From Streptomyces sp. NBC_01268 (lineage in GTDB: Bacteria > Actinomycetota > Actinomycetes > Streptomycetales > Streptomycetaceae), in contig NZ_CP108454.1 in assembly GCF_036240795.1 (NCBI RefSeq), forward strand, positions 5,764,001 to 5,828,000: DNA of 64,000 bases, given 5' to 3'. The translations under genes were made by a program, and so were the position numbers. Positions 1 to 64,000 of this stretch are shown one piece after another. Positions within the stretch are counted from its first letter, which is position 1, and every line of letters begins with the position of its first letter. A model generated the notes under the pieces. The model did no database searches. It was not told where the DNA came from and saw nothing but the letters and a program-made list of their open reading frames with translations.

Positions 1-1113
1 CTCGGCGGCTTCGCGATCAAGGCCGCCCTCGACCGCGCCGGCATCGGCGGCGACCAGGTGCAGTACGTGATCATGGGCCAGGTGCTCCAGGCGGGCGCCG
101 GCCAGATCCCCGCCCGCCAGGCCGCCGTCAAGGCCGGCATCCCGATGAACGTCCCGGCCCTCACCATCAACAAGGTGTGTCTCTCCGGTCTCGACGCCAT
201 CGCGCTCGCCGACCAGCTGATCCGCGCGGGCGAGTTCGACATCGTCGTCGCCGGCGGCCAGGAGTCCATGACCAACGCCCCGCACCTGCTGCCCAAGTCG
301 CGCGAGGGCTACAAGTACGGCGCCATCGAGATGCTCGACGCCATGGCGTACGACGGTCTGACCGACGCCTTCGAGAACATCGCCATGGGCGAGTCGACCG
401 AGAAGCACAACACCCGTCTGGGCATCCCGCGCGACGTCCAGGACGAGATCGCCGCCCTCTCGCACCAGCGCGCCGCCGCCGCCCAGAAGAACGGCGTCTT
501 CGAGGCCGAGATCACCCCGGTCGAGATCCCGCAGCGCAAGGGCGAGCCGGTCGTCTTCTCCCAGGACGAGGGCATCCGCGCCGAGACCACCGCCGAGTCC
601 CTCGGCAAGCTGCGCCCCGCCTTCGCCAAGGACGGCACCATCACCGCCGGCACCTCCTCGCAGATCTCCGACGGCGCCGCCGCCGTGGTCGTCATGAGCA
701 AGGCCAAGGCCGAGGAGCTGGGCCTGGAGTGGATCGCCGAGATCGGCGCCCACGGCAACGTGGCCGGCCCGGACAACTCGCTCCAGTCGCAGCCGTCCAA
801 CGCGATCCTGCACGCCCTGAAGAAGGAGGGCCTGGAGGTCGCCGACCTGGACCTCATCGAGATCAACGAGGCCTTCGCCGCGGTCGCCCACCAGTCAATG
901 AAGGACCTCGGCGTTACCCCGGAAAAGGTGAACGTCAACGGCGGCGCCATCGCGCTCGGCCACCCCATCGGCATGTCCGGCGCCCGCGTGGTGCTGCACC
1001 TGGCCCTGGAGCTCAAGCGCCGCGGCGGCGGCGTCGGCGCGGCCGCGCTGTGCGGCGGCGGCGGCCAGGGCGACGCCCTGATCGTGCGCGTCCCCGGCGT
1101 TTCCGGCAAGTAA
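1..1113 (+). CDS. acetyl-CoA C-acetyltransferase (thiolase), 5' end outside window
   Basis: Thiolase that condenses two acetyl-CoA to acetoacetyl-CoA or runs the reverse cleavage, in the cytosol. The frame is open from base 1, so the N-terminus lies outside the window; about 370 residues are visible of the usual 390-400. The nucleophilic Cys is in [10 protein letters not shown] (codon 178-180), the catalytic His in [10 protein letters not shown] (from 958), and the second Cys in [11 protein letters not shown] near the C-terminus, so the active site is complete. meaB starts 25 bp downstream and is probably co-transcribed, which points to short-chain acyl-CoA metabolism. Acetoacetyl-CoA versus longer beta-ketoacyl specificity cannot be read from the sequence. 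Confidence 0.95.
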
Positions 1114-1138
1114 GTCACCCACGCAAGGAGCACCGCTG

Positions 1139-2095
1139 ATGGTGGACGTCCCCGCTCTGGTCGCCCAGGCACGGGAGGGCCGGCCGCGTGCCGTGGCCCG
1201 GCTGATCTCGCTCGTGGAGGGGGCGTCCCCGCAGCTGCGCGAGGTCATGGCGGCGCTCGCGCCGCTCACCGGCAACGCGTACGTGGTGGGCCTCACCGGC
1301 TCGCCCGGCGTCGGCAAGTCGACCTCGACCTCGGCGCTGGTCAGCGCGTACCGCCGGGCGGGCAGGCGGGTCGGCGTCCTCGCCGTCGACCCCTCCTCGC
1401 CGTTCAGCGGCGGCGCGCTCCTCGGCGACCGGGTGCGGATGTCGGAACACGCCTCCGACCCGGGCGTCTACATCCGCTCCATGGCCACCCGCGGGCACCT
1501 GGGCGGCCTCGCCTGGTCCGCCCCGCAGGCCATCCGGGTCCTGGACGCGGCCGGCTGCGACGTGATCCTCGTGGAGACCGTCGGCGTCGGCCAGTCGGAG
1601 GTGGAGATCGCCTCCCAGGCCGACACCTCCGTGGTGCTGCTCGCCCCGGGCATGGGCGACGGCATCCAGGCCGCCAAGGCGGGCATCCTGGAGATCGGCG
1701 ACGTCTACGTGGTCAACAAGGCCGACCGGGACGGCGCCGACGCCACCGCCCGCGAGCTCAACCACATGCTGGGCCTGGGCGAGGCCCGCGCGGCCGGTGA
1801 CTGGCGCCCGCCGATCGTCAAGACGGTCGCCGCGCGGGGCGAGGGCATCGACGAGGTCGTGGAGGCGCTGGAGAAGCACCGCGCCTGGATGGAGGAGCAC
1901 GGCGTCCTGGCCGAGCGCCGCCGGGCCCGCGCGGCCCGCGAGGTCGAGACCATCACCATCACGGCGCTGCGCGAGCGGATCGGCGACCTGCACGGCGACC
2001 GGCGCCTGGACGCCCTCGCCGAGCGCATCGCGGCCGGCGAGCTCGACCCCTACGCGGCCTCCGACGAGCTCATCGCGAGCCTGACGGGGCACTGA
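1139..2095 (+). CDS. meaB: methylmalonyl-CoA mutase-associated GTPase MeaB
   Basis: G3E-family P-loop GTPase (318 aa) that chaperones adenosylcobalamin-dependent acyl-CoA mutases: it gates cofactor loading and helps remove damaged cofactor. Visible are the P-loop GSPGVGKS (residues 54-61), the conserved ETVGVGQSEVEI segment, and the base-recognition motif NKAD (residues 193-196). The ATG is preceded by AAGGAG at 1125-1130. It follows the thiolase by 25 bp and ends at a strong hairpin. Its likely client in this window is IcmA at 16.3 kb, although methylmalonyl-CoA mutase elsewhere in the genome is equally possible. Older annotations call this family LAO/AO transport ATPase (ArgK), now regarded as wrong. 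Confidence 0.93.
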   Translation: MVDVPALVAQAREGRPRAVARLISLVEGASPQLREVMAALAPLTGNAYVVGLTGSPGVGKSTSTSALVSAYRRAGRRVGVLAVDPSSPFSGGALLGDRVRMSEHASDPGVYIRSMATRGHLGGLAWSAPQAIRVLDAAGCDVILVETVGVGQSEVEIASQADTSVVLLAPGMGDGIQAAKAGILEIGDVYVVNKADRDGADATARELNHMLGLGEARAAGDWRPPIVKTVAARGEGIDEVVEALEKHRAWMEEHGVLAERRRARAAREVETITITALRERIGDLHGDRRLDALAERIAAGELDPYAASDELIASLTGH

Positions 2096-2113
2096 GCACG
2101 CCCCTGAGCCACC

Positions 2114-2153
2114 GGAAGGGCCCGGCACCTGTCACCAGGTGCCGGGCCCTTCC
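2114..2153. terminator. bidirectional terminator between meaB and marR
   Basis: A perfect 17-bp stem (2114-2130 with 2137-2153) closes a 6-nt loop (GTCACC) and sits between the convergent meaB and marR genes. There is no T-tract on either side, as is usual in Streptomyces. It probably serves both transcripts. Confidence 0.85.
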
Positions 2154-2170
2154 CGTCCGCGTACGCGGTC

Positions 2171-2647
2171 CTACGGCTTGCCCCTCCGCCCGCGCAGCTG
2201 CTCGGCGACGGGCTTGAGCGACTCGTGGAGGTCGGTCAGCGCCGCGGAGCTCAGCAGGTCGATGAAGTGCTTGCGCACGGACTCCACGTGGTGCGGCGCG
2301 ACCTTGCGCATGGTCTCCATGCCGTGGTCGGTGAGCACCGCGTACAGGCCGCGCCGGTCCGACTCGCAGTTCTCGCGGCGCACCAGCCCGGCGTTCTCCA
2401 TCCGGGTGATCTGGTGCGAGAGCCGGCTCTTGGACTGGAGCGTCGCCGCGGCCAGATCGCTCATCCGCAGGCGCCGGTCCGCCGACTCGGACAGATTCAC
2501 CAGAATCTCGTAGTCGTTGTTGGTCAGGCCGAAGGGCTGGAGGTCCTTCTCCATCTGGTACGTCAGCATCCTGTTGACGTCGAGGTAGGTGCGCCAGGCG
2601 CACTGCTCGGCATCGGTGAGCCAGGGGGTGGCCGTCTCGGTCTCCAT
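2171..2647 (-). CDS. MarR-family transcriptional regulator
   Basis: 158-aa MarR-type winged-helix regulator acting as a DNA-binding dimer. The core shows an N-terminal dimerisation helix, LTNNDYEILVNLSES, then the recognition region LAAATLQSKSRLSHQITRME and the wing (AGLVRRENCESDRRG). The usual length of the family is 140-170. It is convergent with meaB and its ATG coincides with the predicted transcription start (see the promoter entry), so the message may be leaderless. The palindrome in its own promoter suggests autorepression. The inducing ligand cannot be inferred; a Cys lies in the wing (RRENCESDRRG), but one Cys is not proof of redox sensing. Confidence 0.9.
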   Translation of the reverse strand: METETATPWLTDAEQCAWRTYLDVNRMLTYQMEKDLQPFGLTNNDYEILVNLSESADRRLRMSDLAAATLQSKSRLSHQITRMENAGLVRRENCESDRRGLYAVLTDHGMETMRKVAPHHVESVRKHFIDLLSSAALTDLHESLKPVAEQLRGRRGKP

Positions 2648-2653
2648 ATATGG

Positions 2654-2683
2654 ATTCTACCTAAGAAGTTGAAAACTTGACGA
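2654..2683 (-). promoter_or_regulatory. marR promoter with spacer palindrome
   Basis: On the minus strand: -35 TCGTCA (2683-2678), 18-bp spacer, -10 TAGAAT (2659-2654). The predicted +1 is 2647, the A of the ATG. The palindrome AAGTT-GAA-AACTT (2666-2678) lies inside the spacer, a typical place for MarR autorepression. Promoter elements were matched by eye. Confidence 0.55.
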
Positions 2684-2779
2684 AATGGGAAGGTGTGACG
2701 CCGGGCACCCGGACCCGGCCCCCGAGCCCCGGTCGACGGGCGCAGACGTTCGAGGACGTCACACTCCGCAGACTACCGC

Positions 2780-3580
2780 TCACAGGCCGAAGCGACGCTG
2801 GAGGTCTCCGAGCTGTCCGGGAAGGCGCGGTACCTGGCCGAGCGGGCCCTGGCCGGAACCGGGTGCCCCGTGGGTGCCCGGCACGCCCGGCTGGGCGCCC
2901 GGCTCGCCGATGGCGCGCTCCGGCATGAGCAGCTCCGTCGACTGGAGCAGCACCGTGCCCGCGCCGACGAACTCGAACTGGTGCTCCTCGCCCGAGGTGC
3001 CGCCGAGGCCCGTCAGGGCCCGGACGCCGCCCATCACGCCCGTCATGTAGCCGTGGTCGTAATGGTGGCAGGGGGAGGGGCAGTCGGCCCAGCCGACCAG
3101 GGCCTGCGGGTCGACCCGGAGCGGGGGCTCCATGAAGACCACCGGGCCGTTGGAGGCGGCGACGAACTTGCCGGTGCCGATGAGGGTGACGAAGCCCGGC
3201 ACGATCGACTGCTTGAGGGCCAGCGTCGGCTGGTAGGCGAGCAGGTTGCCCGATCGGATCGTCAGGTTGCCCTCGTCGAGGTCGAACGAGTTCACGTCGA
3301 AGGCCCGGTCGGCGAGGAGCATCTTGCCGCTGCCCTCGGCCACCACCCAGTCGCCGGCGTGCAGCGGCGAGTGGAAGGAGGTGCGGACCAGGCGGTCGAG
3401 CCGGCCGTGGCCGATGCCGTTGAACTCGATGCGCCCGTAGTAGGCGATCATCTTGCCCTTCTGCAGGAACCACTGGGAGCCCTTGAGCTCCACGCAGAAG
3501 GTGTACGCGTTGACGTTGTCGTCGGAGGGGAGGGAGTGCGGGTCGAGGGCGACGGGCCCTCCGGACGAAAGGGTGCTCAC
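2780..3580 (-). CDS. AIM24 family protein (third gene of AIM24 operon)
   Basis: 266-aa member of the AIM24 (former DUF124) family, a beta-rich fold of unclear function named after a yeast mitochondrial inner-membrane protein. Family features are FCVELKGSQWFLQKGKMIAYYGRIEF near the N-terminus and the repeated aromatic/Gly pattern of the fold. No signal peptide or membrane span is seen, so it is probably cytosolic. About 40 extra C-terminal residues form a Gly/Pro-rich tail (GEPGAQPGVPGTHGAPG) absent from its two upstream paralogues. The GTG start overlaps the preceding gene by 4 bp (GTGA), so it is translationally coupled. The biochemical role is unknown. Confidence 0.88.
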   Translation of the reverse strand: MSTLSSGGPVALDPHSLPSDDNVNAYTFCVELKGSQWFLQKGKMIAYYGRIEFNGIGHGRLDRLVRTSFHSPLHAGDWVVAEGSGKMLLADRAFDVNSFDLDEGNLTIRSGNLLAYQPTLALKQSIVPGFVTLIGTGKFVAASNGPVVFMEPPLRVDPQALVGWADCPSPCHHYDHGYMTGVMGGVRALTGLGGTSGEEHQFEFVGAGTVLLQSTELLMPERAIGEPGAQPGVPGTHGAPGSGQGPLGQVPRLPGQLGDLQRRFGL

Positions 3581-4227
3581 AGCTTCTCCTCCGAGGCCTG
3601 TACGTACACCGCGCCGCTCCCGCTCAGCTCCAGCTGGAACGCCTCGCCCGAACCGCGGCCGACCATGTCGCGCCAGCCCAGCGCGGTGGACAGCTTGTTG
3701 CGGACGTCGCCGTGGTGGGCGACGTAGGCCTGCGGGTCCACGTGGACCGGGCGGCCGGGGGTGATGGGGAGTTCGATGACGCCGCCGTGGGCCATGACGG
3801 CGACCGCGCCGTGGCCGCGCAGGGTGGTGGTGAACAGGCCCTGGCCGGAGACCTGGCCGCGGACCATGCCCATGACGCCGCCCTGGGAGCCCAGGAACAT
3901 CGTGCCCTGCTCCAGCGTGCCGTCGAAGGCGAGGAGCCGGTCGGCCTCGACGTACAGGGTGTCGCCGGTGAGGCCGATGACCTGGATGTGGTGGCCGCCG
4001 TGGCCGAACATCACGGTGCCGTTGCCCTCGACGGTCATCAGGGGGGTCGCCTCGCCGGCCACCCGGCGGCCGATCATCGACATCAGACCGCCCTGGCCGC
4101 CGGCGATGTTCGGCGTGAAAGTGACGTCGCCGCGGTACGCGAGCATCGCGCCGCGCTGGCTGAAGAGCCGCTGGCCCGGGATCACCGTGGCCTCGACCAT
4201 CTTGGAGTTGATCTCGCGGAAGGGCAT
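3577..4227 (-). CDS. AIM24 family protein (second gene of AIM24 operon)
   Basis: 216-aa AIM24 family protein, close to the family's usual length. The pattern PGQRLFSQRGAMLAYRGDV near the start and GSGEAFQLELSGSGAVYVQ near the end recur in the other two members, marking them as tandem paralogues. Its ATG shares one base with the upstream gene's stop (TGATG) and its stop overlaps the next start by 4 bp, so the three are tightly coupled and were probably made by duplication. No catalytic residues, signal peptide or membrane segment can be pointed to; function unknown. Confidence 0.88.
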   Translation of the reverse strand: MPFREINSKMVEATVIPGQRLFSQRGAMLAYRGDVTFTPNIAGGQGGLMSMIGRRVAGEATPLMTVEGNGTVMFGHGGHHIQVIGLTGDTLYVEADRLLAFDGTLEQGTMFLGSQGGVMGMVRGQVSGQGLFTTTLRGHGAVAVMAHGGVIELPITPGRPVHVDPQAYVAHHGDVRNKLSTALGWRDMVGRGSGEAFQLELSGSGAVYVQASEEKL

Positions 4228-4865
4228 CAGACGTCGCCCCCGATCGTGTTGCGCTCGCTGGGCTGCACGTAGACGAGGCCGTCGCCCTCGAAGCGGATCT
4301 GGAAGGCCTCGCCGCCGCCCTCGCCCATGAAGGTGCGGAAGGTCACACCCGACTGGAAGTGCTGCTGGAGGTTGCCCTGGTGGGCGATGTACGCGCCGGG
4401 GTCGACGTTCAGCGGGTACTGCGGGGTGACCCGGAGCACGACCGCGGGGCCGTCGGACATGATCGCGGCCTGGCCGGTGCCCTCGACGGTCGTCGTGAAC
4501 AGGCCGTTGCCGGTCGCCCCGCCGCGCAGGCCGGTGAAGGTGGTCCCGGTGCGCAGGCCGGCGTCGGCGCAGAGCAGGTTGCTGGACTCGACGTACAGCT
4601 TGTCGCCGTGCAGCTGCACGAGGTTGATCTCGGAGGCGCGGTCGGCGAACCAGCAGGTGCCCTGCCCGCGGACCTCCATCACCTCCATCTGCTCGCCGGT
4701 GAGCCGGCGGGTCACCATGCCGCGCAGGCCCTCACCGCCGCCGGACATCTTCTTGAACGCCATCTGGCCGTCATAGGCGACCATCGAGCCGTTCTTCGCC
4801 TTCACGGCGTCGCCGGTCATGGACACGGCGAGCACTTTGCTGCCTTGGAGTCGGAACGTTGCCAC
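4227..4865 (-). CDS. AIM24 family protein (first gene of AIM24 operon)
   Basis: 212-aa AIM24 family protein beginning MATFRLQGSKVLAVSMTGD from a GTG. It carries the family segments VKAKNGSMVAYDGQMAFKK and GGGEAFQIRFEGDGLVYVQPS. It opens the operon that runs down to 2780 and is divergent from the DUF3817 gene at 4974, with 108 bp between them holding an inverted repeat. Three tandem copies suggest a hetero-oligomer, but that is inference. Function unknown. Confidence 0.88.
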   Translation of the reverse strand: MATFRLQGSKVLAVSMTGDAVKAKNGSMVAYDGQMAFKKMSGGGEGLRGMVTRRLTGEQMEVMEVRGQGTCWFADRASEINLVQLHGDKLYVESSNLLCADAGLRTGTTFTGLRGGATGNGLFTTTVEGTGQAAIMSDGPAVVLRVTPQYPLNVDPGAYIAHQGNLQQHFQSGVTFRTFMGEGGGEAFQIRFEGDGLVYVQPSERNTIGGDV

Positions 4866-4913
4866 GGGGGTGAAGGTACTTGCCCCCCGCCTAAAGGGAC
4901 AGCAAAGTCCCCG

Positions 4914-4949
4914 TGCACAATGGGACGGCCCTTGTGCATCCGTTCACAA
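4914..4949. promoter_or_regulatory. inverted repeat in AIM24/DUF3817 divergent intergenic region
   Basis: TGCACAA (4914-4920) and TTGTGCA (4932-4938) form a 25-bp inverted repeat with 7-bp arms; a further CACAA occurs at 4945-4949. It is the only clear dyad in the 108-bp divergent region and could be an operator shared by both promoters. No assignable regulator. Confidence 0.35.
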
Positions 4950-4973
4950 GATCGAACGAAGGTGACCCCTGCC

Positions 4974-5318
4974 GTGGACATCAAGACCGCCTCCTCCCTG
5001 CACCGGCTCCGGCTCGTCTCGGCGCCGGAAGCCGTGTCGTTCCTGCTGCTGCTCGTCTGCTCCGTGCTCAAGCGGACGACGGACTTCAACGCGGTGCCGG
5101 TGATGGGTGCGATCCACGGCATCCTCTTCGTCCTCTACGTGCTCTTCTGGCTGGACGCGTGGAACCGCACCAAGTGGAGCTTCGGCACGGCCGCGCTCTA
5201 CTTCGTCCTCTCCGTGCTCCCGCTCGGCGGCTTCTTCGCCGAGCGCAAGCTCAAGGCCGAGGCCGAGGCCGCCGTCATGGCCTCCCGCGCCCGCCGCGAG
5301 GGCGTGGTGAACGCGTGA
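4974..5318 (+). CDS. DUF3817 family small membrane protein
   Basis: 114-aa integral membrane protein of the actinobacterial DUF3817 family (function unknown). Three hydrophobic segments are visible: around residues 17-32 ([13 protein letters not shown]), 42-60 ([18 protein letters not shown]) and 70-88 ([15 protein letters not shown]), followed by the basic [12 protein letters not shown] tail. The GTG start is chosen because GAAGGTGA lies 8 bp upstream (4958-4965) and MDIKTASS fits the family N-terminus; longer readings upstream have no ribosome site. The stop overlaps the next gene by 4 bp. A second DUF3817 gene lies at 15.9 kb. Confidence 0.85.
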
Positions 5319-5608
5319 TCGTCGCCTTCTCCGTGACTCCCCTCGGTGTGGGGGAGGAGGTCGGCGAGTACGTCGCCGACGCCGTCCGGGTCGTCCGCGA
5401 GTCCGGCCTGCCGAACCGCACGGACGCCATGTTCACGTCGATCGAGGGCGAGTGGGACGAGGTGATGGACGTCGTGAAGCGCGCCGTCGCCGCGGTGGAG
5501 GCGCGGGCGCCGCGCGTCTCGGTCGTCCTGAAGGCGGACATCCGGCCCGGTGTCACCGACGGTCTGACCGCCAAGGTCGAGACGGTCGAGCGGCATCTCG
5601 GAGCCTGA
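5315..5608 (+). CDS. MTH1187-type thiamine-binding protein
   Basis: 97-aa MTH1187/YkoF-like small ferredoxin-fold protein (former DUF77) that binds thiamine-type ligands and usually forms tetramers. [24 protein letters not shown] is the family N-terminus, and [21 protein letters not shown] with [11 protein letters not shown] completes the fold. The GTG start overlaps the DUF3817 stop (GTGA), indicating coupling. The partner suggests a membrane-plus-soluble pair, perhaps for thiamine or a related heterocycle, but no thiamine gene or TPP riboswitch is nearby. Confidence 0.85.
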
Positions 5609-5632
5609 GGCCGCCCACCCGCGCACGTACGG

Positions 5633-5662
5633 AGCCCCCGATCCCGACCAGGGCCGGGGGCT
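5633..5662 (+). terminator. terminator after the thiamine-binding protein gene
   Basis: AGCCCCCG (5633-5640) pairs with CGGGGGCT (5655-5662) around a 14-nt loop that contains a further CCC/GGG pairing; TTC follows. It lies 24 bp after the stop. Confidence 0.7.
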
Positions 5663-5688
5663 TCGTCGTGTCCGCGTCCCGAACCGCC

Positions 5689-5738
5689 TTGAGCATGTGC
5701 TCAAAACTCGCTACTGTCCCCCTTGAGCGGTCGCTCAA
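5689..5738 (+). promoter_or_regulatory. promoter with two TetR-type operators
   Basis: Two 16-bp palindromes of one design, TTGAGCATGTGCTCAA (5689-5704) and TTGAGCGGTCGCTCAA (5723-5738), each have 7-bp arms and a 2-bp centre. Their starts are 34 bp apart. The first contains a -35 (TTGAGC, 5689-5694); a -10 (TACTGT, 5712-5717) lies 17 bp on, and the second palindrome covers the expected start. The operon's last gene encodes a TetR repressor, the obvious candidate to bind both. Confidence 0.65.
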
Positions 5739-5765
5739 AACGACGCTCGACAACGGGGAGGGGCC

Positions 5766-6488
5766 ATGGGGCTCTACGTCGAGGCGCGCGTGCGCACCGA
5801 CCTGGACACGCTCTGGGAGCGGACCCAGGATCCGGCGCAGCACCAGCGGTGGGATCTGCGGTTCACCGAGATCGCGTACCTGCCGGGCGCCGAGGGGGAG
5901 CCGCAGCGGTTCCGGTACGCCACCCGCGTGCTGCCCTTCCTGGCCGTCGCCGGCACCGGTGTCTCCGCGGGGGAGCGCCACCGGGCCGGCGGCGACCGGG
6001 TCTCCGCCCTCCGCTTCTCCTCGCCGCACCCGCTGTCCCCGCTCGCCGAGGGCAGCGGCTACTGGCGTTACGTGCCCGGGCGGGACGGCGTGCGCTTCCT
6101 GACCGGCTACGACTACCGGCCGCGCTGGGGACGGTTCGGACGCCTCGCCGACCGGCTGCTCTTCCGGCCTCTCATGGGGTGGGCCACCGCCTGGTCCTTC
6201 GACCGGCTGCGCCTGTGGTGCGAGCTCGGGGTGAGCCCGGAGCGGGCCCGCGCCCACTGGCTGTTCGAGACCGCCGCCCGGATCCTCCTCGTGGCCGTCC
6301 CCGTCACGGCGGGCTCCCTGTCACTCGGCGCGGTGTCGCTCGCCGCGGTGCCGGCGGCCGTCCTCGGGTCCCTCGCCGCCCTGCTCGTACCGCCGTCCCC
6401 GCGTACCCCGGCGGCCCGCCGCTGTCTGCGCGCCGCACCGTCCCGGAGCCGCGCGCCGCGTCTCCTCGCCACCCTGGAGGGGCCGTGA
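5766..6488 (+). CDS. SRPBCC-like protein with C-terminal hydrophobic region
   Basis: 240-aa protein. The first ~150 residues look like an SRPBCC (START-like) ligand-binding fold: VEARVRTDLDTLWERTQDPAQHQRWD is the typical opening, followed by alternating strands. Residues ~170-215 are strongly hydrophobic (ARILLVAVPVTAG to SLAALLVPP) and probably form one or two membrane spans, so the domain may be membrane-anchored. The ATG follows GGGGAGGGG. It is first in a three-gene operon with DUF4166 and TetR genes, each overlapping the next by 4 bp. The ligand is unknown; a lipid or polyketide is only a guess from the fold. Confidence 0.75.
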   Translation: MGLYVEARVRTDLDTLWERTQDPAQHQRWDLRFTEIAYLPGAEGEPQRFRYATRVLPFLAVAGTGVSAGERHRAGGDRVSALRFSSPHPLSPLAEGSGYWRYVPGRDGVRFLTGYDYRPRWGRFGRLADRLLFRPLMGWATAWSFDRLRLWCELGVSPERARAHWLFETAARILLVAVPVTAGSLSLGAVSLAAVPAAVLGSLAALLVPPSPRTPAARRCLRAAPSRSRAPRLLATLEGP

Positions 6489-7180
6489 GCTCGATCTTCC
6501 GCACCGCCATGGGGGAGGCCGCCTTCGGACGGCTCCACCCCGAGCTGCGGCGGCGCTTCTCCGTCGGGCTCGACAGCGGTGAACTGTGCGTCGGGCGGGG
6601 CGTCATGGAGCGCATCTGGCACGGCCGGGGCCTCGCCCGGCCGCTGATCCACCCGTTCCTCGCGCTCGGCGGCACCCGCAACATCCTGCTGCCGCGGACC
6701 GGGCGGGACGTCCCCTTCACCATCGAGAACGTGCCGTACCTCGACTCGTACGGACGCGAGACCGTCACCTTCGTGCGGACCTTCGCCCTGGCCGGCGGCC
6801 CGCGCCGCTTCGACGCCACGATGGTGCTCGGCCCCGGGCGCGGCAGCGTGCTCGACTACCTCGGCACCCATCAGCACCTCGCCAGCGAACTGCGCCTGTC
6901 CGCCGAGCCCGACGGCTCGCTGCTCATCCGCTCCGGCGAACACCGTTTCCGCGAGGGCCCGGTGGACCTGCGGGTGCCCGCACTCGTCGGCGGCGACGCC
7001 GAGGTGCGGGAGTCCTTCGACGAGCGCACCGGCCGCTTCCGCATCCGGGTCCGGGTCGTCAACCGGTACGTCGGGCCGCTGTTCGGCTACGACGGGTCGT
7101 TCGCGGCCGAGTACGCGCCGGTGCGCGAGCGCGGGGTGCGTCCGGGGCTGCGGCCGGTGCGCGAGGAGGTGCGGGCGTGA
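6485..7180 (+). CDS. DUF4166 domain-containing protein
   Basis: 231-aa protein resembling the DUF4166 family, a domain of unknown function often found beside, or fused to, NAD(P)-binding and SRPBCC proteins. FRTAMGEAAFGRLHPELRRRFS opens the domain and NRYVGPLFGYDGSFAAEY closes it. The GTG start overlaps the upstream stop (GTGA); in-frame sequence further upstream lies inside the SRPBCC gene. No signal peptide. Its consistent pairing with an SRPBCC protein suggests a shared lipid-like substrate, but no reaction can be named. Confidence 0.75.
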   Translation: MSSIFRTAMGEAAFGRLHPELRRRFSVGLDSGELCVGRGVMERIWHGRGLARPLIHPFLALGGTRNILLPRTGRDVPFTIENVPYLDSYGRETVTFVRTFALAGGPRRFDATMVLGPGRGSVLDYLGTHQHLASELRLSAEPDGSLLIRSGEHRFREGPVDLRVPALVGGDAEVRESFDERTGRFRIRVRVVNRYVGPLFGYDGSFAAEYAPVRERGVRPGLRPVREEVRA

Positions 7181-7815
7181 GCACCGAGGACACCCGGGAG
7201 CGGCTGCTCGACGGGGCGCTGCGCACGCTGATCGAGCAGGGCATCGCCAAGACCTCGGCGCGCGCGGTCGCCGCCACCGCCGGTGTCAACCAGGCGCTGA
7301 TCTTCTACCACTTCGGCTCGGTCGACGAACTCCTCTCCGCCGCTTGCCGCCGGGGCGCCGAGCAGCGGGTCGCCCGGCACCGCGAGCGGCTGCGCGCGGT
7401 GGGAAGCCTCTCCGAACTCCTGGCGTTCGGGCGGCAGATGCACGCCGAGGAGCGGTCGGCCGGACACGTCGCCGTGCTCGGGCAGCTGCTCGCCGGGGCG
7501 CAGACCCACCCGCGGCTCGCGCCCGCGACGGCCGCCGGGCTCGACCTGTGGATCGAGGAGATCGAGGGGGTGCTGCGCCGGGTGTTCGCCGGCGGTCCGG
7601 TCGACGGTCTGGTCGATCCGGCCGGGCTCGCCCGGGCCGTGGCCGCCTCCTTCGTGGGCATGGAGCTGTACGAGGGGGTCGACCCGGAGGGGGCCGGAGC
7701 CGCCCTCGACGCGCTCGAGCAGCTGGGCGGCCTGATGGCCGCGCTCGACGAGCTGGGCCCCGTCGCCCAGAAGGCCCTGCGCTACGCGTTGCGCCGTCGG
7801 AGTGACGTTCCGTAG
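7177..7815 (+). CDS. TetR-family regulator
   Basis: 212-aa TetR repressor. The N-terminal HTH is clear: TRERLLDGALRTLIEQGIAKTSARAVAATAGVNQALIFYHFGSVDELL (residues ~4-50). The rest is a helical ligand/dimer domain. The GTG start overlaps the DUF4166 stop by 4 bp, so it is the last gene of the operon it probably controls through the two TTGAGC palindromes at 5689-5738. The operators' similarity and placement around the promoter support autorepression; the inducer is unknown. Confidence 0.88.
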   Translation: MSTEDTRERLLDGALRTLIEQGIAKTSARAVAATAGVNQALIFYHFGSVDELLSAACRRGAEQRVARHRERLRAVGSLSELLAFGRQMHAEERSAGHVAVLGQLLAGAQTHPRLAPATAAGLDLWIEEIEGVLRRVFAGGPVDGLVDPAGLARAVAASFVGMELYEGVDPEGAGAALDALEQLGGLMAALDELGPVAQKALRYALRRRSDVP

Positions 7816-7905
7816 AAACCCTCGCTCGGCCGAATCCAGTCGACACGTCGATGAATGTCCCCTTTCGTGGGGCTATCGACTCGTTCGACGACAGCTGGAG
7901 GCACC

Positions 7906-9723
7906 GTGCGGCCGCGAGGCTACGACTACGACACCTACAGCCGACTCGCCGGTCCCCTCACGGAGCCGGACCAGGACTCGTACCGGGTGCGGTACCGAAG
8001 TCTGCTCTCGAAGGAGCCGCACCGCGTACGAGCCGTCCTCCTCATGGGGCTCGCGCCCCTGCTGTCCGCGCTGCTGCTGGCCTACCTCGTCTGGCCGAGC
8101 CACTGGACGGTCCGCGAGGGCGACGACCGCTGGCGGGTCCCGTACGACACCGTGATGCTCGTGTCGATCGGGCTCATCTGCTTCTTCATGCTGGTGAACG
8201 TCACCTCGATCGCGCACGCCACCCTCGTCGCCCGCGACCCGATACCCGTGTACCCGGAGAAGGGCACCCGGGTCGCCTTCCTCACCACGTACGTGCCCGG
8301 CAAGGAACCCCTCTCCATGGTCCGCGCCACCCTCCGGGGCGCGGTCCGGCTGCGGCACGAGGGGCCGTTCGACGTGTGGCTGCTCGACGAGGGCGACGAC
8401 GCCGACGCCAAGGCCCTGTGCGAGGAGCTCGGCGTCCGCCACTTCACCCGGGCCGGCGTGCCCGAGTGGAACCGCCGGAAGGGCGCCCACAAGACCCGCA
8501 CCAAGCACGGCAACTACAACGCCTGGCTCGCCGTGCACGGCGACGCCTACGAGTTCTTCGCCTCCGTCGACACCGACCACGTGCCGCTGCCGGACTTCCT
8601 GGAGCGGATGCTCGGCTACTTCCGCGACCCCGACGTCGCCTTCGTCGTCGGCCCGCAGGTCTACGGCAACTACACCTCCGCCGTCACCAAGGCCGCCGAG
8701 TCCCAGCAGTTCCTCTTCCACGCGCTCGTCCAGCGGGCCGGCAACCGCTACCGCGCGCCCATGTTCGTCGGCACCAACAACATCGTGCGGATCTCCGCCC
8801 TCCGGCAGATCGGCGGCCTGTGCGACTCGATCACGGAGGACATGGCCACCGGCTTCGAGCTGCACCGACGCAGGAACCCGCAGACGGGGCGCTTCTGGCG
8901 TTCCGTCTACACCCCCGACGTCCTCGCGGTCGGGGAGGGGCCGGCCTCCTGGACCGACTTCTTCACCCAGCAGCTGCGCTGGTCCCGCGGTACGTACGAG
9001 ACGCTGCTCAGGCAGTACTGGAAGGCACCCTTCCGCACCCCGCCCGGCCGCCTCCTCAACTACACGCTGATGCTGGTCTACTACCCGATGACCGCGGTCA
9101 ACTGGTTCCTCGGCATCCTCAGCTGCGTCCTCTTCCTGTGGATCGGCGCCTCCGGCACCCAGGTCTCCTCCGCGGTCTGGCTGATGATCTACAGCGACGC
9201 CGTCGCCCTCCAGGTCGGCCTCTACCTCTGGAACCGGCGCCACAACGTCTCGCCCCACGAACCCGAGGGATCCGGCGGCCTCGCCGGCATGGCGATGTCC
9301 GCGCTCGCCGCGCCGATCTACCTCGCCTCCCTCGGCTCCGCCGTGCTGCGCACCCGCGGCCGCTTCGTCGTCACCCCCAAGGGCGGCGAGGCCAGCCCCG
9401 ACCGGGTCCGCACCTTCCGCATCCACCTCGCCTGGGCGGCCGTCCTCATCGCCTCCCTGGTGGCCTCCGCGCGGTTCGGCCACACCCACGCGGCCATGCG
9501 CACCTGGGCGGTCCTCGCCCTCGCCGTCAGCCTGGCGCCGATCGTGATCTGGAGCCTCACCGCCCTGCGCGGCCGGCGCAGCCGGCGGATCCGCGCGCAG
9601 GCCAGGGAACGGGTCCGGGCCCGCGGCGGGGCGGACGCCGCCGAGGGCGTCGCCCGCGTCTCCCCGCCGGTGCCGCCCGCGCCCGCCGGCACCGGCGCGC
9701 CCACGACGAGCGGGGGGAGCTGA
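7906..9723 (+). CDS. cslA: cellulose synthase-like glycosyltransferase (GT2) CslA
   Basis: 605-aa processive family-2 glycosyltransferase of the inner membrane. CslA makes a beta-linked glycan at hyphal tips in Streptomyces. Two membrane spans come first (~45-65, ~82-105), then the cytosolic GT2 domain with the metal-binding SVDTDHVP, the acceptor motif TEDMATGFELH and the QQLRW signature, then a C-terminal block of membrane helices. The GTG at 7906 is preceded by GGAGG (7897-7901); ATG 7855 would add 17 residues but has no ribosome site. glxA follows after 3 bp, the standard cslA-glxA pairing. Polymer identity (cellulose-like or GlcNAc-containing) is not deducible. Confidence 0.92.
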   Translation: MRPRGYDYDTYSRLAGPLTEPDQDSYRVRYRSLLSKEPHRVRAVLLMGLAPLLSALLLAYLVWPSHWTVREGDDRWRVPYDTVMLVSIGLICFFMLVNVTSIAHATLVARDPIPVYPEKGTRVAFLTTYVPGKEPLSMVRATLRGAVRLRHEGPFDVWLLDEGDDADAKALCEELGVRHFTRAGVPEWNRRKGAHKTRTKHGNYNAWLAVHGDAYEFFASVDTDHVPLPDFLERMLGYFRDPDVAFVVGPQVYGNYTSAVTKAAESQQFLFHALVQRAGNRYRAPMFVGTNNIVRISALRQIGGLCDSITEDMATGFELHRRRNPQTGRFWRSVYTPDVLAVGEGPASWTDFFTQQLRWSRGTYETLLRQYWKAPFRTPPGRLLNYTLMLVYYPMTAVNWFLGILSCVLFLWIGASGTQVSSAVWLMIYSDAVALQVGLYLWNRRHNVSPHEPEGSGGLAGMAMSALAAPIYLASLGSAVLRTRGRFVVTPKGGEASPDRVRTFRIHLAWAAVLIASLVASARFGHTHAAMRTWAVLALAVSLAPIVIWSLTALRGRRSRRIRAQARERVRARGGADAAEGVARVSPPVPPAPAGTGAPTTSGGS

Positions 9724-9726
9724 GCC

Positions 9727-11763
9727 ATGGCCTACCGGCCCTCCCGGCAGTTCAAGAAGACCCTGCTCGGCAGTGGCGCCGTCCTCGTCCTCGCGGCGCT
9801 CAACGCCCCGGCGGCGGTCTCCTTCGCCACCGGGAAGTACCACGCCTACAAGATCGCCCAGCCCGGCTACAAGCGGCAGTTCGGCTCCTGGTCGGTGGTC
9901 GACGTTCCCGACCGGTACCGCGTCAACGCGATCCACGCGGCCCTCCTGCACACCGGCAAGGTGCTGCTGATAGCGGGCTCCGGCAACAGCCAGGAGAAGT
10001 TCGACGCCGGCACCTTCGAGACCGTGCTCTGGGACCCGGTGCGGAACACCTTCGAGGCGATCCCCACCCCCGAGGACTTCTTCTGCTCCGGCCACACCGC
10101 GCTACCCGACGGGCGGCTCCTCGTCGCCGGCGGCACCGCCCGCTACGAGATCCTCGACGGCGAGGTCAAGAAGGCCGGCGGGGGCATGCGGGTCAAGAAC
10201 GAGAGCCCCGACCGGGCCGTCACCCTGAAGAAGGGCACCCTCTTCCGCTCCCCGTCCGGCGTCGAGTACGTCTCCAAGACCGACGTCACCGTCCCCAAGG
10301 CCAAGCGCGAGTTCGAGATCTCGTACTTCGAGTCCGGCCGGATGAAGCCCTGGAAGACCAAGGTCACCGCCGCCGAGGCGCGGGTCTTCGTGGAGGCCGT
10401 GCAGGAGGGCCCGCAGGCGCTGACCACGGAGGCCGCGCAGTACGAGGTCGTCGGGCTCAAGGGCGAGGAGGCCGACGACGTCTACGGCCTCGCCCAGAAG
10501 CTCACCACCGAGAAGCAGGACTTCCAGGGCATCAGGGCCGCCTACGAGTTCGACCCCGAGGCGGAGCGGTACATCCCCGTCGCGCCCATGAGGGACGCCC
10601 GCTGGTACCCGACCCTGGTCACCCTCGCCGACGGCAGGGTCCTCGCCGTCTCCGGGCTCAACGACGTGGGCGACGTCGTCCCCGGTGACAACGAGATCTA
10701 CGACCCCACGACCAAGAAGTGGTCCACGGGCCCCTTCCGCTACTTCCCCACCTACCCCTCGCTCTTCCTCACCAAGGGCGGCAAGCTGCTCTACACCGGC
10801 TCCAACGCCGGCTACGGCCCCGCCGACAAGGGCCGCGAACCGGGTCTGTGGGACCTGGAGAAGAACTCCTTCACCAAGCTGGGCGGCCTCAGCGACCCCG
10901 ACCGGCTGGAGACCTCCAGCTCGCTCCTGCTGCCGCCCGCGCAGGACCAGCGGGTGATGGTCCTCGGCGGCGGCGGGGTCGGCGAGTCGCCCGCCTCCAC
11001 CGCCCGCACCTCGATCGTCGACCTGTCGAAGGAGGGCCCGGTCTTCCGCGACGGGCCCGCCCTGCCGCAGGGCACCCGGTACCTGAGCAGCGTGCTCATG
11101 CCCGACGACACCGTCTTCACCAGCGGCGGCTCCCGGGACTACCGCGGCCGCGGCGGCAGCGACATCCTGCGGGCCCAGTTCTACGACCCGAAGACCAACG
11201 CCTTCGCCGCCGCCGCCGACCCCACCGTCGGCCGCAACTACCACTCCGAGGCGCTGCTGCTGCCCGACGGCCGGGTCGCCACCTTCGGCTCCGACCCGCT
11301 CTTCGACGACACCGACAACACCAAGCTGGGCACCTTCGAGCAGCGCATCGAGGTCTTCACCCCGCCCTCCCTGTACCGCGGCGGCGCCGACCGGCCGGTC
11401 CTCGGCGAGGGTCCGCAGGAGCTCGACCAGAACGGGCGGGCGACGTTCAAGACGAAGGACGCCGCCCGGATCGCCGAGGCCCGGCTGATGCGGCCCAGCG
11501 CCGTCACCCACACCACCGACGTCGAGCAGCGCTCGGTGGAGCTGGGCCTGACCAGGGAACCGGACGGCGTCACCGTCACCGTCGAGGTCCCCAAGGACCG
11601 CACCCTCGTCCCGCCGGGCTGGTACATGGTCTTCGTCACCGACCGGGACGGGATCCCGTCCGAGGCCCAGTGGATCCAGGTGAAGGACGACCCGGCGGGC
11701 CGGCCGAGCCGGCCGGAGCGGACGGAGCGGCCAGAGCGGCCAGAGCAGGCGGTGGCGGAGTGA
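9727..11763 (+). CDS. glxA: galactose oxidase-like radical copper oxidase GlxA
   Basis: 678-aa mono-copper oxidase with a Tyr-Cys radical cofactor. It acts outside the cell on the CslA glycan and is needed for its deposition in studied Streptomyces. The N-terminal segment (~14-32) is a signal peptide or anchor. By analogy with galactose oxidase, the thioether pair should be Cys120 (FFCSGH) and Tyr294 (ARWYPT), and the copper ligands Tyr505-His506 (NYHSEA) and His595 (THTTD). Kelch-type DGR repeats (LPDGRLLVAGG and similar) recur. The last ~25 residues are an Arg/Pro/Glu-rich tail (PSRPERTERPERPEQ). Convergent with the GH6 gene, 7 bp apart. Confidence 0.93.
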   Translation: MAYRPSRQFKKTLLGSGAVLVLAALNAPAAVSFATGKYHAYKIAQPGYKRQFGSWSVVDVPDRYRVNAIHAALLHTGKVLLIAGSGNSQEKFDAGTFETVLWDPVRNTFEAIPTPEDFFCSGHTALPDGRLLVAGGTARYEILDGEVKKAGGGMRVKNESPDRAVTLKKGTLFRSPSGVEYVSKTDVTVPKAKREFEISYFESGRMKPWKTKVTAAEARVFVEAVQEGPQALTTEAAQYEVVGLKGEEADDVYGLAQKLTTEKQDFQGIRAAYEFDPEAERYIPVAPMRDARWYPTLVTLADGRVLAVSGLNDVGDVVPGDNEIYDPTTKKWSTGPFRYFPTYPSLFLTKGGKLLYTGSNAGYGPADKGREPGLWDLEKNSFTKLGGLSDPDRLETSSSLLLPPAQDQRVMVLGGGGVGESPASTARTSIVDLSKEGPVFRDGPALPQGTRYLSSVLMPDDTVFTSGGSRDYRGRGGSDILRAQFYDPKTNAFAAAADPTVGRNYHSEALLLPDGRVATFGSDPLFDDTDNTKLGTFEQRIEVFTPPSLYRGGADRPVLGEGPQELDQNGRATFKTKDAARIAEARLMRPSAVTHTTDVEQRSVELGLTREPDGVTVTVEVPKDRTLVPPGWYMVFVTDRDGIPSEAQWIQVKDDPAGRPSRPERTERPERPEQAVAE

Positions 11764-11770
11764 GGAGCGC

Positions 11771-12766
11771 TCAGGCCTTCGCGCGGCGGGCGAGCCCCAG
11801 CGCGTAGTCGGGCCACCAGGTACCGGCGGCCGGGCCGCCCCGGCAGGGGCCGTCCGAGTCGCCGGGCCGCTTGATCCACAGATAGGCGTCGACCAGCTCG
11901 TCCCCGGTCCGGTCGGTCGGCGGCACGCCGAGCGAGCGGCCCGGCGGATTGCACCAGCCCTCCGGCCGGTCGCCCGGCAGTGGACCGTCGCCGTTGCGGC
12001 TGGTGTCCACGGTGAAGTGGGTGCCGCCGAGCAGCCGGGAGAGCCCGGCGCCGAAGCCCCGGACCACGTCGTTGGTCTGGAAGTTGGAGACGTTCAGCGC
12101 GAAACCGTCGGCGCGGGCGATGCCCGCCCGCCGCAAGGGCTCCACCAGCTTGTCGGGCCGCTCGATCCAGGCCGGGTTGCCCGCGTCCAGATAGACCCGG
12201 GTGCGCGGCTGCCGCTTGAACCGCTCCACCGCCTCCGACAGCAGCCGCAGCCGCTCCTCGTGGTACTCCGCCGGGGTGCAGCCGTCCACGACGTGGGGCA
12301 CCGCGTCCGGCTCCAGGACCACCACCGCGGGGGCGTCGCCGATGGCACCCGCGAAGGCCTCCACCCAGCGCCGGTACGCCGCGGCGTCGTGCGCCCCGCC
12401 CGCCGAGTACATGCCGCAGTCGCGATGCGGGATGTTGTACGCCACGAACAGCACGGTCCGCAGATCCGGCGCCGCGCCCCGCACCGCCTTCGCCACGTCC
12501 GGTACGGGGTCGTCGCCGGCCGGCCAGTCGGCGACCGGCCGCTCCGCGATGCGCCTGAGCAGCCGCGCGTCCTCCGACCGCCCCTGCGCCTCGTACTGCC
12601 GCACCTGCCGGGCCGCGTCGCTGTCCGGGTCCACCCAGAAGCGCGAGCCGCCCGTGGGGGGCGCCGCCCCGCCGCGCGAGACGGGCGCGTCGTCGCGGCC
12701 GCAGCCGGCGAGCACCAGCGCGCCGACGAGGGCGAGCGCGGCGGCGGTGACGGAGCGACGGGACAT
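11771..12766 (-). CDS. GH6 family endoglucanase-like lipoprotein (CslZ-type)
   Basis: 331-aa exported glycoside hydrolase family 6 protein. The N-terminus is a lipoprotein signal with lipobox LAGC (Cys22), so it is tethered to the outer face of the membrane. GH6 landmarks are RDCGMYSAGG, the catalytic-acid motif VLEPDAVP, YLDAGNPAW, ALNVSNF and WCNPPGRSLG with YLWIKRPGDSDG. It probably trims the beta-glycan made by CslA, as the cslZ product is proposed to do. It converges on glxA and is transcribed from an upstream region holding four 17-bp repeats. No carbohydrate-binding module is present. Confidence 0.88.
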   Translation of the reverse strand: MSRRSVTAAALALVGALVLAGCGRDDAPVSRGGAAPPTGGSRFWVDPDSDAARQVRQYEAQGRSEDARLLRRIAERPVADWPAGDDPVPDVAKAVRGAAPDLRTVLFVAYNIPHRDCGMYSAGGAHDAAAYRRWVEAFAGAIGDAPAVVVLEPDAVPHVVDGCTPAEYHEERLRLLSEAVERFKRQPRTRVYLDAGNPAWIERPDKLVEPLRRAGIARADGFALNVSNFQTNDVVRGFGAGLSRLLGGTHFTVDTSRNGDGPLPGDRPEGWCNPPGRSLGVPPTDRTGDELVDAYLWIKRPGDSDGPCRGGPAAGTWWPDYALGLARRAKA

Positions 12767-12798
12767 CCGGCCCCCAGGGTCGGGATACGGGAGGTACG

Positions 12799-12866
12799 TG
12801 AGCGTGCGTAGGGCCTGAGCGTGCGTCGGGCCTGAACGTGCGTCTGGCCCGAGCGTGCGGTGGACC
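12799..12866. repeat. four tandem 17-bp repeats upstream of the GH6 gene
   Basis: Four head-to-tail 17-bp units at 12799-12815, 12816-12832, 12833-12849 and 12850-12866, consensus TGAGCGTGCGTNGGGCC. Units 1-3 are nearly identical; unit 4 is degenerate. They lie 33-100 bp upstream of the GH6 ATG, where promoter or activator sites would be. Confidence 0.85.
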
Positions 12867-12890
12867 CGAGCGGGGCTCCTGCGCGGGCGG

Positions 12891-12914
12891 CCTTCGAGCG
12901 AGCCCGCTCGAAGG
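12891..12914 (-). terminator. terminator downstream of the ArsR-type gene
   Basis: CCTTCGAGCG (12891-12900) and CGCTCGAAGG (12905-12914) form a perfect 10-bp stem with a 4-nt loop, 32 bp past the stop of the minus-strand regulator. Confidence 0.7.
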
Positions 12915-12945
12915 GGGACAGACCGGGGTCATCCTGACATGTCGG

Positions 12946-13944
12946 TCAGTCGGCGTCCGGCTGCGACACCGCCAGCGCGATCCCCAGCGGCGTCCGCTCG
13001 TACAGCACCTGGTGCCCGTACCGCCGCGAGCTCAGCAGCCCCGCCGCCCGCAGCACCGCCAGGTGCGCCGACACCGACGAGGGCGCCAGTCCCAGCCGGT
13101 GCGCCAGCGCCGTCGTCCCGGCCGGCTCCTCCAGCGCGCACAGCACGTCCGCCCGCGCCCGTCCGAGCAGCCGCGCCAGCGCCTGCGGCGTCCGGTCCCG
13201 GGCCTCCGTCCACAGCGCGCCGATGCCCCGCGCCGGATACGCCACCGTCGGCTGCCACGGCGGGTCGAAGCCGCTCACCACGTCCGGCCAGGTGAACACC
13301 GAGGGCAGCAGCACCAGACCCTGACCGTCCAGCGCCCGCACGTGCTCACCGTGGTAGTCCACCGTCAGCGTCGAACTCTCCTCAGCCCAGGAGAACGCCG
13401 GGTGCAGCTCGCTCAGCAGCCGCTCCAGCCCCCCCTCGGCGAGCCGCCGCGAGTGGTACGCGACGTCGGCTTCGAGCAGCGCCCGCAGCCGCGGCCACTC
13501 CGGCTCGATCAACGCCTCCCAGGCCCGCTCCAGGAGCTCGGCGAGCCGCTCCAGCGCCCCGGCGGGATCCGCGAGCATCCGCCGCCCCTCGGCCGTGGCC
13601 GCCGCACCCGGGGTCTCCGCGAGCGCGCGCCGCACGTCGTCCAGGACCAGTGCCGGATCCGTCTCCCGTACGGCCGCGATCTCCCGCTCGAACGTCGCCG
13701 TCGGTCCGATCGGCGGCGGATAGAGGAAGTCCGGACTGTGCCCCCGCAACGGCATCAGCAGCTGCAACGGCCCCAGGTCCACCCCGGCCGCCGCGTCCGC
13801 GATCCGCCGCAGCCACGGCAGGTGGTACCCCTGCTGGCGCGGCCGGGCCAGCACCCGCACCGCGCAGTGCGTCTCCCACAGCGGCGAGATCGCGAACCGG
13901 ATGCGCAAGGGATCGGCCTCGCCGAAACGCAGGTGGTACGGCAT
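12946..13944 (-). CDS. ArsR-type winged-helix regulator with long N-terminal domain
   Basis: 332-aa protein of the Streptomyces group with a ~240-residue N-terminal domain (DUF5937-like) and a C-terminal ArsR winged helix: LARLLGRARADVLCALEEPAGTTALAHRLGLAPSSVSAHLAVLRAAGLLSSRRYGHQVLYERT, roughly residues 255-317. No ArsR-type metal ligands are visible. It is divergent from the MFS exporter at 14028 with 83 bp between, the arrangement expected when such a regulator controls an efflux pump. The inducer is unknown. Confidence 0.82.
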   Translation of the reverse strand: MPYHLRFGEADPLRIRFAISPLWETHCAVRVLARPRQQGYHLPWLRRIADAAAGVDLGPLQLLMPLRGHSPDFLYPPPIGPTATFEREIAAVRETDPALVLDDVRRALAETPGAAATAEGRRMLADPAGALERLAELLERAWEALIEPEWPRLRALLEADVAYHSRRLAEGGLERLLSELHPAFSWAEESSTLTVDYHGEHVRALDGQGLVLLPSVFTWPDVVSGFDPPWQPTVAYPARGIGALWTEARDRTPQALARLLGRARADVLCALEEPAGTTALAHRLGLAPSSVSAHLAVLRAAGLLSSRRYGHQVLYERTPLGIALAVSQPDAD

Positions 13945-14027
13945 GGGCGCGCCTCCGGCCCGGGACGGAAGATTCGGCTGGACCCGAAAGTCTAGGGCCC
14001 CGGCCCGAAGGACCGCACGCTCCTGCC

Positions 14028-15311
14028 ATGTCCACGAACGACACCCGGGAGCCCGCGGCGGCCCCCGCGCCCACCCCCGCCGCCTCGCCCGCCGCCCCCG
14101 CCTCGCCCGGATACTCCGCCGTCTTCGCCGTACGCGAGTTCCGCTTCGTCTTCGTCGCCCACCTCTTCTCCCTGCTGGGCGTCGTCGTCAGCGAGCTCGC
14201 CCTCACCGTGCTCGTCTACGACCTCACCCGCTCCCCGCTCCTCTCCTCCCTCACCTTCGCCCTCGGCTTCCTGCCCTACCTGCTCGGCGGCACCTTCCTC
14301 GCCGGCCTCGCCGACCGCCACCCGCCCCGCCGCGTGCTCGTCGTCTGCGACCTCGTCTGCGCCGGCTGCGTCGCGCTCATGGTCCTGCCGACCACCCCCG
14401 TCGCCGCCCTGCTCGCCCTGCGCTGCGCCGTCGCCGCCGTCGCCCCCGTCTTCAACGGCACCCGCATCGCCACCCTCGCCGACATCCTCGGCGAGGGCGA
14501 GCTCTTCGTCCTCGGGCGCTCGCTGCTCCGGATCGTCTCCCAGAGCGCCCTGCTCACCGGGTTCGGCGTCGGCGGAGTCCTGCTCACCGTGCTCACCCCG
14601 CGCGGCGCCATCGCGGTCACCGCCGCCACCTTCCTCGCCTCCGCCGTCCTGCTGCGCCTCGGCACCGCCCGCCGCCCGGCCCGGGCGCCCGAGCGCCGCG
14701 AGGGGATCGGGGCCACCTGGGGCATCCTGCGGAACCGGCGGATCCGGGCGCTCATGCTGCTGTTCTGGGTCCCGCCGGTCTTCTTCGTCGTCCCGGAGGC
14801 GCTCGCCGCCCCCTACGCCGACGAGATCGGCGTCTCCACCGCCGCCCTCGGCCTCCTCATGTGCGCGGTCCCCGCCGGCACGATCCTCGGGGAGCTCCTC
14901 GCCGGCTCCGCCCTCAGCGCCGCCACCCGCTCGCGGATCGTCCACCCGCTGCTCCTCACCGGCTTCCTCCCCTTCCTCGTCTACGCCCTGCGTCCCGGCC
15001 TCGCCCTCGCGGCCGCCGCGCTCTTCCTGGCCGGGGCGGCGGGCGCGTACAGCCTCGGTCTGGACGCCTGGTTCGTCGCCGCGGTGCCCGAGGAGCAGCG
15101 CGGCCGGGCGATGACCCTCATGACCGCCGGGATGATGACGGTGCAGGGCCTCGGCATGGCCGGCGCCGGGCTCGCCGCCGAGTTCGCGCCGGTGCACACG
15201 GTCGTCGCGGGGACCGGTGTCCTCGGCACGCTCTGCGTGCTCGGGCTCGTCCTGGAGGTGCGGGCGACCGAAAGGCGAGACGCGGCTGACCGTCATATGA
15301 CCAGTGGGTAA
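14028..15311 (+). CDS. MFS transporter
   Basis: 427-aa major facilitator protein with ~12 membrane helices after an Ala/Pro-rich cytosolic N-tail of ~30 residues. The loop 2-3 motif LAGLADRHPPRRVLVVCDL (~85-104) is the MFS signature A region. The fold resembles the MFS_3 (enterobactin-exporter-like) group. The ATG at 14028 is the first plausible start after the divergent regulator. Its role is probably export of a small molecule or drug controlled by the neighbouring regulator; the substrate cannot be predicted. The downstream marR gene begins 9 bp after the stop. Confidence 0.88.
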   Translation: MSTNDTREPAAAPAPTPAASPAAPASPGYSAVFAVREFRFVFVAHLFSLLGVVVSELALTVLVYDLTRSPLLSSLTFALGFLPYLLGGTFLAGLADRHPPRRVLVVCDLVCAGCVALMVLPTTPVAALLALRCAVAAVAPVFNGTRIATLADILGEGELFVLGRSLLRIVSQSALLTGFGVGGVLLTVLTPRGAIAVTAATFLASAVLLRLGTARRPARAPERREGIGATWGILRNRRIRALMLLFWVPPVFFVVPEALAAPYADEIGVSTAALGLLMCAVPAGTILGELLAGSALSAATRSRIVHPLLLTGFLPFLVYALRPGLALAAAALFLAGAAGAYSLGLDAWFVAAVPEEQRGRAMTLMTAGMMTVQGLGMAGAGLAAEFAPVHTVVAGTGVLGTLCVLGLVLEVRATERRDAADRHMTSG

Positions 15312-15320
15312 GGTCGACGC

Positions 15321-15830
15321 GTGCCGAAGCCGCTCAGTCTCCCGTTCGACCCCATCGCCCGCGCCGACGAACTCTGGCAGCGGCGCTGGGGTCCGGTCCC
15401 CTCGATGGCCGCGATCACCTCGATCATGCGCGCCCACCAGATCCTGCTGGCCGAGGTGGACGCGGTCGTCAAGCCGTACGGGCTGACCTTCGCGCGCTAC
15501 GAGGCGCTCGTCCTGCTCACCTTCTCCAAGGCCGGCGAGCTGCCGATGTCCAAGATCGGTGAGCGGCTCATGGTGCACCCCACCTCCGTCACCAACACGG
15601 TGGACCGCCTGGTGCGCTCCGGCCTCGTCGCCAAGCGCCCCAACCCGAACGACGGCCGCGGCACCCTCGCCACCATCACCGACAAGGGCCGCGAGGTCGT
15701 CGAGGCCGCCACCCGGGACCTGATGGGCATGGACTTCGGGCTCGGGGTGTACGACTCCGAGGAGTGCGCGGAGATCTTCGCGATGCTGCGCCCGCTGCGG
15801 GTCTCGGCGCACGACTTCGACGAGGGCTGA
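15321..15830 (+). CDS. MarR-family regulator
   Basis: 169-aa MarR protein. The winged helix is plain: TFARYEALVLLTFSKAGELPMSKIGERLMVHPTSVTNTVDRLVRSGLVAKRPNPNDGRG (~50-108). The GTG start lies 9 bp after the MFS stop with AAGGTCG upstream, so it may be expressed with the transporter, or independently together with the DUF3817 gene 55 bp on. It differs clearly from the MarR at 2.2 kb. Its target may include the icmA palindrome nearby, but nothing links them directly. Confidence 0.9.
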   Translation: MPKPLSLPFDPIARADELWQRRWGPVPSMAAITSIMRAHQILLAEVDAVVKPYGLTFARYEALVLLTFSKAGELPMSKIGERLMVHPTSVTNTVDRLVRSGLVAKRPNPNDGRGTLATITDKGREVVEAATRDLMGMDFGLGVYDSEECAEIFAMLRPLRVSAHDFDEG

Positions 15831-15885
15831 CCGGACCCCCGACCCGCGCGAAGATCGCCCGGAACGTGCCGTTACGCTCGACGGC

Positions 15886-16218
15886 ATGAAATCCAGCGTG
15901 CTGACCCGCTACCGCGTCATGGCCTACGTGACCGCGGTCATGCTGCTCGTGCTCTGCACGTGCATGATCTTCAAGTACGGGTTCGACATGGGCGAGGACG
16001 TGACCTTCGCGGTCTCCCAGGCCCACGGCGTCCTCTACATCATCTACCTGGTCTTCGCCTTCGACCTGGGCTCGAAGGCCAAGTGGCCGTTCGGCCGGCT
16101 CCTGTGGGTGCTGCTGTCCGGGACGATCCCCTTCGCCGCCTTCTTCGTCGAGCGCAAGGTCGTCCGCGACACGCTTCCGCTGGTCAGCGGCGCGCAGCCG
16201 GTTCCGGCCAAGGCCTGA
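15886..16218 (+). CDS. DUF3817 family small membrane protein (second copy)
   Basis: 110-aa DUF3817 protein with three membrane helices: ~10-30 (VMAYVTAVMLLVLCTCMIF), ~45-62 (AHGVLYIIYLVFAFDLG) and ~72-90 (LLWVLLSGTIPFAAFFVER). The pattern AHGVLYIIYLVF, KWPFG and FFVERK matches the copy at 4974 ([23 protein letters not shown]), so the two are diverged paralogues. It ends at an intrinsic terminator just before icmA. Function unknown. Confidence 0.85.
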   Translation: MKSSVLTRYRVMAYVTAVMLLVLCTCMIFKYGFDMGEDVTFAVSQAHGVLYIIYLVFAFDLGSKAKWPFGRLLWVLLSGTIPFAAFFVERKVVRDTLPLVSGAQPVPAKA

Positions 16219-16223
16219 CCCCC

Positions 16224-16249
16224 ACCTCCGCACGTATGTGCGGAGGTTT
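16224..16249 (+). terminator. terminator between DUF3817 gene and icmA
   Basis: ACCTCCGCAC (16224-16233), loop GTAT, GTGCGGAGGT (16238-16247), then TT: a perfect 10-bp stem. It isolates icmA from upstream transcription, so the icmA promoter must lie in the remaining 40 bp. Confidence 0.85.
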
Positions 16250-16253
16250 CCCA

Positions 16254-16283
16254 TCGACATTTACTAGGACGTCCTAGTAAATT
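16254..16283 (+). promoter_or_regulatory. icmA promoter with 24-bp perfect palindrome
   Basis: A 24-bp perfect palindrome runs 16259-16282 (half-site ATTTACTAGGAC). A -35 (TCGACA, 16254-16259) and a -10 (TAAATT, 16278-16283) with an 18-bp spacer place +1 at 16290, the A of the icmA ATG, predicting a leaderless mRNA. The palindrome fills the spacer and -10, a repressor geometry. The palindrome is certain; the promoter elements were matched by eye. Confidence 0.65.
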
Positions 16284-16289
16284 CGAAGC

Positions 16290-17990
16290 ATGGACGCTGA
16301 CGCGATCGAGGAAGGCCGCCGTCGCTGGCAGGCCCGTTACGACAAGGCCCGCAAGCGCGACGCCGACTTCACCACGCTCTCCGGCGACCCCGTGGAGCCG
16401 GTCTACGGCCCGCGCCCCGGGGACACCTACGAGGGGTTCGAGCGCATCGGCTGGCCCGGTGAGTACCCCTTCACCCGGGGGCTGCACCCGACCGGCTACC
16501 GCGGCCGGACCTGGACCATCCGCCAGTTCGCCGGCTTCGGCAACGCCGAGCAGACCAACGAGCGCTACAAGATGATCCTGGCCGCCGGCGGCGGCGGGCT
16601 CTCGGTCGCCTTCGACATGCCGACCCTGATGGGCCGCGACTCCGACGACCCGCGCGCGCTGGGCGAGGTCGGGCACTGCGGCGTGGCCATCGACTCCGCC
16701 GCCGACATGGAGGTCCTCTTCAAGGACATCCCGCTCGGCGACGTCACCACCTCCATGACGATCTCGGGCCCCGCCGTCCCGGTCTTCTGCATGTACCTGG
16801 TCGCCGCCGAGCGCCAGGGCGTCGACCCGGCCGTCCTCAACGGCACGCTGCAGACGGACATCTTCAAGGAGTACATCGCGCAGAAGGAGTGGCTCTTCCA
16901 GCCCGAGCCGCACCTGCGCCTCATCGGCGACCTCATGGAGCACTGCGCGGCCGGCATCCCCGCGTACAAGCCGCTCTCGGTCTCCGGCTACCACATCCGC
17001 GAGGCCGGGGCGACGGCCGCGCAGGAGCTCGCGTACACGCTCGCCGACGGCTTCGGCTACGTCGAGCTCGGCCTCTCCCGCGGCCTCGACGTCGACGTCT
17101 TCGCGCCCGGCCTGTCCTTCTTCTTCGACGCGCACCTCGACTTCTTCGAGGAGATCGCCAAGTTCCGCGCCGCCCGCCGGATCTGGGCCCGCTGGATGAA
17201 GGAGGTCTACGGCGCCAAGACCGACAAGGCGCAGTGGCTCCGCTTCCACACCCAGACCGCCGGTGTCTCGCTCACCGCGCAGCAGCCGTACAACAACGTC
17301 GTGCGCACCGCGGTCGAGGCCCTGTCGGCGGTGCTCGGTGGCACCAACTCGCTGCACACCAACGCCCTCGACGAGACCCTCGCGCTGCCCAGCGAGCAGG
17401 CCGCCGAGATCGCCCTGCGCACCCAGCAGGTGCTCATGGTGGAGACCGGCGTGGCCAACGTGGCCGACCCGCTGGGCGGCTCCTGGTACGTCGAGCAGCT
17501 CACCGACCGGATCGAGGCCGACGCCGAGAAGATCTTCGACCAGATCAAGGAGCGCGGTCTGCGCGCCCACCCGGACGGCAAGCACCCGATCGGCCCGATC
17601 ACCTCCGGCATCCTGCGCGGCATCGAGGACGGCTGGTTCACCGGCGAGATCGCCGAGTCCGCCTTCCGCTACCAGCAGTCCCTGGAGAAGGACGAGAAGC
17701 GGGTCGTCGGCGTCAACGTGCACCACGGCTCCGTCACCGGCGACCTGGAGATCCTGCGGGTCAGCCACGAGGTCGAGTGGGAGCAGGTCCGGGTGCTCGG
17801 CGAGCGCAAGGGCCGCCGCGACGACGCGAAGGTCACCGCCTGCCTGGACGCCATGCTGGCCGCGGCCCGGGACGGCTCCAACATGATCGGCCCGATGCTG
17901 GACGCCGTGCGGGCCGAGGCCACGCTCGGCGAGATCTGCAACGTGCTGCGCGAGGAGTGGGGCGTCTACACGGAGCCCGCGGGCTTCTGA
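16290..17990 (+). CDS. icmA: isobutyryl-CoA mutase large subunit IcmA
   Basis: 566-aa coenzyme B12-dependent acyl-CoA mutase large subunit interconverting isobutyryl-CoA and n-butyryl-CoA, linking valine catabolism to butyryl-CoA supply. It has the TIM-barrel substrate domain but lacks the C-terminal B12-binding domain, as expected when the small subunit IcmB is separate. Two residues that separate ICM from methylmalonyl-CoA mutase are present: Phe80 (TIRQF) where MCM has Tyr, and Gln198 (EYIAQKE) where MCM has the carboxylate-binding Arg. The length equals known IcmA proteins. icmB is not in the window. MeaB at 1.1 kb is a possible chaperone. Confidence 0.92.
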   Translation: MDADAIEEGRRRWQARYDKARKRDADFTTLSGDPVEPVYGPRPGDTYEGFERIGWPGEYPFTRGLHPTGYRGRTWTIRQFAGFGNAEQTNERYKMILAAGGGGLSVAFDMPTLMGRDSDDPRALGEVGHCGVAIDSAADMEVLFKDIPLGDVTTSMTISGPAVPVFCMYLVAAERQGVDPAVLNGTLQTDIFKEYIAQKEWLFQPEPHLRLIGDLMEHCAAGIPAYKPLSVSGYHIREAGATAAQELAYTLADGFGYVELGLSRGLDVDVFAPGLSFFFDAHLDFFEEIAKFRAARRIWARWMKEVYGAKTDKAQWLRFHTQTAGVSLTAQQPYNNVVRTAVEALSAVLGGTNSLHTNALDETLALPSEQAAEIALRTQQVLMVETGVANVADPLGGSWYVEQLTDRIEADAEKIFDQIKERGLRAHPDGKHPIGPITSGILRGIEDGWFTGEIAESAFRYQQSLEKDEKRVVGVNVHHGSVTGDLEILRVSHEVEWEQVRVLGERKGRRDDAKVTACLDAMLAAARDGSNMIGPMLDAVRAEATLGEICNVLREEWGVYTEPAGF

Positions 17991-18008
17991 CCTCCCGAGC
18001 TCCGCACC

Positions 18009-18046
18009 GAGCCGCCGTACGCCCCTCCGGGAGTGTGCGGCGGCTC
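18009..18046. terminator. terminator between icmA and tetR (convergent)
   Basis: GAGCCGCCG (18009-18017) pairs with CGGCGGCTC (18038-18046), with an inner CTCC/GGAG helix in the loop. It lies between convergent icmA and tetR and can serve both. Confidence 0.75.
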
Positions 18047-18077
18047 CGTCGTACCGGAGGACCACCGCTCCCGGCGG

Positions 18078-18704
18078 CTACCGCTCCGCCGCCGCCGCGA
18101 GGCCGCCGAGGAGCAGGGCCGTGAGGCGCTGCACCCAGGCCTCGTCCACCGGCTCCGCGCTGACCAGCGCCCGGTGCACCACCGCGCCCGCGACCACGTC
18201 GAAGATGAGGTCGTCGATCGCCTCGACGGTCAGCGGGTCGCGCTCCTCGGGGAGTTCGCCCCGCTGCTGGGCGCGCTGGCGGCCCTCCAGGACGAGGCGC
18301 TTCTGGCGGTCCACGATCGAGGCGCGGATGCGCTCGCGCAGCGGCTCGTCGCGGGTGGACTCCGCGACCACGGCCATCAGGGCGGTCTTGGTCTCGGGGC
18401 GTTCGAGGAGCGCCGCGAACTGGAGCACCACGTCGGCGATGTCGGCCTGGAGGGAACCCCGGTCGGGCAGTTCGAGTTCGTCGAAGAGGACGGCGACGGC
18501 GTCCACGACGAGTTCGTTCTTGTTGGCCCAGCGCCGGTACAGGGTCGTCTTGGCGACCCCGGCCCTGGTCGCCACGTCACCCATCGTCAGCTTGGACCAG
18601 CCCAGCTCCACCAGGGCCGCCCGGGTCGCCTCCAGGATGGCCGTGTCGGCCTCGGCGGAACGGGGGCGTCCGGATCGAGCGCGGGAGCGGGTACGGCTGC
18701 ACAT
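18078..18704 (-). CDS. TetR-family regulator
   Basis: 208-aa TetR protein with an Arg-rich N-tail and the HTH AILEATRAALVELGWSKLTMGDVATRAGVAKTTLYRRWANKNELVVDAV (~23-70). The C-terminal helical domain resembles TetR proteins that respond to acyl-CoA or drugs, without a readable ligand. It converges on icmA and is divergent from the thioredoxin-TPR gene, with 263 bp between that contain a 17-bp palindrome. Candidate targets are its own promoter and possibly the icmA palindrome, but their dyads differ. Confidence 0.87.
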   Translation of the reverse strand: MCSRTRSRARSGRPRSAEADTAILEATRAALVELGWSKLTMGDVATRAGVAKTTLYRRWANKNELVVDAVAVLFDELELPDRGSLQADIADVVLQFAALLERPETKTALMAVVAESTRDEPLRERIRASIVDRQKRLVLEGRQRAQQRGELPEERDPLTVEAIDDLIFDVVAGAVVHRALVSAEPVDEAWVQRLTALLLGGLAAAAER

Positions 18705-18802
18705 GGAGGTCGACCATACCCGCCGGTAGGTATTGCGCCAGGGGGCGGTGATGTGAGGCAGTTCACGACCCGGGCCTCCCCACGGCCGCGGGTGGAGGAT
18801 TA

Positions 18803-18819
18803 CGCTACGACCCGTAGCG
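18803..18819. promoter_or_regulatory. 17-bp palindrome between tetR and the thioredoxin-TPR gene
   Basis: CGCTACG-ACC-CGTAGCG, with perfect 7-bp arms, 99 bp upstream of tetR and 149 bp upstream of the divergent gene. Size and symmetry fit a TetR-type operator. Confidence 0.45.
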
Positions 18820-18887
18820 AAAGGCTTTCAGGGGCCGGCTCGCGACAACCACTCGCGCCTGGTGGGGACCCGGCGCAGACGAACAGC

Positions 18888-18921
18888 GATCCGTGCCGTC
18901 CCTCCGCGGACGGCACGGATC
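18888..18921 (+). other. strong hairpin in the 5' leader of the thioredoxin-TPR gene
   Basis: A perfect 14-bp stem (18888-18901 with 18908-18921, arm GATCCGTGCCGTCC) and a 6-nt loop end 46 bp before the ATG. There is no T-tract. It could be an attenuator or an RNA stability element. No known riboswitch consensus was recognised around it. Confidence 0.5.
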
Positions 18922-18967
18922 AGCCATGGCTTACCGGTTACGCGCGCGGAAGGGGGAGGATGTAGGC

Positions 18968-19939
18968 ATGCAGCCCCGAAACATGTCCATGAGCGGCGTC
19001 GTCGACCTCGCCGCGGTGAAGGCGGCCGGTGAGGCCAAGGCGAAGGCGGAGCAGGCCCGCGCCGAGTCCGCACGGCAGGGCGGGACGCCCGCCGTCGCCC
19101 CTTCGGCCCTGGTGATCGACGTCGACGAGGCGGGCTTCGAGCGCGATGTGCTCCAGCGCTCCGCCGAGGTCCCGGTCGTCATCGACTTCTGGGCCGAGTG
19201 GTGCGAGCCCTGCAAGCAGCTCGGCCCCCTTCTGGAGCGCCTCGCCGTCGAGTACAACGGACGCTTCCTGCTCGCCAAGGTCGACGTCGACGCCAACCAG
19301 ATGCTGATGCAGCAGTTCGGCATCCAGGGAATTCCGGCCGTTTTCGCGGTGGTCGCCGGTCAGGCGCTGCCGCTCTTCCAGGGCGCGGCCCCCGAGGCCC
19401 AGATCCGCGAGACCCTCGACCAGCTGGTCCTGGTCGCCGAGGAGCGCTTCGGTCTGACGGGCATCCAGGTGGACCCGTCCGCCGGGGACGTGGACGCCGA
19501 GACCGCCGTCGCCCCGGTCGGTCCCTACGACGCCCTGCTCGAAGCGGCCATGTCCGCGCTGGACGCCGGTGACATGGCCGGCGCCGTCCAGGCGTACAAG
19601 AACGTGCTCGCGGACGACCCGGAGCATCCGGAGGCCCGACTCGGCCTCGCCCAGGCCGAACTGCTCGCCCGCGTGCAGGCGATGGACCCGCAGGCGGTGC
19701 GCAAGGCCGCGGCCGAGGGCCCGGCCGACGTCGCCGCGCAGATCGCCGCCGCCGACCTCGATCTGGTGGGCGGTCATGTCGAGGACGCCTTCGGCCGCCT
19801 GGTCGACGCGGTGCGCCGCACGGCGGGCGAGGACCGGACCGCGGCGCGGCTGCGGCTCCTGGAGCTGTTCGAGGTGATCGGCGGCGACGACCCGCGCGTG
19901 ACGGCCGCCCGGCAGGCGCTGGCGAGGGCGCTGTACTGA
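18968..19939 (+). CDS. CnoX/YbbN-like thioredoxin-domain TPR protein
   Basis: 323-aa cytosolic protein: an Ala/Lys-rich N-tail (~10-40), a thioredoxin domain (~45-160) with active site WCEPC (Cys79, Cys82) and cis-Pro123 (GIQGIPAVF), and a C-terminal TPR-like helical region (~185-323). The domain order matches E. coli CnoX (YbbN), a chaperedoxin that protects proteins during oxidative stress. E. coli CnoX lacks the CXXC pair, whereas this one keeps it and may be an active oxidoreductase. The ATG is chosen for GGGGGAGGA 7 bp upstream. It follows a 200-bp leader with strong secondary structure. Confidence 0.88.
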   Translation: MQPRNMSMSGVVDLAAVKAAGEAKAKAEQARAESARQGGTPAVAPSALVIDVDEAGFERDVLQRSAEVPVVIDFWAEWCEPCKQLGPLLERLAVEYNGRFLLAKVDVDANQMLMQQFGIQGIPAVFAVVAGQALPLFQGAAPEAQIRETLDQLVLVAEERFGLTGIQVDPSAGDVDAETAVAPVGPYDALLEAAMSALDAGDMAGAVQAYKNVLADDPEHPEARLGLAQAELLARVQAMDPQAVRKAAAEGPADVAAQIAAADLDLVGGHVEDAFGRLVDAVRRTAGEDRTAARLRLLELFEVIGGDDPRVTAARQALARALY

Positions 19940-19947
19940 GCCGGTCG

Positions 19948-19963
19948 CCCCGTCCGTACGGGG
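19948..19963 (+). terminator. weak terminator after the thioredoxin-TPR gene
   Basis: CCCCGT-CCGT-ACGGGG, a 6-bp stem 8 bp past the stop, followed by GACGATTT. Confidence 0.45.
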
Positions 19964-19989
19964 ACGATTTGGCGACACAGTGACATTCG

Positions 19990-20027
19990 GCGGCCGCGCT
20001 TTACCAAAACTTGGTAATCGCGGCCGC
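19990..20027. promoter_or_regulatory. 38-bp inverted repeat with TTACCAA core
   Basis: Outer arms GCGGCCGCG (19990-19998) and CGCGGCCGC (20019-20027) enclose TTACCAAAACTTGGTAA (20001-20017; 7-bp arms, AAC centre). It is mainly an operator candidate, although as RNA it could also act as a terminator hairpin. It belongs to a cluster of related dyads in the 571-bp gap before the DUF6230 gene. Confidence 0.5.
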
Positions 20028-20029
20028 TG

Positions 20030-20042
20030 TTACTTGCAGTAA
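20030..20042. promoter_or_regulatory. palindrome TTACT-TGC-AGTAA
   Basis: Perfect 5-bp arms directly after the 38-bp repeat. It shares the TTACT/AGTAA half-site with the dyad at 20158, suggesting one regulator. Confidence 0.45.
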
Positions 20043-20157
20043 ATCGAACCCGGAATTCTGTCCGGGTTTCCCCTTCCTCCTCATCCTTTGTCCCGTCACG
20101 CGGCGGCACCGTGTGTGGCGGTCCGGCGCCAGCCTGTCGTGTCGTGGTTATCAGGCC

Positions 20158-20173
20158 GTTACTAGCCAGTAAC
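20158..20173. promoter_or_regulatory. palindrome GTTACT-AGCC-AGTAAC
   Basis: Perfect 6-bp arms and a 4-bp centre, with the same half-site as 20030-20042, 128 bp downstream of it. Both lie upstream of the secreted/membrane operon. Confidence 0.45.
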
Positions 20174-20510
20174 GAACCCCCTTGTGCGGGGGCCCGTAAT
20201 GGACCACGATCGGCGACGCTCGGTCCGATACCGCACCAGCGGCAGAGGGTCCCCACCGAGCGGGCCGGCGGCGGTGCCGCCGGTCGTGGACAGGGGGGTT
20301 CCTGCTCTGACCGGCAGGGCCTGTCCAAAATCCGGCCGCGCGCACGGCGTGGCCAGTGGTTGTCGCTCGGGGGTGATCGCCGGTGATTCGGACGCGCGTC
20401 GTGCCGCCTGAGCCCTCGGCGCTCCCCTTCCCGAGGACGTAGCACTTCTCCCATCCCAGGACGGGCCCGGGGCCCATCCGGAGATGTACGTCCGAGAAGG
20501 AGGAATTCTC
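20174..20510. other. remaining non-coding leader of the DUF6230 operon
   Basis: About 340 bp without a supportable gene: short open frames here have no ribosome site or family signature. A 5-bp GC hairpin sits at 20177-20192. The far end carries the strong ribosome site AAGGAGG (20497-20503), 7 bp from the ATG at 20511. No clear -35/-10 pair was found. Confidence 0.6.
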
Positions 20511-21164
20511 ATGAAGTCCCAGGTTCGTGGCGGGACCAGATGGAAGCGGTTCGCCGTCGTCATGGTGCCGAGCGTGGCCGCGACGGCCGCGATCGGTGTC
20601 GGCCTGGCCCAGGGCGCGCTCGCCGCGTCCTTCAGCATCTCCGGCCAGGAGTTCAAGGTGAAGGCCGACACGCTCGTCGGCAAGGACTTCGTCCAGTACG
20701 GCAGCGTCGACGCCGGTAAGGACCTCGAGGGCAAGGACTTCGCGGCTCCGGTCGCCGTGTCCGGCTTCTCCGAGGCCTGGATCTCCAACATGTGCCAGTC
20801 CGTCGTGACGCCGAACGTCCCGTTCGTCGGCGACGTGACGCTGGTGCTGAAGGCCGGCACCGACGACAAGAAGCCGGTCTACGCGAAGGACATCTACCTG
20901 GATGTCTCGGAGCTGAAGGCCGACGCCGAGTTCGGCAACATCGACATCGGTGTCGCCGCGGGCAAGCTGGCCAAGGCGGACGGCAAGCCGGGCATCCAGC
21001 CGGGCACCAAGGCCAACCCGTACGGCTTCGGCCAGCGTGCCGAGGACGCGAAGCTCAGCGACGTCCACCAGAAGGCGTGGGCCACCACGGCCGCGACCTT
21101 CAAGCTGCCGAACCTCGACCTCTCCCTGAAGCGGGGCAAGGGCGCCGGGGTCGAGTGCTACTGA
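20511..21164 (+). CDS. DUF6230 family exported protein
   Basis: 217-aa exported protein of the DUF6230 family, sometimes mis-annotated as cholesterol esterase. The N-terminus has a basic start, a hydrophobic core (FAVVMVPSVAATAAIGVGLAQG) and an ALAA-type cleavage site near residue 38. The mature part is beta-rich with two Cys (NMCQSV and the final ECY), which could form a disulfide; no Ser-His-Asp esterase pattern is seen. The start is fixed by AAGGAGG 7 bp upstream. It leads an operon with a four-helix membrane protein and a mucin-like secreted protein. Function unknown. Confidence 0.85.
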   Translation: MKSQVRGGTRWKRFAVVMVPSVAATAAIGVGLAQGALAASFSISGQEFKVKADTLVGKDFVQYGSVDAGKDLEGKDFAAPVAVSGFSEAWISNMCQSVVTPNVPFVGDVTLVLKAGTDDKKPVYAKDIYLDVSELKADAEFGNIDIGVAAGKLAKADGKPGIQPGTKANPYGFGQRAEDAKLSDVHQKAWATTAATFKLPNLDLSLKRGKGAGVECY

Positions 21165-21194
21165 TGCCGACGTCCCCCCGGGACTGACGCGTCC

Positions 21195-21226
21195 GGGTGC
21201 GGGGCCGTCCCCGACGGCCCCCACCC
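21195..21226 (+). terminator. intergenic hairpin between DUF6230 and DUF6114 genes
   Basis: GGGGCCGTC (21201-21209) pairs with GACGGCCCC (21213-21221), extended by GGGTG/CACCC with one bulge. It lies 31 bp past the DUF6230 stop and probably gives partial termination, so the first gene would be expressed more than the next two. Confidence 0.6.
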
Positions 21227-21288
21227 GCTTCGGCGGGCGCACCCCTTCTTCACCTTTCAGCAACACCGCTTCCAGGGAGCTGTTTTCC

Positions 21289-21864
21289 ATGAGCGCCGAG
21301 TCCACTGCTTCCAGCGGAGTCCCCCACGACAACGGGTTCAAGGTCTGGCGGCAGACCCGGCCCTTCTGGGCGGGCCTTCTCACCATGATCGGCGGCGTAC
21401 CGATCGCCTACCTCCCGTACGGGGACATGCGGCTCGGCAACGTCACGCTCGCGATGAAGACGACGGCCGGCGCCGGCGCGCTGATCATCGGCGTCCTGCT
21501 CATCACGCTCGGTCTGACGATGTGGTTCCAGCCTCTCGTCCGGGTCTTCGCAGGTGTCGCGGCGATCGTGCTCGCGCTGGTCTCCATCCCTGTGTCGAAC
21601 TTCGGCGGGCTCGTCATCGGCTTCCTCTTCGCCCTCGTCGGCGGCGGAATGTCGGTGGCCTGGGCCCCGGCACCCCCGGCCAAGGAACCCGCGCCGGGCG
21701 TCGAGCAGCACGAGATCCCGGGCCAGCCCGGGACGGCCGCACCGGTCGAGTACGCGCACATGCACGACGGCACGACGCAGCCCGTGATCCCGCAGCAGGG
21801 TCCCGAGGCGCCGGCGGCCGAGACGACGATCGAAGCCAACGGCGGGAGGAACAGTGCGGGGTGA
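21289..21864 (+). CDS. DUF6114 family membrane protein
   Basis: 191-aa membrane protein with four predicted helices: ~24-42 (FWAGLLTMIGGVPIAYLPY), ~62-80 (GAGALIIGVLLITLGLTMWF), ~83-101 (VRVFAGVAAIVLALVSIPV) and ~105-124 (GGLVIGFLFALVGGGMSVAW), then a ~65-residue Pro/Glu-rich cytosolic tail. It matches the Streptomyces DUF6114 group, which typically neighbours DUF6230. It overlaps the next gene by 11 bp, so the two are coupled. It could anchor or help export its neighbours; no transport motif is seen. Confidence 0.83.
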   Translation: MSAESTASSGVPHDNGFKVWRQTRPFWAGLLTMIGGVPIAYLPYGDMRLGNVTLAMKTTAGAGALIIGVLLITLGLTMWFQPLVRVFAGVAAIVLALVSIPVSNFGGLVIGFLFALVGGGMSVAWAPAPPAKEPAPGVEQHEIPGQPGTAAPVEYAHMHDGTTQPVIPQQGPEAPAAETTIEANGGRNSAG

Positions 21865-23155
21865 CGAGACACAGTCGGCGGCGCAGACGTCGAGAGGACC
21901 GCGCCACGCGGCCCCGCGCAAGTCACTGCTGAACAAGATCCACGTCCCCGCGGGCAAGGCGATGGCCCTCGCGGCCATGCCCACCGCGGTGCTGGTCGGC
22001 ATGGGGCTCACGCCCCGGCTGGCCCTGGCCGACGACAAGGACATCCCCTTCGCGCCCGGCCCGTGCGTGACCCGCTCGGACGAGCCGACGGCCGACGCGA
22101 GCACCAAGCCGGACGAGACCAAGAGCCCCGACCCCACGGCGAGCGCGAGCGCCACCGAGACGGCGAAGCCCGACCCGACCGGGTCCGCGACCACCGCCCC
22201 GGAGCCGACCGCCACCGGCGGCACCACCGCCACCACGGCCCCCAAGACGGACGTCACGCAGGCCCCCGCGCCCAAGTCGACGCCCGCCGCACCCGCGCCC
22301 ACCAAGTCGGTCAACCCGCTCGACCCGCTGGGCCTCGGCGACGCGCTCAAGGACCTGTTCGACGGCCCGGACAAGACCACCGCGCCGGCCCCCGCCCCGA
22401 CCACGACGGCTCCGGCCGCACCCAAGCCGACGGCGTCCGCTCCGGACACCCCGAAGCAGACGGAGCCGCCGAAGACCGGCACGACCGGCACGTCCGGCAC
22501 CACGGCGGGCACGACCGGCACGACCGCCGACAAGGCGACCGAGAAGACCAAGGCCGCCATCAAGTCCGCCGCCGACAAGGCCGGTGCGAAGACCGAGGAG
22601 CTGCCGGAGTCCGCCCAGGGCCTCGACGCCAAGAAGGACGAGGACATACCCGAGGGCGCGAAGCCGCGCTTCCCGTGTCCCGAGCCGGACCCCCAGGCGC
22701 TCGCCGACGCGCAGCTGGAGCCGGGCATCCCGCTGCTCCCGGACGACCCGTGGCTCCTGGAGACCTCGATGCTCACCCTGCGGGGCCTGGACTACAAGGG
22801 CATCGTCGAGGTCAAGACGGGCAGCGGGAAGATCAAGAAGGTCCTCAAGTTCACCGCGGACGAGATCGACATCAAGGACCTGCACCAGCTGACGGTGCAC
22901 TCCGACGGTCTGACCGGCCACGTCCGCTCGGACCGGGGGTCGACCTCCACGATCCGCAACGGCACGGTGACCATGTACACGGAGCAGCTGAAGGGCAACC
23001 TCTTCGGCCTCATCCCGGTCACCTTCAGCCCGGAGACCCCGCCCCCGCTCAACGTCCCCTTCGCCTTCTTCTCCCAGGCCAAGGTGACGCAGGCGGGCCA
23101 GTTCGGCGGCACCCTCAAGGTCCCGGGCCTGCACAACACGATCGAGCCCAGCTGA
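21854..23155 (+). CDS. secreted mucin-like protein with C-terminal beta domain
   Basis: 433-aa exported protein. The N-terminus has a twin basic stretch and hydrophobic core (GKAMALAAMPTAVLVGMGLT) with a likely cleavage after LALA near residue 60. Residues ~75-245 form a Thr/Pro/Ala-rich low-complexity region (for example GTTGTSGTTAGTTGTTAD), resembling O-glycosylated spacers. The C-terminal ~165 residues are a folded beta-rich domain with no recognised family; Cys occurs just after the signal and in RFPCPEPDP. The GTG start has GGGAGGA upstream. It is third in the DUF6230-DUF6114 operon. Role unknown; a surface or developmental function is conjecture. Confidence 0.8.
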   Translation: MRGDETQSAAQTSRGPRHAAPRKSLLNKIHVPAGKAMALAAMPTAVLVGMGLTPRLALADDKDIPFAPGPCVTRSDEPTADASTKPDETKSPDPTASASATETAKPDPTGSATTAPEPTATGGTTATTAPKTDVTQAPAPKSTPAAPAPTKSVNPLDPLGLGDALKDLFDGPDKTTAPAPAPTTTAPAAPKPTASAPDTPKQTEPPKTGTTGTSGTTAGTTGTTADKATEKTKAAIKSAADKAGAKTEELPESAQGLDAKKDEDIPEGAKPRFPCPEPDPQALADAQLEPGIPLLPDDPWLLETSMLTLRGLDYKGIVEVKTGSGKIKKVLKFTADEIDIKDLHQLTVHSDGLTGHVRSDRGSTSTIRNGTVTMYTEQLKGNLFGLIPVTFSPETPPPLNVPFAFFSQAKVTQAGQFGGTLKVPGLHNTIEPS

Positions 23156-23176
23156 CCGCGCCGTGACCGGCCCGGT

Positions 23177-23226
23177 CACGACGGAGCCCCCGTCCCCTCC
23201 GCGGAGGGGACGGGGGCTCCGTCGTG
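23177..23226. terminator. 50-bp perfect palindrome, terminator between convergent genes
   Basis: Perfect 25-bp arms (23177-23201 and 23202-23226) with no loop bases; the centre is CTCCGCGGAG. It sits 21 bp past the mucin-like gene and 30 bp past the pyk stop on the other strand, so it works as a bidirectional terminator. Confidence 0.85.
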
Positions 23227-23256
23227 CCGTCGGCCGTGCGGTGCCGCCGGCCCGCG

Positions 23257-24687
23257 TCAGTCGCGGTCGCCGCCACCGAGGTGGTGCACCCGGACCATGT
23301 TGGTGCTGCCGGGGACGCCGGGGGGCGAACCGGCCGTGATGATCATCGTGTCGCCGGCGTTGAAGCGCTGCAGCTTCAGCAGCTCCGCGTCGACCAGCTC
23401 GACCATGGCGTCGGTCGTCTCCACGAACGGGGCCAGGAAGGGCTCCACGCCCCAGCTCAGGGTGAGCTGGTTGCGGGTCGACTCCTCGGTCGTGAAGGCG
23501 AGGATCGGCTGGGCCGCGCGGTAGCGGGAGAGGCGGCGGGCGGTGTCGCCGGACTGGGTGAAGGCGATCAGCGCCTTGCCGCCCAGGAAGTCGGCGATCT
23601 CGCAGGCCGCGCGGGCGACGGAGCCGCCCTGCGTGCGCGGCTTCTTGCCCGGGACCAGGGGCTGCAGGCCCTTGGAGAGCAGCTCCTCCTCGGCCGCGGC
23701 GACGATCTTCGACATCGTCTTCACGGTCTCGATCGGGTACGCGCCGACCGAGGACTCGGCCGACAGCATGACCGCGTCCGCGCCGTCCAGGATCGCGTTG
23801 GCGACGTCGCTCGCCTCGGCGCGGGTCGGACGGGAGTTGGTGATCATCGACTCCATCATCTGGGTGGCGACGATGACCGGCTTCGCGTTGCGGCGGCACA
23901 TCTCCACGAGGCGCTTCTGCACCATCGGGACCCGCTCCAGCGGGTACTCCACCGCGAGGTCGCCGCGCGCGACCATGACCGCGTCGAAGGCGTCGACCAC
24001 GGCGGCCATGTTCTCGACGGCCTGCGGCTTCTCCACCTTGGCGATGACGGGGACCCGGCGGCCCTCCTCGTCCATCACCTTGTGGACGTCCTTGACGTCG
24101 TTGGCGTCGCGGACGAAGGACAGCGCGACCATGTCGCAGCCCATGCGCAGCGCGAAGCGGAGGTCCTCGACGTCCTTCTCGGACAGGGCCGGGACGTTGA
24201 CCGCCGCACCGGGCAGGTTGATGCCCTTGTGGTCGGAGATGACACCGCCCTCGATGACGACGGTCTTGACCCGCGGGCCCTCGACCTCGACGACCCGCAG
24301 CTCGACGTTGCCGTCGTTGATGAGGACCTGGTCGCCCTTGGACACGTCGCCGGGCAGGCCCTTGTACGTGGTGCCGCAGATGGACTTGTCGCCCGGGACG
24401 TCCTCGGTGGTGATGGTGAACTCGTCACCGCGCACCAGCTCGACGGGGCCCTCGGCGAAGGTCTCCAGACGGATCTTGGGGCCCTGGAGGTCGGCGAGCA
24501 CGCCGACGGCGCGGCCGGTGTCCGCCACCGCCCTGCGGAGACGGTCGTACCGCTCCTGGTGCTCTGCCTGGGTCCCGTGGCTCATGTTGAATCGGGCCAC
24601 GTTCATGCCGGCCTCGATGAGAGCCTTCAGCTGCTCATAGGAGTCGACGGCGGGGCCCAGCGTGCAGACGATTTTGGAACGGCGCAT
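23257..24687 (-). CDS. pyk: pyruvate kinase
   Basis: 476-aa pyruvate kinase, the last step of glycolysis (PEP + ADP to pyruvate + ATP). The start is set at MRRSKIVCTLGPAVDS because homologues begin there and AGGATCC lies upstream; an in-frame GTG at 24714 adds nine unlikely residues. Visible are the substrate-site NVARFNMSHG, LADLQGPKIRLE, VMVARGDLAVE and KPVIVATQMMESM signatures. Streptomyces usually have two copies; by neighbourhood this one resembles pyk2 of S. coelicolor. ackA-pta lie immediately upstream on the same strand, with 74 bp between. Confidence 0.96.
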   Translation of the reverse strand: MRRSKIVCTLGPAVDSYEQLKALIEAGMNVARFNMSHGTQAEHQERYDRLRRAVADTGRAVGVLADLQGPKIRLETFAEGPVELVRGDEFTITTEDVPGDKSICGTTYKGLPGDVSKGDQVLINDGNVELRVVEVEGPRVKTVVIEGGVISDHKGINLPGAAVNVPALSEKDVEDLRFALRMGCDMVALSFVRDANDVKDVHKVMDEEGRRVPVIAKVEKPQAVENMAAVVDAFDAVMVARGDLAVEYPLERVPMVQKRLVEMCRRNAKPVIVATQMMESMITNSRPTRAEASDVANAILDGADAVMLSAESSVGAYPIETVKTMSKIVAAAEEELLSKGLQPLVPGKKPRTQGGSVARAACEIADFLGGKALIAFTQSGDTARRLSRYRAAQPILAFTTEESTRNQLTLSWGVEPFLAPFVETTDAMVELVDAELLKLQRFNAGDTMIITAGSPPGVPGSTNMVRVHHLGGGDRD

Positions 24688-24761
24688 GGAGCGGATCCTA
24701 TCGGTTTGTTTCACTGCGGAATATTCCGTCTGGTGGAAAGTACAAATGGGCGGGGGCCCGC

Positions 24762-25997
24762 TCAGGCGTTCACTCCCTCAGGCGACAGTTCGCGCACGAG
24801 TGCGTAGCTCTGCCGGGCGATCTCCAGCTCCTCGTCGGTGGGCACCACGGCGACCGCCACCCGCGCGTACACCGGCGAGATGATCCGGGGCTCGTCGGAA
24901 CGTACGGCGTTCAGCTCGGCGTCCACCGCCAGGCCCAGCTCCTCCAGGCCCGCGATCGCAGCCTCCCGCACCGGGGCCGCGTTCTCGCCGACCCCCGCCG
25001 TGAACACGACCGCGTCCACCCGGCCGAGCACCGCGTAGTACGCCCCGATGTACTTCTTCAGCCGGTGCACGTAGATCTCGAAGGCGAGCGCCGCCCGCTC
25101 GTCGCCCTCGTCGATGCGGCGCCGGATCTCGCGCATGTCGTTGTCGCCGCAGAGCCCCACCAGCCCGGACCTCTTGTTCAGCAGGGCGTCGATCTCCTCC
25201 ATCGACATGCCCGCGTTGCGCGCGAGGTGGAAGGTGACCGCCGGGTCGACGTCGCCCGAGCGGGTGCCCATGACCAGGCCCTCCAGCGGGGTCAGCCCCA
25301 TGGAGGTGTCCACGCACCGGCCGCCGGCCACCGCCGAGGCGGAGGCCCCGTTGCCCAGGTGCAGCACGATCACGTTCACCTCCTCGGGCGTCTTGCCGAG
25401 CAGCTTCGCCGTCTCCCGCGAGACGTAGGCGTGTGAGGTGCCGTGGAAGCCGTAGCGGCGGATCCGGTGCGCGTCCGCGGTCTCCACGTCGATCGCGTAC
25501 CGCGCCGCGGCCTCCGGCATCGTCGTGTGGAACGCCGTGTCGAAGACCGCCACCTGGGGCAGGTCCGGGCGCAGTGCCTGCGCCGTGCGGATGCCCGTGA
25601 CGTTCGCCGGGTTGTGCAGCGGGGCCACCGGCACCAGCCGCTCGATCTCGGCCAGCACCTCGTCGTCGACGACGGTCGGCGCGGTGAAGCGCAGCCCGCC
25701 GTGCACCACCCGGTGGCCGATCGCGGCCAGCTCGGGCGAGTCCAGGCCGAGCCCGTCCGCCGCCAGCTCCTCGGCCACCGCCTTCAGCGCCGCCGCGTGG
25801 TCGCCGATCGGGCCGTTCTGCTCGCGCTTCGCGCCGCCGCCGCCCTGCAGCGGGGTGTGGACGAGGCGCGAGGTCGCCTCGCCGATCCGCTCGACCAGGC
25901 CGACCGCGAGCCGGCTGCCGTCCGCCATGTCGAGCAGCTGGTACTTCAGCGACGAGGAGCCGGAGTTGAGGACGAGGACGCGGGTGGGGGTTGTCAT
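24762..25997 (-). CDS. ackA: acetate kinase
   Basis: 411-aa acetate kinase (acetyl phosphate + ADP to acetate + ATP). ASKHA-fold signatures are VLNSGSSSLKYQL at the N-terminus, VFDTAFHTTMP, YGFHGTSH and VIVLHLGNGAS, and VFTAGVGENA near the C-terminus. The true start MTTPTRVLVL is at 25997 and overlaps the pta stop by 4 bp (ATGA), so pta-ackA form a coupled operon for acetate overflow and acetyl-phosphate production. Open frame upstream of this ATG is just an alternative reading of pta. Confidence 0.96.
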   Translation of the reverse strand: MTTPTRVLVLNSGSSSLKYQLLDMADGSRLAVGLVERIGEATSRLVHTPLQGGGGAKREQNGPIGDHAAALKAVAEELAADGLGLDSPELAAIGHRVVHGGLRFTAPTVVDDEVLAEIERLVPVAPLHNPANVTGIRTAQALRPDLPQVAVFDTAFHTTMPEAAARYAIDVETADAHRIRRYGFHGTSHAYVSRETAKLLGKTPEEVNVIVLHLGNGASASAVAGGRCVDTSMGLTPLEGLVMGTRSGDVDPAVTFHLARNAGMSMEEIDALLNKRSGLVGLCGDNDMREIRRRIDEGDERAALAFEIYVHRLKKYIGAYYAVLGRVDAVVFTAGVGENAAPVREAAIAGLEELGLAVDAELNAVRSDEPRIISPVYARVAVAVVPTDEELEIARQSYALVRELSPEGVNA

Positions 25998-28087
25998 GCG
26001 GGGAGCTCCTGACCCTGGGCGGGGTTCTGGGACTGGATCGCCGTGATGGCGACGGTGTTGACGATGTCGCTGACGAGCGCGCCGCGCGACAGGTCGTTCA
26101 CGGGCTTGCGTAGACCCTGCAGCACCGGACCGACGGCGACCGCGCCGGCCGAACGCTGCACGGCCTTGTAGGTGTTGTTGCCGGTGTTGAGGTCCGGGAA
26201 GATCAGCACGCTCGCCTGGCCGGCCACCTCGGAGCCGGGCAGCTTGGTCGCCGCCACGGAGGGCTCGACGGCCGCGTCGTACTGGATCGGGCCCTCGATC
26301 CGCAGCTCCGGCCGGCTCTCCCGGACCAGCTTGGTCGCCTCGCGCACCTTGTCGACGTCGGCGCCGGAGCCGGAGGTGCCGGTGGAGTACGAGAGCATCG
26401 CGATCCGCGGCTCGACGCCGAAGCGGGCGGCGGTGGCCGCGGACTGGACGGCGATGTCGGCCAGCTGCTCGGCGTTCGGGTCCGGGTTGACCGCGCAGTC
26501 GCCGTAGACGAGGACCTTGTCGGCCAGGCACATGAAGAAGACCGAGGAGACGATCGAGGCGTCCGGCTTGGTCTTGATGATCTCGAAGGCGGGCCGGATG
26601 GTGGCGGCGGTGGAGTGCACCGAGCCGGAGACCATGCCGTCGGCGAGACCCTCCTGGACCATCAGGGTGCCGAAGTAGTTCACGTCCGACACCACGTCGT
26701 ACGCGAGCTCCACGGTGACGCCCTTGTGGGCGCGCAGCGCCGCGTACTTCTCGGCGAAGGTGTCGCGCAGCTCCGAGGTCTGCGGGTCGATCAGCTGGGT
26801 GTCGCCCAGGTCCACGCTCAGGTCGGCGGCCTTCTTGCGGATCGTCTCCACGTCGCCGAGCAGGGTGAGGTCGCAGACGTCGCGGCGCAGCAGCACGTCG
26901 GCGGCGCGCAGCACCCGCTCCTCGGTGCCCTCGGGCAGCACCACCCGGCGCCGGTCGGCCCGGGCCTGCTCCAGCAGCTCGTGCTCGAACATCATCGGGG
27001 TGACCCGGCCGCTGCGGGCGACCGAGATCCGGCGCAGCAGGTCGGCGGTGTCGACGTGCCGCTCGAACAGGCCGAGGGCGGTCTCCGCCTTGCGGGGCGT
27101 GGCCGCGTTCAACTTGCCTTCGAGGGCGAAGAGTTCGGCGGCGGTGGGGAAGCTGTTGCCCGGCACGGAGATGACCGGGGTGCCGGGCGCGAGGCGGGCC
27201 GCCAGGGTGAGGATCTCGGCGCTGGGCCGCTCGTTGAGGGTGAGCAGCACGCCCGCGATCGGCGGGGTGCCCGCGGAGTGCGCGGCGAGCGCGCCGACCA
27301 CCAGGTCGGCGCGGTCTCCGGGGGTGACGACCAGGCAGCCGGGGGTCAGCGCGTTGAGGAAGTTCGGCAGCATGGCGCCGCCGAAGACGAAGTCGAGGGC
27401 GTCGCGGGCCAGTCCGGCGTCGTCGCCGAGGACGACGGTGGCGCCGAGCGCGTGGGTGATCTGGGCGACGGTCGGCGCGGCCAGGGCCGGCTCGTCGGGC
27501 AGCACGTAGCAGGGCACCGGCAGGCGCGCGGACAGCCGCTCGGCGATGGCGGCCCGGTCGTCGCCCGCCACCCGGTTGACGACCATCGCGAGGACGTCGC
27601 AGCCGAGCCCGTCGTAGGCGCGGAAGGCGTTGCGGGCCTCGGCCCGTACGGATTCGGCCGTCTGGCCCTTGCCGCCGACCACCGGTATCACCGAGGCGCC
27701 GAACTCGTTGGCGAGCCGGGCGTTGAGGGCGAGCTCGTCGGGGAGCTGGGTGCCGGCGAAGTCGGTGCCGAGGACGAGGACGACCTCGTAGTCGCGGGCG
27801 ACGGCGTGGAAGCGGTCGACGAGCCGGGAGACCAGTTCGTCGGTGCCGCGCTCGGCCTGGAGGTCACCGGCCTCGTGGTAGTCCATGCCGTAGACGGTCG
27901 CCGCGTCCTGGCTGAGCCGGTAGCGACTGCGCAGCAGATCGAACAGACGGTCGGGTCCGTCGTGCACGAGCGGGCGGAACACCCCCACCCGGTCCACCTG
28001 GCGGGTGAGGAGCTCCATGACTCCCAGCTCGACGACCTGGCGGCCGTCCCCGCGGTCGATCCCGGTCACGTACACGCTGCGCGTCAC
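25994..28087 (-). CDS. pta: phosphate acetyltransferase
   Basis: 697-aa long-form Pta converting acetyl-CoA + Pi to acetyl phosphate + CoA. An N-terminal BioD-like P-loop-fold region and a DRTGG-type middle domain precede the catalytic domain, which begins near MFEHELLEQARADRRRVVLPEG; YGDCAVNPDPN and SYSTGTSGSG are family hallmarks. The GTG at 28087 (TRSVYVTGIDRG) is chosen for AGGAGA upstream; a longer frame to 28129 lacks a ribosome site. It is divergent from pfkA across 316 bp and co-transcribed with ackA. Confidence 0.95.
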   Translation of the reverse strand: MTRSVYVTGIDRGDGRQVVELGVMELLTRQVDRVGVFRPLVHDGPDRLFDLLRSRYRLSQDAATVYGMDYHEAGDLQAERGTDELVSRLVDRFHAVARDYEVVLVLGTDFAGTQLPDELALNARLANEFGASVIPVVGGKGQTAESVRAEARNAFRAYDGLGCDVLAMVVNRVAGDDRAAIAERLSARLPVPCYVLPDEPALAAPTVAQITHALGATVVLGDDAGLARDALDFVFGGAMLPNFLNALTPGCLVVTPGDRADLVVGALAAHSAGTPPIAGVLLTLNERPSAEILTLAARLAPGTPVISVPGNSFPTAAELFALEGKLNAATPRKAETALGLFERHVDTADLLRRISVARSGRVTPMMFEHELLEQARADRRRVVLPEGTEERVLRAADVLLRRDVCDLTLLGDVETIRKKAADLSVDLGDTQLIDPQTSELRDTFAEKYAALRAHKGVTVELAYDVVSDVNYFGTLMVQEGLADGMVSGSVHSTAATIRPAFEIIKTKPDASIVSSVFFMCLADKVLVYGDCAVNPDPNAEQLADIAVQSAATAARFGVEPRIAMLSYSTGTSGSGADVDKVREATKLVRESRPELRIEGPIQYDAAVEPSVAATKLPGSEVAGQASVLIFPDLNTGNNTYKAVQRSAGAVAVGPVLQGLRKPVNDLSRGALVSDIVNTVAITAIQSQNPAQGQELPA

Positions 28088-28403
28088 GCCGTCGTCTCCT
28101 GATGTCGGTCGAGGTCCGGTGGGGGCCACCGAGGGTCCATCGAGTGTCGGATGCCGAGCCTCGATCGGATGTCAATCGAGTGTGTTCAAAAAACACCGAT
28201 AGGGTGGCATTGCCCTCTTGACAATACCCCCGCGGGTGGATAGGACGCCCGCCGGACGGAGGGCCCTAAAGGGTGGGACCAAAGGCCCCGGAAGGCCCAT
28301 GGGCGCCGGGCGCGCGGAGTAGCAGCGAGCGCGGCGGCACACCCGGCCGTGTGAGAATCGACGAGGCTCACACGTACCACTACCGAGCAGGAGACACAGC
28401 ACG
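28088..28403. promoter_or_regulatory. divergent pta-ackA / pfkA control region
   Basis: 316 bp with no gene. For pfkA: -35 TTGACA (28218-28223), 17-bp spacer, -10 TAGGAC (28241-28246). GGGACCAAAGGCCC at 28275-28288 resembles a DevR/DosR box with one mismatch. GTGTT-CAAAA-AACAC (28182-28196) is a small dyad and ATCGAGTGT occurs twice (28139-28147, 28175-28183). On the minus strand a TTGACA at 28175-28170 could serve pta, but its -10 is poor. Confidence 0.5.
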
Positions 28404-29429
28404 ATGCGCATCGGAGTTCTCACCGCAGGCGGCGACTGTCCCGGCCTGAACGCAGTGATCCGGTCGGTCGTGCACCGGGCGCTGACCGGCCACGACGACG
28501 AAGTCATCGGCTTCGAGGACGGGTTCAAGGGTCTTCTGGACGGCCACTACCGCCCCCTCGATCTCAATGCGGTCAGCGGCATCCTCGCGCGTGGCGGTAC
28601 CATCCTCGGCTCCGCGCGGCTCGAACGCAACCGGCTGCGCGAAGCCGCCGAGTCCGCCCCCGACTTGGCCCGCACGTACGGCATCGACGTCCTCATCCCG
28701 ATCGGCGGCGAAGGCACCCTGACCGCCGCCCGGATGCTCTCCGACGCCGGCATGCCCGTCGTCGGCGTCCCGAAGACGATCGACAACGACATCTCCTCCA
28801 CCGACCGCACCTTCGGCTTCGACACCGCCGTCGGCGTGGCCACCGAGGCCATGGACCGCCTCAAGACCACCGCCGAGTCGCACCAGCGCGTGATGGTCGT
28901 CGAGGTCATGGGCCGGCACGCCGGCTGGATCGCCCTGGAGTCCGGCATGGCCGGCGGCGCCCACGGCATCTGTCTGCCCGAACGCCCCTTCCAGGTGGCC
29001 GACTTGGTCAAGATGGTCGAGGAGCGCTTCGCCCGCGGCAAGAAGTTCGCCGTCATCTGCGTCGCCGAGGGCGCGCACCCCGCCGAGGGGTCGATGGACT
29101 ACCAGAAGGGCGAGATCGACCAGTACGGTCACGAGCGCTTCCAGGGCATCGGCAACCGCCTCGCCGTCGAGCTGGAGCGGCGCCTCGGCAAGGAGGCCCG
29201 CCCTGTCATCCTCGGCCACGTCCAGCGCGGCGGCACCCCGACCGCGTACGACCGGGTGCTCGCCACCCGCTTCGGCTGGCACGCGGTGGAGGCCGCCCAC
29301 CGGGGCCAGTTCGGCCGGATGACCGCGCTGCGCGGCACGGACATCGAGATGGTCCCGCTCGCCGAGGCCGTCACCCGGCTGAAGACCGTCCCCGAGGACC
29401 GCATGCGCGAGGCCGAGTCCGTCTTCTGA
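28404..29429 (+). CDS. pfkA: ATP-dependent 6-phosphofructokinase
   Basis: 341-aa PfkA phosphorylating fructose-6-phosphate. The N-terminal GVLTAGGDCPGLNAVIR binds nucleotide; PKTIDND carries catalytic Asp127. The residue deciding the phosphoryl donor is Gly104 (IGGEGT): Gly indicates ATP, whereas PPi-dependent relatives have Asp there, so this is ATP-PFK. MGRHAGWIAL and GHVQRGGTPTAYD complete the active site. It is divergent from pta-ackA, placing upper glycolysis beside acetate overflow; by neighbourhood it resembles pfkA3 of S. coelicolor. Confidence 0.95.
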   Translation: MRIGVLTAGGDCPGLNAVIRSVVHRALTGHDDEVIGFEDGFKGLLDGHYRPLDLNAVSGILARGGTILGSARLERNRLREAAESAPDLARTYGIDVLIPIGGEGTLTAARMLSDAGMPVVGVPKTIDNDISSTDRTFGFDTAVGVATEAMDRLKTTAESHQRVMVVEVMGRHAGWIALESGMAGGAHGICLPERPFQVADLVKMVEERFARGKKFAVICVAEGAHPAEGSMDYQKGEIDQYGHERFQGIGNRLAVELERRLGKEARPVILGHVQRGGTPTAYDRVLATRFGWHAVEAAHRGQFGRMTALRGTDIEMVPLAEAVTRLKTVPEDRMREAESVF

Positions 29430-29476
29430 CGGGCCCACCCGGCCCCCCGAGGGCAGGGCCCCCGGACCCCGCGCAC

Positions 29477-29490
29477 GGGACCAAAGTCCC
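29477..29490. promoter_or_regulatory. DevR/DosR-like box GGGACCAAAGTCCC
   Basis: A 14-bp dyad, 139 bp upstream of the HTH-TM gene. It agrees with the mycobacterial DevR core (GGGAC-4 bp-GTCCC). A near copy lies upstream of pfkA at 28275. Confidence 0.45.
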
Positions 29491-29628
29491 GACTTGTCCC
29501 GGACGCACCCCCGGCCCCGATCATCCCCCCGTGGACGATCGGGGCCGAATCCATGCTTGAGCCCCGTGCCGCGATCAACAAGGCTTGGGGCTGTCCCGGA
29601 CATGTCCCAACGAGGGGAGCGGCGCGCC

Positions 29629-30837
29629 ATGACGACGGGGGAGAGGGCTCCCGACCCTCGGGAGGCACGGAACCCGGCCGAGTTCATCGCGCGGCTGCAG
29701 GCCCTGAAGGACCGGTCCGGCCTCACCTACCGCGAACTGTCGGCCCGCGCGGAGGCCGGCGGCGACGTCCTGCCCCGCTCGACCGTCGCCAACATGCTGG
29801 CCCGCACCACCGTCCCCCGCGAGGAACTCCTCGCCGCCTTCGTCCGCGCCTGCGGGGTCCCGCCGGAGCGGGCGCAGGAGTGGGAGACGGTCCGCGCGGA
29901 GCTCGCGGTGCGGGGGAGGCACGGGGGCGGGCCGGACGGTCCCGCCGGGCCCGGCGGACCCGGGGACGGCGCTCCCGACGGGGCGGACGCTTTCCGGACG
30001 GCCGCGCCCGAGGCCGGGCCGGACGAGCTCCGGACCGGGACCTCCGACGGGCCGGACGGGCCCCCGGCCGACACCGACGGGCCTCCGGCGGGCGGCCTCG
30101 GCGGACCCGCGGCGGGTGTCCTCGACGGACTCTCGGCGGGTGCCCCCGACGGGCCCCCGGCCGGCGGCCCCGACGGGCCGCACCCGCTCCCCGCCGGGGC
30201 CCCCGCCTGGCCCGCCGCCGAGGAGGAGCCCGAGGAGCCGGATCCCGAACCGCCGTCCCGGTGGCGCCGGGCCCTCGTCGGTGCCGTCGCCGTGGCGGGG
30301 CTCGTCCTCGCCACCGTCAGCGTCGTCGCCTTCGTACGGGACGACCCCCGGCCCGGCCGCGCGCACCGCCCGGTGCTCACCGCGCCCGCCGAGGGCGCCG
30401 TGCACATCCGGGTGATCGGCTCGGACCTCTGCCTCAACGAGCGGCGGGGCAGCCGCGACGGCCAGATCTACCAGCGTGCCTGCGCGGGCGCGGACGTCCC
30501 GCGGTACGAGCTGAAGCGGCTCGGCGGGGACCGGTGGCGGATCGTCTCGGTCCACCCGGACTTCCCCGTCGGCTGCTCCGGCATCCCGTCCGGCGGCCGG
30601 ATACCCTACGCCGCGCTCGAGGACTCCGAGTGCGGCGACCCCACCCGCGTCGAACGCTTCACCCTGGAGCCGCACGGCACCCCGGTCACCGGCTACCGCA
30701 TCGTCCCGGCCGACTCCGCGACCCCCGGCAGCTGCGTCACCGTCGTCGGCGACCGCATGGCCGAGTGGTCCCGGCTGACCCAGGCGCCCTGCACGGCGGA
30801 CGCCCGGGGCCAGCTCTTCAGCTTCGACCGGCACTAG
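29629..30837 (+). CDS. XRE-type HTH protein with single TM segment and extracellular domain
   Basis: 402-aa protein: an N-terminal XRE-like HTH (~12-75; LQALKDRSGLTYRELSARAE, LPRSTVANMLARTTVP), a ~120-residue Gly/Pro/Asp-rich linker, one membrane helix (~214-237, ALVGAVAVAGLVLATVSVVAF), and a ~155-residue exterior domain with five Cys (for example DLCLNE, RACAGAD, GCSG) that may bind carbohydrate, as ricin-type modules in this Streptomyces family do. The ATG at 29629 has GGGGAG upstream; ATG 29602 has no ribosome site. The layout fits a one-component sensor reading an external signal; the ligand is unknown. Confidence 0.75.
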   Translation: MTTGERAPDPREARNPAEFIARLQALKDRSGLTYRELSARAEAGGDVLPRSTVANMLARTTVPREELLAAFVRACGVPPERAQEWETVRAELAVRGRHGGGPDGPAGPGGPGDGAPDGADAFRTAAPEAGPDELRTGTSDGPDGPPADTDGPPAGGLGGPAAGVLDGLSAGAPDGPPAGGPDGPHPLPAGAPAWPAAEEEPEEPDPEPPSRWRRALVGAVAVAGLVLATVSVVAFVRDDPRPGRAHRPVLTAPAEGAVHIRVIGSDLCLNERRGSRDGQIYQRACAGADVPRYELKRLGGDRWRIVSVHPDFPVGCSGIPSGGRIPYAALEDSECGDPTRVERFTLEPHGTPVTGYRIVPADSATPGSCVTVVGDRMAEWSRLTQAPCTADARGQLFSFDRH

Positions 30838-30953
30838 GGCGCGCGCCCGGCCCTTCCCGCCGGGTCCGGCCCGCCCGCCCGCGCCGGACGGCCCGGCCTG
30901 ATCCGGCGCGGATGTCGGACACGCCCTCGGTCGTGCCCTTCGGGCGGACGGCG

Positions 30954-31733
30954 CTACTGCCCGGACACCACCCGGTCGCCGGCCACGGGAGCCGCCGGCT
31001 CGACCAGCCGGGCGCGCAGCGCCGTCACCACGGCCGGGTCGAGACCGACGTGCCCGGTGACGTACGCGTCCACCGAGCCGTACTCCACGCGCAGGTCCGC
31101 CAGGACCAGCCGCATGACCTCCTCGGGCGCCCGCCCGTACCCCGGCCAGCGCAGCTCGCGGCCCGGATGCGCGGCCTTCCAGTCGGCGATCAGCCGTTCG
31201 GTGGCCAGCTCGGTCAGGGCGAAGTCCGCCAGGATCTGCTCGTCGGAGACGTCGAGCAGCGCCAGGACGAGGGCCGCGAGCAGCCCCGTACGGTCCTTTC
31301 CGGACGCGCAGTGGAAGACCAGCGGCCCCTCCGCCCCGGCGACGAGCTCCAGGGCCTCGCGCAGTTCGGCCGCGCCGTCGGCGGCGACCTCGGCGAAGCG
31401 GTCGGCGAGGTAGCGCCAGGGGTCGAGCGCGGGGTCGATCTCGGCCTGGTCGTACGGCCGGTGCTCGATGCTCAGGTTGTGCCAGGCCTGCGGTTCGCCC
31501 TCGGGGTGGCGGCCCTTGGCCGCGATCTCCCACGGGTAGCGCAGGTCGATCACGGTGGCCACGGACAGCTCGCGGAAGCGCTCCAGGTCGGCCTCGCCGT
31601 CGGGTCCCGCCAGCTTGGCGAGGGAATCGGAGCGGTAGAGGGTCTCCCACCGTACGGTCCCGCCGTCGGCGGTCCGATAGCCGCCCAGGTCACGGAAGTT
31701 GTGCAGCCGGTCGAAAGATATGTGTCGTCTCAC
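30954..31733 (-). CDS. protein-tyrosine/serine phosphatase
   Basis: 259-aa cytosolic phosphatase of the bacterial Tyr/Ser dual-specificity family (Y_phosphatase3). FDRLHNFRDLGGYRT is the family N-terminus and HCASGKDRTG is the P-loop, with nucleophile Cys142, Lys and Arg of the CxxGKDR motif. The GTG start matches the usual beginning of the family. It is convergent with the HTH-TM gene and lies 21 bp after the XRE gene on the same strand. The substrate is unknown; relatives act on phosphotyrosine or phosphoinositides. Confidence 0.9.
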   Translation of the reverse strand: MRRHISFDRLHNFRDLGGYRTADGGTVRWETLYRSDSLAKLAGPDGEADLERFRELSVATVIDLRYPWEIAAKGRHPEGEPQAWHNLSIEHRPYDQAEIDPALDPWRYLADRFAEVAADGAAELREALELVAGAEGPLVFHCASGKDRTGLLAALVLALLDVSDEQILADFALTELATERLIADWKAAHPGRELRWPGYGRAPEEVMRLVLADLRVEYGSVDAYVTGHVGLDPAVVTALRARLVEPAAPVAGDRVVSGQ

Positions 31734-31754
31734 GCGGTCAATCTACGGGGGGTG

Positions 31755-32426
31755 CTACCGCTCCACGAGGCCCCAGAAGTGCTCCATGATCTCGTCGAGG
31801 TACGCCCGCCCCGCGTCGCCCGTCGCGGCCGACGCGCCCCAGCTGCTGGTGGCCGCCATCCTGGCGTGGTAGTCGGTGTGCAGCCGCTGCAGCGCGTCCT
31901 CGACGGCCCGCTTGGGCAGCGGCAGCAGCTTCACCACCGGTTTCACGTAGGCCTGCCAGCGGGTGGTCGCCGCGTCCCGCAGCAGCCCCGACAGCTTCTC
32001 GTCGCCGCCGGTCGCGGTGAGCAGCGCGCGCGGGCCCAGGCCGAGGGTCCCGGCGAGGGCGGCGGTCTGGCGTTCGTTGCCGCGCCAGTGCCCCGACTCC
32101 TCCATCCGCAGATACGCGGCGGGCTCGAGCCCCACCCGGCGGGCCAGGTCCTCGGGGGCCAGGCCCCGCGCCATCCGGTGCTCGCGCAGGGTGGTGGCGG
32201 AGGCGAGGAGCTCGGCGGGGGCGCACCACAGGACACCCGCGAGGGCGGTCAGCTCCTGCGCGCTGGGGGTGGCCCGGCCGCGCTCCCAGGCGGCGACGGT
32301 GTCGGGGGCGACGAGGAGGCCGTACTGGGCCCGCAGGCCGTAGGCGACGTGGCCGGGCGTCATGCCGAGCCCCTCGCGCAGGCGGCGGGCGGCGAGGGCG
32401 TCGAAGGGCGGGGAGGGTTGGTGCAC
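31755..32426 (-). CDS. helix-turn-helix (XRE) regulator
   Basis: 223-aa protein with two successive XRE-like helix-turn-helix regions: RLREGLGMTPGHVAYGLRAQYGLLVAPDTVAAWERG (~15-50) and LREHRMARGLAPEDLARRVGLEPAAYLRMEESG (~80-112), the pattern of a Streptomyces helix-turn-helix subgroup. The C-terminal ~95 residues are helical without a known family. No signal peptide. Five ACCGAT-type half-sites lie 78-137 bp upstream and may be its own operator. The neighbouring phosphatase may be co-transcribed (21 bp gap). Confidence 0.82.
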   Translation of the reverse strand: MHQPSPPFDALAARRLREGLGMTPGHVAYGLRAQYGLLVAPDTVAAWERGRATPSAQELTALAGVLWCAPAELLASATTLREHRMARGLAPEDLARRVGLEPAAYLRMEESGHWRGNERQTAALAGTLGLGPRALLTATGGDEKLSGLLRDAATTRWQAYVKPVVKLLPLPKRAVEDALQRLHTDYHARMAATSSWGASAATGDAGRAYLDEIMEHFWGLVER

Positions 32427-32503
32427 GATGACACGGTAGGAGCGGAGGGTGAGTCGTGGCTACGGTGTGTTCGCCCAACCCTGACGATCGTAGGAACGTG
32501 GGA

Positions 32504-32563
32504 ACCGATCGGTAATCAGCCAGTCACCCACCGATATCCGGCCACCGATGACCGGTGATCGGT
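32504..32563. promoter_or_regulatory. cluster of ACCGAT/ATCGGT half-sites
   Basis: Five copies in 60 bp: the palindrome ACCGATCGGT (32504-32513, two half-sites), ACCGAT at 32530-32535, and a 20-bp dyad ACCGATGACCGGTGATCGGT (32544-32563, one mismatched pair). It lies between the response-regulator stop and the XRE start. Confidence 0.55.
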
Positions 32564-32624
32564 CAGCGGAGACGGCGACCGGCGCCCGGCCGGCGGAGGC
32601 CGCCGCCGGGGAGCGTGTGGCGGG

Positions 32625-33353
32625 TCACCAGGCCCGCCCGCTCCCACCCGGACCGCCTGCCCCGCCCGCCGCGCTGAGCCACCGGTACTGCAGCTCCGGC
32701 CGCCCGATCTGGCCGTACTGCGGGGCCCGGGCCGCCCGGCCCTCGGTCACCAGGTGTTCCAGGTAGCGGCGGGCGGTGATGCGGGAGATGCCCACGGCCG
32801 CGCCCGCCTCCGCCGCCGTCAGCCCCTCCGCCGCGCCCCGCAGGCTCCGCGTCACCGCCTCCAGGGTCGGTGCGCTCAGCCCCTTCGGCAGCGAGGCGGG
32901 CTGTGGGGTGCGCAGGGTCGCGAGCGCCCGGTCCACCTCGTCCTGGCCCGAGGCCTCGCCGGCCGACGCCCGGAACTCGGCGTAGCGGGCCAGCCGGTCG
33001 CGCAGGGTGGCGAAGGTGAACGGCTTGAGGACGTACTGGACGACCCCGAGCGACACGCCCTCGCGGACGATCGCGAGGTCGCGCGCCGAGGTCACGGCGA
33101 TCACGTCCGCCGCGTGCCCGGCCGCGCGCAGCGCCCGCAGCAGCTGCAGCCCGTGCCCGTCCGGCAGGTAGAGGTCGAGCAGGATGAGGTCCACCGGCAC
33201 CCGGTCGAGGAGCCGCACGGCCGCGGCCCGCGAGTGGGCCACGCCGACCACGGTGAAGCCCGCCACCCGCCCCGCGTACAGCGCGTGCGCGTCCGCGGCG
33301 ACCGGGTCGTCCTCGACGACCAGCACTCTGATGCCCGTAGCGGCGGTGCTCAT
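32625..33353 (-). CDS. CitB/DcuR-type response regulator
   Basis: 242-aa response regulator. The receiver domain holds the acidic pair VVEDDP, phospho-acceptor Asp in DLILLDLYLPDGHG, the TS of VIAVTSA and Lys of VLKPF. The C-terminus has a winged HTH (LTAAEAGAAVGISRITARRYLEHLVTEGRA) as in CitB/DpiA regulators. Its ATG overlaps the kinase stop by 4 bp. By family and context it should activate the divergent dicarboxylate transporter at 35149 in response to citrate or C4-dicarboxylates. Confidence 0.92.
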   Translation of the reverse strand: MSTAATGIRVLVVEDDPVAADAHALYAGRVAGFTVVGVAHSRAAAVRLLDRVPVDLILLDLYLPDGHGLQLLRALRAAGHAADVIAVTSARDLAIVREGVSLGVVQYVLKPFTFATLRDRLARYAEFRASAGEASGQDEVDRALATLRTPQPASLPKGLSAPTLEAVTRSLRGAAEGLTAAEAGAAVGISRITARRYLEHLVTEGRAARAPQYGQIGRPELQYRWLSAAGGAGGPGGSGRAW

Positions 33354-34966
33354 GCGCCCACCTCCACGGCGCCGGTCCGCACGGCGGCTCGCAACGGCAT
33401 GCGGGCGGTGAACTCCGCGCCGCCCAGCGGGGATTCGGACAGCGTCAGGGAGCCGGACGCGCGCGTGACGGCCTGGTGCACCAGCGCGAGGCCGAGCCCC
33501 CGGCCCGGGCCGCGGGTGGACCAGCCGCGGTCCAGGACGGCCGCGCGGTCCGCCGGGCGCACCCCGGGCCCCGAGTCGCCGACCTGGAGCAGCAGTTCGC
33601 CGTCCTCGGCGAGCGCCGTCACCGTCACCCGGGCGGACGGGGTCCCGCCCGCCGCCTCGACCGCGTTGTCGACGAGGTTGCCGAGGATCGTCACCAGGTC
33701 GCGGGAGGGCAGCGACTCCGGCAGCACCCCGTCGTCGATCCGGCTCGCCTCGGTCAGGACCAGCTCCACGCCCCGCTCGTTGGCCTGCGCCGCCTTGCCG
33801 AGCAGCAGCGCCGCGAGGACGGGTTCGCCGACCGCGCTCACCACCCGGTCGGTCAGCGCCTGGGCCAGCTCCAGCTCGGCCGTGGCGAAGCCGACCGCCT
33901 CCTCGACCCGGCCGAGCTCGATCAGCGAGACCACGGTGTGCAGCCGGTTCGCGGCCTCGTGGGCCTGTGAGCGCAGCGCCTCCGTGAACCCGCGCTCCGA
34001 GTCCAACTCGCCTGACAGTGCCTGTAGTTCGGTGCGGTCCCGCAGGGTGACCACGGTGCCCCTGCGCTCCCCGCCCACGACCGGGCGGGTGTTGACGACG
34101 AGCACCCGCTCGTCCGTCAGGTGCAGCTCGTCCACCCGCGGCTCCGAGGAGAGCAGCGCCCCGGTGAGCGGCGCCGGGAGCCCGAGCTCGGCGGCCGAGC
34201 GGCCGACGGCGTCCGGTCCGAGCCCGAGCAGCTCCCGCGCCCCGTCGTTGATCAGCGCGATCCGCCGCTGCCCGTCCAGCATCACCAGGCCCTCGCGCAC
34301 GGCGTGCAGCGCGGCCTCGTGGTAGTCGTGCAGCCGGCTCAGCTGGGTCGCGTTCAGGCCCTTGGTGTGCCGCCGGAGCCGGGCGTTGATCACGTACGTG
34401 CCGGCGCCGCCGAGGGCCAGGGCCGCGCCGGCCATCCCGAGCAGCGCGGTGACCTGCTCGCGGACCTGCTCGCTGATCTTCTCGATGGTGATGCCGGCGC
34501 TGACCAGGGCCACCACCCGGCCGTGGTCGAAGACCGGGGCGACCGTGCGCACCGAGGGGCCGAGCACGCCCATGTGCGTCTCGGAGAAGGTCTCCCCGTG
34601 CACGGCCCGGTCGATGTGCCCGAGGTACGTGCGCCCGATCTGCTCCGGTTCCGGGTGGGTCCAGCGGGTGCCGTCCGGCGCCATGATCACCACGAAGGTG
34701 ACGCCCGCGTGCCGCCGCAACGACTCCGCGTACGGCTGGAGCAGCGCGCTCGGATCCGCCGAGCGGGCCGCCGCCACCACCGAGGGGGAGTCGGCCACGG
34801 CCGAGGCGGTCGCCTGCGACTGGCGGCGCGCGGTCTCCTCGGCCTGGCCGCGGTCCGTCACGTACGCGAAGACGGCGCAGCCCGCGACGACGGCGGCCAC
34901 CAGCACGACCTGCATCGCGAAGAGCTGGCCGGCCAGGCTGCGCGGCCGGGGGAGGGGGAGACGCAT
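33350..34966 (-). CDS. CitA/DcuS-type sensor histidine kinase
   Basis: 538-aa membrane sensor kinase. TM1 (~12-35, FAMQVVLVAAVVAGCAVFAYV), an extracytoplasmic Cache/PAS domain (~36-175), TM2 (~177-200), a cytosolic PAS domain (HAVREGLVMLDGQRRIALIND), the CitA-type H-box SQAHEAANRLHTVVSLIELG and an HATPase domain (ILGNLVDNAVEA; GDSGPGV; GRGLGLALV). The ATG at 34966 begins just before TM1; an upstream open frame has no domain. It overlaps the response regulator by 4 bp and is divergent from the transporter, the arrangement of citrate/C4-dicarboxylate sensing systems. Confidence 0.92.
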   Translation of the reverse strand: MRLPLPRPRSLAGQLFAMQVVLVAAVVAGCAVFAYVTDRGQAEETARRQSQATASAVADSPSVVAAARSADPSALLQPYAESLRRHAGVTFVVIMAPDGTRWTHPEPEQIGRTYLGHIDRAVHGETFSETHMGVLGPSVRTVAPVFDHGRVVALVSAGITIEKISEQVREQVTALLGMAGAALALGGAGTYVINARLRRHTKGLNATQLSRLHDYHEAALHAVREGLVMLDGQRRIALINDGARELLGLGPDAVGRSAAELGLPAPLTGALLSSEPRVDELHLTDERVLVVNTRPVVGGERRGTVVTLRDRTELQALSGELDSERGFTEALRSQAHEAANRLHTVVSLIELGRVEEAVGFATAELELAQALTDRVVSAVGEPVLAALLLGKAAQANERGVELVLTEASRIDDGVLPESLPSRDLVTILGNLVDNAVEAAGGTPSARVTVTALAEDGELLLQVGDSGPGVRPADRAAVLDRGWSTRGPGRGLGLALVHQAVTRASGSLTLSESPLGGAEFTARMPLRAAVRTGAVEVGA

Positions 34967-35148
34967 GCGGCAAGTGTGCCTGGCCGATTCGCGACCCCGA
35001 ACCGCCGGTCCGAATCGTGCCGCGACCGAGACGTGCCGCCTTCCGGTCGTGAACGAAACGCACGCAAGCGTGACCCCGGTCACAGGGCTGATGGATAGTC
35101 GCGGGGTCCACCGGGACGTGGACGATCCCTGCGTACGAGGAGGAGCCC

Positions 35149-36504
35149 GTGGCCGCACGACGGGACCGCACCCACTATCTGTATCTGGCCGTCATCGGCG
35201 CCGTCCTGCTCGGCATCGGCGTGGGCTTCCTGGCGCCCGGCGTCGCCGTCGAGCTGAAGCCGCTCGGCACGGGCTTCGTCAGCCTGATCAAGATGATGAT
35301 CTCGCCGATCATCTTCTGCACGATCGTGCTCGGCGTCGGTTCGGTCCGCAAGGCCGCCAAGGTCGGCGCCGTCGGCGGGCTCGCCCTCGGCTACTTCCTG
35401 GTGATGTCGACCGTGGCCCTCGCCATCGGCCTGCTCGTCGGCAACCTCCTGGAGCCCGGCTCCGGCCTGCACCTCACCAAGGACCTCGCCGAGGCGGGCG
35501 CCAAGCAGGCCGCGGGGGCGAGCGAGGGCACCGCCGACTTCCTCCTCGGGATCATCCCCACCACGATGGTCTCCGCCTTCACCGAGGGCGAGGTGCTGCA
35601 GACCCTGCTGGTCGCCCTGCTCGCGGGCTTCGCGCTGCAGGCCATGGGCGCGGCCGGCGAGCCGGTGCTGCGCGGCATCGGGCACGTCCAGCGGCTGGTC
35701 TTCCGGATCCTCGCCATGATCATGTGGGCCGCCCCGGTCGGCGCCTTCGGCGCCATCGCCGCCGTGGTCGGCGCGACCGGCATGGACGCGCTGAAGTCGC
35801 TCGCCGTGATCATGATCGGCTTCTACGTGACCTGCGCGCTCTTCGTCTTCGTGGTGCTCGGGACGCTGCTGCGGCTGGTCGCCGGGGTGAACGTCTTCGC
35901 CCTGCTCAAGTACCTCGGCCGCGAGTTCCTGCTGATCCTGTCCACCTCCTCGTCCGAGTCCGCGCTGCCGCGGCTCATCGCGAAGATGGAACACCTGGGC
36001 GTCAGCAAGCCGGTGGTCGGCATCACCGTCCCGACCGGCTACTCCTTCAACCTCGACGGCACGGCGATCTACCTGACGATGTCCTCGCTCTTCGTCGCCG
36101 AGGCGATGGGCAACCCGCTCTCGGTGGGCGAACAGATCTCCCTCCTCGTCTTCATGATCATCGCCTCGAAGGGCGCGGCGGGCGTCACCGGCGCCGGTCT
36201 CGCGACCCTCGCCGGCGGCCTCCAGTCGCACCGCCCCGACCTGGTCGACGGGGTCGGCCTGATCGTCGGCATCGACCGCTTCATGAGCGAGGCCCGCGCC
36301 CTCACCAACTTCGCGGGCAACGCCGTCGCCACCGTCCTCGTCGGCACCTGGACCAAGGAGATCGACAAGGCCCGGGTCGCCGAGGTGCTGGCCGGCAAGG
36401 CCCCGTTCGACGAGACGACCCTGGTCGACGACGGCCACGGCCCGGCGCCCGTGCCGGACCAGCGGTCCGACGAGGGCGAGGAGCGCGCCCGCGCGGGCGT
36501 CTGA
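35149..36504 (+). CDS. cation:dicarboxylate symporter (DctA-like)
   Basis: 451-aa DAACS-family symporter importing C4-dicarboxylates such as succinate, malate or fumarate with protons or sodium. Family landmarks are LIKMMISPIIFCTIVLGVGS, the Ser-rich re-entrant loop LLILSTSSSESALPRL, PTGYSFNLDGTAIYLT and the C-terminal TNFAGNAVATVLVGTW. About eight helices plus two hairpins fit the fold. The GTG start has GAGGAGG upstream. Divergent from the CitA/CitB-type kinase-regulator pair, which probably controls it; only 182 bp separate it from the kinase. Confidence 0.92.
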   Translation: MAARRDRTHYLYLAVIGAVLLGIGVGFLAPGVAVELKPLGTGFVSLIKMMISPIIFCTIVLGVGSVRKAAKVGAVGGLALGYFLVMSTVALAIGLLVGNLLEPGSGLHLTKDLAEAGAKQAAGASEGTADFLLGIIPTTMVSAFTEGEVLQTLLVALLAGFALQAMGAAGEPVLRGIGHVQRLVFRILAMIMWAAPVGAFGAIAAVVGATGMDALKSLAVIMIGFYVTCALFVFVVLGTLLRLVAGVNVFALLKYLGREFLLILSTSSSESALPRLIAKMEHLGVSKPVVGITVPTGYSFNLDGTAIYLTMSSLFVAEAMGNPLSVGEQISLLVFMIIASKGAAGVTGAGLATLAGGLQSHRPDLVDGVGLIVGIDRFMSEARALTNFAGNAVATVLVGTWTKEIDKARVAEVLAGKAPFDETTLVDDGHGPAPVPDQRSDEGEERARAGV

Positions 36505-36551
36505 GCTCCGGGTCCCGGGCCTTGAGCCGGATCCGGGCACCGGAAGCGGAT

Positions 36552-36581
36552 CGACCCCGGCCGTTCCCCCGGCCGGGGTCG
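36552..36581. terminator. terminator after the dicarboxylate symporter
   Basis: CGACCCCGGCCG (36552-36563), 6-nt loop, CGGCCGGGGTCG (36570-36581): a perfect 12-bp stem, 47 bp past the symporter stop and 51 bp past the convergent GH16 stop. Confidence 0.85.
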
Positions 36582-36632
36582 TTCCGTGCGTGCGCAGGGT
36601 GGCGGGTCAGCCCTCGGTGCGGGCCGCGGGCC

Positions 36633-38102
36633 TCATCCGAAGGGGATGCGGACCACCGACCGGTTCCCCGTGCCCAGGGTGCTGGGCCCGTTGCCGATCG
36701 CGTTCCACACCTCGACCTTGACCCGCCCGTTCACCAGGTTCCCGAGCGTGCCGGTGGCGGACCGCAGGCCGGCCGCCTCCGTGTAGTGCTCGTCGCCGGG
36801 CACCGGGTCGGTGGCGAAGTAGCGGTAAGTCTCCACCCGGTCCCAGCTCCCGTCGCCGGTGCGGTCGTAACTCACCCGCACCTGCTGTCCGTTGGCGACC
36901 ACGGCGCCCGCGTCCACGAGGAGGTCGAAGCGGGTCGCGCCGCCGTCGTACGTGCGGGTCAGCGGGCCCGAGGTGAAGACCTGCGGGCCGACGGGCGTCC
37001 CGTCGTGGTTGGCCCCGCCCGCCGAGGCGAGGGTGACCGTCCCGGCCGACCCCTGCGCGTCCCCGGCACCGCCGTCGCCGCGCAGGTACAGCTCCGAGGA
37101 GCCCGAGGGCGGCGGCGTGGTCGGCGGCGGTGTGGTCGGCGGTGTGGTCGTGGTGCCGCCCTTGGTCCACACGGCCACGTAGTCGACCAGCATCGGCCGC
37201 CCGGGCACGGTCGCGGCCGTCGGGGTCCGCCCCGCCAGCGCGTCCGGGAACGCCCCGCCGACCGCCAGGTTGAGCAGGACGAAGTAGCCGGCGTGGCTCG
37301 TCATGTCGGCCCAGGCGGTGGCGCCGACCCGGGTCTCGTTCACGCTGTGGAAGAGCTGTCCGTCCACGTACCAGCGCAGCTCGCCCGAGGAGGCGGAGCG
37401 GTCCCACTCGAAGCGGTACGTGTGGAAGCCGGACTGGCAGGTCGACCCGGGGCAGGCGCGGCTGGCGCCGATGCCCGTGGTCTCGCCGCAGGGGCCGCCC
37501 GGGTTCACCCCGCAGTGCAGCACCCCCCACACGGAGTCGAGGCCGTTGACGTTCTCCATGATGTCGAACTCGCCGATGGCGGGCCAGTTCCAGTAGTTGC
37601 CGCGGTACGGCGCGCCGAGCGCCCAGAAGGCCGGCCAGTAGCCGAGGGCGGCCTCACCGGTCACGTTCGGCATCTGAACGCGGCCCTCGATGCGCAGGGT
37701 GCCGCCGGCCGGGGCCTTGAAGTCGGCCCGCCTGGTCTCGATCCGGCCCGAGGTCCAGTTGCCCGCGCCGTCCTTGAGCGGGGTGATGCGCAGGTTGCCG
37801 GTGCCGTCGAGCCGTACGTTGTCGGGGCTCGCCGTGTACTCCTGGATCTCGCCCGTCCCCCAGTTCGCGGGGCCTCCGGGGTAGTTGTGCCCGGTGTCGA
37901 TCTGCCAGCGGCCCGCGTCGGGCAGCGCGCGGTCGGGGCCGTCGAAGTCGTCGCTCCACTGGAGCGTCCAGCCGGGGGCGGGCGGCACGGCGCCGCTGGC
38001 CGTGCCGGCGCCGCCGAGTCCGAGCAGGGCGCCGCCGGCGAGGGCGGCGGCGAGGAGCGAGGCGAGCAGAGGGGTGCGTCTGGCGCGGCTCAAGGGGAGC
38101 AC
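36633..38102 (-). CDS. secreted GH16 beta-glucanase
   Basis: 489-aa exported family-16 glycoside hydrolase, probably an endo-beta-1,3-glucanase. The signal peptide spans ~1-38 (LLASLLAAALAGGALLGLGG, cleavage near ASGA). The catalytic core (~45-310) carries GEFDIMENVN with nucleophile and acid/base Glu flanking Asp. A Thr/Pro linker (TTTPPTTPPPTTPPP) leads to a ~150-residue C-terminal beta domain, probably carbohydrate-binding. A LacI-type operator 34 bp upstream of the ATG suggests induction by sugar. Convergent with the symporter. Confidence 0.9.
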   Translation of the reverse strand: MLPLSRARRTPLLASLLAAALAGGALLGLGGAGTASGAVPPAPGWTLQWSDDFDGPDRALPDAGRWQIDTGHNYPGGPANWGTGEIQEYTASPDNVRLDGTGNLRITPLKDGAGNWTSGRIETRRADFKAPAGGTLRIEGRVQMPNVTGEAALGYWPAFWALGAPYRGNYWNWPAIGEFDIMENVNGLDSVWGVLHCGVNPGGPCGETTGIGASRACPGSTCQSGFHTYRFEWDRSASSGELRWYVDGQLFHSVNETRVGATAWADMTSHAGYFVLLNLAVGGAFPDALAGRTPTAATVPGRPMLVDYVAVWTKGGTTTTPPTTPPPTTPPPSGSSELYLRGDGGAGDAQGSAGTVTLASAGGANHDGTPVGPQVFTSGPLTRTYDGGATRFDLLVDAGAVVANGQQVRVSYDRTGDGSWDRVETYRYFATDPVPGDEHYTEAAGLRSATGTLGNLVNGRVKVEVWNAIGNGPSTLGTGNRSVVRIPFG

Positions 38103-38135
38103 CTCCGGTGGGGGGCGTGGGGGCCTGCGGGGTGG

Positions 38136-38149
38136 TGAGAGCGCTCTCA
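38136..38149. promoter_or_regulatory. LacI-family operator TGAGAGCGCTCTCA
   Basis: A 14-bp perfect palindrome 34 bp upstream of the GH16 start, differing by one base per half from the CebR cellobiose-repressor site (TGGGAGCGCTCCCA). It implies repression by a LacI-type glucan-oligosaccharide sensor such as BglR or CebR encoded elsewhere. Confidence 0.75.
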
Positions 38150-38165
38150 GGATGCTTTTCTAGGT

Positions 38166-38201
38166 GAAGGCACCGGCCCCGTCAATGGGTCCGGCGCCTT
38201 C
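38166..38201 (-). terminator. terminator after the aldo/keto reductase
   Basis: GAAGGC...GCCTTC hairpin (38166-38180 with 38187-38201; two mismatches, 6-nt loop), 6 bp past the stop of the minus-strand reductase and upstream of GH16 on that strand. Confidence 0.7.
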
Positions 38202-38206
38202 GCCTC

Positions 38207-39085
38207 TCAAACCCCCAGCTCGGCCAACTCTGCTTCTGTCAAGACCAGTTCGGCGGCCAGGGCCGAGTCGCGCGCCGACTCCGGGCGGCTGGCGCCGGGG
38301 ATCGGCAGCACGTTCCCCGGGCGGGCCAGCAGCCAGGCCAGCGCCACCCGCTGGGGGCTCACCCCGCGGGCCCGTGCCACCCGGTGGAAGGCTCCGGACT
38401 CCGGGTCCTCCTCCTGCGCGGAGGGGCCGTCGAGGGAGCTGCGGGAGATGCCGCCGAGCGGGCTCCACGGCAGGAAGGCCAGGCCCAGCTCCGCGCAGAG
38501 CCGCAGCTCGGCCTCGGCGTCCCGGACGGCCGGCGAGTACCGGTTCTGCACCGACACCAGGCGCTCGCCCAGGATCTCCCGGGCCAGCCGGATCTGCCCG
38601 CCGTTCACGTTGGAGACCCCCGCCAGCCGGATCGTCCCCGCGTCGAGCAACTCCCTCATCGCACCGAGTGATTCGGCGTAGGGGACGGCCGGGTCCGGCT
38701 TGTGCAGCTGGTAGAGGCCGAGCGGAGTGGCGCCGAGCCGCCGCGCCGAGGCCTCGGCCGCCCGCCGCAGGTGCTCCGGGCGTCCGTCGACGGTCCAGCC
38801 GCCGTCGGCGCTCCGGCCCCGGCCGCCCTTGGTGGCCACGAGCACCGCGTCCCGGTCGCCCCCGTACGCGGCGAGCGCGCGGGCCACCAGCCGTTCGCCG
38901 GCGCCGGGTTCGCCGCCTGGCGGGTGGTACGAGTCGGCCGTGTCGAGCAGGGTCACCCCCGCGTCCAGGGCCGCGTGGACGGTGGCCAGGGCGCGGGATC
39001 CGTCCGGGTGCCCCTCGATGGACAGGGGCATCGTGCCGAGCCCGACGGCGCCGACGGTCACGTCGCCGAGGGTGCGGTACCTCAT
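38207..39085 (-). CDS. aldo/keto reductase
   Basis: 292-aa NADPH-dependent aldo/keto reductase of the YajO/AKR12-like group. MRYRTLGDVTVGAVGLGTMPLS and DTADSYHPPG contain the catalytic Asp and Tyr; the Lys is in VLVATKGG and the His in LYQLHKPD. The C-terminal GVSPQRVALAWLLARPGNVLPIPG binds cofactor. The ATG shares one base with the epimerase stop (TGATG), so the two form an operon. The substrate is unknown; the partner suggests sugar or ketone processing. Confidence 0.88.
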   Translation of the reverse strand: MRYRTLGDVTVGAVGLGTMPLSIEGHPDGSRALATVHAALDAGVTLLDTADSYHPPGGEPGAGERLVARALAAYGGDRDAVLVATKGGRGRSADGGWTVDGRPEHLRRAAEASARRLGATPLGLYQLHKPDPAVPYAESLGAMRELLDAGTIRLAGVSNVNGGQIRLAREILGERLVSVQNRYSPAVRDAEAELRLCAELGLAFLPWSPLGGISRSSLDGPSAQEEDPESGAFHRVARARGVSPQRVALAWLLARPGNVLPIPGASRPESARDSALAAELVLTEAELAELGV

Positions 39086-39987
39086 CACGCACCCGCCGGC
39101 GCGGTCACCGTCTCCGAGACGGCCCGCGCGAGCCATTCCGAGGAATGCGAGAAGCGGAATCCGAGTGCTTCCGCCCGGGAATTGTCCATCCCGTAGGAGC
39201 GGGCGAAGGAGAACGGGGAGACCTCCCCGACCTCTACCTCCTGGAAAACGGTCCTGCCGCCCACCCGGGATTCGATCGCGGCGCAGATGTCGGTCGTGGT
39301 CAGCGGCCCGTGGGAATGCGCGTTGACGGGGCCGGTGAATTCCGCCCCGACGGCCCAGGCGAGAAAGGCGGCGATCTCCTCCACGTACACGTAGGTCGCG
39401 GGCCGGTTCACCGTGGGCACGGCGATCGGCTCGCCCGCCCGGATCCGCCGCGCGTAGTGCTCCACCCGCCCCGTGAAGTCGTCGGCGCCGCCCAGCACGT
39501 GCGCGACCCGCACCGAGGCCCAGGGGAACGCCGTGCCGCCCGCGAACACCGCCTCGGCCTGCCGCTTCCCCTCCCCGTAGTGCGCGTCGAGGAACTCCGG
39601 GTCCTCCCAGGGGAGTCCCGGGTCGACCGTGACCGTGCCCAGGTCGAGGGCGTCCTCGGCGACCGGGACGGGGGAGTCCTCGTACCCGTACACCTCCACC
39701 GTCGAGGTCATCAGATAGCGTCCGGTCCGCCCCGCGAACACCCGCCGGGCGATCTCCGCCTGGCGCGGCGTGTAGCAGACCTGGTCCACGACGACATCGA
39801 AATACCGCCCGTCGAGGGCCTTTTCCAGTGCGGTCTCGTCGTTCCGGTCGGCGACCAGTCGAACGGTTCCTTCCGGGGCCTCGGAAGAACCGCGGTTGAG
39901 CACCGTCACCCGATGTCCCGCATCCAGCAGGCGCGTTGTCAGCCGCTTTCCGAAATAGCGGTTCCCGCCGATGATCAGAATGTCCAT
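39085..39987 (-). CDS. NAD-dependent epimerase/dehydratase (SDR) family protein
   Basis: 300-aa extended SDR with the N-terminal Rossmann motif MDILIIGGNRYFGKRL (G-x-N-R-x-x-G variant of GxxGxxG), STVEVYG for the catalytic Ser/Tyr region and an atypical YxxxK-like HYGEGK. The divergent Lrp gene starts 44 bp away, so the two share a very short control region. Operonic with the aldo/keto reductase. The GGNRYFG variant is common in this SDR subgroup; the substrate is unknown. Confidence 0.85.
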   Translation of the reverse strand: MDILIIGGNRYFGKRLTTRLLDAGHRVTVLNRGSSEAPEGTVRLVADRNDETALEKALDGRYFDVVVDQVCYTPRQAEIARRVFAGRTGRYLMTSTVEVYGYEDSPVPVAEDALDLGTVTVDPGLPWEDPEFLDAHYGEGKRQAEAVFAGGTAFPWASVRVAHVLGGADDFTGRVEHYARRIRAGEPIAVPTVNRPATYVYVEEIAAFLAWAVGAEFTGPVNAHSHGPLTTTDICAAIESRVGGRTVFQEVEVGEVSPFSFARSYGMDNSRAEALGFRFSHSSEWLARAVSETVTAPAGA

Positions 39988-40031
39988 GGCTCAAGTGTTA
40001 CGTTGTGCGCTCGGCATCTGAAGGGGGAAAC

Positions 40032-40553
40032 ATGGGAGTCCGGGCCGCCGCACCGAAGGAACCTCGGCATCTGCGCGCCGCCGCCGTCGAAACGACGGCG
40101 GGTGCCTTCGACCCCATCGACCGGCAGATCCTGGACCTGCTCCAGAGCGACGGCCGGATCAAGCTCAGCGAGCTCGGCCGCCGGGTCCGGCTCAGCCCCG
40201 CCGCCGTCACCGAGCGGGTCCGCCGCCTGGAGTCCTGCGGCGCGATCACCGGCTACGGCGCCCAGGTCGCCGCCGCCCGGCTCGGCTACGGCATCCAGGC
40301 CTTCATCAGGGTGAACCCGCACGGCGGTTACACCCTCAAGCACCCCCGCACCCTGGAGCTCATCGCCCGTCCCGAGATCCGCGAGGTGCACCACGTGGTC
40401 GGCGAGGACTGCTGGATCCTCAAGGTCGCGGTGACCGACACCGTGCACCTGGAGGAGGTCCTGGAGCAGGTCTCCGCACTGGGCCGCACGACCACGTCGA
40501 TCGTCCTGTCCTCCCCGGTCGAGCGGAAGCCGCTGCTGCCGCCGGGCGCCTGA
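40032..40553 (+). CDS. Lrp/AsnC-family regulator
   Basis: 173-aa Lrp/AsnC regulator with an N-terminal HTH (IDRQILDLLQSDGRIKLSELGRRVRLSPAAVTERVRRLE, ~38-76) and a C-terminal RAM/AsnC effector domain (AFIRVNPHGG to VTDTVHLEEVLEQV). The ATG is chosen with AAGGGGG upstream. Only 44 bp separate it from the divergent epimerase, so it probably controls that operon as well as itself. The amino-acid effector is unknown. Confidence 0.9.
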   Translation: MGVRAAAPKEPRHLRAAAVETTAGAFDPIDRQILDLLQSDGRIKLSELGRRVRLSPAAVTERVRRLESCGAITGYGAQVAAARLGYGIQAFIRVNPHGGYTLKHPRTLELIARPEIREVHHVVGEDCWILKVAVTDTVHLEEVLEQVSALGRTTTSIVLSSPVERKPLLPPGA

Positions 40554-40563
40554 CCGGCCGGGC

Positions 40564-40594
40564 TTGCCTTGACGTCGGCGTCAAGGCGTACGTT
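40564..40594 (+). promoter_or_regulatory. MerR-type promoter with 19-bp spacer and dyad operator
   Basis: -35 TTGCCT (40564-40569), 19-bp spacer, -10 TACGTT (40589-40594). The dyad CCTTGACG-TCGG-CGTCAAGG (40567-40586) lies in the spacer, the classic MerR arrangement in which twisting aligns an overlong promoter. Predicted +1 is 40601-40602, at the merR ATG (leaderless). Confidence 0.7.
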
Positions 40595-40601
40595 CGGGGA
40601 C

Positions 40602-41003
40602 ATGCGAATCGGCGAGCTTGCCGAGCGGGCGGGCACGACCACGCGGACTCTGCGCTACTACGAGTCCCGGGGCCTCCTGACCGCGCGGCGCACGGACAAC
40701 GGCTACCGCACCTACGACGAGGACGACCTGCGGCTGCTCCGGCAGATCCGGACCCTGCAGGACTTCGGGTTCGACCTGGAGGAGACCCGGCCGTTCGTGG
40801 ACTGCCTGCGGGCCGGGCATCCGGCGGGTGACGCGTGCCCCGCGTCGCTCGCCGTCTACCGGCGCAAGCTGGCCGAGCTCGACGGGCTCATCGAGCAGCT
40901 GACGGAGGTGCGCGCCCAGGTCGGCGCGCAGCTCCTGCGGGCCGAGGCGGAACTGCCGGGCGGCCCGGAACCGCGATGCGAACTGGGAGGAGCGACGCAA
41001 TGA
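40602..41003 (+). CDS. MerR-family regulator
   Basis: 133-aa MerR protein: the winged HTH MRIGELAERAGTTTRTLRYYESRGLL opens the protein, with the TDNGYRTYDEDDL wing, then a dimerisation helix. Two Cys (FVDCLRAG, GDACPAS) at the helix start could be a metal or redox sensor, though the spacing matches no named MerR sensor. It overlaps the thioredoxin ATG by 4 bp, so the two form an operon, pointing to thiol or redox stress. Its own promoter carries the MerR dyad. Confidence 0.9.
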   Translation: MRIGELAERAGTTTRTLRYYESRGLLTARRTDNGYRTYDEDDLRLLRQIRTLQDFGFDLEETRPFVDCLRAGHPAGDACPASLAVYRRKLAELDGLIEQLTEVRAQVGAQLLRAEAELPGGPEPRCELGGATQ

Positions 41004-41347
41004 CGTACGCGACGGGCGTGGCCGAGGTCACGGACGCGGACTTCGACACCGAGGTCCTGGGGGCCGGAGTGCCGGTCCTGGTGAAGTTCACCGCGCAGTG
41101 GTGCGGGCCGTGCCGGCAGCTGACGCCGGTGCTCGGCGCCGTGGCGGCGGAGGAGGGCGAGCGGCTGCGGATCGTCGAGATCGACGTGGACCACAACCCG
41201 CTGACCACGGTGAGGTACGGGGTGATGGCGACCCCGACCCTGATGGTCTTCGACGGGGGCGAGCCCGTGAAGTCGATGGTGGGCGCCCGCCCCAAGCGCC
41301 GCCTCCTGGAGGAGCTGGCCGACGTCCTGGAGCCCTCCAGGGCGTGA
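41000..41347 (+). CDS. thioredoxin
   Basis: 115-aa thioredoxin with the active site WCGPC (FTAQWCGPCRQL) and cis-Pro segment VMATPTLMVF, the canonical fold and length. The ATG overlaps the merR stop (ATGA), so it is under the MerR-type promoter and likely redox- or metal-inducible. It ends at a 16-bp terminator stem. It reduces protein disulfides via thioredoxin reductase encoded elsewhere. Confidence 0.95.
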   Translation: MTYATGVAEVTDADFDTEVLGAGVPVLVKFTAQWCGPCRQLTPVLGAVAAEEGERLRIVEIDVDHNPLTTVRYGVMATPTLMVFDGGEPVKSMVGARPKRRLLEELADVLEPSRA

Positions 41348-41355
41348 CGGGGGAG

Positions 41356-41392
41356 GCCGAAGGGGGCGGCGCCCGGCGCCGCCCCCTTCGGC
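41356..41392 (+). terminator. terminator after the merR-thioredoxin operon
   Basis: A perfect 16-bp stem (41356-41371 with 41377-41392, GC-rich) and 5-nt loop, 8 bp past the thioredoxin stop. It may also serve the convergent GT1 gene. Confidence 0.85.
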
Positions 41393-41446
41393 ACGTTCCC
41401 CGGTCGTGCCGGACCGTTCCGGCCGGTTCGACACGACCGGACACGC

Positions 41447-42667
41447 CTAGCGGCCGGCCACGTCGACCAGCATCCGCGCCGCCGTCTCCGCCCCGTCCTC
41501 GCGGAAGCCGGCGGCCACGGCGGCGGCCCGCTCGCGGGTCTCCGGAGCCAGCGCCGTCCCCAGCGCCGCCGACAGGGACGCGAAGGCGGGGACCGGGCCG
41601 GCGTGCTCCGCGCCGATGCCCAGGGCGGTGACCCGCTCGGCGAAGTACGGCTGGTCGCCGCCCTGCGCCACGATCACCTGCGGTGCGCCCGCCCAGGTGG
41701 CGGTCGTCGTGGTGCCGGCGCCGCCGTGGTGCACGACGGCCGCCACCCGGCGGAACAGCGCCTGGTGGTTGGACTCGCCGACCACGAAGCAGTCGTCCCG
41801 CGCGTCGGCCGGGGCGAGTTCGGCCCAGCCGCGCGAGAGCAGCACCCGGCGGCCCTGCGCCCGGACCGCGTCGACGGCCGCCCGGGCGACGTCCTGCGGA
41901 TCGCGTACGGGGACGCTGCCGAAGCCCACGTACACGGGCGGGGTGCCGGCGTCCAGGAAGGCCAGCAGCTCGGCGGGGAGCGGGCGTTCGTCCGGCAGGA
42001 CCCACGCGCCGGTCTGCACCACGTCGAGCTCCGCCGGCCGCACCCACGGGGCGAGCACCGGGTCCGAGGCCAGCCACGGCCGGTCGGTGAAGACGTGGTC
42101 GCGCAGCGCGTCCACCGGCGGCAGGCCGACCGACACCCGGTGCCCGTTGACCGCCTCGCCGAACACGTCCTGGGCGTCCTGGGCGTCCCGCCCCCACAGC
42201 GCCGCGTGGTCCGTCACGTCCGGCGGCAGCGGGCGCCCGGGCCGTGGGATCGGCGGGTGGTGCGGCGACGGCAGGCTGACCGGCTGGTAGCTCGCGTACA
42301 CGTAGGGGATGCCCCGCTGCTCGGCGACGGTCTGCACGCCGGCCGCGGCCGGCAGGAGGCCCGTCGCCAGGAGCACGTCGCAGCCCTCCGCGACGGCGGA
42401 GACGTTCTCGTGGAACGCGGCCACCAGTTCGGCGGCCCGCCGCGGCACCCCGCCCGGCGAGGGCGGGACCTTGCCGCTCACCAGGTCCCGCACGGACGCT
42501 CCGGTGGGCACCATCGCGACGCCGACCCCGGCGAGCCGCTTCGCGAACTCCTCGTCGGGCGGCGCGCACACGAGCACCTCCGCCCCGAGCCCGCGCAGCC
42601 GCACCGCGAGTCCGACCAGCGGCTCGACGCCCCCGCGCGAGTCGTACGCCGACAACACCACACGCAT
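41447..42667 (-). CDS. GT1 family glycosyltransferase, candidate rifamycin glycosyltransferase (Rgt-like)
   Basis: 406-aa GT-B glycosyltransferase of the MGT/vancomycin GtfB-type group, cytosolic. It begins MRVVLSAYDSRGGVEPLVGL; the C-terminal nucleotide-sugar site reads ALFRRVAAVVHHGGAGTTTT and QGGDQPYFAERV. The SPHHPP segment resembles the aglycone loop of antibiotic-modifying relatives. It is divergent from a HelD/HelR helicase, and rifampin-inactivating Rgt is known to occur with such a helicase, so inactivation of rifamycin by glucosylation is the leading hypothesis. Macrolide or other aglycones are not excluded. The ATG at 42667 is the first Met matching the family start. Confidence 0.8.
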   Translation of the reverse strand: MRVVLSAYDSRGGVEPLVGLAVRLRGLGAEVLVCAPPDEEFAKRLAGVGVAMVPTGASVRDLVSGKVPPSPGGVPRRAAELVAAFHENVSAVAEGCDVLLATGLLPAAAGVQTVAEQRGIPYVYASYQPVSLPSPHHPPIPRPGRPLPPDVTDHAALWGRDAQDAQDVFGEAVNGHRVSVGLPPVDALRDHVFTDRPWLASDPVLAPWVRPAELDVVQTGAWVLPDERPLPAELLAFLDAGTPPVYVGFGSVPVRDPQDVARAAVDAVRAQGRRVLLSRGWAELAPADARDDCFVVGESNHQALFRRVAAVVHHGGAGTTTTATWAGAPQVIVAQGGDQPYFAERVTALGIGAEHAGPVPAFASLSAALGTALAPETRERAAAVAAGFREDGAETAARMLVDVAGR

Positions 42668-42791
42668 CTTCGTGTCCCCGTCCTCAGTGGATCTTGCTCG
42701 AACGGCCGATTCTGCCGCAGTGGCGCGCGGGGACGGGGCCGTGCGGACGGACGCGCGGGGACGAACGGGGAGGAACGCGGGCACAAAAAAG

Positions 42792-42870
42792 CCCCGGACT
42801 AGAATTGACAGCCGGGGTCGCCACTCGCGTATATTAATAGATTCCGTGTCCGGACATGGAAAAGACACGG
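42792..42870 (+). promoter_or_regulatory. helD/helR promoter with inverted repeats
   Basis: -35 TTGACA (42805-42810, perfect), 19-bp spacer, -10 TATATT (42830-42835). CCCCGG (42792-42797) and CCGGGG (42812-42817) bracket the -35. Downstream, the palindrome TGTCCGGACA (42847-42856) and an outer CCGTGTC/GACACGG pair (42844-42850, 42864-42870) sit in the leader. Candidates for the rifamycin-associated element, whose exact consensus I cannot verify. Confidence 0.6.
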
Positions 42871-42910
42871 AGAAGTTCAATAAACGCACTGTATCGCGCC
42901 GGGAGTCGAA

Positions 42911-45148
42911 TTGTCAACCGAGGAATTTCGGAAAGAGCAGCGATTCATCACCGAGCTCTACGCACGACTCGACGACCTGAGGGACCGGGCCGAGGCCGGA
43001 GTCGCGCGGGCGCTCGCCACCTCGGGGGAGGGCAGCGCGCAGGCGCGGCTGGAACGGGACGTGCTCGTCGCCGAACAGGCCGGGCTGCTCGCCGCGTTCA
43101 ACGCGGGCGAGACCGGGCTCTGCTTCGGACGCCTCGTCTTCCAGGACGGACGCGACCACCACATCGGCCGGATCGGCATCCGCGAGGACGACCCGAACCG
43201 CACCCCCCTCGTCGTCGACTGGCGCGCCGAGATCGCCCGCCCGTTCTACCTCGCCACCGGATACGAGCCCATGGGCCTCAGCCGCCGGCGGCACATCACC
43301 ACCCACGGCCGCGAGGTCGTCTCGCTCCACGACGAGGTGCTCGACCTCGCCGACGCCACCCGCTCCGGGCACGAGAGCCGCGACGCCGACGAGGTCCTGC
43401 TCGCCGCGCTCGACGCCGCCCGGACCGGCCGCATGCACGACATCGTGCAGACCATCCAGGCCGAACAGGACGCCATCATCCGCTCCCCGCACCGCGGGGT
43501 CCTCGTCGTCGAGGGCGGCCCCGGCACCGGCAAGACCGCCGTCGCCCTGCACCGCGCCGCCTACCTGCTCTACGCCCACCGCGAGCAGCTCGCCAAGCGG
43601 GCCGTGCTCATCGTCGGCCCCAACCCCGCCTTCCTCGGCTACATCGGCAACGTACTGCCCTCCCTCGGCGAGACCGGCGTCCTGCTCGCCACCCCCGGCG
43701 AGCTCTTCCCCGGCGTCCGCGCCACCGGCACCGACACCCCCGAGGCCGCCACCGTCAAGGGCTCCGCCGTCATGGCCGACGCCCTCGCCGCCGCCGTGCG
43801 CGACCGCCAGCAGGTCCCCGAGCGCGGGGAGCCGCTGATCGTCCCGCACGAGGACGGCGACCTGGTCATCGACTGGGACATGGCCCTGGAAGCCCGCCAC
43901 AAGGCCCGCGAGACCTTCCTCCCGCACAACCTCGCCCGCCCCTACTTCGTCTTCCGGATCCTCGACGCCCTCGCCGAGCAACTCGCCGACCGCATCGGTG
44001 CCGACCCCTACGGCGGCCCCAACTTCCTCGGCCCCGACGACCGCGCCCTGCTCGCCAAGGGCGTCGCCGCCAACCCCGAGGTGCACAGCGCCCTCGACAC
44101 CCTCTGGCCGGACCTCACCCCGCAGGAGTTCCTGGCCGACTACCTCGCCGAGCCCACCCACCTGGACGAGGCGGACATCGAGGCGATCCGGCGCACCGGC
44201 GACGGCCCCTGGACCCCCGCCGACGTCCCCCTCCTCGACGAGGCCGCCGAACTCCTCGGCGAGGACGACTCGGCCGCCCGCGCCGCCGAGGAGGCCGAGC
44301 GGCAGAAGCAGATCCAGTACGCCCAGGGCGTCCTCGACGTCTCCTTCGCCTCCCGCACCTACGAGTTCGAGGACAAGGAGGAGCTCGACAAGGACGCCTC
44401 CGAGGTGCTCTCCGCGCACGACATCATCGACGCCGAGCGCTTCGCCGAACGCCACGAGGAGGCCGACCACCGCAGCGCCGCCGAACGCGCCGCCGCCGAC
44501 CGCACCTGGGCCTTCGGCCACATCATCGTCGACGAGGCGCAGGAGCTCTCCGCGATGGCCTGGCGGCTCCTCATGCGCCGCAGCCCGACCCGCTCCATGA
44601 CCCTGGTCGGCGACCCCGCCCAGACCGCCGACCCGGCCGGCGTCGGCTCCTGGGAGCGGATCCTCGCGCCGTACGTGGCGGACCGCTGGGAGCTCGTCCG
44701 GCTCGGCGTCAACTACCGGACCCCGGCCGAGATCATGGCCGTCGCCGCCGAGGTGCGGCGCACCGCCGACCCGGCGTTCGAGCCGCCCCGCTCGGTCCGC
44801 TCCACGGGCGTCGAGCCCTGGGACCGGACCGTCGAGGACCCGGTCAAGGAGACCGCCGACGCCGTCGCCGCGGAGCCGGCCGGCGAGGGCAGACTCGCGG
44901 TGATCGCCCCGGTCGCCCTCCACCCGGCGCTGCTGGCGGCCCTGCCGGACGCCTCGTACGGTCCGAAGCCCGACCTCACCCGGCAGGTCGTGCTGCTCGA
45001 CCCGCGCCAGGCCAAGGGCCTGGAGTTCGACACCGTCCTCGTCGTCGACCCCGACGGCATCCGGGACGGCGCCACGCACGGCATCAACGACCTGTACGTG
45101 GCGCTCACCCGGGCCACCCAGCGGATGGGCGTGATCAGGCGGGCCTGA
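42911..45148 (+). CDS. HelD-family RNA polymerase-associated ATPase (HelR-like)
   Basis: 745-aa UvrD/Rep-like ATPase of the HelD class that binds RNA polymerase and recycles stalled complexes; the HelR branch displaces rifamycin from polymerase and confers tolerance. The N-terminal coiled coil (~1-70) would enter the secondary channel. Walker A is [21 protein letters not shown] (~203-223) and Walker B is [13 protein letters not shown] (~537-549). Motif VI is [15 protein letters not shown] near the end. The long middle region (~330-520, acidic) corresponds to the HelD clamp/PEN loop insert. Divergent from the GT1 gene. Class is certain; HelR versus HelD is inference from context. Confidence 0.88.
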
Positions 45149-47381
45149 ACCACACCGTCGCCAGCGGCGGCAGCGTCGTCCGCAGGCTCGCGGAACGCCC
45201 GTGCCACGGCACCGACTCGGTCTTCACCGGGTCGGTGCCCACCACGTCCCCGCCGCCGTAGCGGGCCGCGTCCGTGTTCAGCACCTCCGCCCAGGCCGCG
45301 AACGTGTCCGGCACGCCGAGCCGGTAGTCGTGCCGCACCACCGGGGAGAAGTTGCACACGGCGAGCAGCGGGGAGCCGCAGGCGTCGAAGCGGAGGAAGG
45401 CGAAGACGTTGTCCTCGGCCGCGTCGCCCACCACCCACTGGAAGCCCTCGGGCGAGGTGTCCCGCTCCCACAGCGCCGGCGTCGCCGTGTACACCGTGTT
45501 CAGGTCGCGCACCAGGTCCCGCACGCCCCGGTGGTCGGCCTCCGCCCCGTACGACGGGTCGAGCAGCCACCAGTCGGGGCCGTGGTCCACCGACCACTCC
45601 GCTCCCTGGGCGAACTCCTGCCCCATGAACAGCAGCTGCTTGCCCGGGTGGGCCCACATGAAGCCCAGGTAGGCGCGGTGGTCGGCCCGCTGCTGCCACC
45701 AGTCGCCGGGCATCTTCGACACCAGCGCCCGCTTGCCGTGCACCACCTCGTCGTGGGAGATCGGCAGGATGTAGTTCTCGCTGTACGCGTACACCATCGA
45801 GAAGGTCATCTCGTGGTGGTGGTACTTGCGGTGCACCGGCTCCTTCCCGACGTAGCCGAGGGAGTCGTGCATCCAGCCCATGTTCCACTTCAGGCCGAAG
45901 CCCAGCCCGCCGAAGCCGCCCGGACCCACCTGGTCCGTCGGCCGGGTCACCCCGTCCCAGGCGGTGGACTCCTCGGCGAAGGTGACGACCCCCGGGCAGC
46001 GCCGGTACACGGTGGCGTTCATCTCCTGGAGGAACGCCACCGCGTCCAGGTTCTCCCGCCCGCCGAACTCGTTCGGCAGCCACTCGCCGTGCTCGCGCGA
46101 GTAGTCCAGGTAGAGCATCGAGGCGACCGCGTCGACCCGCAGTCCGTCGAGGTGGAAGCGCTCGCACCAGTACACGGCGTTGGCGACCAGGAAGTTGCGC
46201 ACCTCCTTGCGCCCGTAGTCGAACTCCAGCGTCCCCCAGTCGGGATGGGCCGAGCGGCGCGGGTCCTCGTGCTCGTACAGCGGCCGCCCGTCGAACTCCG
46301 CGAGCGCCCAGTCGTCCCGCGGGAAGTGCGCCGGCACCCAGTCCATCAGGACGCCGATGCCCGCCTGGTGCAGGGCGTCCACCAGGTAGCGGAAGTCGTC
46401 GGGGGTGCCCAGCCGGGCCGTCGGCGCGTAGAAGCCGGTGACCTGGTAGCCCCAGGAGCCGTGGAAGGGATGCTCGGCGACCGCCATGAACTCGACGTGG
46501 GTGAAGCCGAGGTCGCGCACGTAGCCGGGCAGCTGCTCGGCCAGCTGCCGGTAGGTGAGCCCGGGCCGCCAGGACGGCAGGTGCAGCTCGTACACGGACA
46601 GCGGCGCCTCGTGGTGCGGGCGTGCCCCGCGCCGCTCCATCCACTCCGCGTCGCCCCACACGTGGTGGTCGTCGGTCACCACCGACGCCGTGTTCGGCGG
46701 GCACTCGGTGCGGCGGGCCATCGGGTCGGCGCGGACCGTGTGCGAGCCGTCCGGGCGGGCGATGTCGAACTTGTACAGCGCGCCCTCGCCGACGCCCGGC
46801 ACGAACAGCTCCCACACGCCCGACGAGCCGAGCGAGCGCATCGGCAGCGCGCTGCCGTCCCAGTACGTCCAGTCGCCGGTGACCCGCACCCCGCGGGCGT
46901 TCGGCGCCCACACGGTGAAGCGGGTGCCGGCCGTGCCCTGGTGGGTCATGACGCGGGCGCCGAGCGCCGTCCACAGCTCCTCGTGCCGGCCCTCGCCGAT
47001 CAGGTGCAGGTCGAGCTCGCCGAGGGCGGGCAGGAAGCGGTACGGGTCGTCGACGGGCAGCTCGTCGGCGTCGTACCGCACCCGGAGCTCGTACGCGGGC
47101 ACCTTCCGCAGCAGCGGGACCAGCCCGGAGAACAGCCCGTCCCCCTCGTCGTCGAGGACGATCCGCCGCCCCTTCGGCAGGAGCACGGCCACCTCCTTCG
47201 CCCAGGGGCGGAGCACCCGCACCACGATCCCGCCCTTGACCGGGTGGGCGCCGAGCACGCCGTGCGGGTCGTGGTGCTCACCGGCGAGCAGCCGGGCCCG
47301 GTCGCCGGGATCCAGCGGCGGGGCCTTCCGCGCGCTGCCTGCCGTCTTGCCAGCCGTCTTGCCTGCGGGACGGGGGGTCAC
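45135..47381 (-). CDS. glgB: 1,4-alpha-glucan branching enzyme
   Basis: 748-aa GlgB (GH13_9) adding alpha-1,6 branches to alpha-glucan, here to the GlgE polymer. N1 and CBM48 domains (~15-200) precede the barrel with [11 protein letters not shown] (nucleophile Asp), VVTFAEES (acid Glu) and [11 protein letters not shown]. The start GTG at 47381 is fixed by AGGAGG 7 bp upstream on the minus strand; a longer frame to 47480 lacks one. The 3' end overlaps the convergent helR coding end by 14 bp with no terminator between. Four-gene operon glgE-treS-mak-glgB. Confidence 0.95.
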
Positions 47382-47517
47382 CGGGATGCCTCCTGGAGGG
47401 CGAGGGGTACGGGGGTACGAGGACGCAACGGCGCCGCCCGGCTCGGGGAAACTCGGCCGAACGGTGCGAGTCGCCTCCACCGCAGGCCCGCGCCCCGGCC
47501 GGTTCGGCCGAACGGGG

Positions 47518-48867
47518 TCACGTCGCGCTCGACAGACGTTCGATGGCGGCCATCGGGACCGGGAGCCAGTCCGGCCGGTGGCGGGCCTCGTAGACGACCT
47601 CGTACACCGCCTTGTCCGTCTCGTACGCCCGCAGCAGCGCCGGATCGTCCCGCGGATCGGTGCCGGCGGCCTCCGCGTAACCGGTGCAGTAGGCGTCCCG
47701 GCAGCGGGCCGCCCAGTCGGCGTTCCAGGGGCGGTGGGTGCGGGCCGCGTAGTCGAAGGAGCGGAGCATGCCGGCGATGTCCCGCACCGGCGGCTGCGGG
47801 CTGCGCCGCTCGTCCAGCGGCTTCGCGGGCTCGCCCTCGAAGTCGATCACGGCCCAGCCCCCGTCGGAGCCCCGCAGGGTCTGCCCCAGGTGCAGGTCCC
47901 CGTGGATCCGCTGGAGCCGCCCCGAGCCCAGGGCGTCCTCCGCCGCGGCGAACACGGAGCGCAGCCCGGGCACGTACGGCATCAGCGCGGGGACGGCCTG
48001 GGCGGCGGCGTGCAGCCGGGCGTCCATGGCCGCGGCGAGGTGCCGCGACTGGGCCCGGTGCAGCCGCTCGGTGGGCAGGGCGGTGGCGAGCGCCAGGTGG
48101 ACCTCCGCGGTGGCCCGGCCCAGCGCGAAGGCCTCGTCGGTGAACTCCCGGCCGTCGGCCAGCGCGTCGAGCGCCAGCCGCCAGCCGTCCCGCGAGCCGC
48201 GCAGGTACGGCTGGAGCACGCCCAGGGTGGCCGCGCCCGTCTCGAACCAGGCGACCGGCGCCGGGACCCGCGCGCAGCCCGCGCCGGCCAGGGCCAGCGG
48301 CAGCTCCAGATCCGGGTTGGCGCCGGGGCTGACCCGCCGGAAGATCTTCAGGATGAACGAATCTCCAAAGACCAGCGACGAGTTGGACTGCTCGGCGTCC
48401 AGCACGCGCGGGGCGAGCGCGGGCGGGAGCGCCGCGGTGGTGTGGAAGCTCAGCGGGCCGATCCGGCCCGGGGAGCGCAGCCGTTCGTACAGCAGCCCGG
48501 CGAGGCGCGGATCGCGCAGCCCCTCGTATACGGCCCGGCCGGCGAGCGGGCCCTGCCGGATCCGTCCGATCAGGGCGGGGGCGAGGCGCGGCGGCAGCTG
48601 GGGCCGCACGCCGAGGAGCAACTGGTAGCAGTCGGCGGGCGTTCCGGCCGGGCGGCCCGGCTGTTCGACCCGTACGAGCAGATGGAGGAGTCCGGGTCCG
48701 GTGCCGTCCAGCGGCAGCAGCTCGGTGGCCGCGTCCAGGGTGAATCCGGTGACCCGGCGCCCCTTGCCCGCGAACCAGCGCTGTCGGGGCAGCCAGCCGT
48801 GGAGCAGGGGCGTGAGTGACGGGAGGAGGGCGTCCGGGGCCCGGGTGGTGGATGCGGTCTCCGGCAT
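47518..48867 (-). CDS. mak: maltokinase Mak (Pep2)
   Basis: 449-aa maltokinase phosphorylating maltose to maltose-1-phosphate, the GlgE donor. The aminoglycoside phosphotransferase-like kinase fold shows the catalytic-loop [10 protein letters not shown] and the metal-binding VIDFEGEPA. The N-terminal cap contains [16 protein letters not shown], a feature of the family. The ATG at 48867 follows AAAGGA. It lies 136 bp upstream of glgB and 233 bp after treS, gaps longer than usual within this operon. In many actinobacteria treS and mak fuse; here they are separate. Confidence 0.94.
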
Positions 48868-49047
48868 GGCATCGCGTCCTTTCCCCGGGGTGCGCAATTG
48901 GCTTTCGTATGCGTTCAAATGCGCAGAGTGTCCCGGATGGCGGCTTCGGCTGTCCGGATGTGCGGGACGTGTCGGAAGGGGAAGATCCGTATGGGCCCGG
49001 CAAGAAGGCCCGTATGGACCTGAAGTGTGTGTGGGACACAGTTCCCT

Positions 49048-49075
49048 GTGCGGGGCGGGGGAAACCGCCCCACAC
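49048..49075 (-). terminator. hairpin between treS and mak
   Basis: GGGGCGG (49052-49058) pairs with CCGCCCC (49065-49071), extended by GTG/CAC across one mismatch; loop GGGAAA. In the 233-bp treS-mak gap, 25 bp past the treS stop, it may reduce read-through into mak. CCGTATGG occurs twice nearby. Confidence 0.55.
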
Positions 49076-49100
49076 GGGACAGAACTGAATTGACGGTACT

Positions 49101-52897
<3,797 letters not shown>

Positions 52898-53002
52898 GAC
52901 CGCTCCTGTGCGCGTTCACTCGGATGGCGGGTCTGGAAGGAGTACGGAGGGGTACGGGGAGGAGCCTTCCCACGGATTTCGGGTGGGCAATCCGGCGCTT
53001 TG

Positions 53003-53431
53003 TTAACTACTAGGGCGTAGCCGGACCGGCAAGAACACGTCCCGGACAAGAAACCGGCCCCGTCCTTGTCGGACGGGGCCGGTTCCCCCCGGGCCCGGAC
53101 CGTGGCTCCGGTCCCCGGAGGGCTTCATGTGCTTCGGTTCACGAGCCGTCAGGAGGACGCGGGCTGCTCCTCCGTGTCGCCGTCGCCCGCCCACACCTGA
53201 TCCAGACCAGAAGGCGTGCGTCGCGCCCTCGAACAGACGCCGTACGTCGGCCGGGCTGCCCAGCTCGCCCGCCACGAACTCGGCCCCCGGCAGCGGCGGC
53301 CGGTCCCCCTCCGGACGGCGCGTCAGCGTACGGACCCGGTGCTGCCGCTCCGCGGGCAGCCGTGCCACGGCACCACCGTGGAAACCGGTCGCGCCCACGA
53401 CCGCCACCCGCATCGGAATCTGACCGGACAT
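53003..53431 (-). pseudogene. NmrA-like NAD(P)-binding oxidoreductase remnant
   Basis: The first ~75 codons encode a convincing NmrA-type Rossmann start: MRVAVVGATGFHGGAVA (GxxGxxG), then LTRRPEGDRPPLPGAEF and ADVRRLFEGATHAF. After about 53225 the homology stops and the frame runs on through a terminator hairpin at 53052. A full NmrA protein would need ~280 residues. The rest was probably deleted, with the original terminator left in place. It is divergent from the AraC gene, the common pairing of such oxidoreductases. Confidence 0.75.
53052..53084 (-). terminator. terminator downstream of the NmrA remnant
   Basis: AACCGGCCCCGTCC (53052-53065), loop TTGTC, then its complement (53071-53084): a perfect 14-bp stem. 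It lies inside the remnant's open frame, indicating that the frame is not natural. Confidence 0.8.
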
Positions 53432-53452
53432 GTGTCGACGAGGCCCTTCGAT

Positions 53453-53494
53453 AGGCTGTGACCCGCTGCCGTGACGGCTCCTTCACAGGCTGTG
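53453..53494 (+). promoter_or_regulatory. direct repeats upstream of the AraC-type gene
   Basis: AGGCTGTG occurs at 53453-53460 and 53487-53494, 34 bp apart (about three helical turns on one face), a spacing suitable for two AraC half-sites between the divergent genes. An AT-rich TTCAATTAACAAA follows at about 53512. Confidence 0.35.
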
Positions 53495-53549
53495 GCGGCG
53501 ACTCCATCCGTTCAATTAACAAACCGGGGCGGAAGTTGAAGGATCGTCC

Positions 53550-54527
53550 ATGGACACCGTGGGAACCCAGCACGCCGGCCAGTGCGAGACGGAGCACGAC
53601 GACCTCCTCAGCGAACTGCTGAAACCGCTCCGGCTCACCGGGGTCTTCGACAGCCGCTGGCACGTCAGCGCCCCCTGGGCCATCGAGGGCGACGCCGAGC
53701 AGAGCTGCGCCGCCCTCCACTACGTCGTCGAGGGCGGCTGCTGGATCACCGGCGCCGACCAGACCCCCATCGAACTGCGCGCCGGCGACCTCGTCGTCTT
53801 CCCCACCGGCCTCGCGCACCGGCTCTCCGACCGCCCCGACCGCCAGGGCGTCCCGCTCAAGGCCGTCCTGCCCGAACGCAGGCCCGGCACCTCGGGCGAG
53901 ATCCGCATCGAGGGCACCGGCGCCGAGAGCCGGCTGCTCTGCGCCGGGCTGCACTACGACGCCGGCGCCGCCACCGGCCTCTACCGGTCGCTGCCCTGGG
54001 CCCTCGTCCTCGACGGCGCCCAGGTCGACCGCGAGCCACTGCTCCGCGACACCCTCCGGCTGCTCGCCGCCCCCGACCGGCCCGTCGGCCCCGGCGACCG
54101 GCTGATCACCCTGCGCGCCTTCGAGATGGCCCTCGTCCTCGCCCTGCGCCCGCTCCTGCGCGAACTCGCCGACAACCCCGCCGCCCTGCCCGTCCTCGGA
54201 CACCCCGGCATCAGCCGCGCCCTGGTGATGATCGCGACCCGCTTCTCCGAACCCTGGACCATAGACTCCCTCGCCCGCGAGGTCGGCATGTCCCGCTCCG
54301 CGTTCACCGCCGCCTTCCGCGACCTCGTCGGCGAGTCCCCGGCCCGCCACCTCACCGCCCGCCGCATGCAGGAAGCCGCCCGCCTCCTCACCGAGACCTC
54401 CCTCCCCCAGTCCTCCGTCCCACCCCGCGTCGGCTACCAGAGCGCCGTCGGCTTCCACCTGGCCTTCCGCAAGTGGTTCGCGATGACACCGGGGGAGTAC
54501 CGGGCGGGGGTCGCGAACGCCGCCTGA
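53550..54527 (+). CDS. AraC-family regulator with cupin domain
   Basis: 325-aa AraC/XylS regulator. The N-terminal cupin (~20-190; LHYVVEGGCWITGADQTPIELRAGDLVVFPTGLAH) matches the group with the AraC_binding_6 domain. The C-terminal double HTH reads WTIDSLAREVGMSRSAFTAAFRDLVG and then RVGYQSAVGFHLAFRKWFAMTPGEYR. The ATG at 53550 follows GAAGGATCGTCC. This family typically controls a divergent NmrA or aldo/keto reductase gene, here the degraded NmrA remnant, so it may now lack its target. Confidence 0.9.
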   Translation: MDTVGTQHAGQCETEHDDLLSELLKPLRLTGVFDSRWHVSAPWAIEGDAEQSCAALHYVVEGGCWITGADQTPIELRAGDLVVFPTGLAHRLSDRPDRQGVPLKAVLPERRPGTSGEIRIEGTGAESRLLCAGLHYDAGAATGLYRSLPWALVLDGAQVDREPLLRDTLRLLAAPDRPVGPGDRLITLRAFEMALVLALRPLLRELADNPAALPVLGHPGISRALVMIATRFSEPWTIDSLAREVGMSRSAFTAAFRDLVGESPARHLTARRMQEAARLLTETSLPQSSVPPRVGYQSAVGFHLAFRKWFAMTPGEYRAGVANAA

Positions 54528-54668
54528 CCCGCCGTACGCCCCTCCGCCGGGCTGGCCGGATCTTAAAGACCCCTGGACGGACGTTCATTGCCCGGGGGGG
54601 CTTCGGCCGTGGAGGCTCGGGACGGCGCGTCGTGGCACCCGCAGGACCCGAGGAGAGGCGAGACACCG

Positions 54669-55214
54669 GTGACGAGGTCAGGGCAGGAGTATCCGGCGGC
54701 GTTACGCGACGGGCGGGAGGTCTGGCTCGACGGGGAGCGCGTCGCGGACGTCACCGCGCACCCGGCCTTCCGCTCGGCCGCGGCCTCCTCGGCCCGGCTC
54801 CACGAGCTCGCCGCCGACCCGGCCCTGCGGCCCGGGCAGGGGATCCCCTTCGCCCAGCGGATCACGGCCGGCGAGCCGTACCCCCGCGTCGTCCAGGGCA
54901 TCAAGCTGCTCGCCGGCGGGGCGCTGATCCAGCTCCCCGCGAGCGACCGGGCCCTCCACCCCGAACTCGGGGCGCTCGTGCACCGCTGGTTCCGCACCCC
55001 GGGCGAGCCCTCCGAGAACCGGATCAAGCTCCTCGAACTCGCCCGGGACGGCCCCGGTTCCGAGTTCGCCTACCGCCACCGGCAGTACGAGCGCTTCCAC
55101 CAGGGCGCCCCGCGCGTCTACCTCACCATGCGGACCCGGGCCGGCGCCGCCGACGCCGGCGAGGCACCGGCCCGGGCCTGTCTCGACGGCTACGACCTGG
55201 GCACGAGCCGGTGA
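54669..55214 (+). pseudogene. internally deleted HpaB-type flavin-dependent hydroxylase
   Basis: 181 codons. The first ~45 (YPAALRDGREVWLDGERVADVTAHPAFR) match the N-terminus of 4-hydroxyphenylacetate 3-hydroxylase (HpaB). The rest (PRVVQGIKLLAGGALIQLPASD to QYERFHQGAPRVYLTMR) matches its C-terminal domain, where the protein binds FAD and tetramerises. Roughly 300 middle residues, including the acyl-CoA dehydrogenase-like core, are missing; full HpaB is ~480-520. The join is near residues 60-70 (LAADPALRPGQGIPF). The reading frame is kept; GTG with AGGAGAGG upstream. Unlikely to be catalytic. Confidence 0.75.
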
Positions 55215-55272
55215 AGGCGCCGGACCGACCGCCCCGAGCGGTCGGCCCGGCCGGGACCACACGGGCCCGCTG

Positions 55273-55572
55273 ATGCCGTACGACCTCGTCGCGCCCGGAC
55301 TCGACGCACGCACCGACCCGCGCAGCTGTCCGCCGCCGTCAGCCGGGAGGCCGTCGAGCGGCCGACCCCGCGGCCGGAGGCCTCCGCTCGCGCGGGTGCT
55401 GCGCCTGCTCACGTCCTTCCGGGCCCGGCACCTCGCCCTCGCCCGCAAGGCCTACCGCGACGGGCTGCGCCGGTACGACGAGGGCAGCGGCGGCGCCCCC
55501 GTCGTCCTGCTCCGCTCGATCCTCGACCTCACCCGCGACAACGAGACGCTGGTGCGCCGCAGCGGCGCCTGA
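55273..55572 (+). CDS. short hypothetical protein, possible remnant
   Basis: 99-aa frame without a good ribosome site. Residues ~1-40 are low-complexity Pro/Arg. The C-terminal ~55 (VLRLLTSFRARHLALARKAYRDGLRRYDEGSGGAPVVLLRSILDLTRDNE) resemble the end of a heme dioxygenase-like (IDO/PrnB type) protein with a GTGG-like SGG segment, but this is a weak impression. It ends 14 bp before the FAD monooxygenase, and sits between two other damaged or accessory genes. It may be a remnant or a spurious frame. Confidence 0.4.
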   Translation: MPYDLVAPGLDARTDPRSCPPPSAGRPSSGRPRGRRPPLARVLRLLTSFRARHLALARKAYRDGLRRYDEGSGGAPVVLLRSILDLTRDNETLVRRSGA

Positions 55573-55586
55573 CGCAGGAGACCTCC

Positions 55587-56918
55587 ATGACCCCCCACAT
55601 AGTGATCGCCGGCGGCGGAGTCGCCGGACTCACCACCGCGCTCGCCCTGCACGCCGTCGGCTTCGAGCGGGTCACCGTCGTCGAGGCCGTCCGCGAACTG
55701 CGCCCGGCCGGGGCCGGACTCAACCTGATGCCGGGCGCCGTCCGCGAGCTCGACGCGCTCGGACTGCTCGCCGCCCTGGAGTCCGGCGCCGCCCTGCGCA
55801 CCCGCGAGCTGCGCTCCTACCACCGCTCGGGCGCGCTGATCTCCCGCGAGCCGCGCGGCCTGGGCGCCGGCTACCGCTGGCCCCAGCTCTCGGTCCACCG
55901 CGCCCACCTCCAGCGGGTGCTCGTCGACGCCGTTCGGGACCGGCTCGGGCCCGCCGCCGTCGTGCCCGGCGTCCGGGTGGCGGGCGTGGAGCTCCCCGGC
56001 GGCGGGCGGCCCCGGCTGCGGCTGGTGCACCGCGACGGCGGGCGCCGGGGGCGGGCCTCGATGGAGCCGGACGTGCTGATCGGCGCCGACGGGATCCGCT
56101 CGGCGGTCCGGGCCGCGCTCCACCCGGGCGAGACGGGACCGGTGTGGAACGGGATGCTGGTGTGGCGCGGGGTCTCCCGGGTGCCCGCCGCGGCCATCGG
56201 CTCCTTCATGCTGATCGCCGGCGACGACCGGCAGAAGGCCGAGGTCTACCCCATGACCCGCCCCGCGCGCCCCGGCGGCGAGGTGCTCGTCAACTGGGCG
56301 CTGGCCCGCCCGGCGGACGGCGCGCCCGAGGACCGGCTGCTGGGCGACTGGCGCCGGGACGTCGACGTGGAGACGTTCCTGCACCACTTCGAGGGCTGGG
56401 AGTTCGACGGCGTCAGCGTCCCCCGGGTCCTGCGCGCCGCCGAGACCGCCCAGGAGTACCCCGTGGTCGAACGCGACCCCCTCGACCGCTGGAGCCACGG
56501 CCCCACCACCCTCGTCGGCGACGCCGCCCACGCCATGTACCCCACCGGCTCCAACGGGGCCAGCCAGTCCGTCGTCGACGCCCGCGCCCTCGCCCACGCG
56601 CTCGCCTGCCACCCCGACCCGGCCGAGGCCCTGCGCGCCTACGAGGCGGAACGACGCCCCGTCACCACCGCCCTCCAGCAGGCCGACCGGCGGCTCGGCC
56701 CCGAGGTCGTCATCGACCTCGCGCACCGGCGCGCCCCGCACGGCTTCACCGACGTCCACCAGGTCATCCCCGCCGAGGAACTCGCCGCCATCGCCGCCCG
56801 CTACGCCGCCGCCGGCGCCTTCGACCCGGCCACCGTCAACCAGGGCTCCCCCTACGGGCCGCCGTGCCTCCCCGCGCGCGCCCCCCGCGCCGTAGCGGGA
56901 CCCGTCACCTTCGCCTAG
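55587..56918 (+). CDS. FAD-dependent monooxygenase (PhzS-like)
   Basis: 443-aa group A flavin monooxygenase with all three motifs: GxGxxG (IVIAGGGVAGLTTALAL), DG (VLIGADGIRSAVR) and GD (TTLVGDAAHAMYPTGSNGASQ). Overall it resembles PhzS, the phenazine hydroxylase, through LNLMPGAVRELDALGL, YRWPQLSVHRAHLQ and MLVWRGVSR. Full length and apparently intact. AGGAG lies 7 bp before the ATG. It hydroxylates an aromatic substrate with NAD(P)H; which one is unknown since the neighbours that would reveal the pathway (HpaB, dioxygenase-like) are broken. Upstream of glgP by 75 bp. Confidence 0.88.
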   Translation: MTPHIVIAGGGVAGLTTALALHAVGFERVTVVEAVRELRPAGAGLNLMPGAVRELDALGLLAALESGAALRTRELRSYHRSGALISREPRGLGAGYRWPQLSVHRAHLQRVLVDAVRDRLGPAAVVPGVRVAGVELPGGGRPRLRLVHRDGGRRGRASMEPDVLIGADGIRSAVRAALHPGETGPVWNGMLVWRGVSRVPAAAIGSFMLIAGDDRQKAEVYPMTRPARPGGEVLVNWALARPADGAPEDRLLGDWRRDVDVETFLHHFEGWEFDGVSVPRVLRAAETAQEYPVVERDPLDRWSHGPTTLVGDAAHAMYPTGSNGASQSVVDARALAHALACHPDPAEALRAYEAERRPVTTALQQADRRLGPEVVIDLAHRRAPHGFTDVHQVIPAEELAAIAARYAAAGAFDPATVNQGSPYGPPCLPARAPRAVAGPVTFA

Positions 56919-56993
56919 CCTCCGCGACGGAACCGCGGCCGCACAGCGTGGTGCTTCCGCTCCGCTCCGTCACACCCTGCGAAGGTGGAACAC

Positions 56994-59537
56994 GTGAAGG
57001 CAATCCGTCGATTCACCGTGCGCCCCGTCCTCCCCGACACCCTTCGACCCCTCGCCGACCTGGCGCGCAACCTGCGCTGGTCCTGGCACGAACCCACCCG
57101 CGAGCTCTTCGACTCCCTCGACCCCCTCGGGCACGGCGACGGCGACCCCGTCCGCGTGCTCGGCGCCATCGACGCCGGCCGCCTCGCCGCGCTCGCCGCC
57201 GACGAGGACTTCCAGGCCCGGCTGCGGGCCGCCGCCGAGGACCTCGACCGCTACCTCCACGAGCCCCGCTGGTACCAGCGCCAGGCCGGCGAGCCGCCCG
57301 CCTCGATCGCGTACTTCTCGCCCGAGTTCGGCGTCACCGCCGCCCTGCCGCAGTACTCCGGCGGCCTCGGCATCCTCGCCGGCGACCACCTCAAGGCCGC
57401 CAGCGACCTCGGCGTCCCGCTCATCGGCGTCGGACTGCTCTACCGCCACGGCTACTTCCGCCAGTCCCTCTCCCGCGACGGCTGGCAGCAGGAGCACTAC
57501 CCCGTCCTCGACCCCGGCGAGCTCCCCGTCACCCTGCTCCGCGAGCCCGACGGCACCCCCGCCCGGATCACCCTCGCCCTGCCCGGCGGCCGCAGCCTCC
57601 ACGCCCACCTGTGGATCGCCCAGGTCGGCCGGGTCCCGCTGCTCATGCTCGACTCCGACGTCGAGGAGAACGCCCCCGGCGAACGCGAGGTCACCGACCG
57701 GCTCTACGGCGGCGGCAGCGAACACCGCCTGCTCCAGGAGATGCTCCTCGGCATCGGCGGCGTCCGCGCCGTCCGCACCTGGTGCCGGCTCACCGGCACC
57801 CCCGCACCCGAGGTCTTCCACACCAACGAGGGCCACGCCGGCCTCCTCGGCCTCGAACGCATCCGCGAACTCGCCGGACAGGGGCTCGACTTCGACGCCG
57901 CCCTGGAGACCGTCCGGGCCGGCACCGTCTTCACCACCCACACGCCCGTCCCCGCCGGCATCGACCGCTTCGACCGGGCCCTCGTCGCCCGCCACCTCGG
58001 CGAGGACGGCGAACTCCCCGGCGTCGACGTCGGCCGGGTCCTCGCCCTCGGCGACGAGACCCCCCTCGGCGGCGAGCCCGGCCTCTTCAACATGGCCGCG
58101 ATGGGCCTCCGGCTCGCCCAGCGCGCCAACGGCGTCTCCACCCTGCACGGCGCCGTCAGCCGGGCCATGTTCGCCGGCCTCTGGCCCGGCTTCGACGGCG
58201 ACGAGATCCCCCTCACCTCCATCACCAACGGCGTCCACGCCCCCACCTGGACCGCCCCCGAGGTCGCCCGGCTCGGCCCCGAGGCCGACGACCGCACCCT
58301 GTGGGAACTCCGCCGCACCCTGCGCGAACGCCTCGTCACCGACGTACGGCACCGGCTCCGGGCCTCCTGGCGCCAGCGCGGCGCCGCCGCCGCCGAACTC
58401 GGCTGGACCGACTCCGTCCTCGACCCCGACGTCCTCACCATCGGCTTCGCCCGCCGCGTCCCCTCGTACAAGCGGCTCACCCTGATGCTGCGCGACAAGG
58501 ACCGGCTCCGCGGCCTGCTGCTCCACCCCGAACGCCCCGTGCAGCTGGTCGTCGCCGGGAAGGCGCACCCCGCCGACGACGGCGGGAAGCGGCTGGTCCA
58601 GGAACTCGTCCGGTTCGCCGACGACCCGCGGGTGCGGCACCGGATCGTCTTCCTGCCCGACTACGGCATGGGCATGGCCCGCGGCCTCTACCCCGGTTGC
58701 GACGTCTGGCTCAACAACCCGCTGCGCCCCCTGGAGGCCTGCGGCACCAGCGGCATGAAGGCCGCGCTCAACGGCTGCCTCAACCTCTCCGTCCTGGACG
58801 GCTGGTGGGACGAGTGGTTCGAGCCCGACTTCGGCTGGGCGATCCCCACCGCCGACGGGGCCGCCGCCCGCGACGAGGACCGCCGCGACGACCTGGAGGC
58901 CGCCGCGCTCTACGAGCTGATCGAGCGCCGGATCGCCCCCCGCTTCTACGACCGGGGCCCCGACGGGGTGCCGGCCGGCTGGACCACGATGGTCCGGCGC
59001 ACCCTCGGCGACCTCGGCCCCAAGGTGCCGGCCGACCGGATGGTGCGGGAGTACGTGACCCGGCTGTACGCCCCCGCGGCCGCCGCCCACCGGGAGCTCG
59101 ACCCGGCCCGGGCCCGCGGGCTCGCCGCCTGGAAGGCCCGGGTGCGCGGCGCCTGGCCGAAGGTGTCCGTCGACCACGTGGAGATCGGCGACGGCCTGGA
59201 GGACGCCGAACTGGGCGCCACCCCGGCCGTCCGGGTCCGGGTCGCCCTCGGCGAACTGACCCCCGACGACGTGGAGGTGCAGGCGGTCACCGGCCGGGTC
59301 GACCCCGACGACCGCCTCATCGAGCCGAGGACGACCGTCCTCAAACCCACCGGCGGCCCGGACCTCGAAGGACGGATCCCCTACGGGGGCGCCCTCTCCC
59401 TGGACCGCACCGGCCCCTTCGGCTGCACCGTCCGCGTCCTGCCGGCCCACCCCCTGCTCGCCCACCCGGCCGAACTGGGCCTGGTCACCCACCCGGCGGA
59501 GACGCACGCCGAGAACGGGGGAGTGATCCTGCGCTAG
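56994..59537 (+). CDS. glgP: alpha-glucan (glycogen) phosphorylase
   Basis: 847-aa GT35 phosphorylase of the short actinobacterial type with an N-terminal DUF3417 domain (~1-110), releasing glucose-1-phosphate from alpha-glucan. The PLP Lys is Lys589 in EACGTSGMKAALNG. YFSPEFGVTAALPQYSGGLGILAGDHLKAASDLG is the typical core. The GTG at 56994 (MKAIRRFTV) is preferred over the GTG at 56985 because GAAGGTGGA precedes it and homologues start there. It ends 9 bp before the convergent kinase. In S. coelicolor it lies directly beside glgE; here an accessory cluster separates them. Confidence 0.93.
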   Translation: MKAIRRFTVRPVLPDTLRPLADLARNLRWSWHEPTRELFDSLDPLGHGDGDPVRVLGAIDAGRLAALAADEDFQARLRAAAEDLDRYLHEPRWYQRQAGEPPASIAYFSPEFGVTAALPQYSGGLGILAGDHLKAASDLGVPLIGVGLLYRHGYFRQSLSRDGWQQEHYPVLDPGELPVTLLREPDGTPARITLALPGGRSLHAHLWIAQVGRVPLLMLDSDVEENAPGEREVTDRLYGGGSEHRLLQEMLLGIGGVRAVRTWCRLTGTPAPEVFHTNEGHAGLLGLERIRELAGQGLDFDAALETVRAGTVFTTHTPVPAGIDRFDRALVARHLGEDGELPGVDVGRVLALGDETPLGGEPGLFNMAAMGLRLAQRANGVSTLHGAVSRAMFAGLWPGFDGDEIPLTSITNGVHAPTWTAPEVARLGPEADDRTLWELRRTLRERLVTDVRHRLRASWRQRGAAAAELGWTDSVLDPDVLTIGFARRVPSYKRLTLMLRDKDRLRGLLLHPERPVQLVVAGKAHPADDGGKRLVQELVRFADDPRVRHRIVFLPDYGMGMARGLYPGCDVWLNNPLRPLEACGTSGMKAALNGCLNLSVLDGWWDEWFEPDFGWAIPTADGAAARDEDRRDDLEAAALYELIERRIAPRFYDRGPDGVPAGWTTMVRRTLGDLGPKVPADRMVREYVTRLYAPAAAAHRELDPARARGLAAWKARVRGAWPKVSVDHVEIGDGLEDAELGATPAVRVRVALGELTPDDVEVQAVTGRVDPDDRLIEPRTTVLKPTGGPDLEGRIPYGGALSLDRTGPFGCTVRVLPAHPLLAHPAELGLVTHPAETHAENGGVILR

Positions 59538-59546
59538 CCGCCCGCG

Positions 59547-61208
59547 TCACGGCACCTCCGCCCGGTCCACGAGCCGCCCGCCGACGAAGCAGAGCCGGTA
59601 CACCGGGATCGCGGCGAACATCGTCGCCCGGTAGTACAGGCACTCGTCCCTCCCGGGCGGCTCCGCCGGCACCCGCTGCGGGCGCCCGTCGAGCGCCCGG
59701 TCGGGCAGCCACTCGCCGACCTCCGAGCGGGTCTGGCCGAGGCGGATGCGGGCGTAGTCCTCCGGCTCCAGGTACGACTGGTGCTGGGTGTACAGGGCGA
59801 CGCCCGCCATCAGCAGGCCCAGCGCCACGAGCAGGGCCAGCGGGATCCAGATCACCCGCGCCAGCCCCCGGCGCACCTCACGCCGGGCCCGGTCCAGCTC
59901 CCGCGCCGACCGGGGCGCGGCGGGGCGCGGCGCGGGCGGGCGTGGCGGCAGGGCGGCGGACAGCTCGAAGCCGCCCTCCGCGGTGACCCGCTGGCCGAGC
60001 GTGCCGCCGGCGAGCCGCACCCGCTCGTCCAGACCGACGAGCCCGGTCCCGCCCGAGGCGAGCCCGGACCGCCCCGGCCCGGCGGGCCCACTGGTGACCC
60101 GGACCCGCACGTTGCCGGAGCCGGCGGTGCCGCCGGAGCCGGCCGCGCCGGAGCCGCCCGTGCCGCCGGAGCCGCCCGCATGGTCGGCGCCCGCGCCTCC
60201 CGCGCCGTCGGATCCACCCGTGCCACCCGTGCCACCCGTGCCTCCCGCGCCGCCCCCCGAGCGCTCCACGACGACCTCGACCGGCGCCCCCGGTGCGTGC
60301 TTGGCCGCGTTGGTGAGGCCCTCCTGCACCACCCGGTGGACGGCCCGCGCGGTCATGTCCGCGAGCGGCGCGGCCCCCGCCGCCTGGGTGAACCGGACCT
60401 CCATCCCGGAGGCGCGGGCCCGGCCGACCAGTTCGGCGACGGTCTCGTCCGCCGGGGCGACCGGCGCCGCCGTCGCCTCGTCGTCGCCCTCGCGCAGCAC
60501 GCCGATGATGTCCCGCAGCCGCCCGGTCGCGTCGGCCGCCGCCCGGCGCAGCTCGCCCGCCGCCCGCTGCTGGTCGGCGCCGAGCGCGGGATCCACCTCC
60601 AGGGCGCCCGCGCGGACCGCGATCAGGGCCAGGTCGTGGCCGAGCGAGTCGTGCATGTCGCCGGCGATCCGGGACCGCTCGCGCAGCCGCTCCCGGTCGG
60701 CGACGGCGGCCTGCTCGCGCTCCATCCGGTCGGCGAGCTCCCAGCCGCTGCGCACCAGCCGGTCGTACTGGCGCACGTATCGCCCGATCAGCCAGGGCGC
60801 GACGACCGCGAGGGCCAGCGACAGGATCAGCGCGAACCAGATCACCAGGGGCCGCCCGGTCAGCCGGACGAGGGCGAAGCCCACCACGGGCACCGCCGCG
60901 AACAGCCACAGCGCCGACCGGGTCGCCTCCGCCCGGCGCCCCGCGAGGTAGCCGAAGGCCACCAGGGCCAGGGTGTACGAGGGGGTGAACAGCTCCGGGC
61001 TGGTGGCCAGCGAGGCCGCCACCACGAGCGCCAGCGGCACCGCCGGCCACCGCCGCCCCAGCGCCACGCACACCGCGAGCACGGCCACGCCGACGCCGAC
61101 CCGGGTCCACGAGCCGCCGTCGTTCGGGTCCGACTTCAGCAGCACCGGGACGCAGAGCAGCAGCCACAGCGCGAGGTCGAAGGCCCGCTCGCGGGCCCGC
61201 TCACGCAT
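59547..61208 (-). CDS. NarL-system sensor histidine kinase with C-terminal exterior domain
   Basis: 553-aa membrane histidine kinase (HisKA_3). Four or five N-terminal helices (~10-160) carry no obvious sensor loop. The H-box is RSRIAGDMHDSLGHDLALIAV; the HATPase has VVQEGLTNAAKHAPGAPVEV, then a ~50-residue Gly/Ser/Thr insert (GGTGGTGGTGGSDGAGG) before the G-box (SGGTGLVGLDERVRL). Beyond the ATPase come another helix (~455-478, VIWIPLALLVALGLLMAGVAL) and a ~70-residue domain that should lie outside the cell, two Cys included. Overlaps the response regulator by 8 bp. Confidence 0.88.
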   Translation of the reverse strand: MRERARERAFDLALWLLLCVPVLLKSDPNDGGSWTRVGVGVAVLAVCVALGRRWPAVPLALVVAASLATSPELFTPSYTLALVAFGYLAGRRAEATRSALWLFAAVPVVGFALVRLTGRPLVIWFALILSLALAVVAPWLIGRYVRQYDRLVRSGWELADRMEREQAAVADRERLRERSRIAGDMHDSLGHDLALIAVRAGALEVDPALGADQQRAAGELRRAAADATGRLRDIIGVLREGDDEATAAPVAPADETVAELVGRARASGMEVRFTQAAGAAPLADMTARAVHRVVQEGLTNAAKHAPGAPVEVVVERSGGGAGGTGGTGGTGGSDGAGGAGADHAGGSGGTGGSGAAGSGGTAGSGNVRVRVTSGPAGPGRSGLASGGTGLVGLDERVRLAGGTLGQRVTAEGGFELSAALPPRPPAPRPAAPRSARELDRARREVRRGLARVIWIPLALLVALGLLMAGVALYTQHQSYLEPEDYARIRLGQTRSEVGEWLPDRALDGRPQRVPAEPPGRDECLYYRATMFAAIPVYRLCFVGGRLVDRAEVP

Positions 61209-61857
61209 CGGGCACCAGCCCCGCCTCGTACGCGAGGATCGCCAGCTGCACCCGGTTCCGCAGCCCGATCCGCCCCAGGACGGCGCTGACATGGGCCTTG
61301 ACGGTGCCCTCGACGACGTACAGGCGTTCGGCGATCTCCTGGTTGGCCAGGCCCGCCCCGACGAGGGCGACGACCTCGCGCTCGCGCCCGGTCAGCGGTT
61401 CGAGCCGGGCGCGGGCCCCGGCCGCCCGGGAGAAGCGCTCGCCGCCGAGCGTGTCGAGGACCCGGCGGGCGACGGCGGGGGAGAGGAAGGCGGCCCCCTC
61501 GGCCACCGCCCGTACGCCCGCGATCAGCTCCCGCGGATCCCCGGACTTGAGCAGGAAACCGCTCACGCCGCTGCCGAGCGCCCGCGCGATGTACGCGTCC
61601 TCGGAGAAGGTGGTGAGCATGACGACGGCCGCGTCGGGCACCGCCCGCCGCAGCTCCTCGGCCGCGCCGAGCCCGTCCAGTCGGGGCATCCGGATGTCGA
61701 GCAGCACGACGTCGGGCCGGTGCACCCGCGCGAGCTCCACGGCCTCGTGCCCGTCCCCGGCCTCGGCGACCACCTCGATGCCGGGGTCGCTGGCGAGGAT
61801 CGCCCGGACCCCGGCCCTGATCATCGCCTCGTCGTCGGCAAGCAGCACCCTGATCAT
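61201..61857 (-). CDS. NarL/FixJ-family response regulator
   Basis: 218-aa response regulator: receiver (~1-120) with acidic DDE, phospho-acceptor Asp in DVVLLDIRMP, Thr in VVMLTTF and Lys in GFLLKSG; LuxR-type HTH (LTGREREVVALVGAGLANQEIAERLYVVEGTVKAHVSAVLGRIGLRNR, ~155-203). It is first in the operon and overlaps the kinase by 8 bp. The terminator of the M4 protease lies just upstream (61881), so its promoter is in or near that hairpin. Targets unknown; the neighbouring protease is one candidate. Confidence 0.93.
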   Translation of the reverse strand: MIRVLLADDEAMIRAGVRAILASDPGIEVVAEAGDGHEAVELARVHRPDVVLLDIRMPRLDGLGAAEELRRAVPDAAVVMLTTFSEDAYIARALGSGVSGFLLKSGDPRELIAGVRAVAEGAAFLSPAVARRVLDTLGGERFSRAAGARARLEPLTGREREVVALVGAGLANQEIAERLYVVEGTVKAHVSAVLGRIGLRNRVQLAILAYEAGLVPDA

Positions 61858-61880
61858 CGGGCCACCCTACGCAGACGCGC

Positions 61881-61914
61881 GGACGCCCGGAGGGAGCGTT
61901 CCCTCCGGGCGTCC
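61881..61914 (-). terminator. terminator of the M4 protease gene
   Basis: GGACGCCCGGAGGGA (61881-61895), loop GCGT, and its complement (61900-61914): a perfect 15-bp stem, 56 bp past the protease stop. A second stem, TCTCCCGC/GCGGGAGA, sits closer at 61945-61963. Confidence 0.85.
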
Positions 61915-61970
61915 GTCAGCTCGGTCGTTCCACCTGGGTCGGGTTCTCCCGCGCGGCGGGAGACCGGTCC

Positions 61971-63992
61971 TTAGGGGAAGGTGAGCTTGAACTGGTTGAT
62001 GTAGCCGGTGTCGATCGAGGCCTTGTCCTGGACGCGCAGCTTCCAGACGCCGTTGGCGACCTCGGAGGAGGCGTTGACGGTGTAGGTCTGGTTGATGTTG
62101 TCGGCGCTGCCGCCGGCGCGGTTGTGCAGGTTGTAGACCGAGCCGTCGGGGGCGATGAGGTCGACGACGAGGTCACCGATGTAGGTGTGGACGATGTTCA
62201 CGCCGACCGAGAGGCTGGCCGGGGCGTTGCCGGTCACACCGGAGACGGTCACGGACGAGGTCACCGCGGCGCCGTTGTCCGGGATGGACACGTCGGTGTC
62301 GTTGGTGAAGACCGTGCCGCCGGGGTTGCCGCCACCGGGGCGGGTGCCGACGTTGATCGCGGCCCAGGCGTTCTCGACGGCCGTGACCTCGGGGCTGTTC
62401 GCGCCGTAGAGGTCGGTGGCGGCCGCGACGGTGCCGGTGCGGGCGCCCGCGTAGTTGGTGTTGGAGCTGAACTTGGTGGTGAGCGCCTTGAACCAGATCA
62501 GCGAGGCCTTGTCACGGCCGATGCCGGTGACGGGCAGACCGTCGGAGGTCGGCGAGTCGTAGTTCACGCCGTTGACGGTCTTGGCGCCGCTGCCCTCGGA
62601 GAGCAGGTAGTAGAAGTGGTTCGCCGGACCCGAGGAGTAGTGGACGTCGATGCCGCCGAGGCCCGAGTACCACGCGTCCTTGGACGAGCCGTCCTTGCTC
62701 GGCTTGTCCATGTAGCGCAGCGGGGTGCCGTTGCCGCGGATGTCGATCTTCTCGCCGACGAGGTAGTCGCCCTGGTCGGACGAGTTGTTGGCGTAGAACT
62801 CGACGGCCGCCGCGAAGATGTCCGAGGTGGCCTCGTTGAGGCCGCCGGACTCGCCGCTGTAGACCAGGCCGGCCGTGTTGGAGGTGACGCCGTGCGTCAT
62901 CTCGTGCGCGGCCACGTCGATGGAGGTCAGCGGCTTGGTGTTGCCGGACCCGTCGCCGTAGGTCATGCAGAAGCAGGAGTCCGACCAGAACGCGTTGACG
63001 TACGCGTTGCCGTAGTGGACCCGGGAGTACGCGCCGACGCCGTCACCGCGGATACCGCTGCGGCCGTGCACGTTCTTGTAGTAGTCCCACGTGAGCGCGG
63101 CGCCGTAGTGCGCGTCGGCACCCGCGGTGGCCCGGTTGGACGTGGTGCCGTTGCCCCAGGTGTCCGTGGTGTTGCTGAACAGCGTCCCGGTGCCCGACGT
63201 ACCGCCGTTGAGGTCGTACGTCTTGTGGTTGCCGCGCGTCGTGTCGGTCAGGGTGTACGACGGGGCGGTGCCGAGGGTGACCTGGCCGCTGTACTGCGTG
63301 TTGCCTATGCCGGTCTCGATGGCCTGCCACTCGTACAGCTTGGCGCCGCTCTTGGCGTCCGTGACGACGTGCAGCTCGTTGGGCGTGCCGTCGTGCTGGA
63401 GGCCGCCGACGACGGTCTCGTAGGCGAGGACGGGGGTGCCGTTGGCGGCCCAGACGACCTTGCGCGGGGCGCGGTCGGCCTTGGTCTTCTTCGCACCTTC
63501 GGCGTTCGCGCGGCCCAGCGCCTGGCGCTCGGCGGCGGCCGGCGCGAGGGTGGCGGCCGTGTCGACCTTGGTGATGTCCGCGCGGGTGGCCTTGGCGACG
63601 GACGTGGTGGCGCCCGCCTTGGTCTCCTCGACGATCAGGTCCCCACCGAGGACCGGGAGGCCCGCGAAGGTGCGCTCGTAGCGCGTGTGGGTCGAACCGT
63701 CACGGTCCTGGATGACGTCGCGGACGACCAGCTTCTCCTGGGCACCGAGGCCGAGGCGCTTGGCCGCGGCCGCGGTGTCCGCCTGGGCGGCACGGATCAG
63801 CGCCGCGCGCTGGGCCGGCGAGAGGTCGGCCGGCAGCTTGCCGGGGTTCGCCTTGGAGGCGGCCTGCGCCTTGGGGGCGGCGCCGAACTGGTCGGCGGTG
63901 GCGGAACCGGACTGGACGCCGACGGCGATCATGGCGGCGGCAGCGATCAGGGCGCCGGTCGCGGTGGCGCGACGGCTGGGCGTGGATCTCAC
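61971..63992 (-). CDS. secreted M4 (thermolysin-like) metalloprotease
   Basis: 673-aa exported zinc protease: signal peptide (~1-33, GALIAAAAMIAVGVQSGSATA), FTP/PepSY-type propeptide (~40-200), catalytic M4 domain with HEMTH (His363, Glu364, His367) and GGLNEATSD supplying the third zinc ligand, and a C-terminal ~110-residue P/homoB beta domain (VSIPDNGAAVTSSVTVSG onward). The catalytic His is in DVHYSSGPANHFYYLLSEG. The GTG at 63992 matches the expected signal-peptide start, but only 8 bases precede it, so a further-upstream start cannot be excluded. A two-component operon lies downstream on the same strand. Confidence 0.93.
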   Translation of the reverse strand: MRSTPSRRATATGALIAAAAMIAVGVQSGSATADQFGAAPKAQAASKANPGKLPADLSPAQRAALIRAAQADTAAAAKRLGLGAQEKLVVRDVIQDRDGSTHTRYERTFAGLPVLGGDLIVEETKAGATTSVAKATRADITKVDTAATLAPAAAERQALGRANAEGAKKTKADRAPRKVVWAANGTPVLAYETVVGGLQHDGTPNELHVVTDAKSGAKLYEWQAIETGIGNTQYSGQVTLGTAPSYTLTDTTRGNHKTYDLNGGTSGTGTLFSNTTDTWGNGTTSNRATAGADAHYGAALTWDYYKNVHGRSGIRGDGVGAYSRVHYGNAYVNAFWSDSCFCMTYGDGSGNTKPLTSIDVAAHEMTHGVTSNTAGLVYSGESGGLNEATSDIFAAAVEFYANNSSDQGDYLVGEKIDIRGNGTPLRYMDKPSKDGSSKDAWYSGLGGIDVHYSSGPANHFYYLLSEGSGAKTVNGVNYDSPTSDGLPVTGIGRDKASLIWFKALTTKFSSNTNYAGARTGTVAAATDLYGANSPEVTAVENAWAAINVGTRPGGGNPGGTVFTNDTDVSIPDNGAAVTSSVTVSGVTGNAPASLSVGVNIVHTYIGDLVVDLIAPDGSVYNLHNRAGGSADNINQTYTVNASSEVANGVWKLRVQDKASIDTGYINQFKLTFP

Positions 63993-64000
63993 GCAGACTC

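Follow-up and report, generated by a model that had tools for sequence, protein, structure and literature searches.

The glycosyltransferase and HelD genes

In the window (the whole 64-kb stretch of DNA analysed here), a GT1 glycosyltransferase (GT) gene of the Rgt group without a rifamycin-associated element (RAE) (41447..42667, minus strand; 406 aa) and a core helD gene encoding a class II HelD ATPase (42911..45148, plus strand; TTG start, 745 aa) diverge from a shared intergenic region of 243 bp (42668-42910). The GT gene lies between helD and a trxA-like thioredoxin gene (41000..41347, plus strand), the usual upstream neighbour of helD, and glgB (45135..47480, minus strand), its usual convergent neighbour, follows downstream, in MerR–trxA–helD–glgB synteny. 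This divergent layout had been described in the original prediction together with a TTGACA/TATATT promoter and inverted repeats, and all are present, the promoter at 42805-42835 with a 19-bp spacer and the repeats two in number; a second promoter, opposed to the first, was not mentioned there.

The HelD protein is homologous over its full length to mycobacterial HelD (E=3.9e-170 against Mycobacterium smegmatis HelD) and carries a P-loop and a primary-channel loop, which place it in class II. These features it has in common with HelR, but it lacks an RAE, belongs to an ortholog group of its own and scores under both curated HelR cut-offs (426 vs 750 bits for NF041254, which represents HelR of the S. 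venezuelae SVEN_6029 type, and 716 vs 1100 bits for NF041258, a second HelR model), and membership of HelR was rejected on these scores. With the M. smegmatis HelD equivalog model it reaches 642 bits against a cut-off of 1051. Judged by sequence, the window HelD is the core Streptomyces ortholog (trxA–helD–glgB; 187 of 199 genomes), in a group separate from HelR; of the HelD/HelR-type assignment made originally, the class II HelD part with its primary-channel loop stands and the HelR part does not. Matches to defence systems (PADLOC) were limited to helicase-type components such as GajB, at <40 bits, for HelD, and were absent for the GT.

The best solved relatives of the GT are GtfB, GtfA and GtfD, and its best curated family among the NCBIfam models is Rgt (NF000354; 505 bits, vs 38 for MGT). 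Although 505 bits is below the Rgt cut-off of 800, all seven RAE-bearing relatives that were scored also fall under it (480–617 bits). In a tree of 111 rows, among which were neither macrolide GTs nor a characterised Rgt, the window GT is nested among RAE-bearing relatives and has the longest end branch within its own clade; the RAE is present in six of its nine clade relatives, and the window GT retains 98 of the 99 conserved Rgt positions. Its assignment as Rgt-type, as first proposed, is therefore upheld by the family match, far above the macrolide GT models, and by its place in the tree, while the sub-cut-off score, the lost RAE and the long end branch set it apart from Rgt proper. The motif CAGAAT (42709..42714, minus strand) precedes the GT start codon by 41 nt, a distance of 40–44 nt in five RAE-bearing relatives, and is a remnant of an RAE-linked promoter from which the RAE itself is missing. 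The substrate is probably still rifamycin-like and the reaction glycosylation.

No GT adjoins helD in nine sister-species loci, other species carry unrelated genes in the same trxA–helD gap, and the sequence inspected around other GTs of the window clade (10 loci, nine distinct) gave no HelD match. From these comparisons, the GT is an insertion that, in the source genome, separates trxA from the helD control cassette and is now without its RAE.

Facing promoters ahead of helD

The sense helD promoter (42805..42835, plus strand) has its −35 TTGACA at 42805-42810 and, after the 19-bp spacer, its −10 TATATT at 42830-42835. Opposing it is an antisense promoter (42888..42917, minus strand) with −35 TTGACA at 42917-42912, an 18-bp spacer and −10 TACAGT at 42893-42888. 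Assuming start sites 7 nt from each −10, the sense and antisense transcripts would begin at about 42842 and about 42881, respectively, about 40 bp apart. The antisense −35 overlaps the helD TTG start codon and the second codon, TCA, a codon used for five of the 210 serines encoded by 11 genes of the window.

Two hairpins accompany the promoters. Hairpin 1 (42785..42818, minus strand; GCCCCGG 42791-42797 and CCGGGGT 42812-42818, with TTTTTT 42790-42785) contains the sense −35 in its loop and is a predicted terminator for an antisense RNA of about 94–95 nt (42785..42881, minus strand), as deduced from the positions of promoter and hairpin. Hairpin 2 (42842..42872, plus strand; arms TTCCGTGTC and GACACGGAG) is located where the helD leader begins, between both inferred start sites, and its arms vary among species. 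Relative to shuffled sequences, the window sense leader folds no better (z −0.33) and the antisense RNA gives z −2.2. Rfam gave sub-threshold matches only, to anti-hemB (42783-42873, minus strand; 22.6 vs 49.5 bits) and to Scr6106 (30.5 vs 52.5 bits), and these were discarded as chance matches to terminator-like hairpins.

The antisense promoter is deeply conserved. Its −35 is exactly TTGACA in all 109 usable genus rows, in a search that allowed one mismatch, and is intact in all 150 ortholog rows obtained by adding 41 further Streptomycetaceae loci. Positions T1, A2 and T6 of its −10 are kept in 149 of the 150 rows while positions 3–5 vary (31 hexamers), and a second copy in the sole exception (L195) fits; the spacer is 18 bp, or 17 in 12 rows. 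The helD start codon is TTG in 149 rows and GTG in one, the second codon is TCA in 150/150, and the codons under the antisense −35 share an uninterrupted reading frame with helD in every row. By comparison with the perfect antisense −35, the sense −35 is variable; the sense −10 is found within one mismatch in 138 of 149 rows and is unrecognisable in 11, with spacers mostly of 18–19 bp. Inferred start-to-start distances are 37–43 bp in 119 of the 138 rows and 48–60 bp in 19, and the median distance from the antisense start to the far hairpin end is 94 nt. Stem scores exceed the 95th percentile of shuffles for hairpin 1 in 77% and for hairpin 2 in 55% of the 138 rows.

The pattern TTGACA-N17/18-TAnnnT occurs at a single site in the window (against a mean of 0.05 over 40 Markov resamples) and at 11 sites in the 8.5-Mb genome, the antisense promoter being one of them; of 61 genomes, 46 contain the promoter-pair pattern exactly once, and none contains a reversed control pattern. 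In one genome (L094/L065) the helD N-terminus and the entire cassette are gone beside an inserted gene, so the cassette is not indispensable. Among 48 distant helD-like leaders from other families, searched over a wider range in which some matches may be due to chance, 13 have an exact TTGACA with TAnnnT and the rest a one-mismatch −35 or none. None of the four helD paralogs of the source genome has an antisense promoter within ~460 bp around its approximate start. For the promoter pair, it is the sequence elements, geometry and conservation that are shown.

RAE and Rgt–HelR units elsewhere

The original prediction noted that RAEs lie upstream of both kinds of gene and named the absence of one here as counting against its reading. 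No RAE was found in 42668-42910 with up to four mismatches, the best match having six, and none (≤3 mismatches) lies within up to 300 bp upstream of helD in any of the 150 core rows. A degenerate RAE ahead of the GT was not accepted, the best matches having six mismatches in 19. By our own reading, one six-mismatch RAE-like match before the GT is ~10 bp away from the usual place. The RAE regulon is present elsewhere in the source genome, which has three perfect RAEs, one before another Rgt, one before a HelR that scores 1221 on NF041254 and one that is unassigned. An RAE is present at 69 of 80 Rgt-like loci and a HelD-like gene at 43, HelR-type in 38 of those 43. Two-part units of Rgt and HelR, as originally envisaged, therefore exist, but the window pair is not supported as one of them; the reading of the locus is corrected and the true RAE–rgt–helR units are located.

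A proposed promoter-interference cassette beside an independent glycosyltransferase

In Bacillus subtilis, helD and pps are controlled by a dual-promoter rifampicin alarm in which the antisense promoter is the stronger and the sense promoter escapes slowly, whose start sites are 39 bp apart for helD, a distance at which shortening by 17 bp abolished induction, and whose antisense RNA, ashelD, is about 94 nt long (Sudzinova et al. 2026, PMC12802891). By its sequence the window leader resembles this alarm in its facing promoters ahead of helD, in the ~39–40 bp between (here inferred) starts, in a predicted ~94-nt antisense RNA whose terminator separates the promoters from the upstream gene, and in a sense promoter that consensus match hints is the weaker. 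It differs in that the HelD is actinobacterial class II, the antisense −35 overlaps the start codon, the terminator loop contains the sense −35, and the unusually long 19-bp spacer, which in B. subtilis belongs to the antisense promoter (PMC12802891), has a counterpart of 18 bp (17 in 12 rows).

We suggest, with a probability of roughly 0.6, that a helD interference cassette and an independent, RAE-less Rgt-type GT stand side by side. We infer from the arrangement that both promoters fire with unequal strength and interfere until a trigger intervenes. Core helD would be expressed from the weak sense promoter and opposed by a stronger antisense promoter, its −35 on the start codon and its transcript ending after ~95 nt at the hairpin terminator; the perfect antisense −35, set against the variable sense one, hints at this order of strength. 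Polymerase from the antisense promoter would collide with or displace polymerase at the sense promoter and keep helD low, whereas polymerase held at the antisense promoter would lift the interference, raise HelD and so allow stalled polymerase to be cleared. Candidate triggers are compounds that poison RNA polymerase, rifamycins among them, or the GTP/growth state. The Rgt-type GT would have been inserted between trxA and this cassette and would have lost its RAE; no co-regulation with helD is evident from the intergenic region.

The nature of the trigger divides the interference cassette from its strongest competitor, a possibility we rate well short of even, in which the convergent promoters answer to GTP, growth phase or general polymerase traffic and rifamycin sensing has passed to the RAE-HelR paralog. 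Such a paralog exists in the source genome, and the higher GTP requirement of the antisense promoter in B. subtilis has been tied to higher helD expression in sporulation (PMC12802891). Additionally, of the five helD genes of S. venezuelae, rifampicin is reported to induce only SVEN_6029, the RAE-bearing one (Larsen et al. citing Surette et al., PMC8655204); another, SVEN_5092, is likely the core ortholog, and these published data speak against the rifamycin sensing that we infer for the core helD leader, while the same source states that some HelR-group genes are also without a clear RAE (Larsen et al., PMC8655204). The geometry, however, fits the rifampicin-sensing version, and the B. subtilis mechanism requires only differences in promoter strength and escape, which any initiation-stage polymerase inhibitor would be expected to disturb.

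Post-transcriptional control through pairing of the antisense RNA with the 5′ end of the helD mRNA is unlikely: the predicted RNA would span the leader's first ~40 nt and with them hairpin 2, but the ribosome-binding site and start codon lie outside it and the arms are diverse (103 left arms in 138 rows), so that promoter and geometry are the conserved part. Equally on the improbable side, capture of the antisense promoter by the inserted GT would suit a gene that lies downstream in the same orientation and whose own promoter no longer has its RAE-bearing part, except that the hairpin and six T (42785-42818) intervene and should, by prediction, terminate the transcript. Co-induction of GT and HelD by rifamycin from the shared region, as a two-part resistance locus, is very improbable and was rejected, since the Rgt grouping of the GT, the class II HelD with its primary-channel loop and the frequency of RAE–rgt–helR units elsewhere are outweighed by the missing RAE, the core rather than HelR identity of HelD, a pairing absent from sisters and inspected GT relatives, unrelated inserts in the gap, and the location of the genome's RAE-Rgt and RAE-HelR elsewhere.

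Returning to the interference cassette, we propose tentatively, at somewhat under even odds, that an ancient, protein-free alarm sits ahead of core helD in Streptomyces and in at least some other actinobacterial families. It would read poisoned or paused polymerase and release HelD, as an RAE-independent second sensor beside RAE-HelR within one cell, and the need to preserve the antisense −35 would fix the TTG and the rare TCA of helD across the genus. The promoter pair has the geometry of a proven Bacillus alarm, its antisense half is intact in all those core helD leader rows examined that retain the gene start, and it bears on rifamycin sensing in actinobacteria without a known regulator. 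Actinobacterial protection genes, helD included, are said to carry the RAE instead (PMC12802891); if our proposal is true, it would run contrary to this view of actinobacterial helD as relying on the RAE, and the same promoter logic would operate across two phyla and two HelD classes.

The core helD and its upstream neighbours

The helD gene (42911–45148, + strand, TTG start; window 5764001–5828000 of an 8.5-Mb chromosome) and the GT1 glycosyltransferase gene (41447–42667, − strand) diverge from a shared stretch of 243 bp, and to this extent the gene coordinates agree with the original prediction. The predicted HelD/HelR-type ATPase holds as a HelD: its alignment with M. smegmatis HelD is full-length (E=3.9e-170), the P-loop is retained and, in the alignment, the primary-channel loop bears an acidic insertion, with Ala-Ser where a Glu-Asp tip is expected and Asp and Glu adjoining. 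In PMC10719064 this loop is the portion of class II HelD credited with rifampicin removal. The HelR part of the assignment does not hold, the protein scoring under both HelR model cut-offs (426 versus 750 and 716 versus 1100 bits); it also falls under that of the mycobacterial HelD model (642 versus 1051 bits). It is the core Streptomyces orthologue: of the 199 Streptomyces genomes sampled, 187 contain a close match (E≤1e-150), and MerR, trxA, helD and glgB lie together at 15 of 17 inspected loci, a synteny that fits the position of SCO5439, presumably beside glgB. A tRNA-Gly placed by ARAGORN inside glgB (46786–46878, − strand) is probably spurious.

That the two genes form one resistance locus is not borne out. 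In nine sister species (HelD 88–90% identical) a match to the glycosyltransferase is absent from the 12–13 kb around helD; conversely, no HelD match lies in the stretch around the other glycosyltransferases of the window clade (10 loci, 9 distinct, L047 and L235 being one contig). Unrelated genes insert in the stretch between trxA and the helD promoter cassette; they are named here by reading their sequences: Ser/Thr kinase-like (L092), hydrolase-like (L093, where trxA was not found), aminoacyl-tRNA-synthetase-like (L094), methyltransferase-like (L096) and WGR-like (L097). The promoter pair is whole beside the insert in L092, L093, L096 and L097; L094 has neither the pair nor the helD N-terminus. 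Only 8 of 295 genus genomes, our own counted, have a glycosyltransferase match at E≤1e-190, and these comparisons identify the pairing with helD as an insertion. Three closer glycosyltransferases (87–92% identical) are present in the protein database, and the pairing may recur in close strains.

An Rgt-type glycosyltransferase outside the RAE regulon

The glycosyltransferase itself is, as predicted, of the Rgt kind. Its top curated family is Rgt (505 bits versus a cut-off of 800, which is also missed by all seven scored relatives bearing a rifamycin-associated element, RAE, at 480–617 bits), and in a tree of 111 rows it falls inside a supported 10-row clade comprising six members with an RAE, three without and itself, on the longest end branch. 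It matches 98 of the 99 columns strongly conserved among 95 RAE-bearing relatives. The CAGAAT box persists in its leader 41 nt from the start codon (40–44 nt in five RAE-bearing relatives); the RAE beyond that box is gone, and the gene is an Rgt-type member outside the RAE regulon. Five other Rgt-like glycosyltransferases (L015, L019, L020, L023, L279) form a supported clade in which none has an RAE, perhaps with a different substrate.

Among the Rgt-like loci, that is, the best 80 of 448 confirmed matches to the window protein (L233–L312), 69 have an RAE (≤2 mismatches, ≤200 bp upstream) and 43 a HelD-like gene, nearer HelR than core HelD in 38; in 36 of those 38 the start lies at most about 0.7 kb downstream from the glycosyltransferase. 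RAE–rgt–helR units occur within this set in many actinobacterial genera, and single Rhodococcus, Nocardia, Kutzneria and Solihabitans loci have a downstream HelD of a different type, 45–46% identical to core HelD.

Our genome encodes four further HelD paralogues, none with the antisense promoter in the roughly 460 bp around its approximate start. One (681879–683846) scores 1221 on the HelR model and lies downstream of a perfect RAE at 684099. A second Rgt, which shares 64% identity with the window glycosyltransferase, lies behind a perfect RAE at 372616. A third, unassigned perfect RAE (6663080–6663098; L003, L050) may point to another rifamycin-responsive gene. The paralogues at 4.63 Mb (L054) and 4.42 Mb (L056) lack the whole primary-channel loop region in an alignment of sequences cut to the aligned stretch, and therefore might not displace rifamycin as HelR does.

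A predicted antisense promoter at the helD start codon

Comparison by eye revealed a fixed cassette in helD leaders. We collected 109 genus orthologues besides the window (29 + 80 loci) from the 186 matching genomes other than our own; with L065 (the genome of L094) left out for its missing N-terminus, this gave 109 rows including the window. With one mismatch permitted in the search, the antisense TTGACA is exact in 109/109, and TAnnnT follows it in every row, after a spacer that measures 17 in 11 rows and 18 in 98. A further 41 loci, out of 49 obtained in class and family searches (8 distant loci were handled separately), brought the set to 150 rows, with a few genomes represented twice and 146 of 150 leaders distinct over 90 bases. 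The scan of this larger set demanded an exact TGTCAA next to a ribosome-binding-like motif, and no row failed. T1, A2 and T6 of the antisense −10 are constant in 149 of the 150, the exception (L195) having two TGTCAA copies, of which the unchosen one fits (TAGGGT). Diversity at the three interior positions is 0.61–0.67, and 31 hexamers occur, hence at least 30 changes in the interior and none on T1, A2 or T6; such confinement is the mark of a −10 element. We know of no sense-strand function for ANNNTA at this site. The start codon at the antisense −35 site is TTG in 149 rows and GTG in one, the second codon is TCA in all 150 (in 11 window genes, TCA accounts for 5 of the 210 serine codons), and the frame is open into helD in every row. 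The original prediction had proposed checking this region for an RAE; none (≤3 mismatches, up to 300 bp upstream) was found in any of the 150, the window among them.

Among 48 more distant helD-like leaders, likewise with no RAE at ≤3 mismatches, 13 pair an exact TTGACA with TAnnnT: family f18 contributes six of its seven leaders, f37 and f17 two apiece (several f17 leaders have TTGACG), and f46 and f19 a single leader apiece; the remaining one belongs to a divergent gene of our own genus. The antisense promoter was not seen in leaders of families f4, f13, f28, f9 and f14.

Predicted facing promoters and a possible switch

The sense −10 departs from TATATT by at most one base in 138 of 149 rows; its −35 is variable and its spacer mainly 18–19 bp. 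With starts assumed 7 nt from each −10, the inferred start-to-start distance is 37–43 bp in 119 rows and 48–60 bp in 19 (n=138), and the antisense start lies a median of 94 nt (71–114) from the far end of a hairpin enclosing the sense −35. For B. subtilis, PMC12802891 gives 39 bp between starts and describes antisense RNA about 94 nt long, figures close to those inferred here. Some leaders, among them L133, L138, L139, L144, L145, L160 and L162, have an additional GC-rich hairpin (GGCCCC...GGGGCC) between the inferred starts and are probably the rows at 50–53 rather than about 40 bp. A further hairpin (42842–42872), with arms varying among species, stands at the extreme 5′ end of helD mRNA and possibly serves promoter clearance or mRNA stability. 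Of 61 genomes, 46 contain the pattern TATATT-N45/65-ANNNTA-N17/18-TGTCAA exactly once, and none contains it reversed. In our genome it is the helD site; one of the 46, G037, has a leader that looks different.

Artefact peaks in ChIP-seq often reflect heavy polymerase occupancy. A WhiA ChIP-seq report places the sole peak of the untagged control upstream of sven5092 (PMC3781837), likely the core helD judged by size and name, and this peak lends the promoter pair weak support; antibody cross-reaction is a possible alternative source. We found no description of convergent promoters at Streptomyces helD (SCO5439/SVEN_5092) in the accessible part of the open-access literature, nor any mention of SVEN_5092 in that of PMC6584129. 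According to PMC8655204, SVEN_6029 is the only induced gene among five helD genes of S. venezuelae, which counts against rifamycin as the core-helD trigger.

In B. subtilis, according to PMC12802891, a stronger antisense promoter holds the sense promoter down until rifampicin-bound polymerase is caught on the antisense one; the authors note that the two promoters do not occur in all helD genes and ascribe an RAE to actinobacterial helD, whereas the core helD leaders studied here have the promoter pair and no RAE. A similar reading fits core helD: its antisense promoter, one of 11 TTGACA-N17/18-TAnnnT sites genome-wide, shows a perfect −35, while the sense −35 is variable and the sense spacer mostly 18–19 bp. 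By analogy, we suggest that in core helD the antisense promoter would suppress the sense promoter until polymerase becomes trapped on the antisense promoter.
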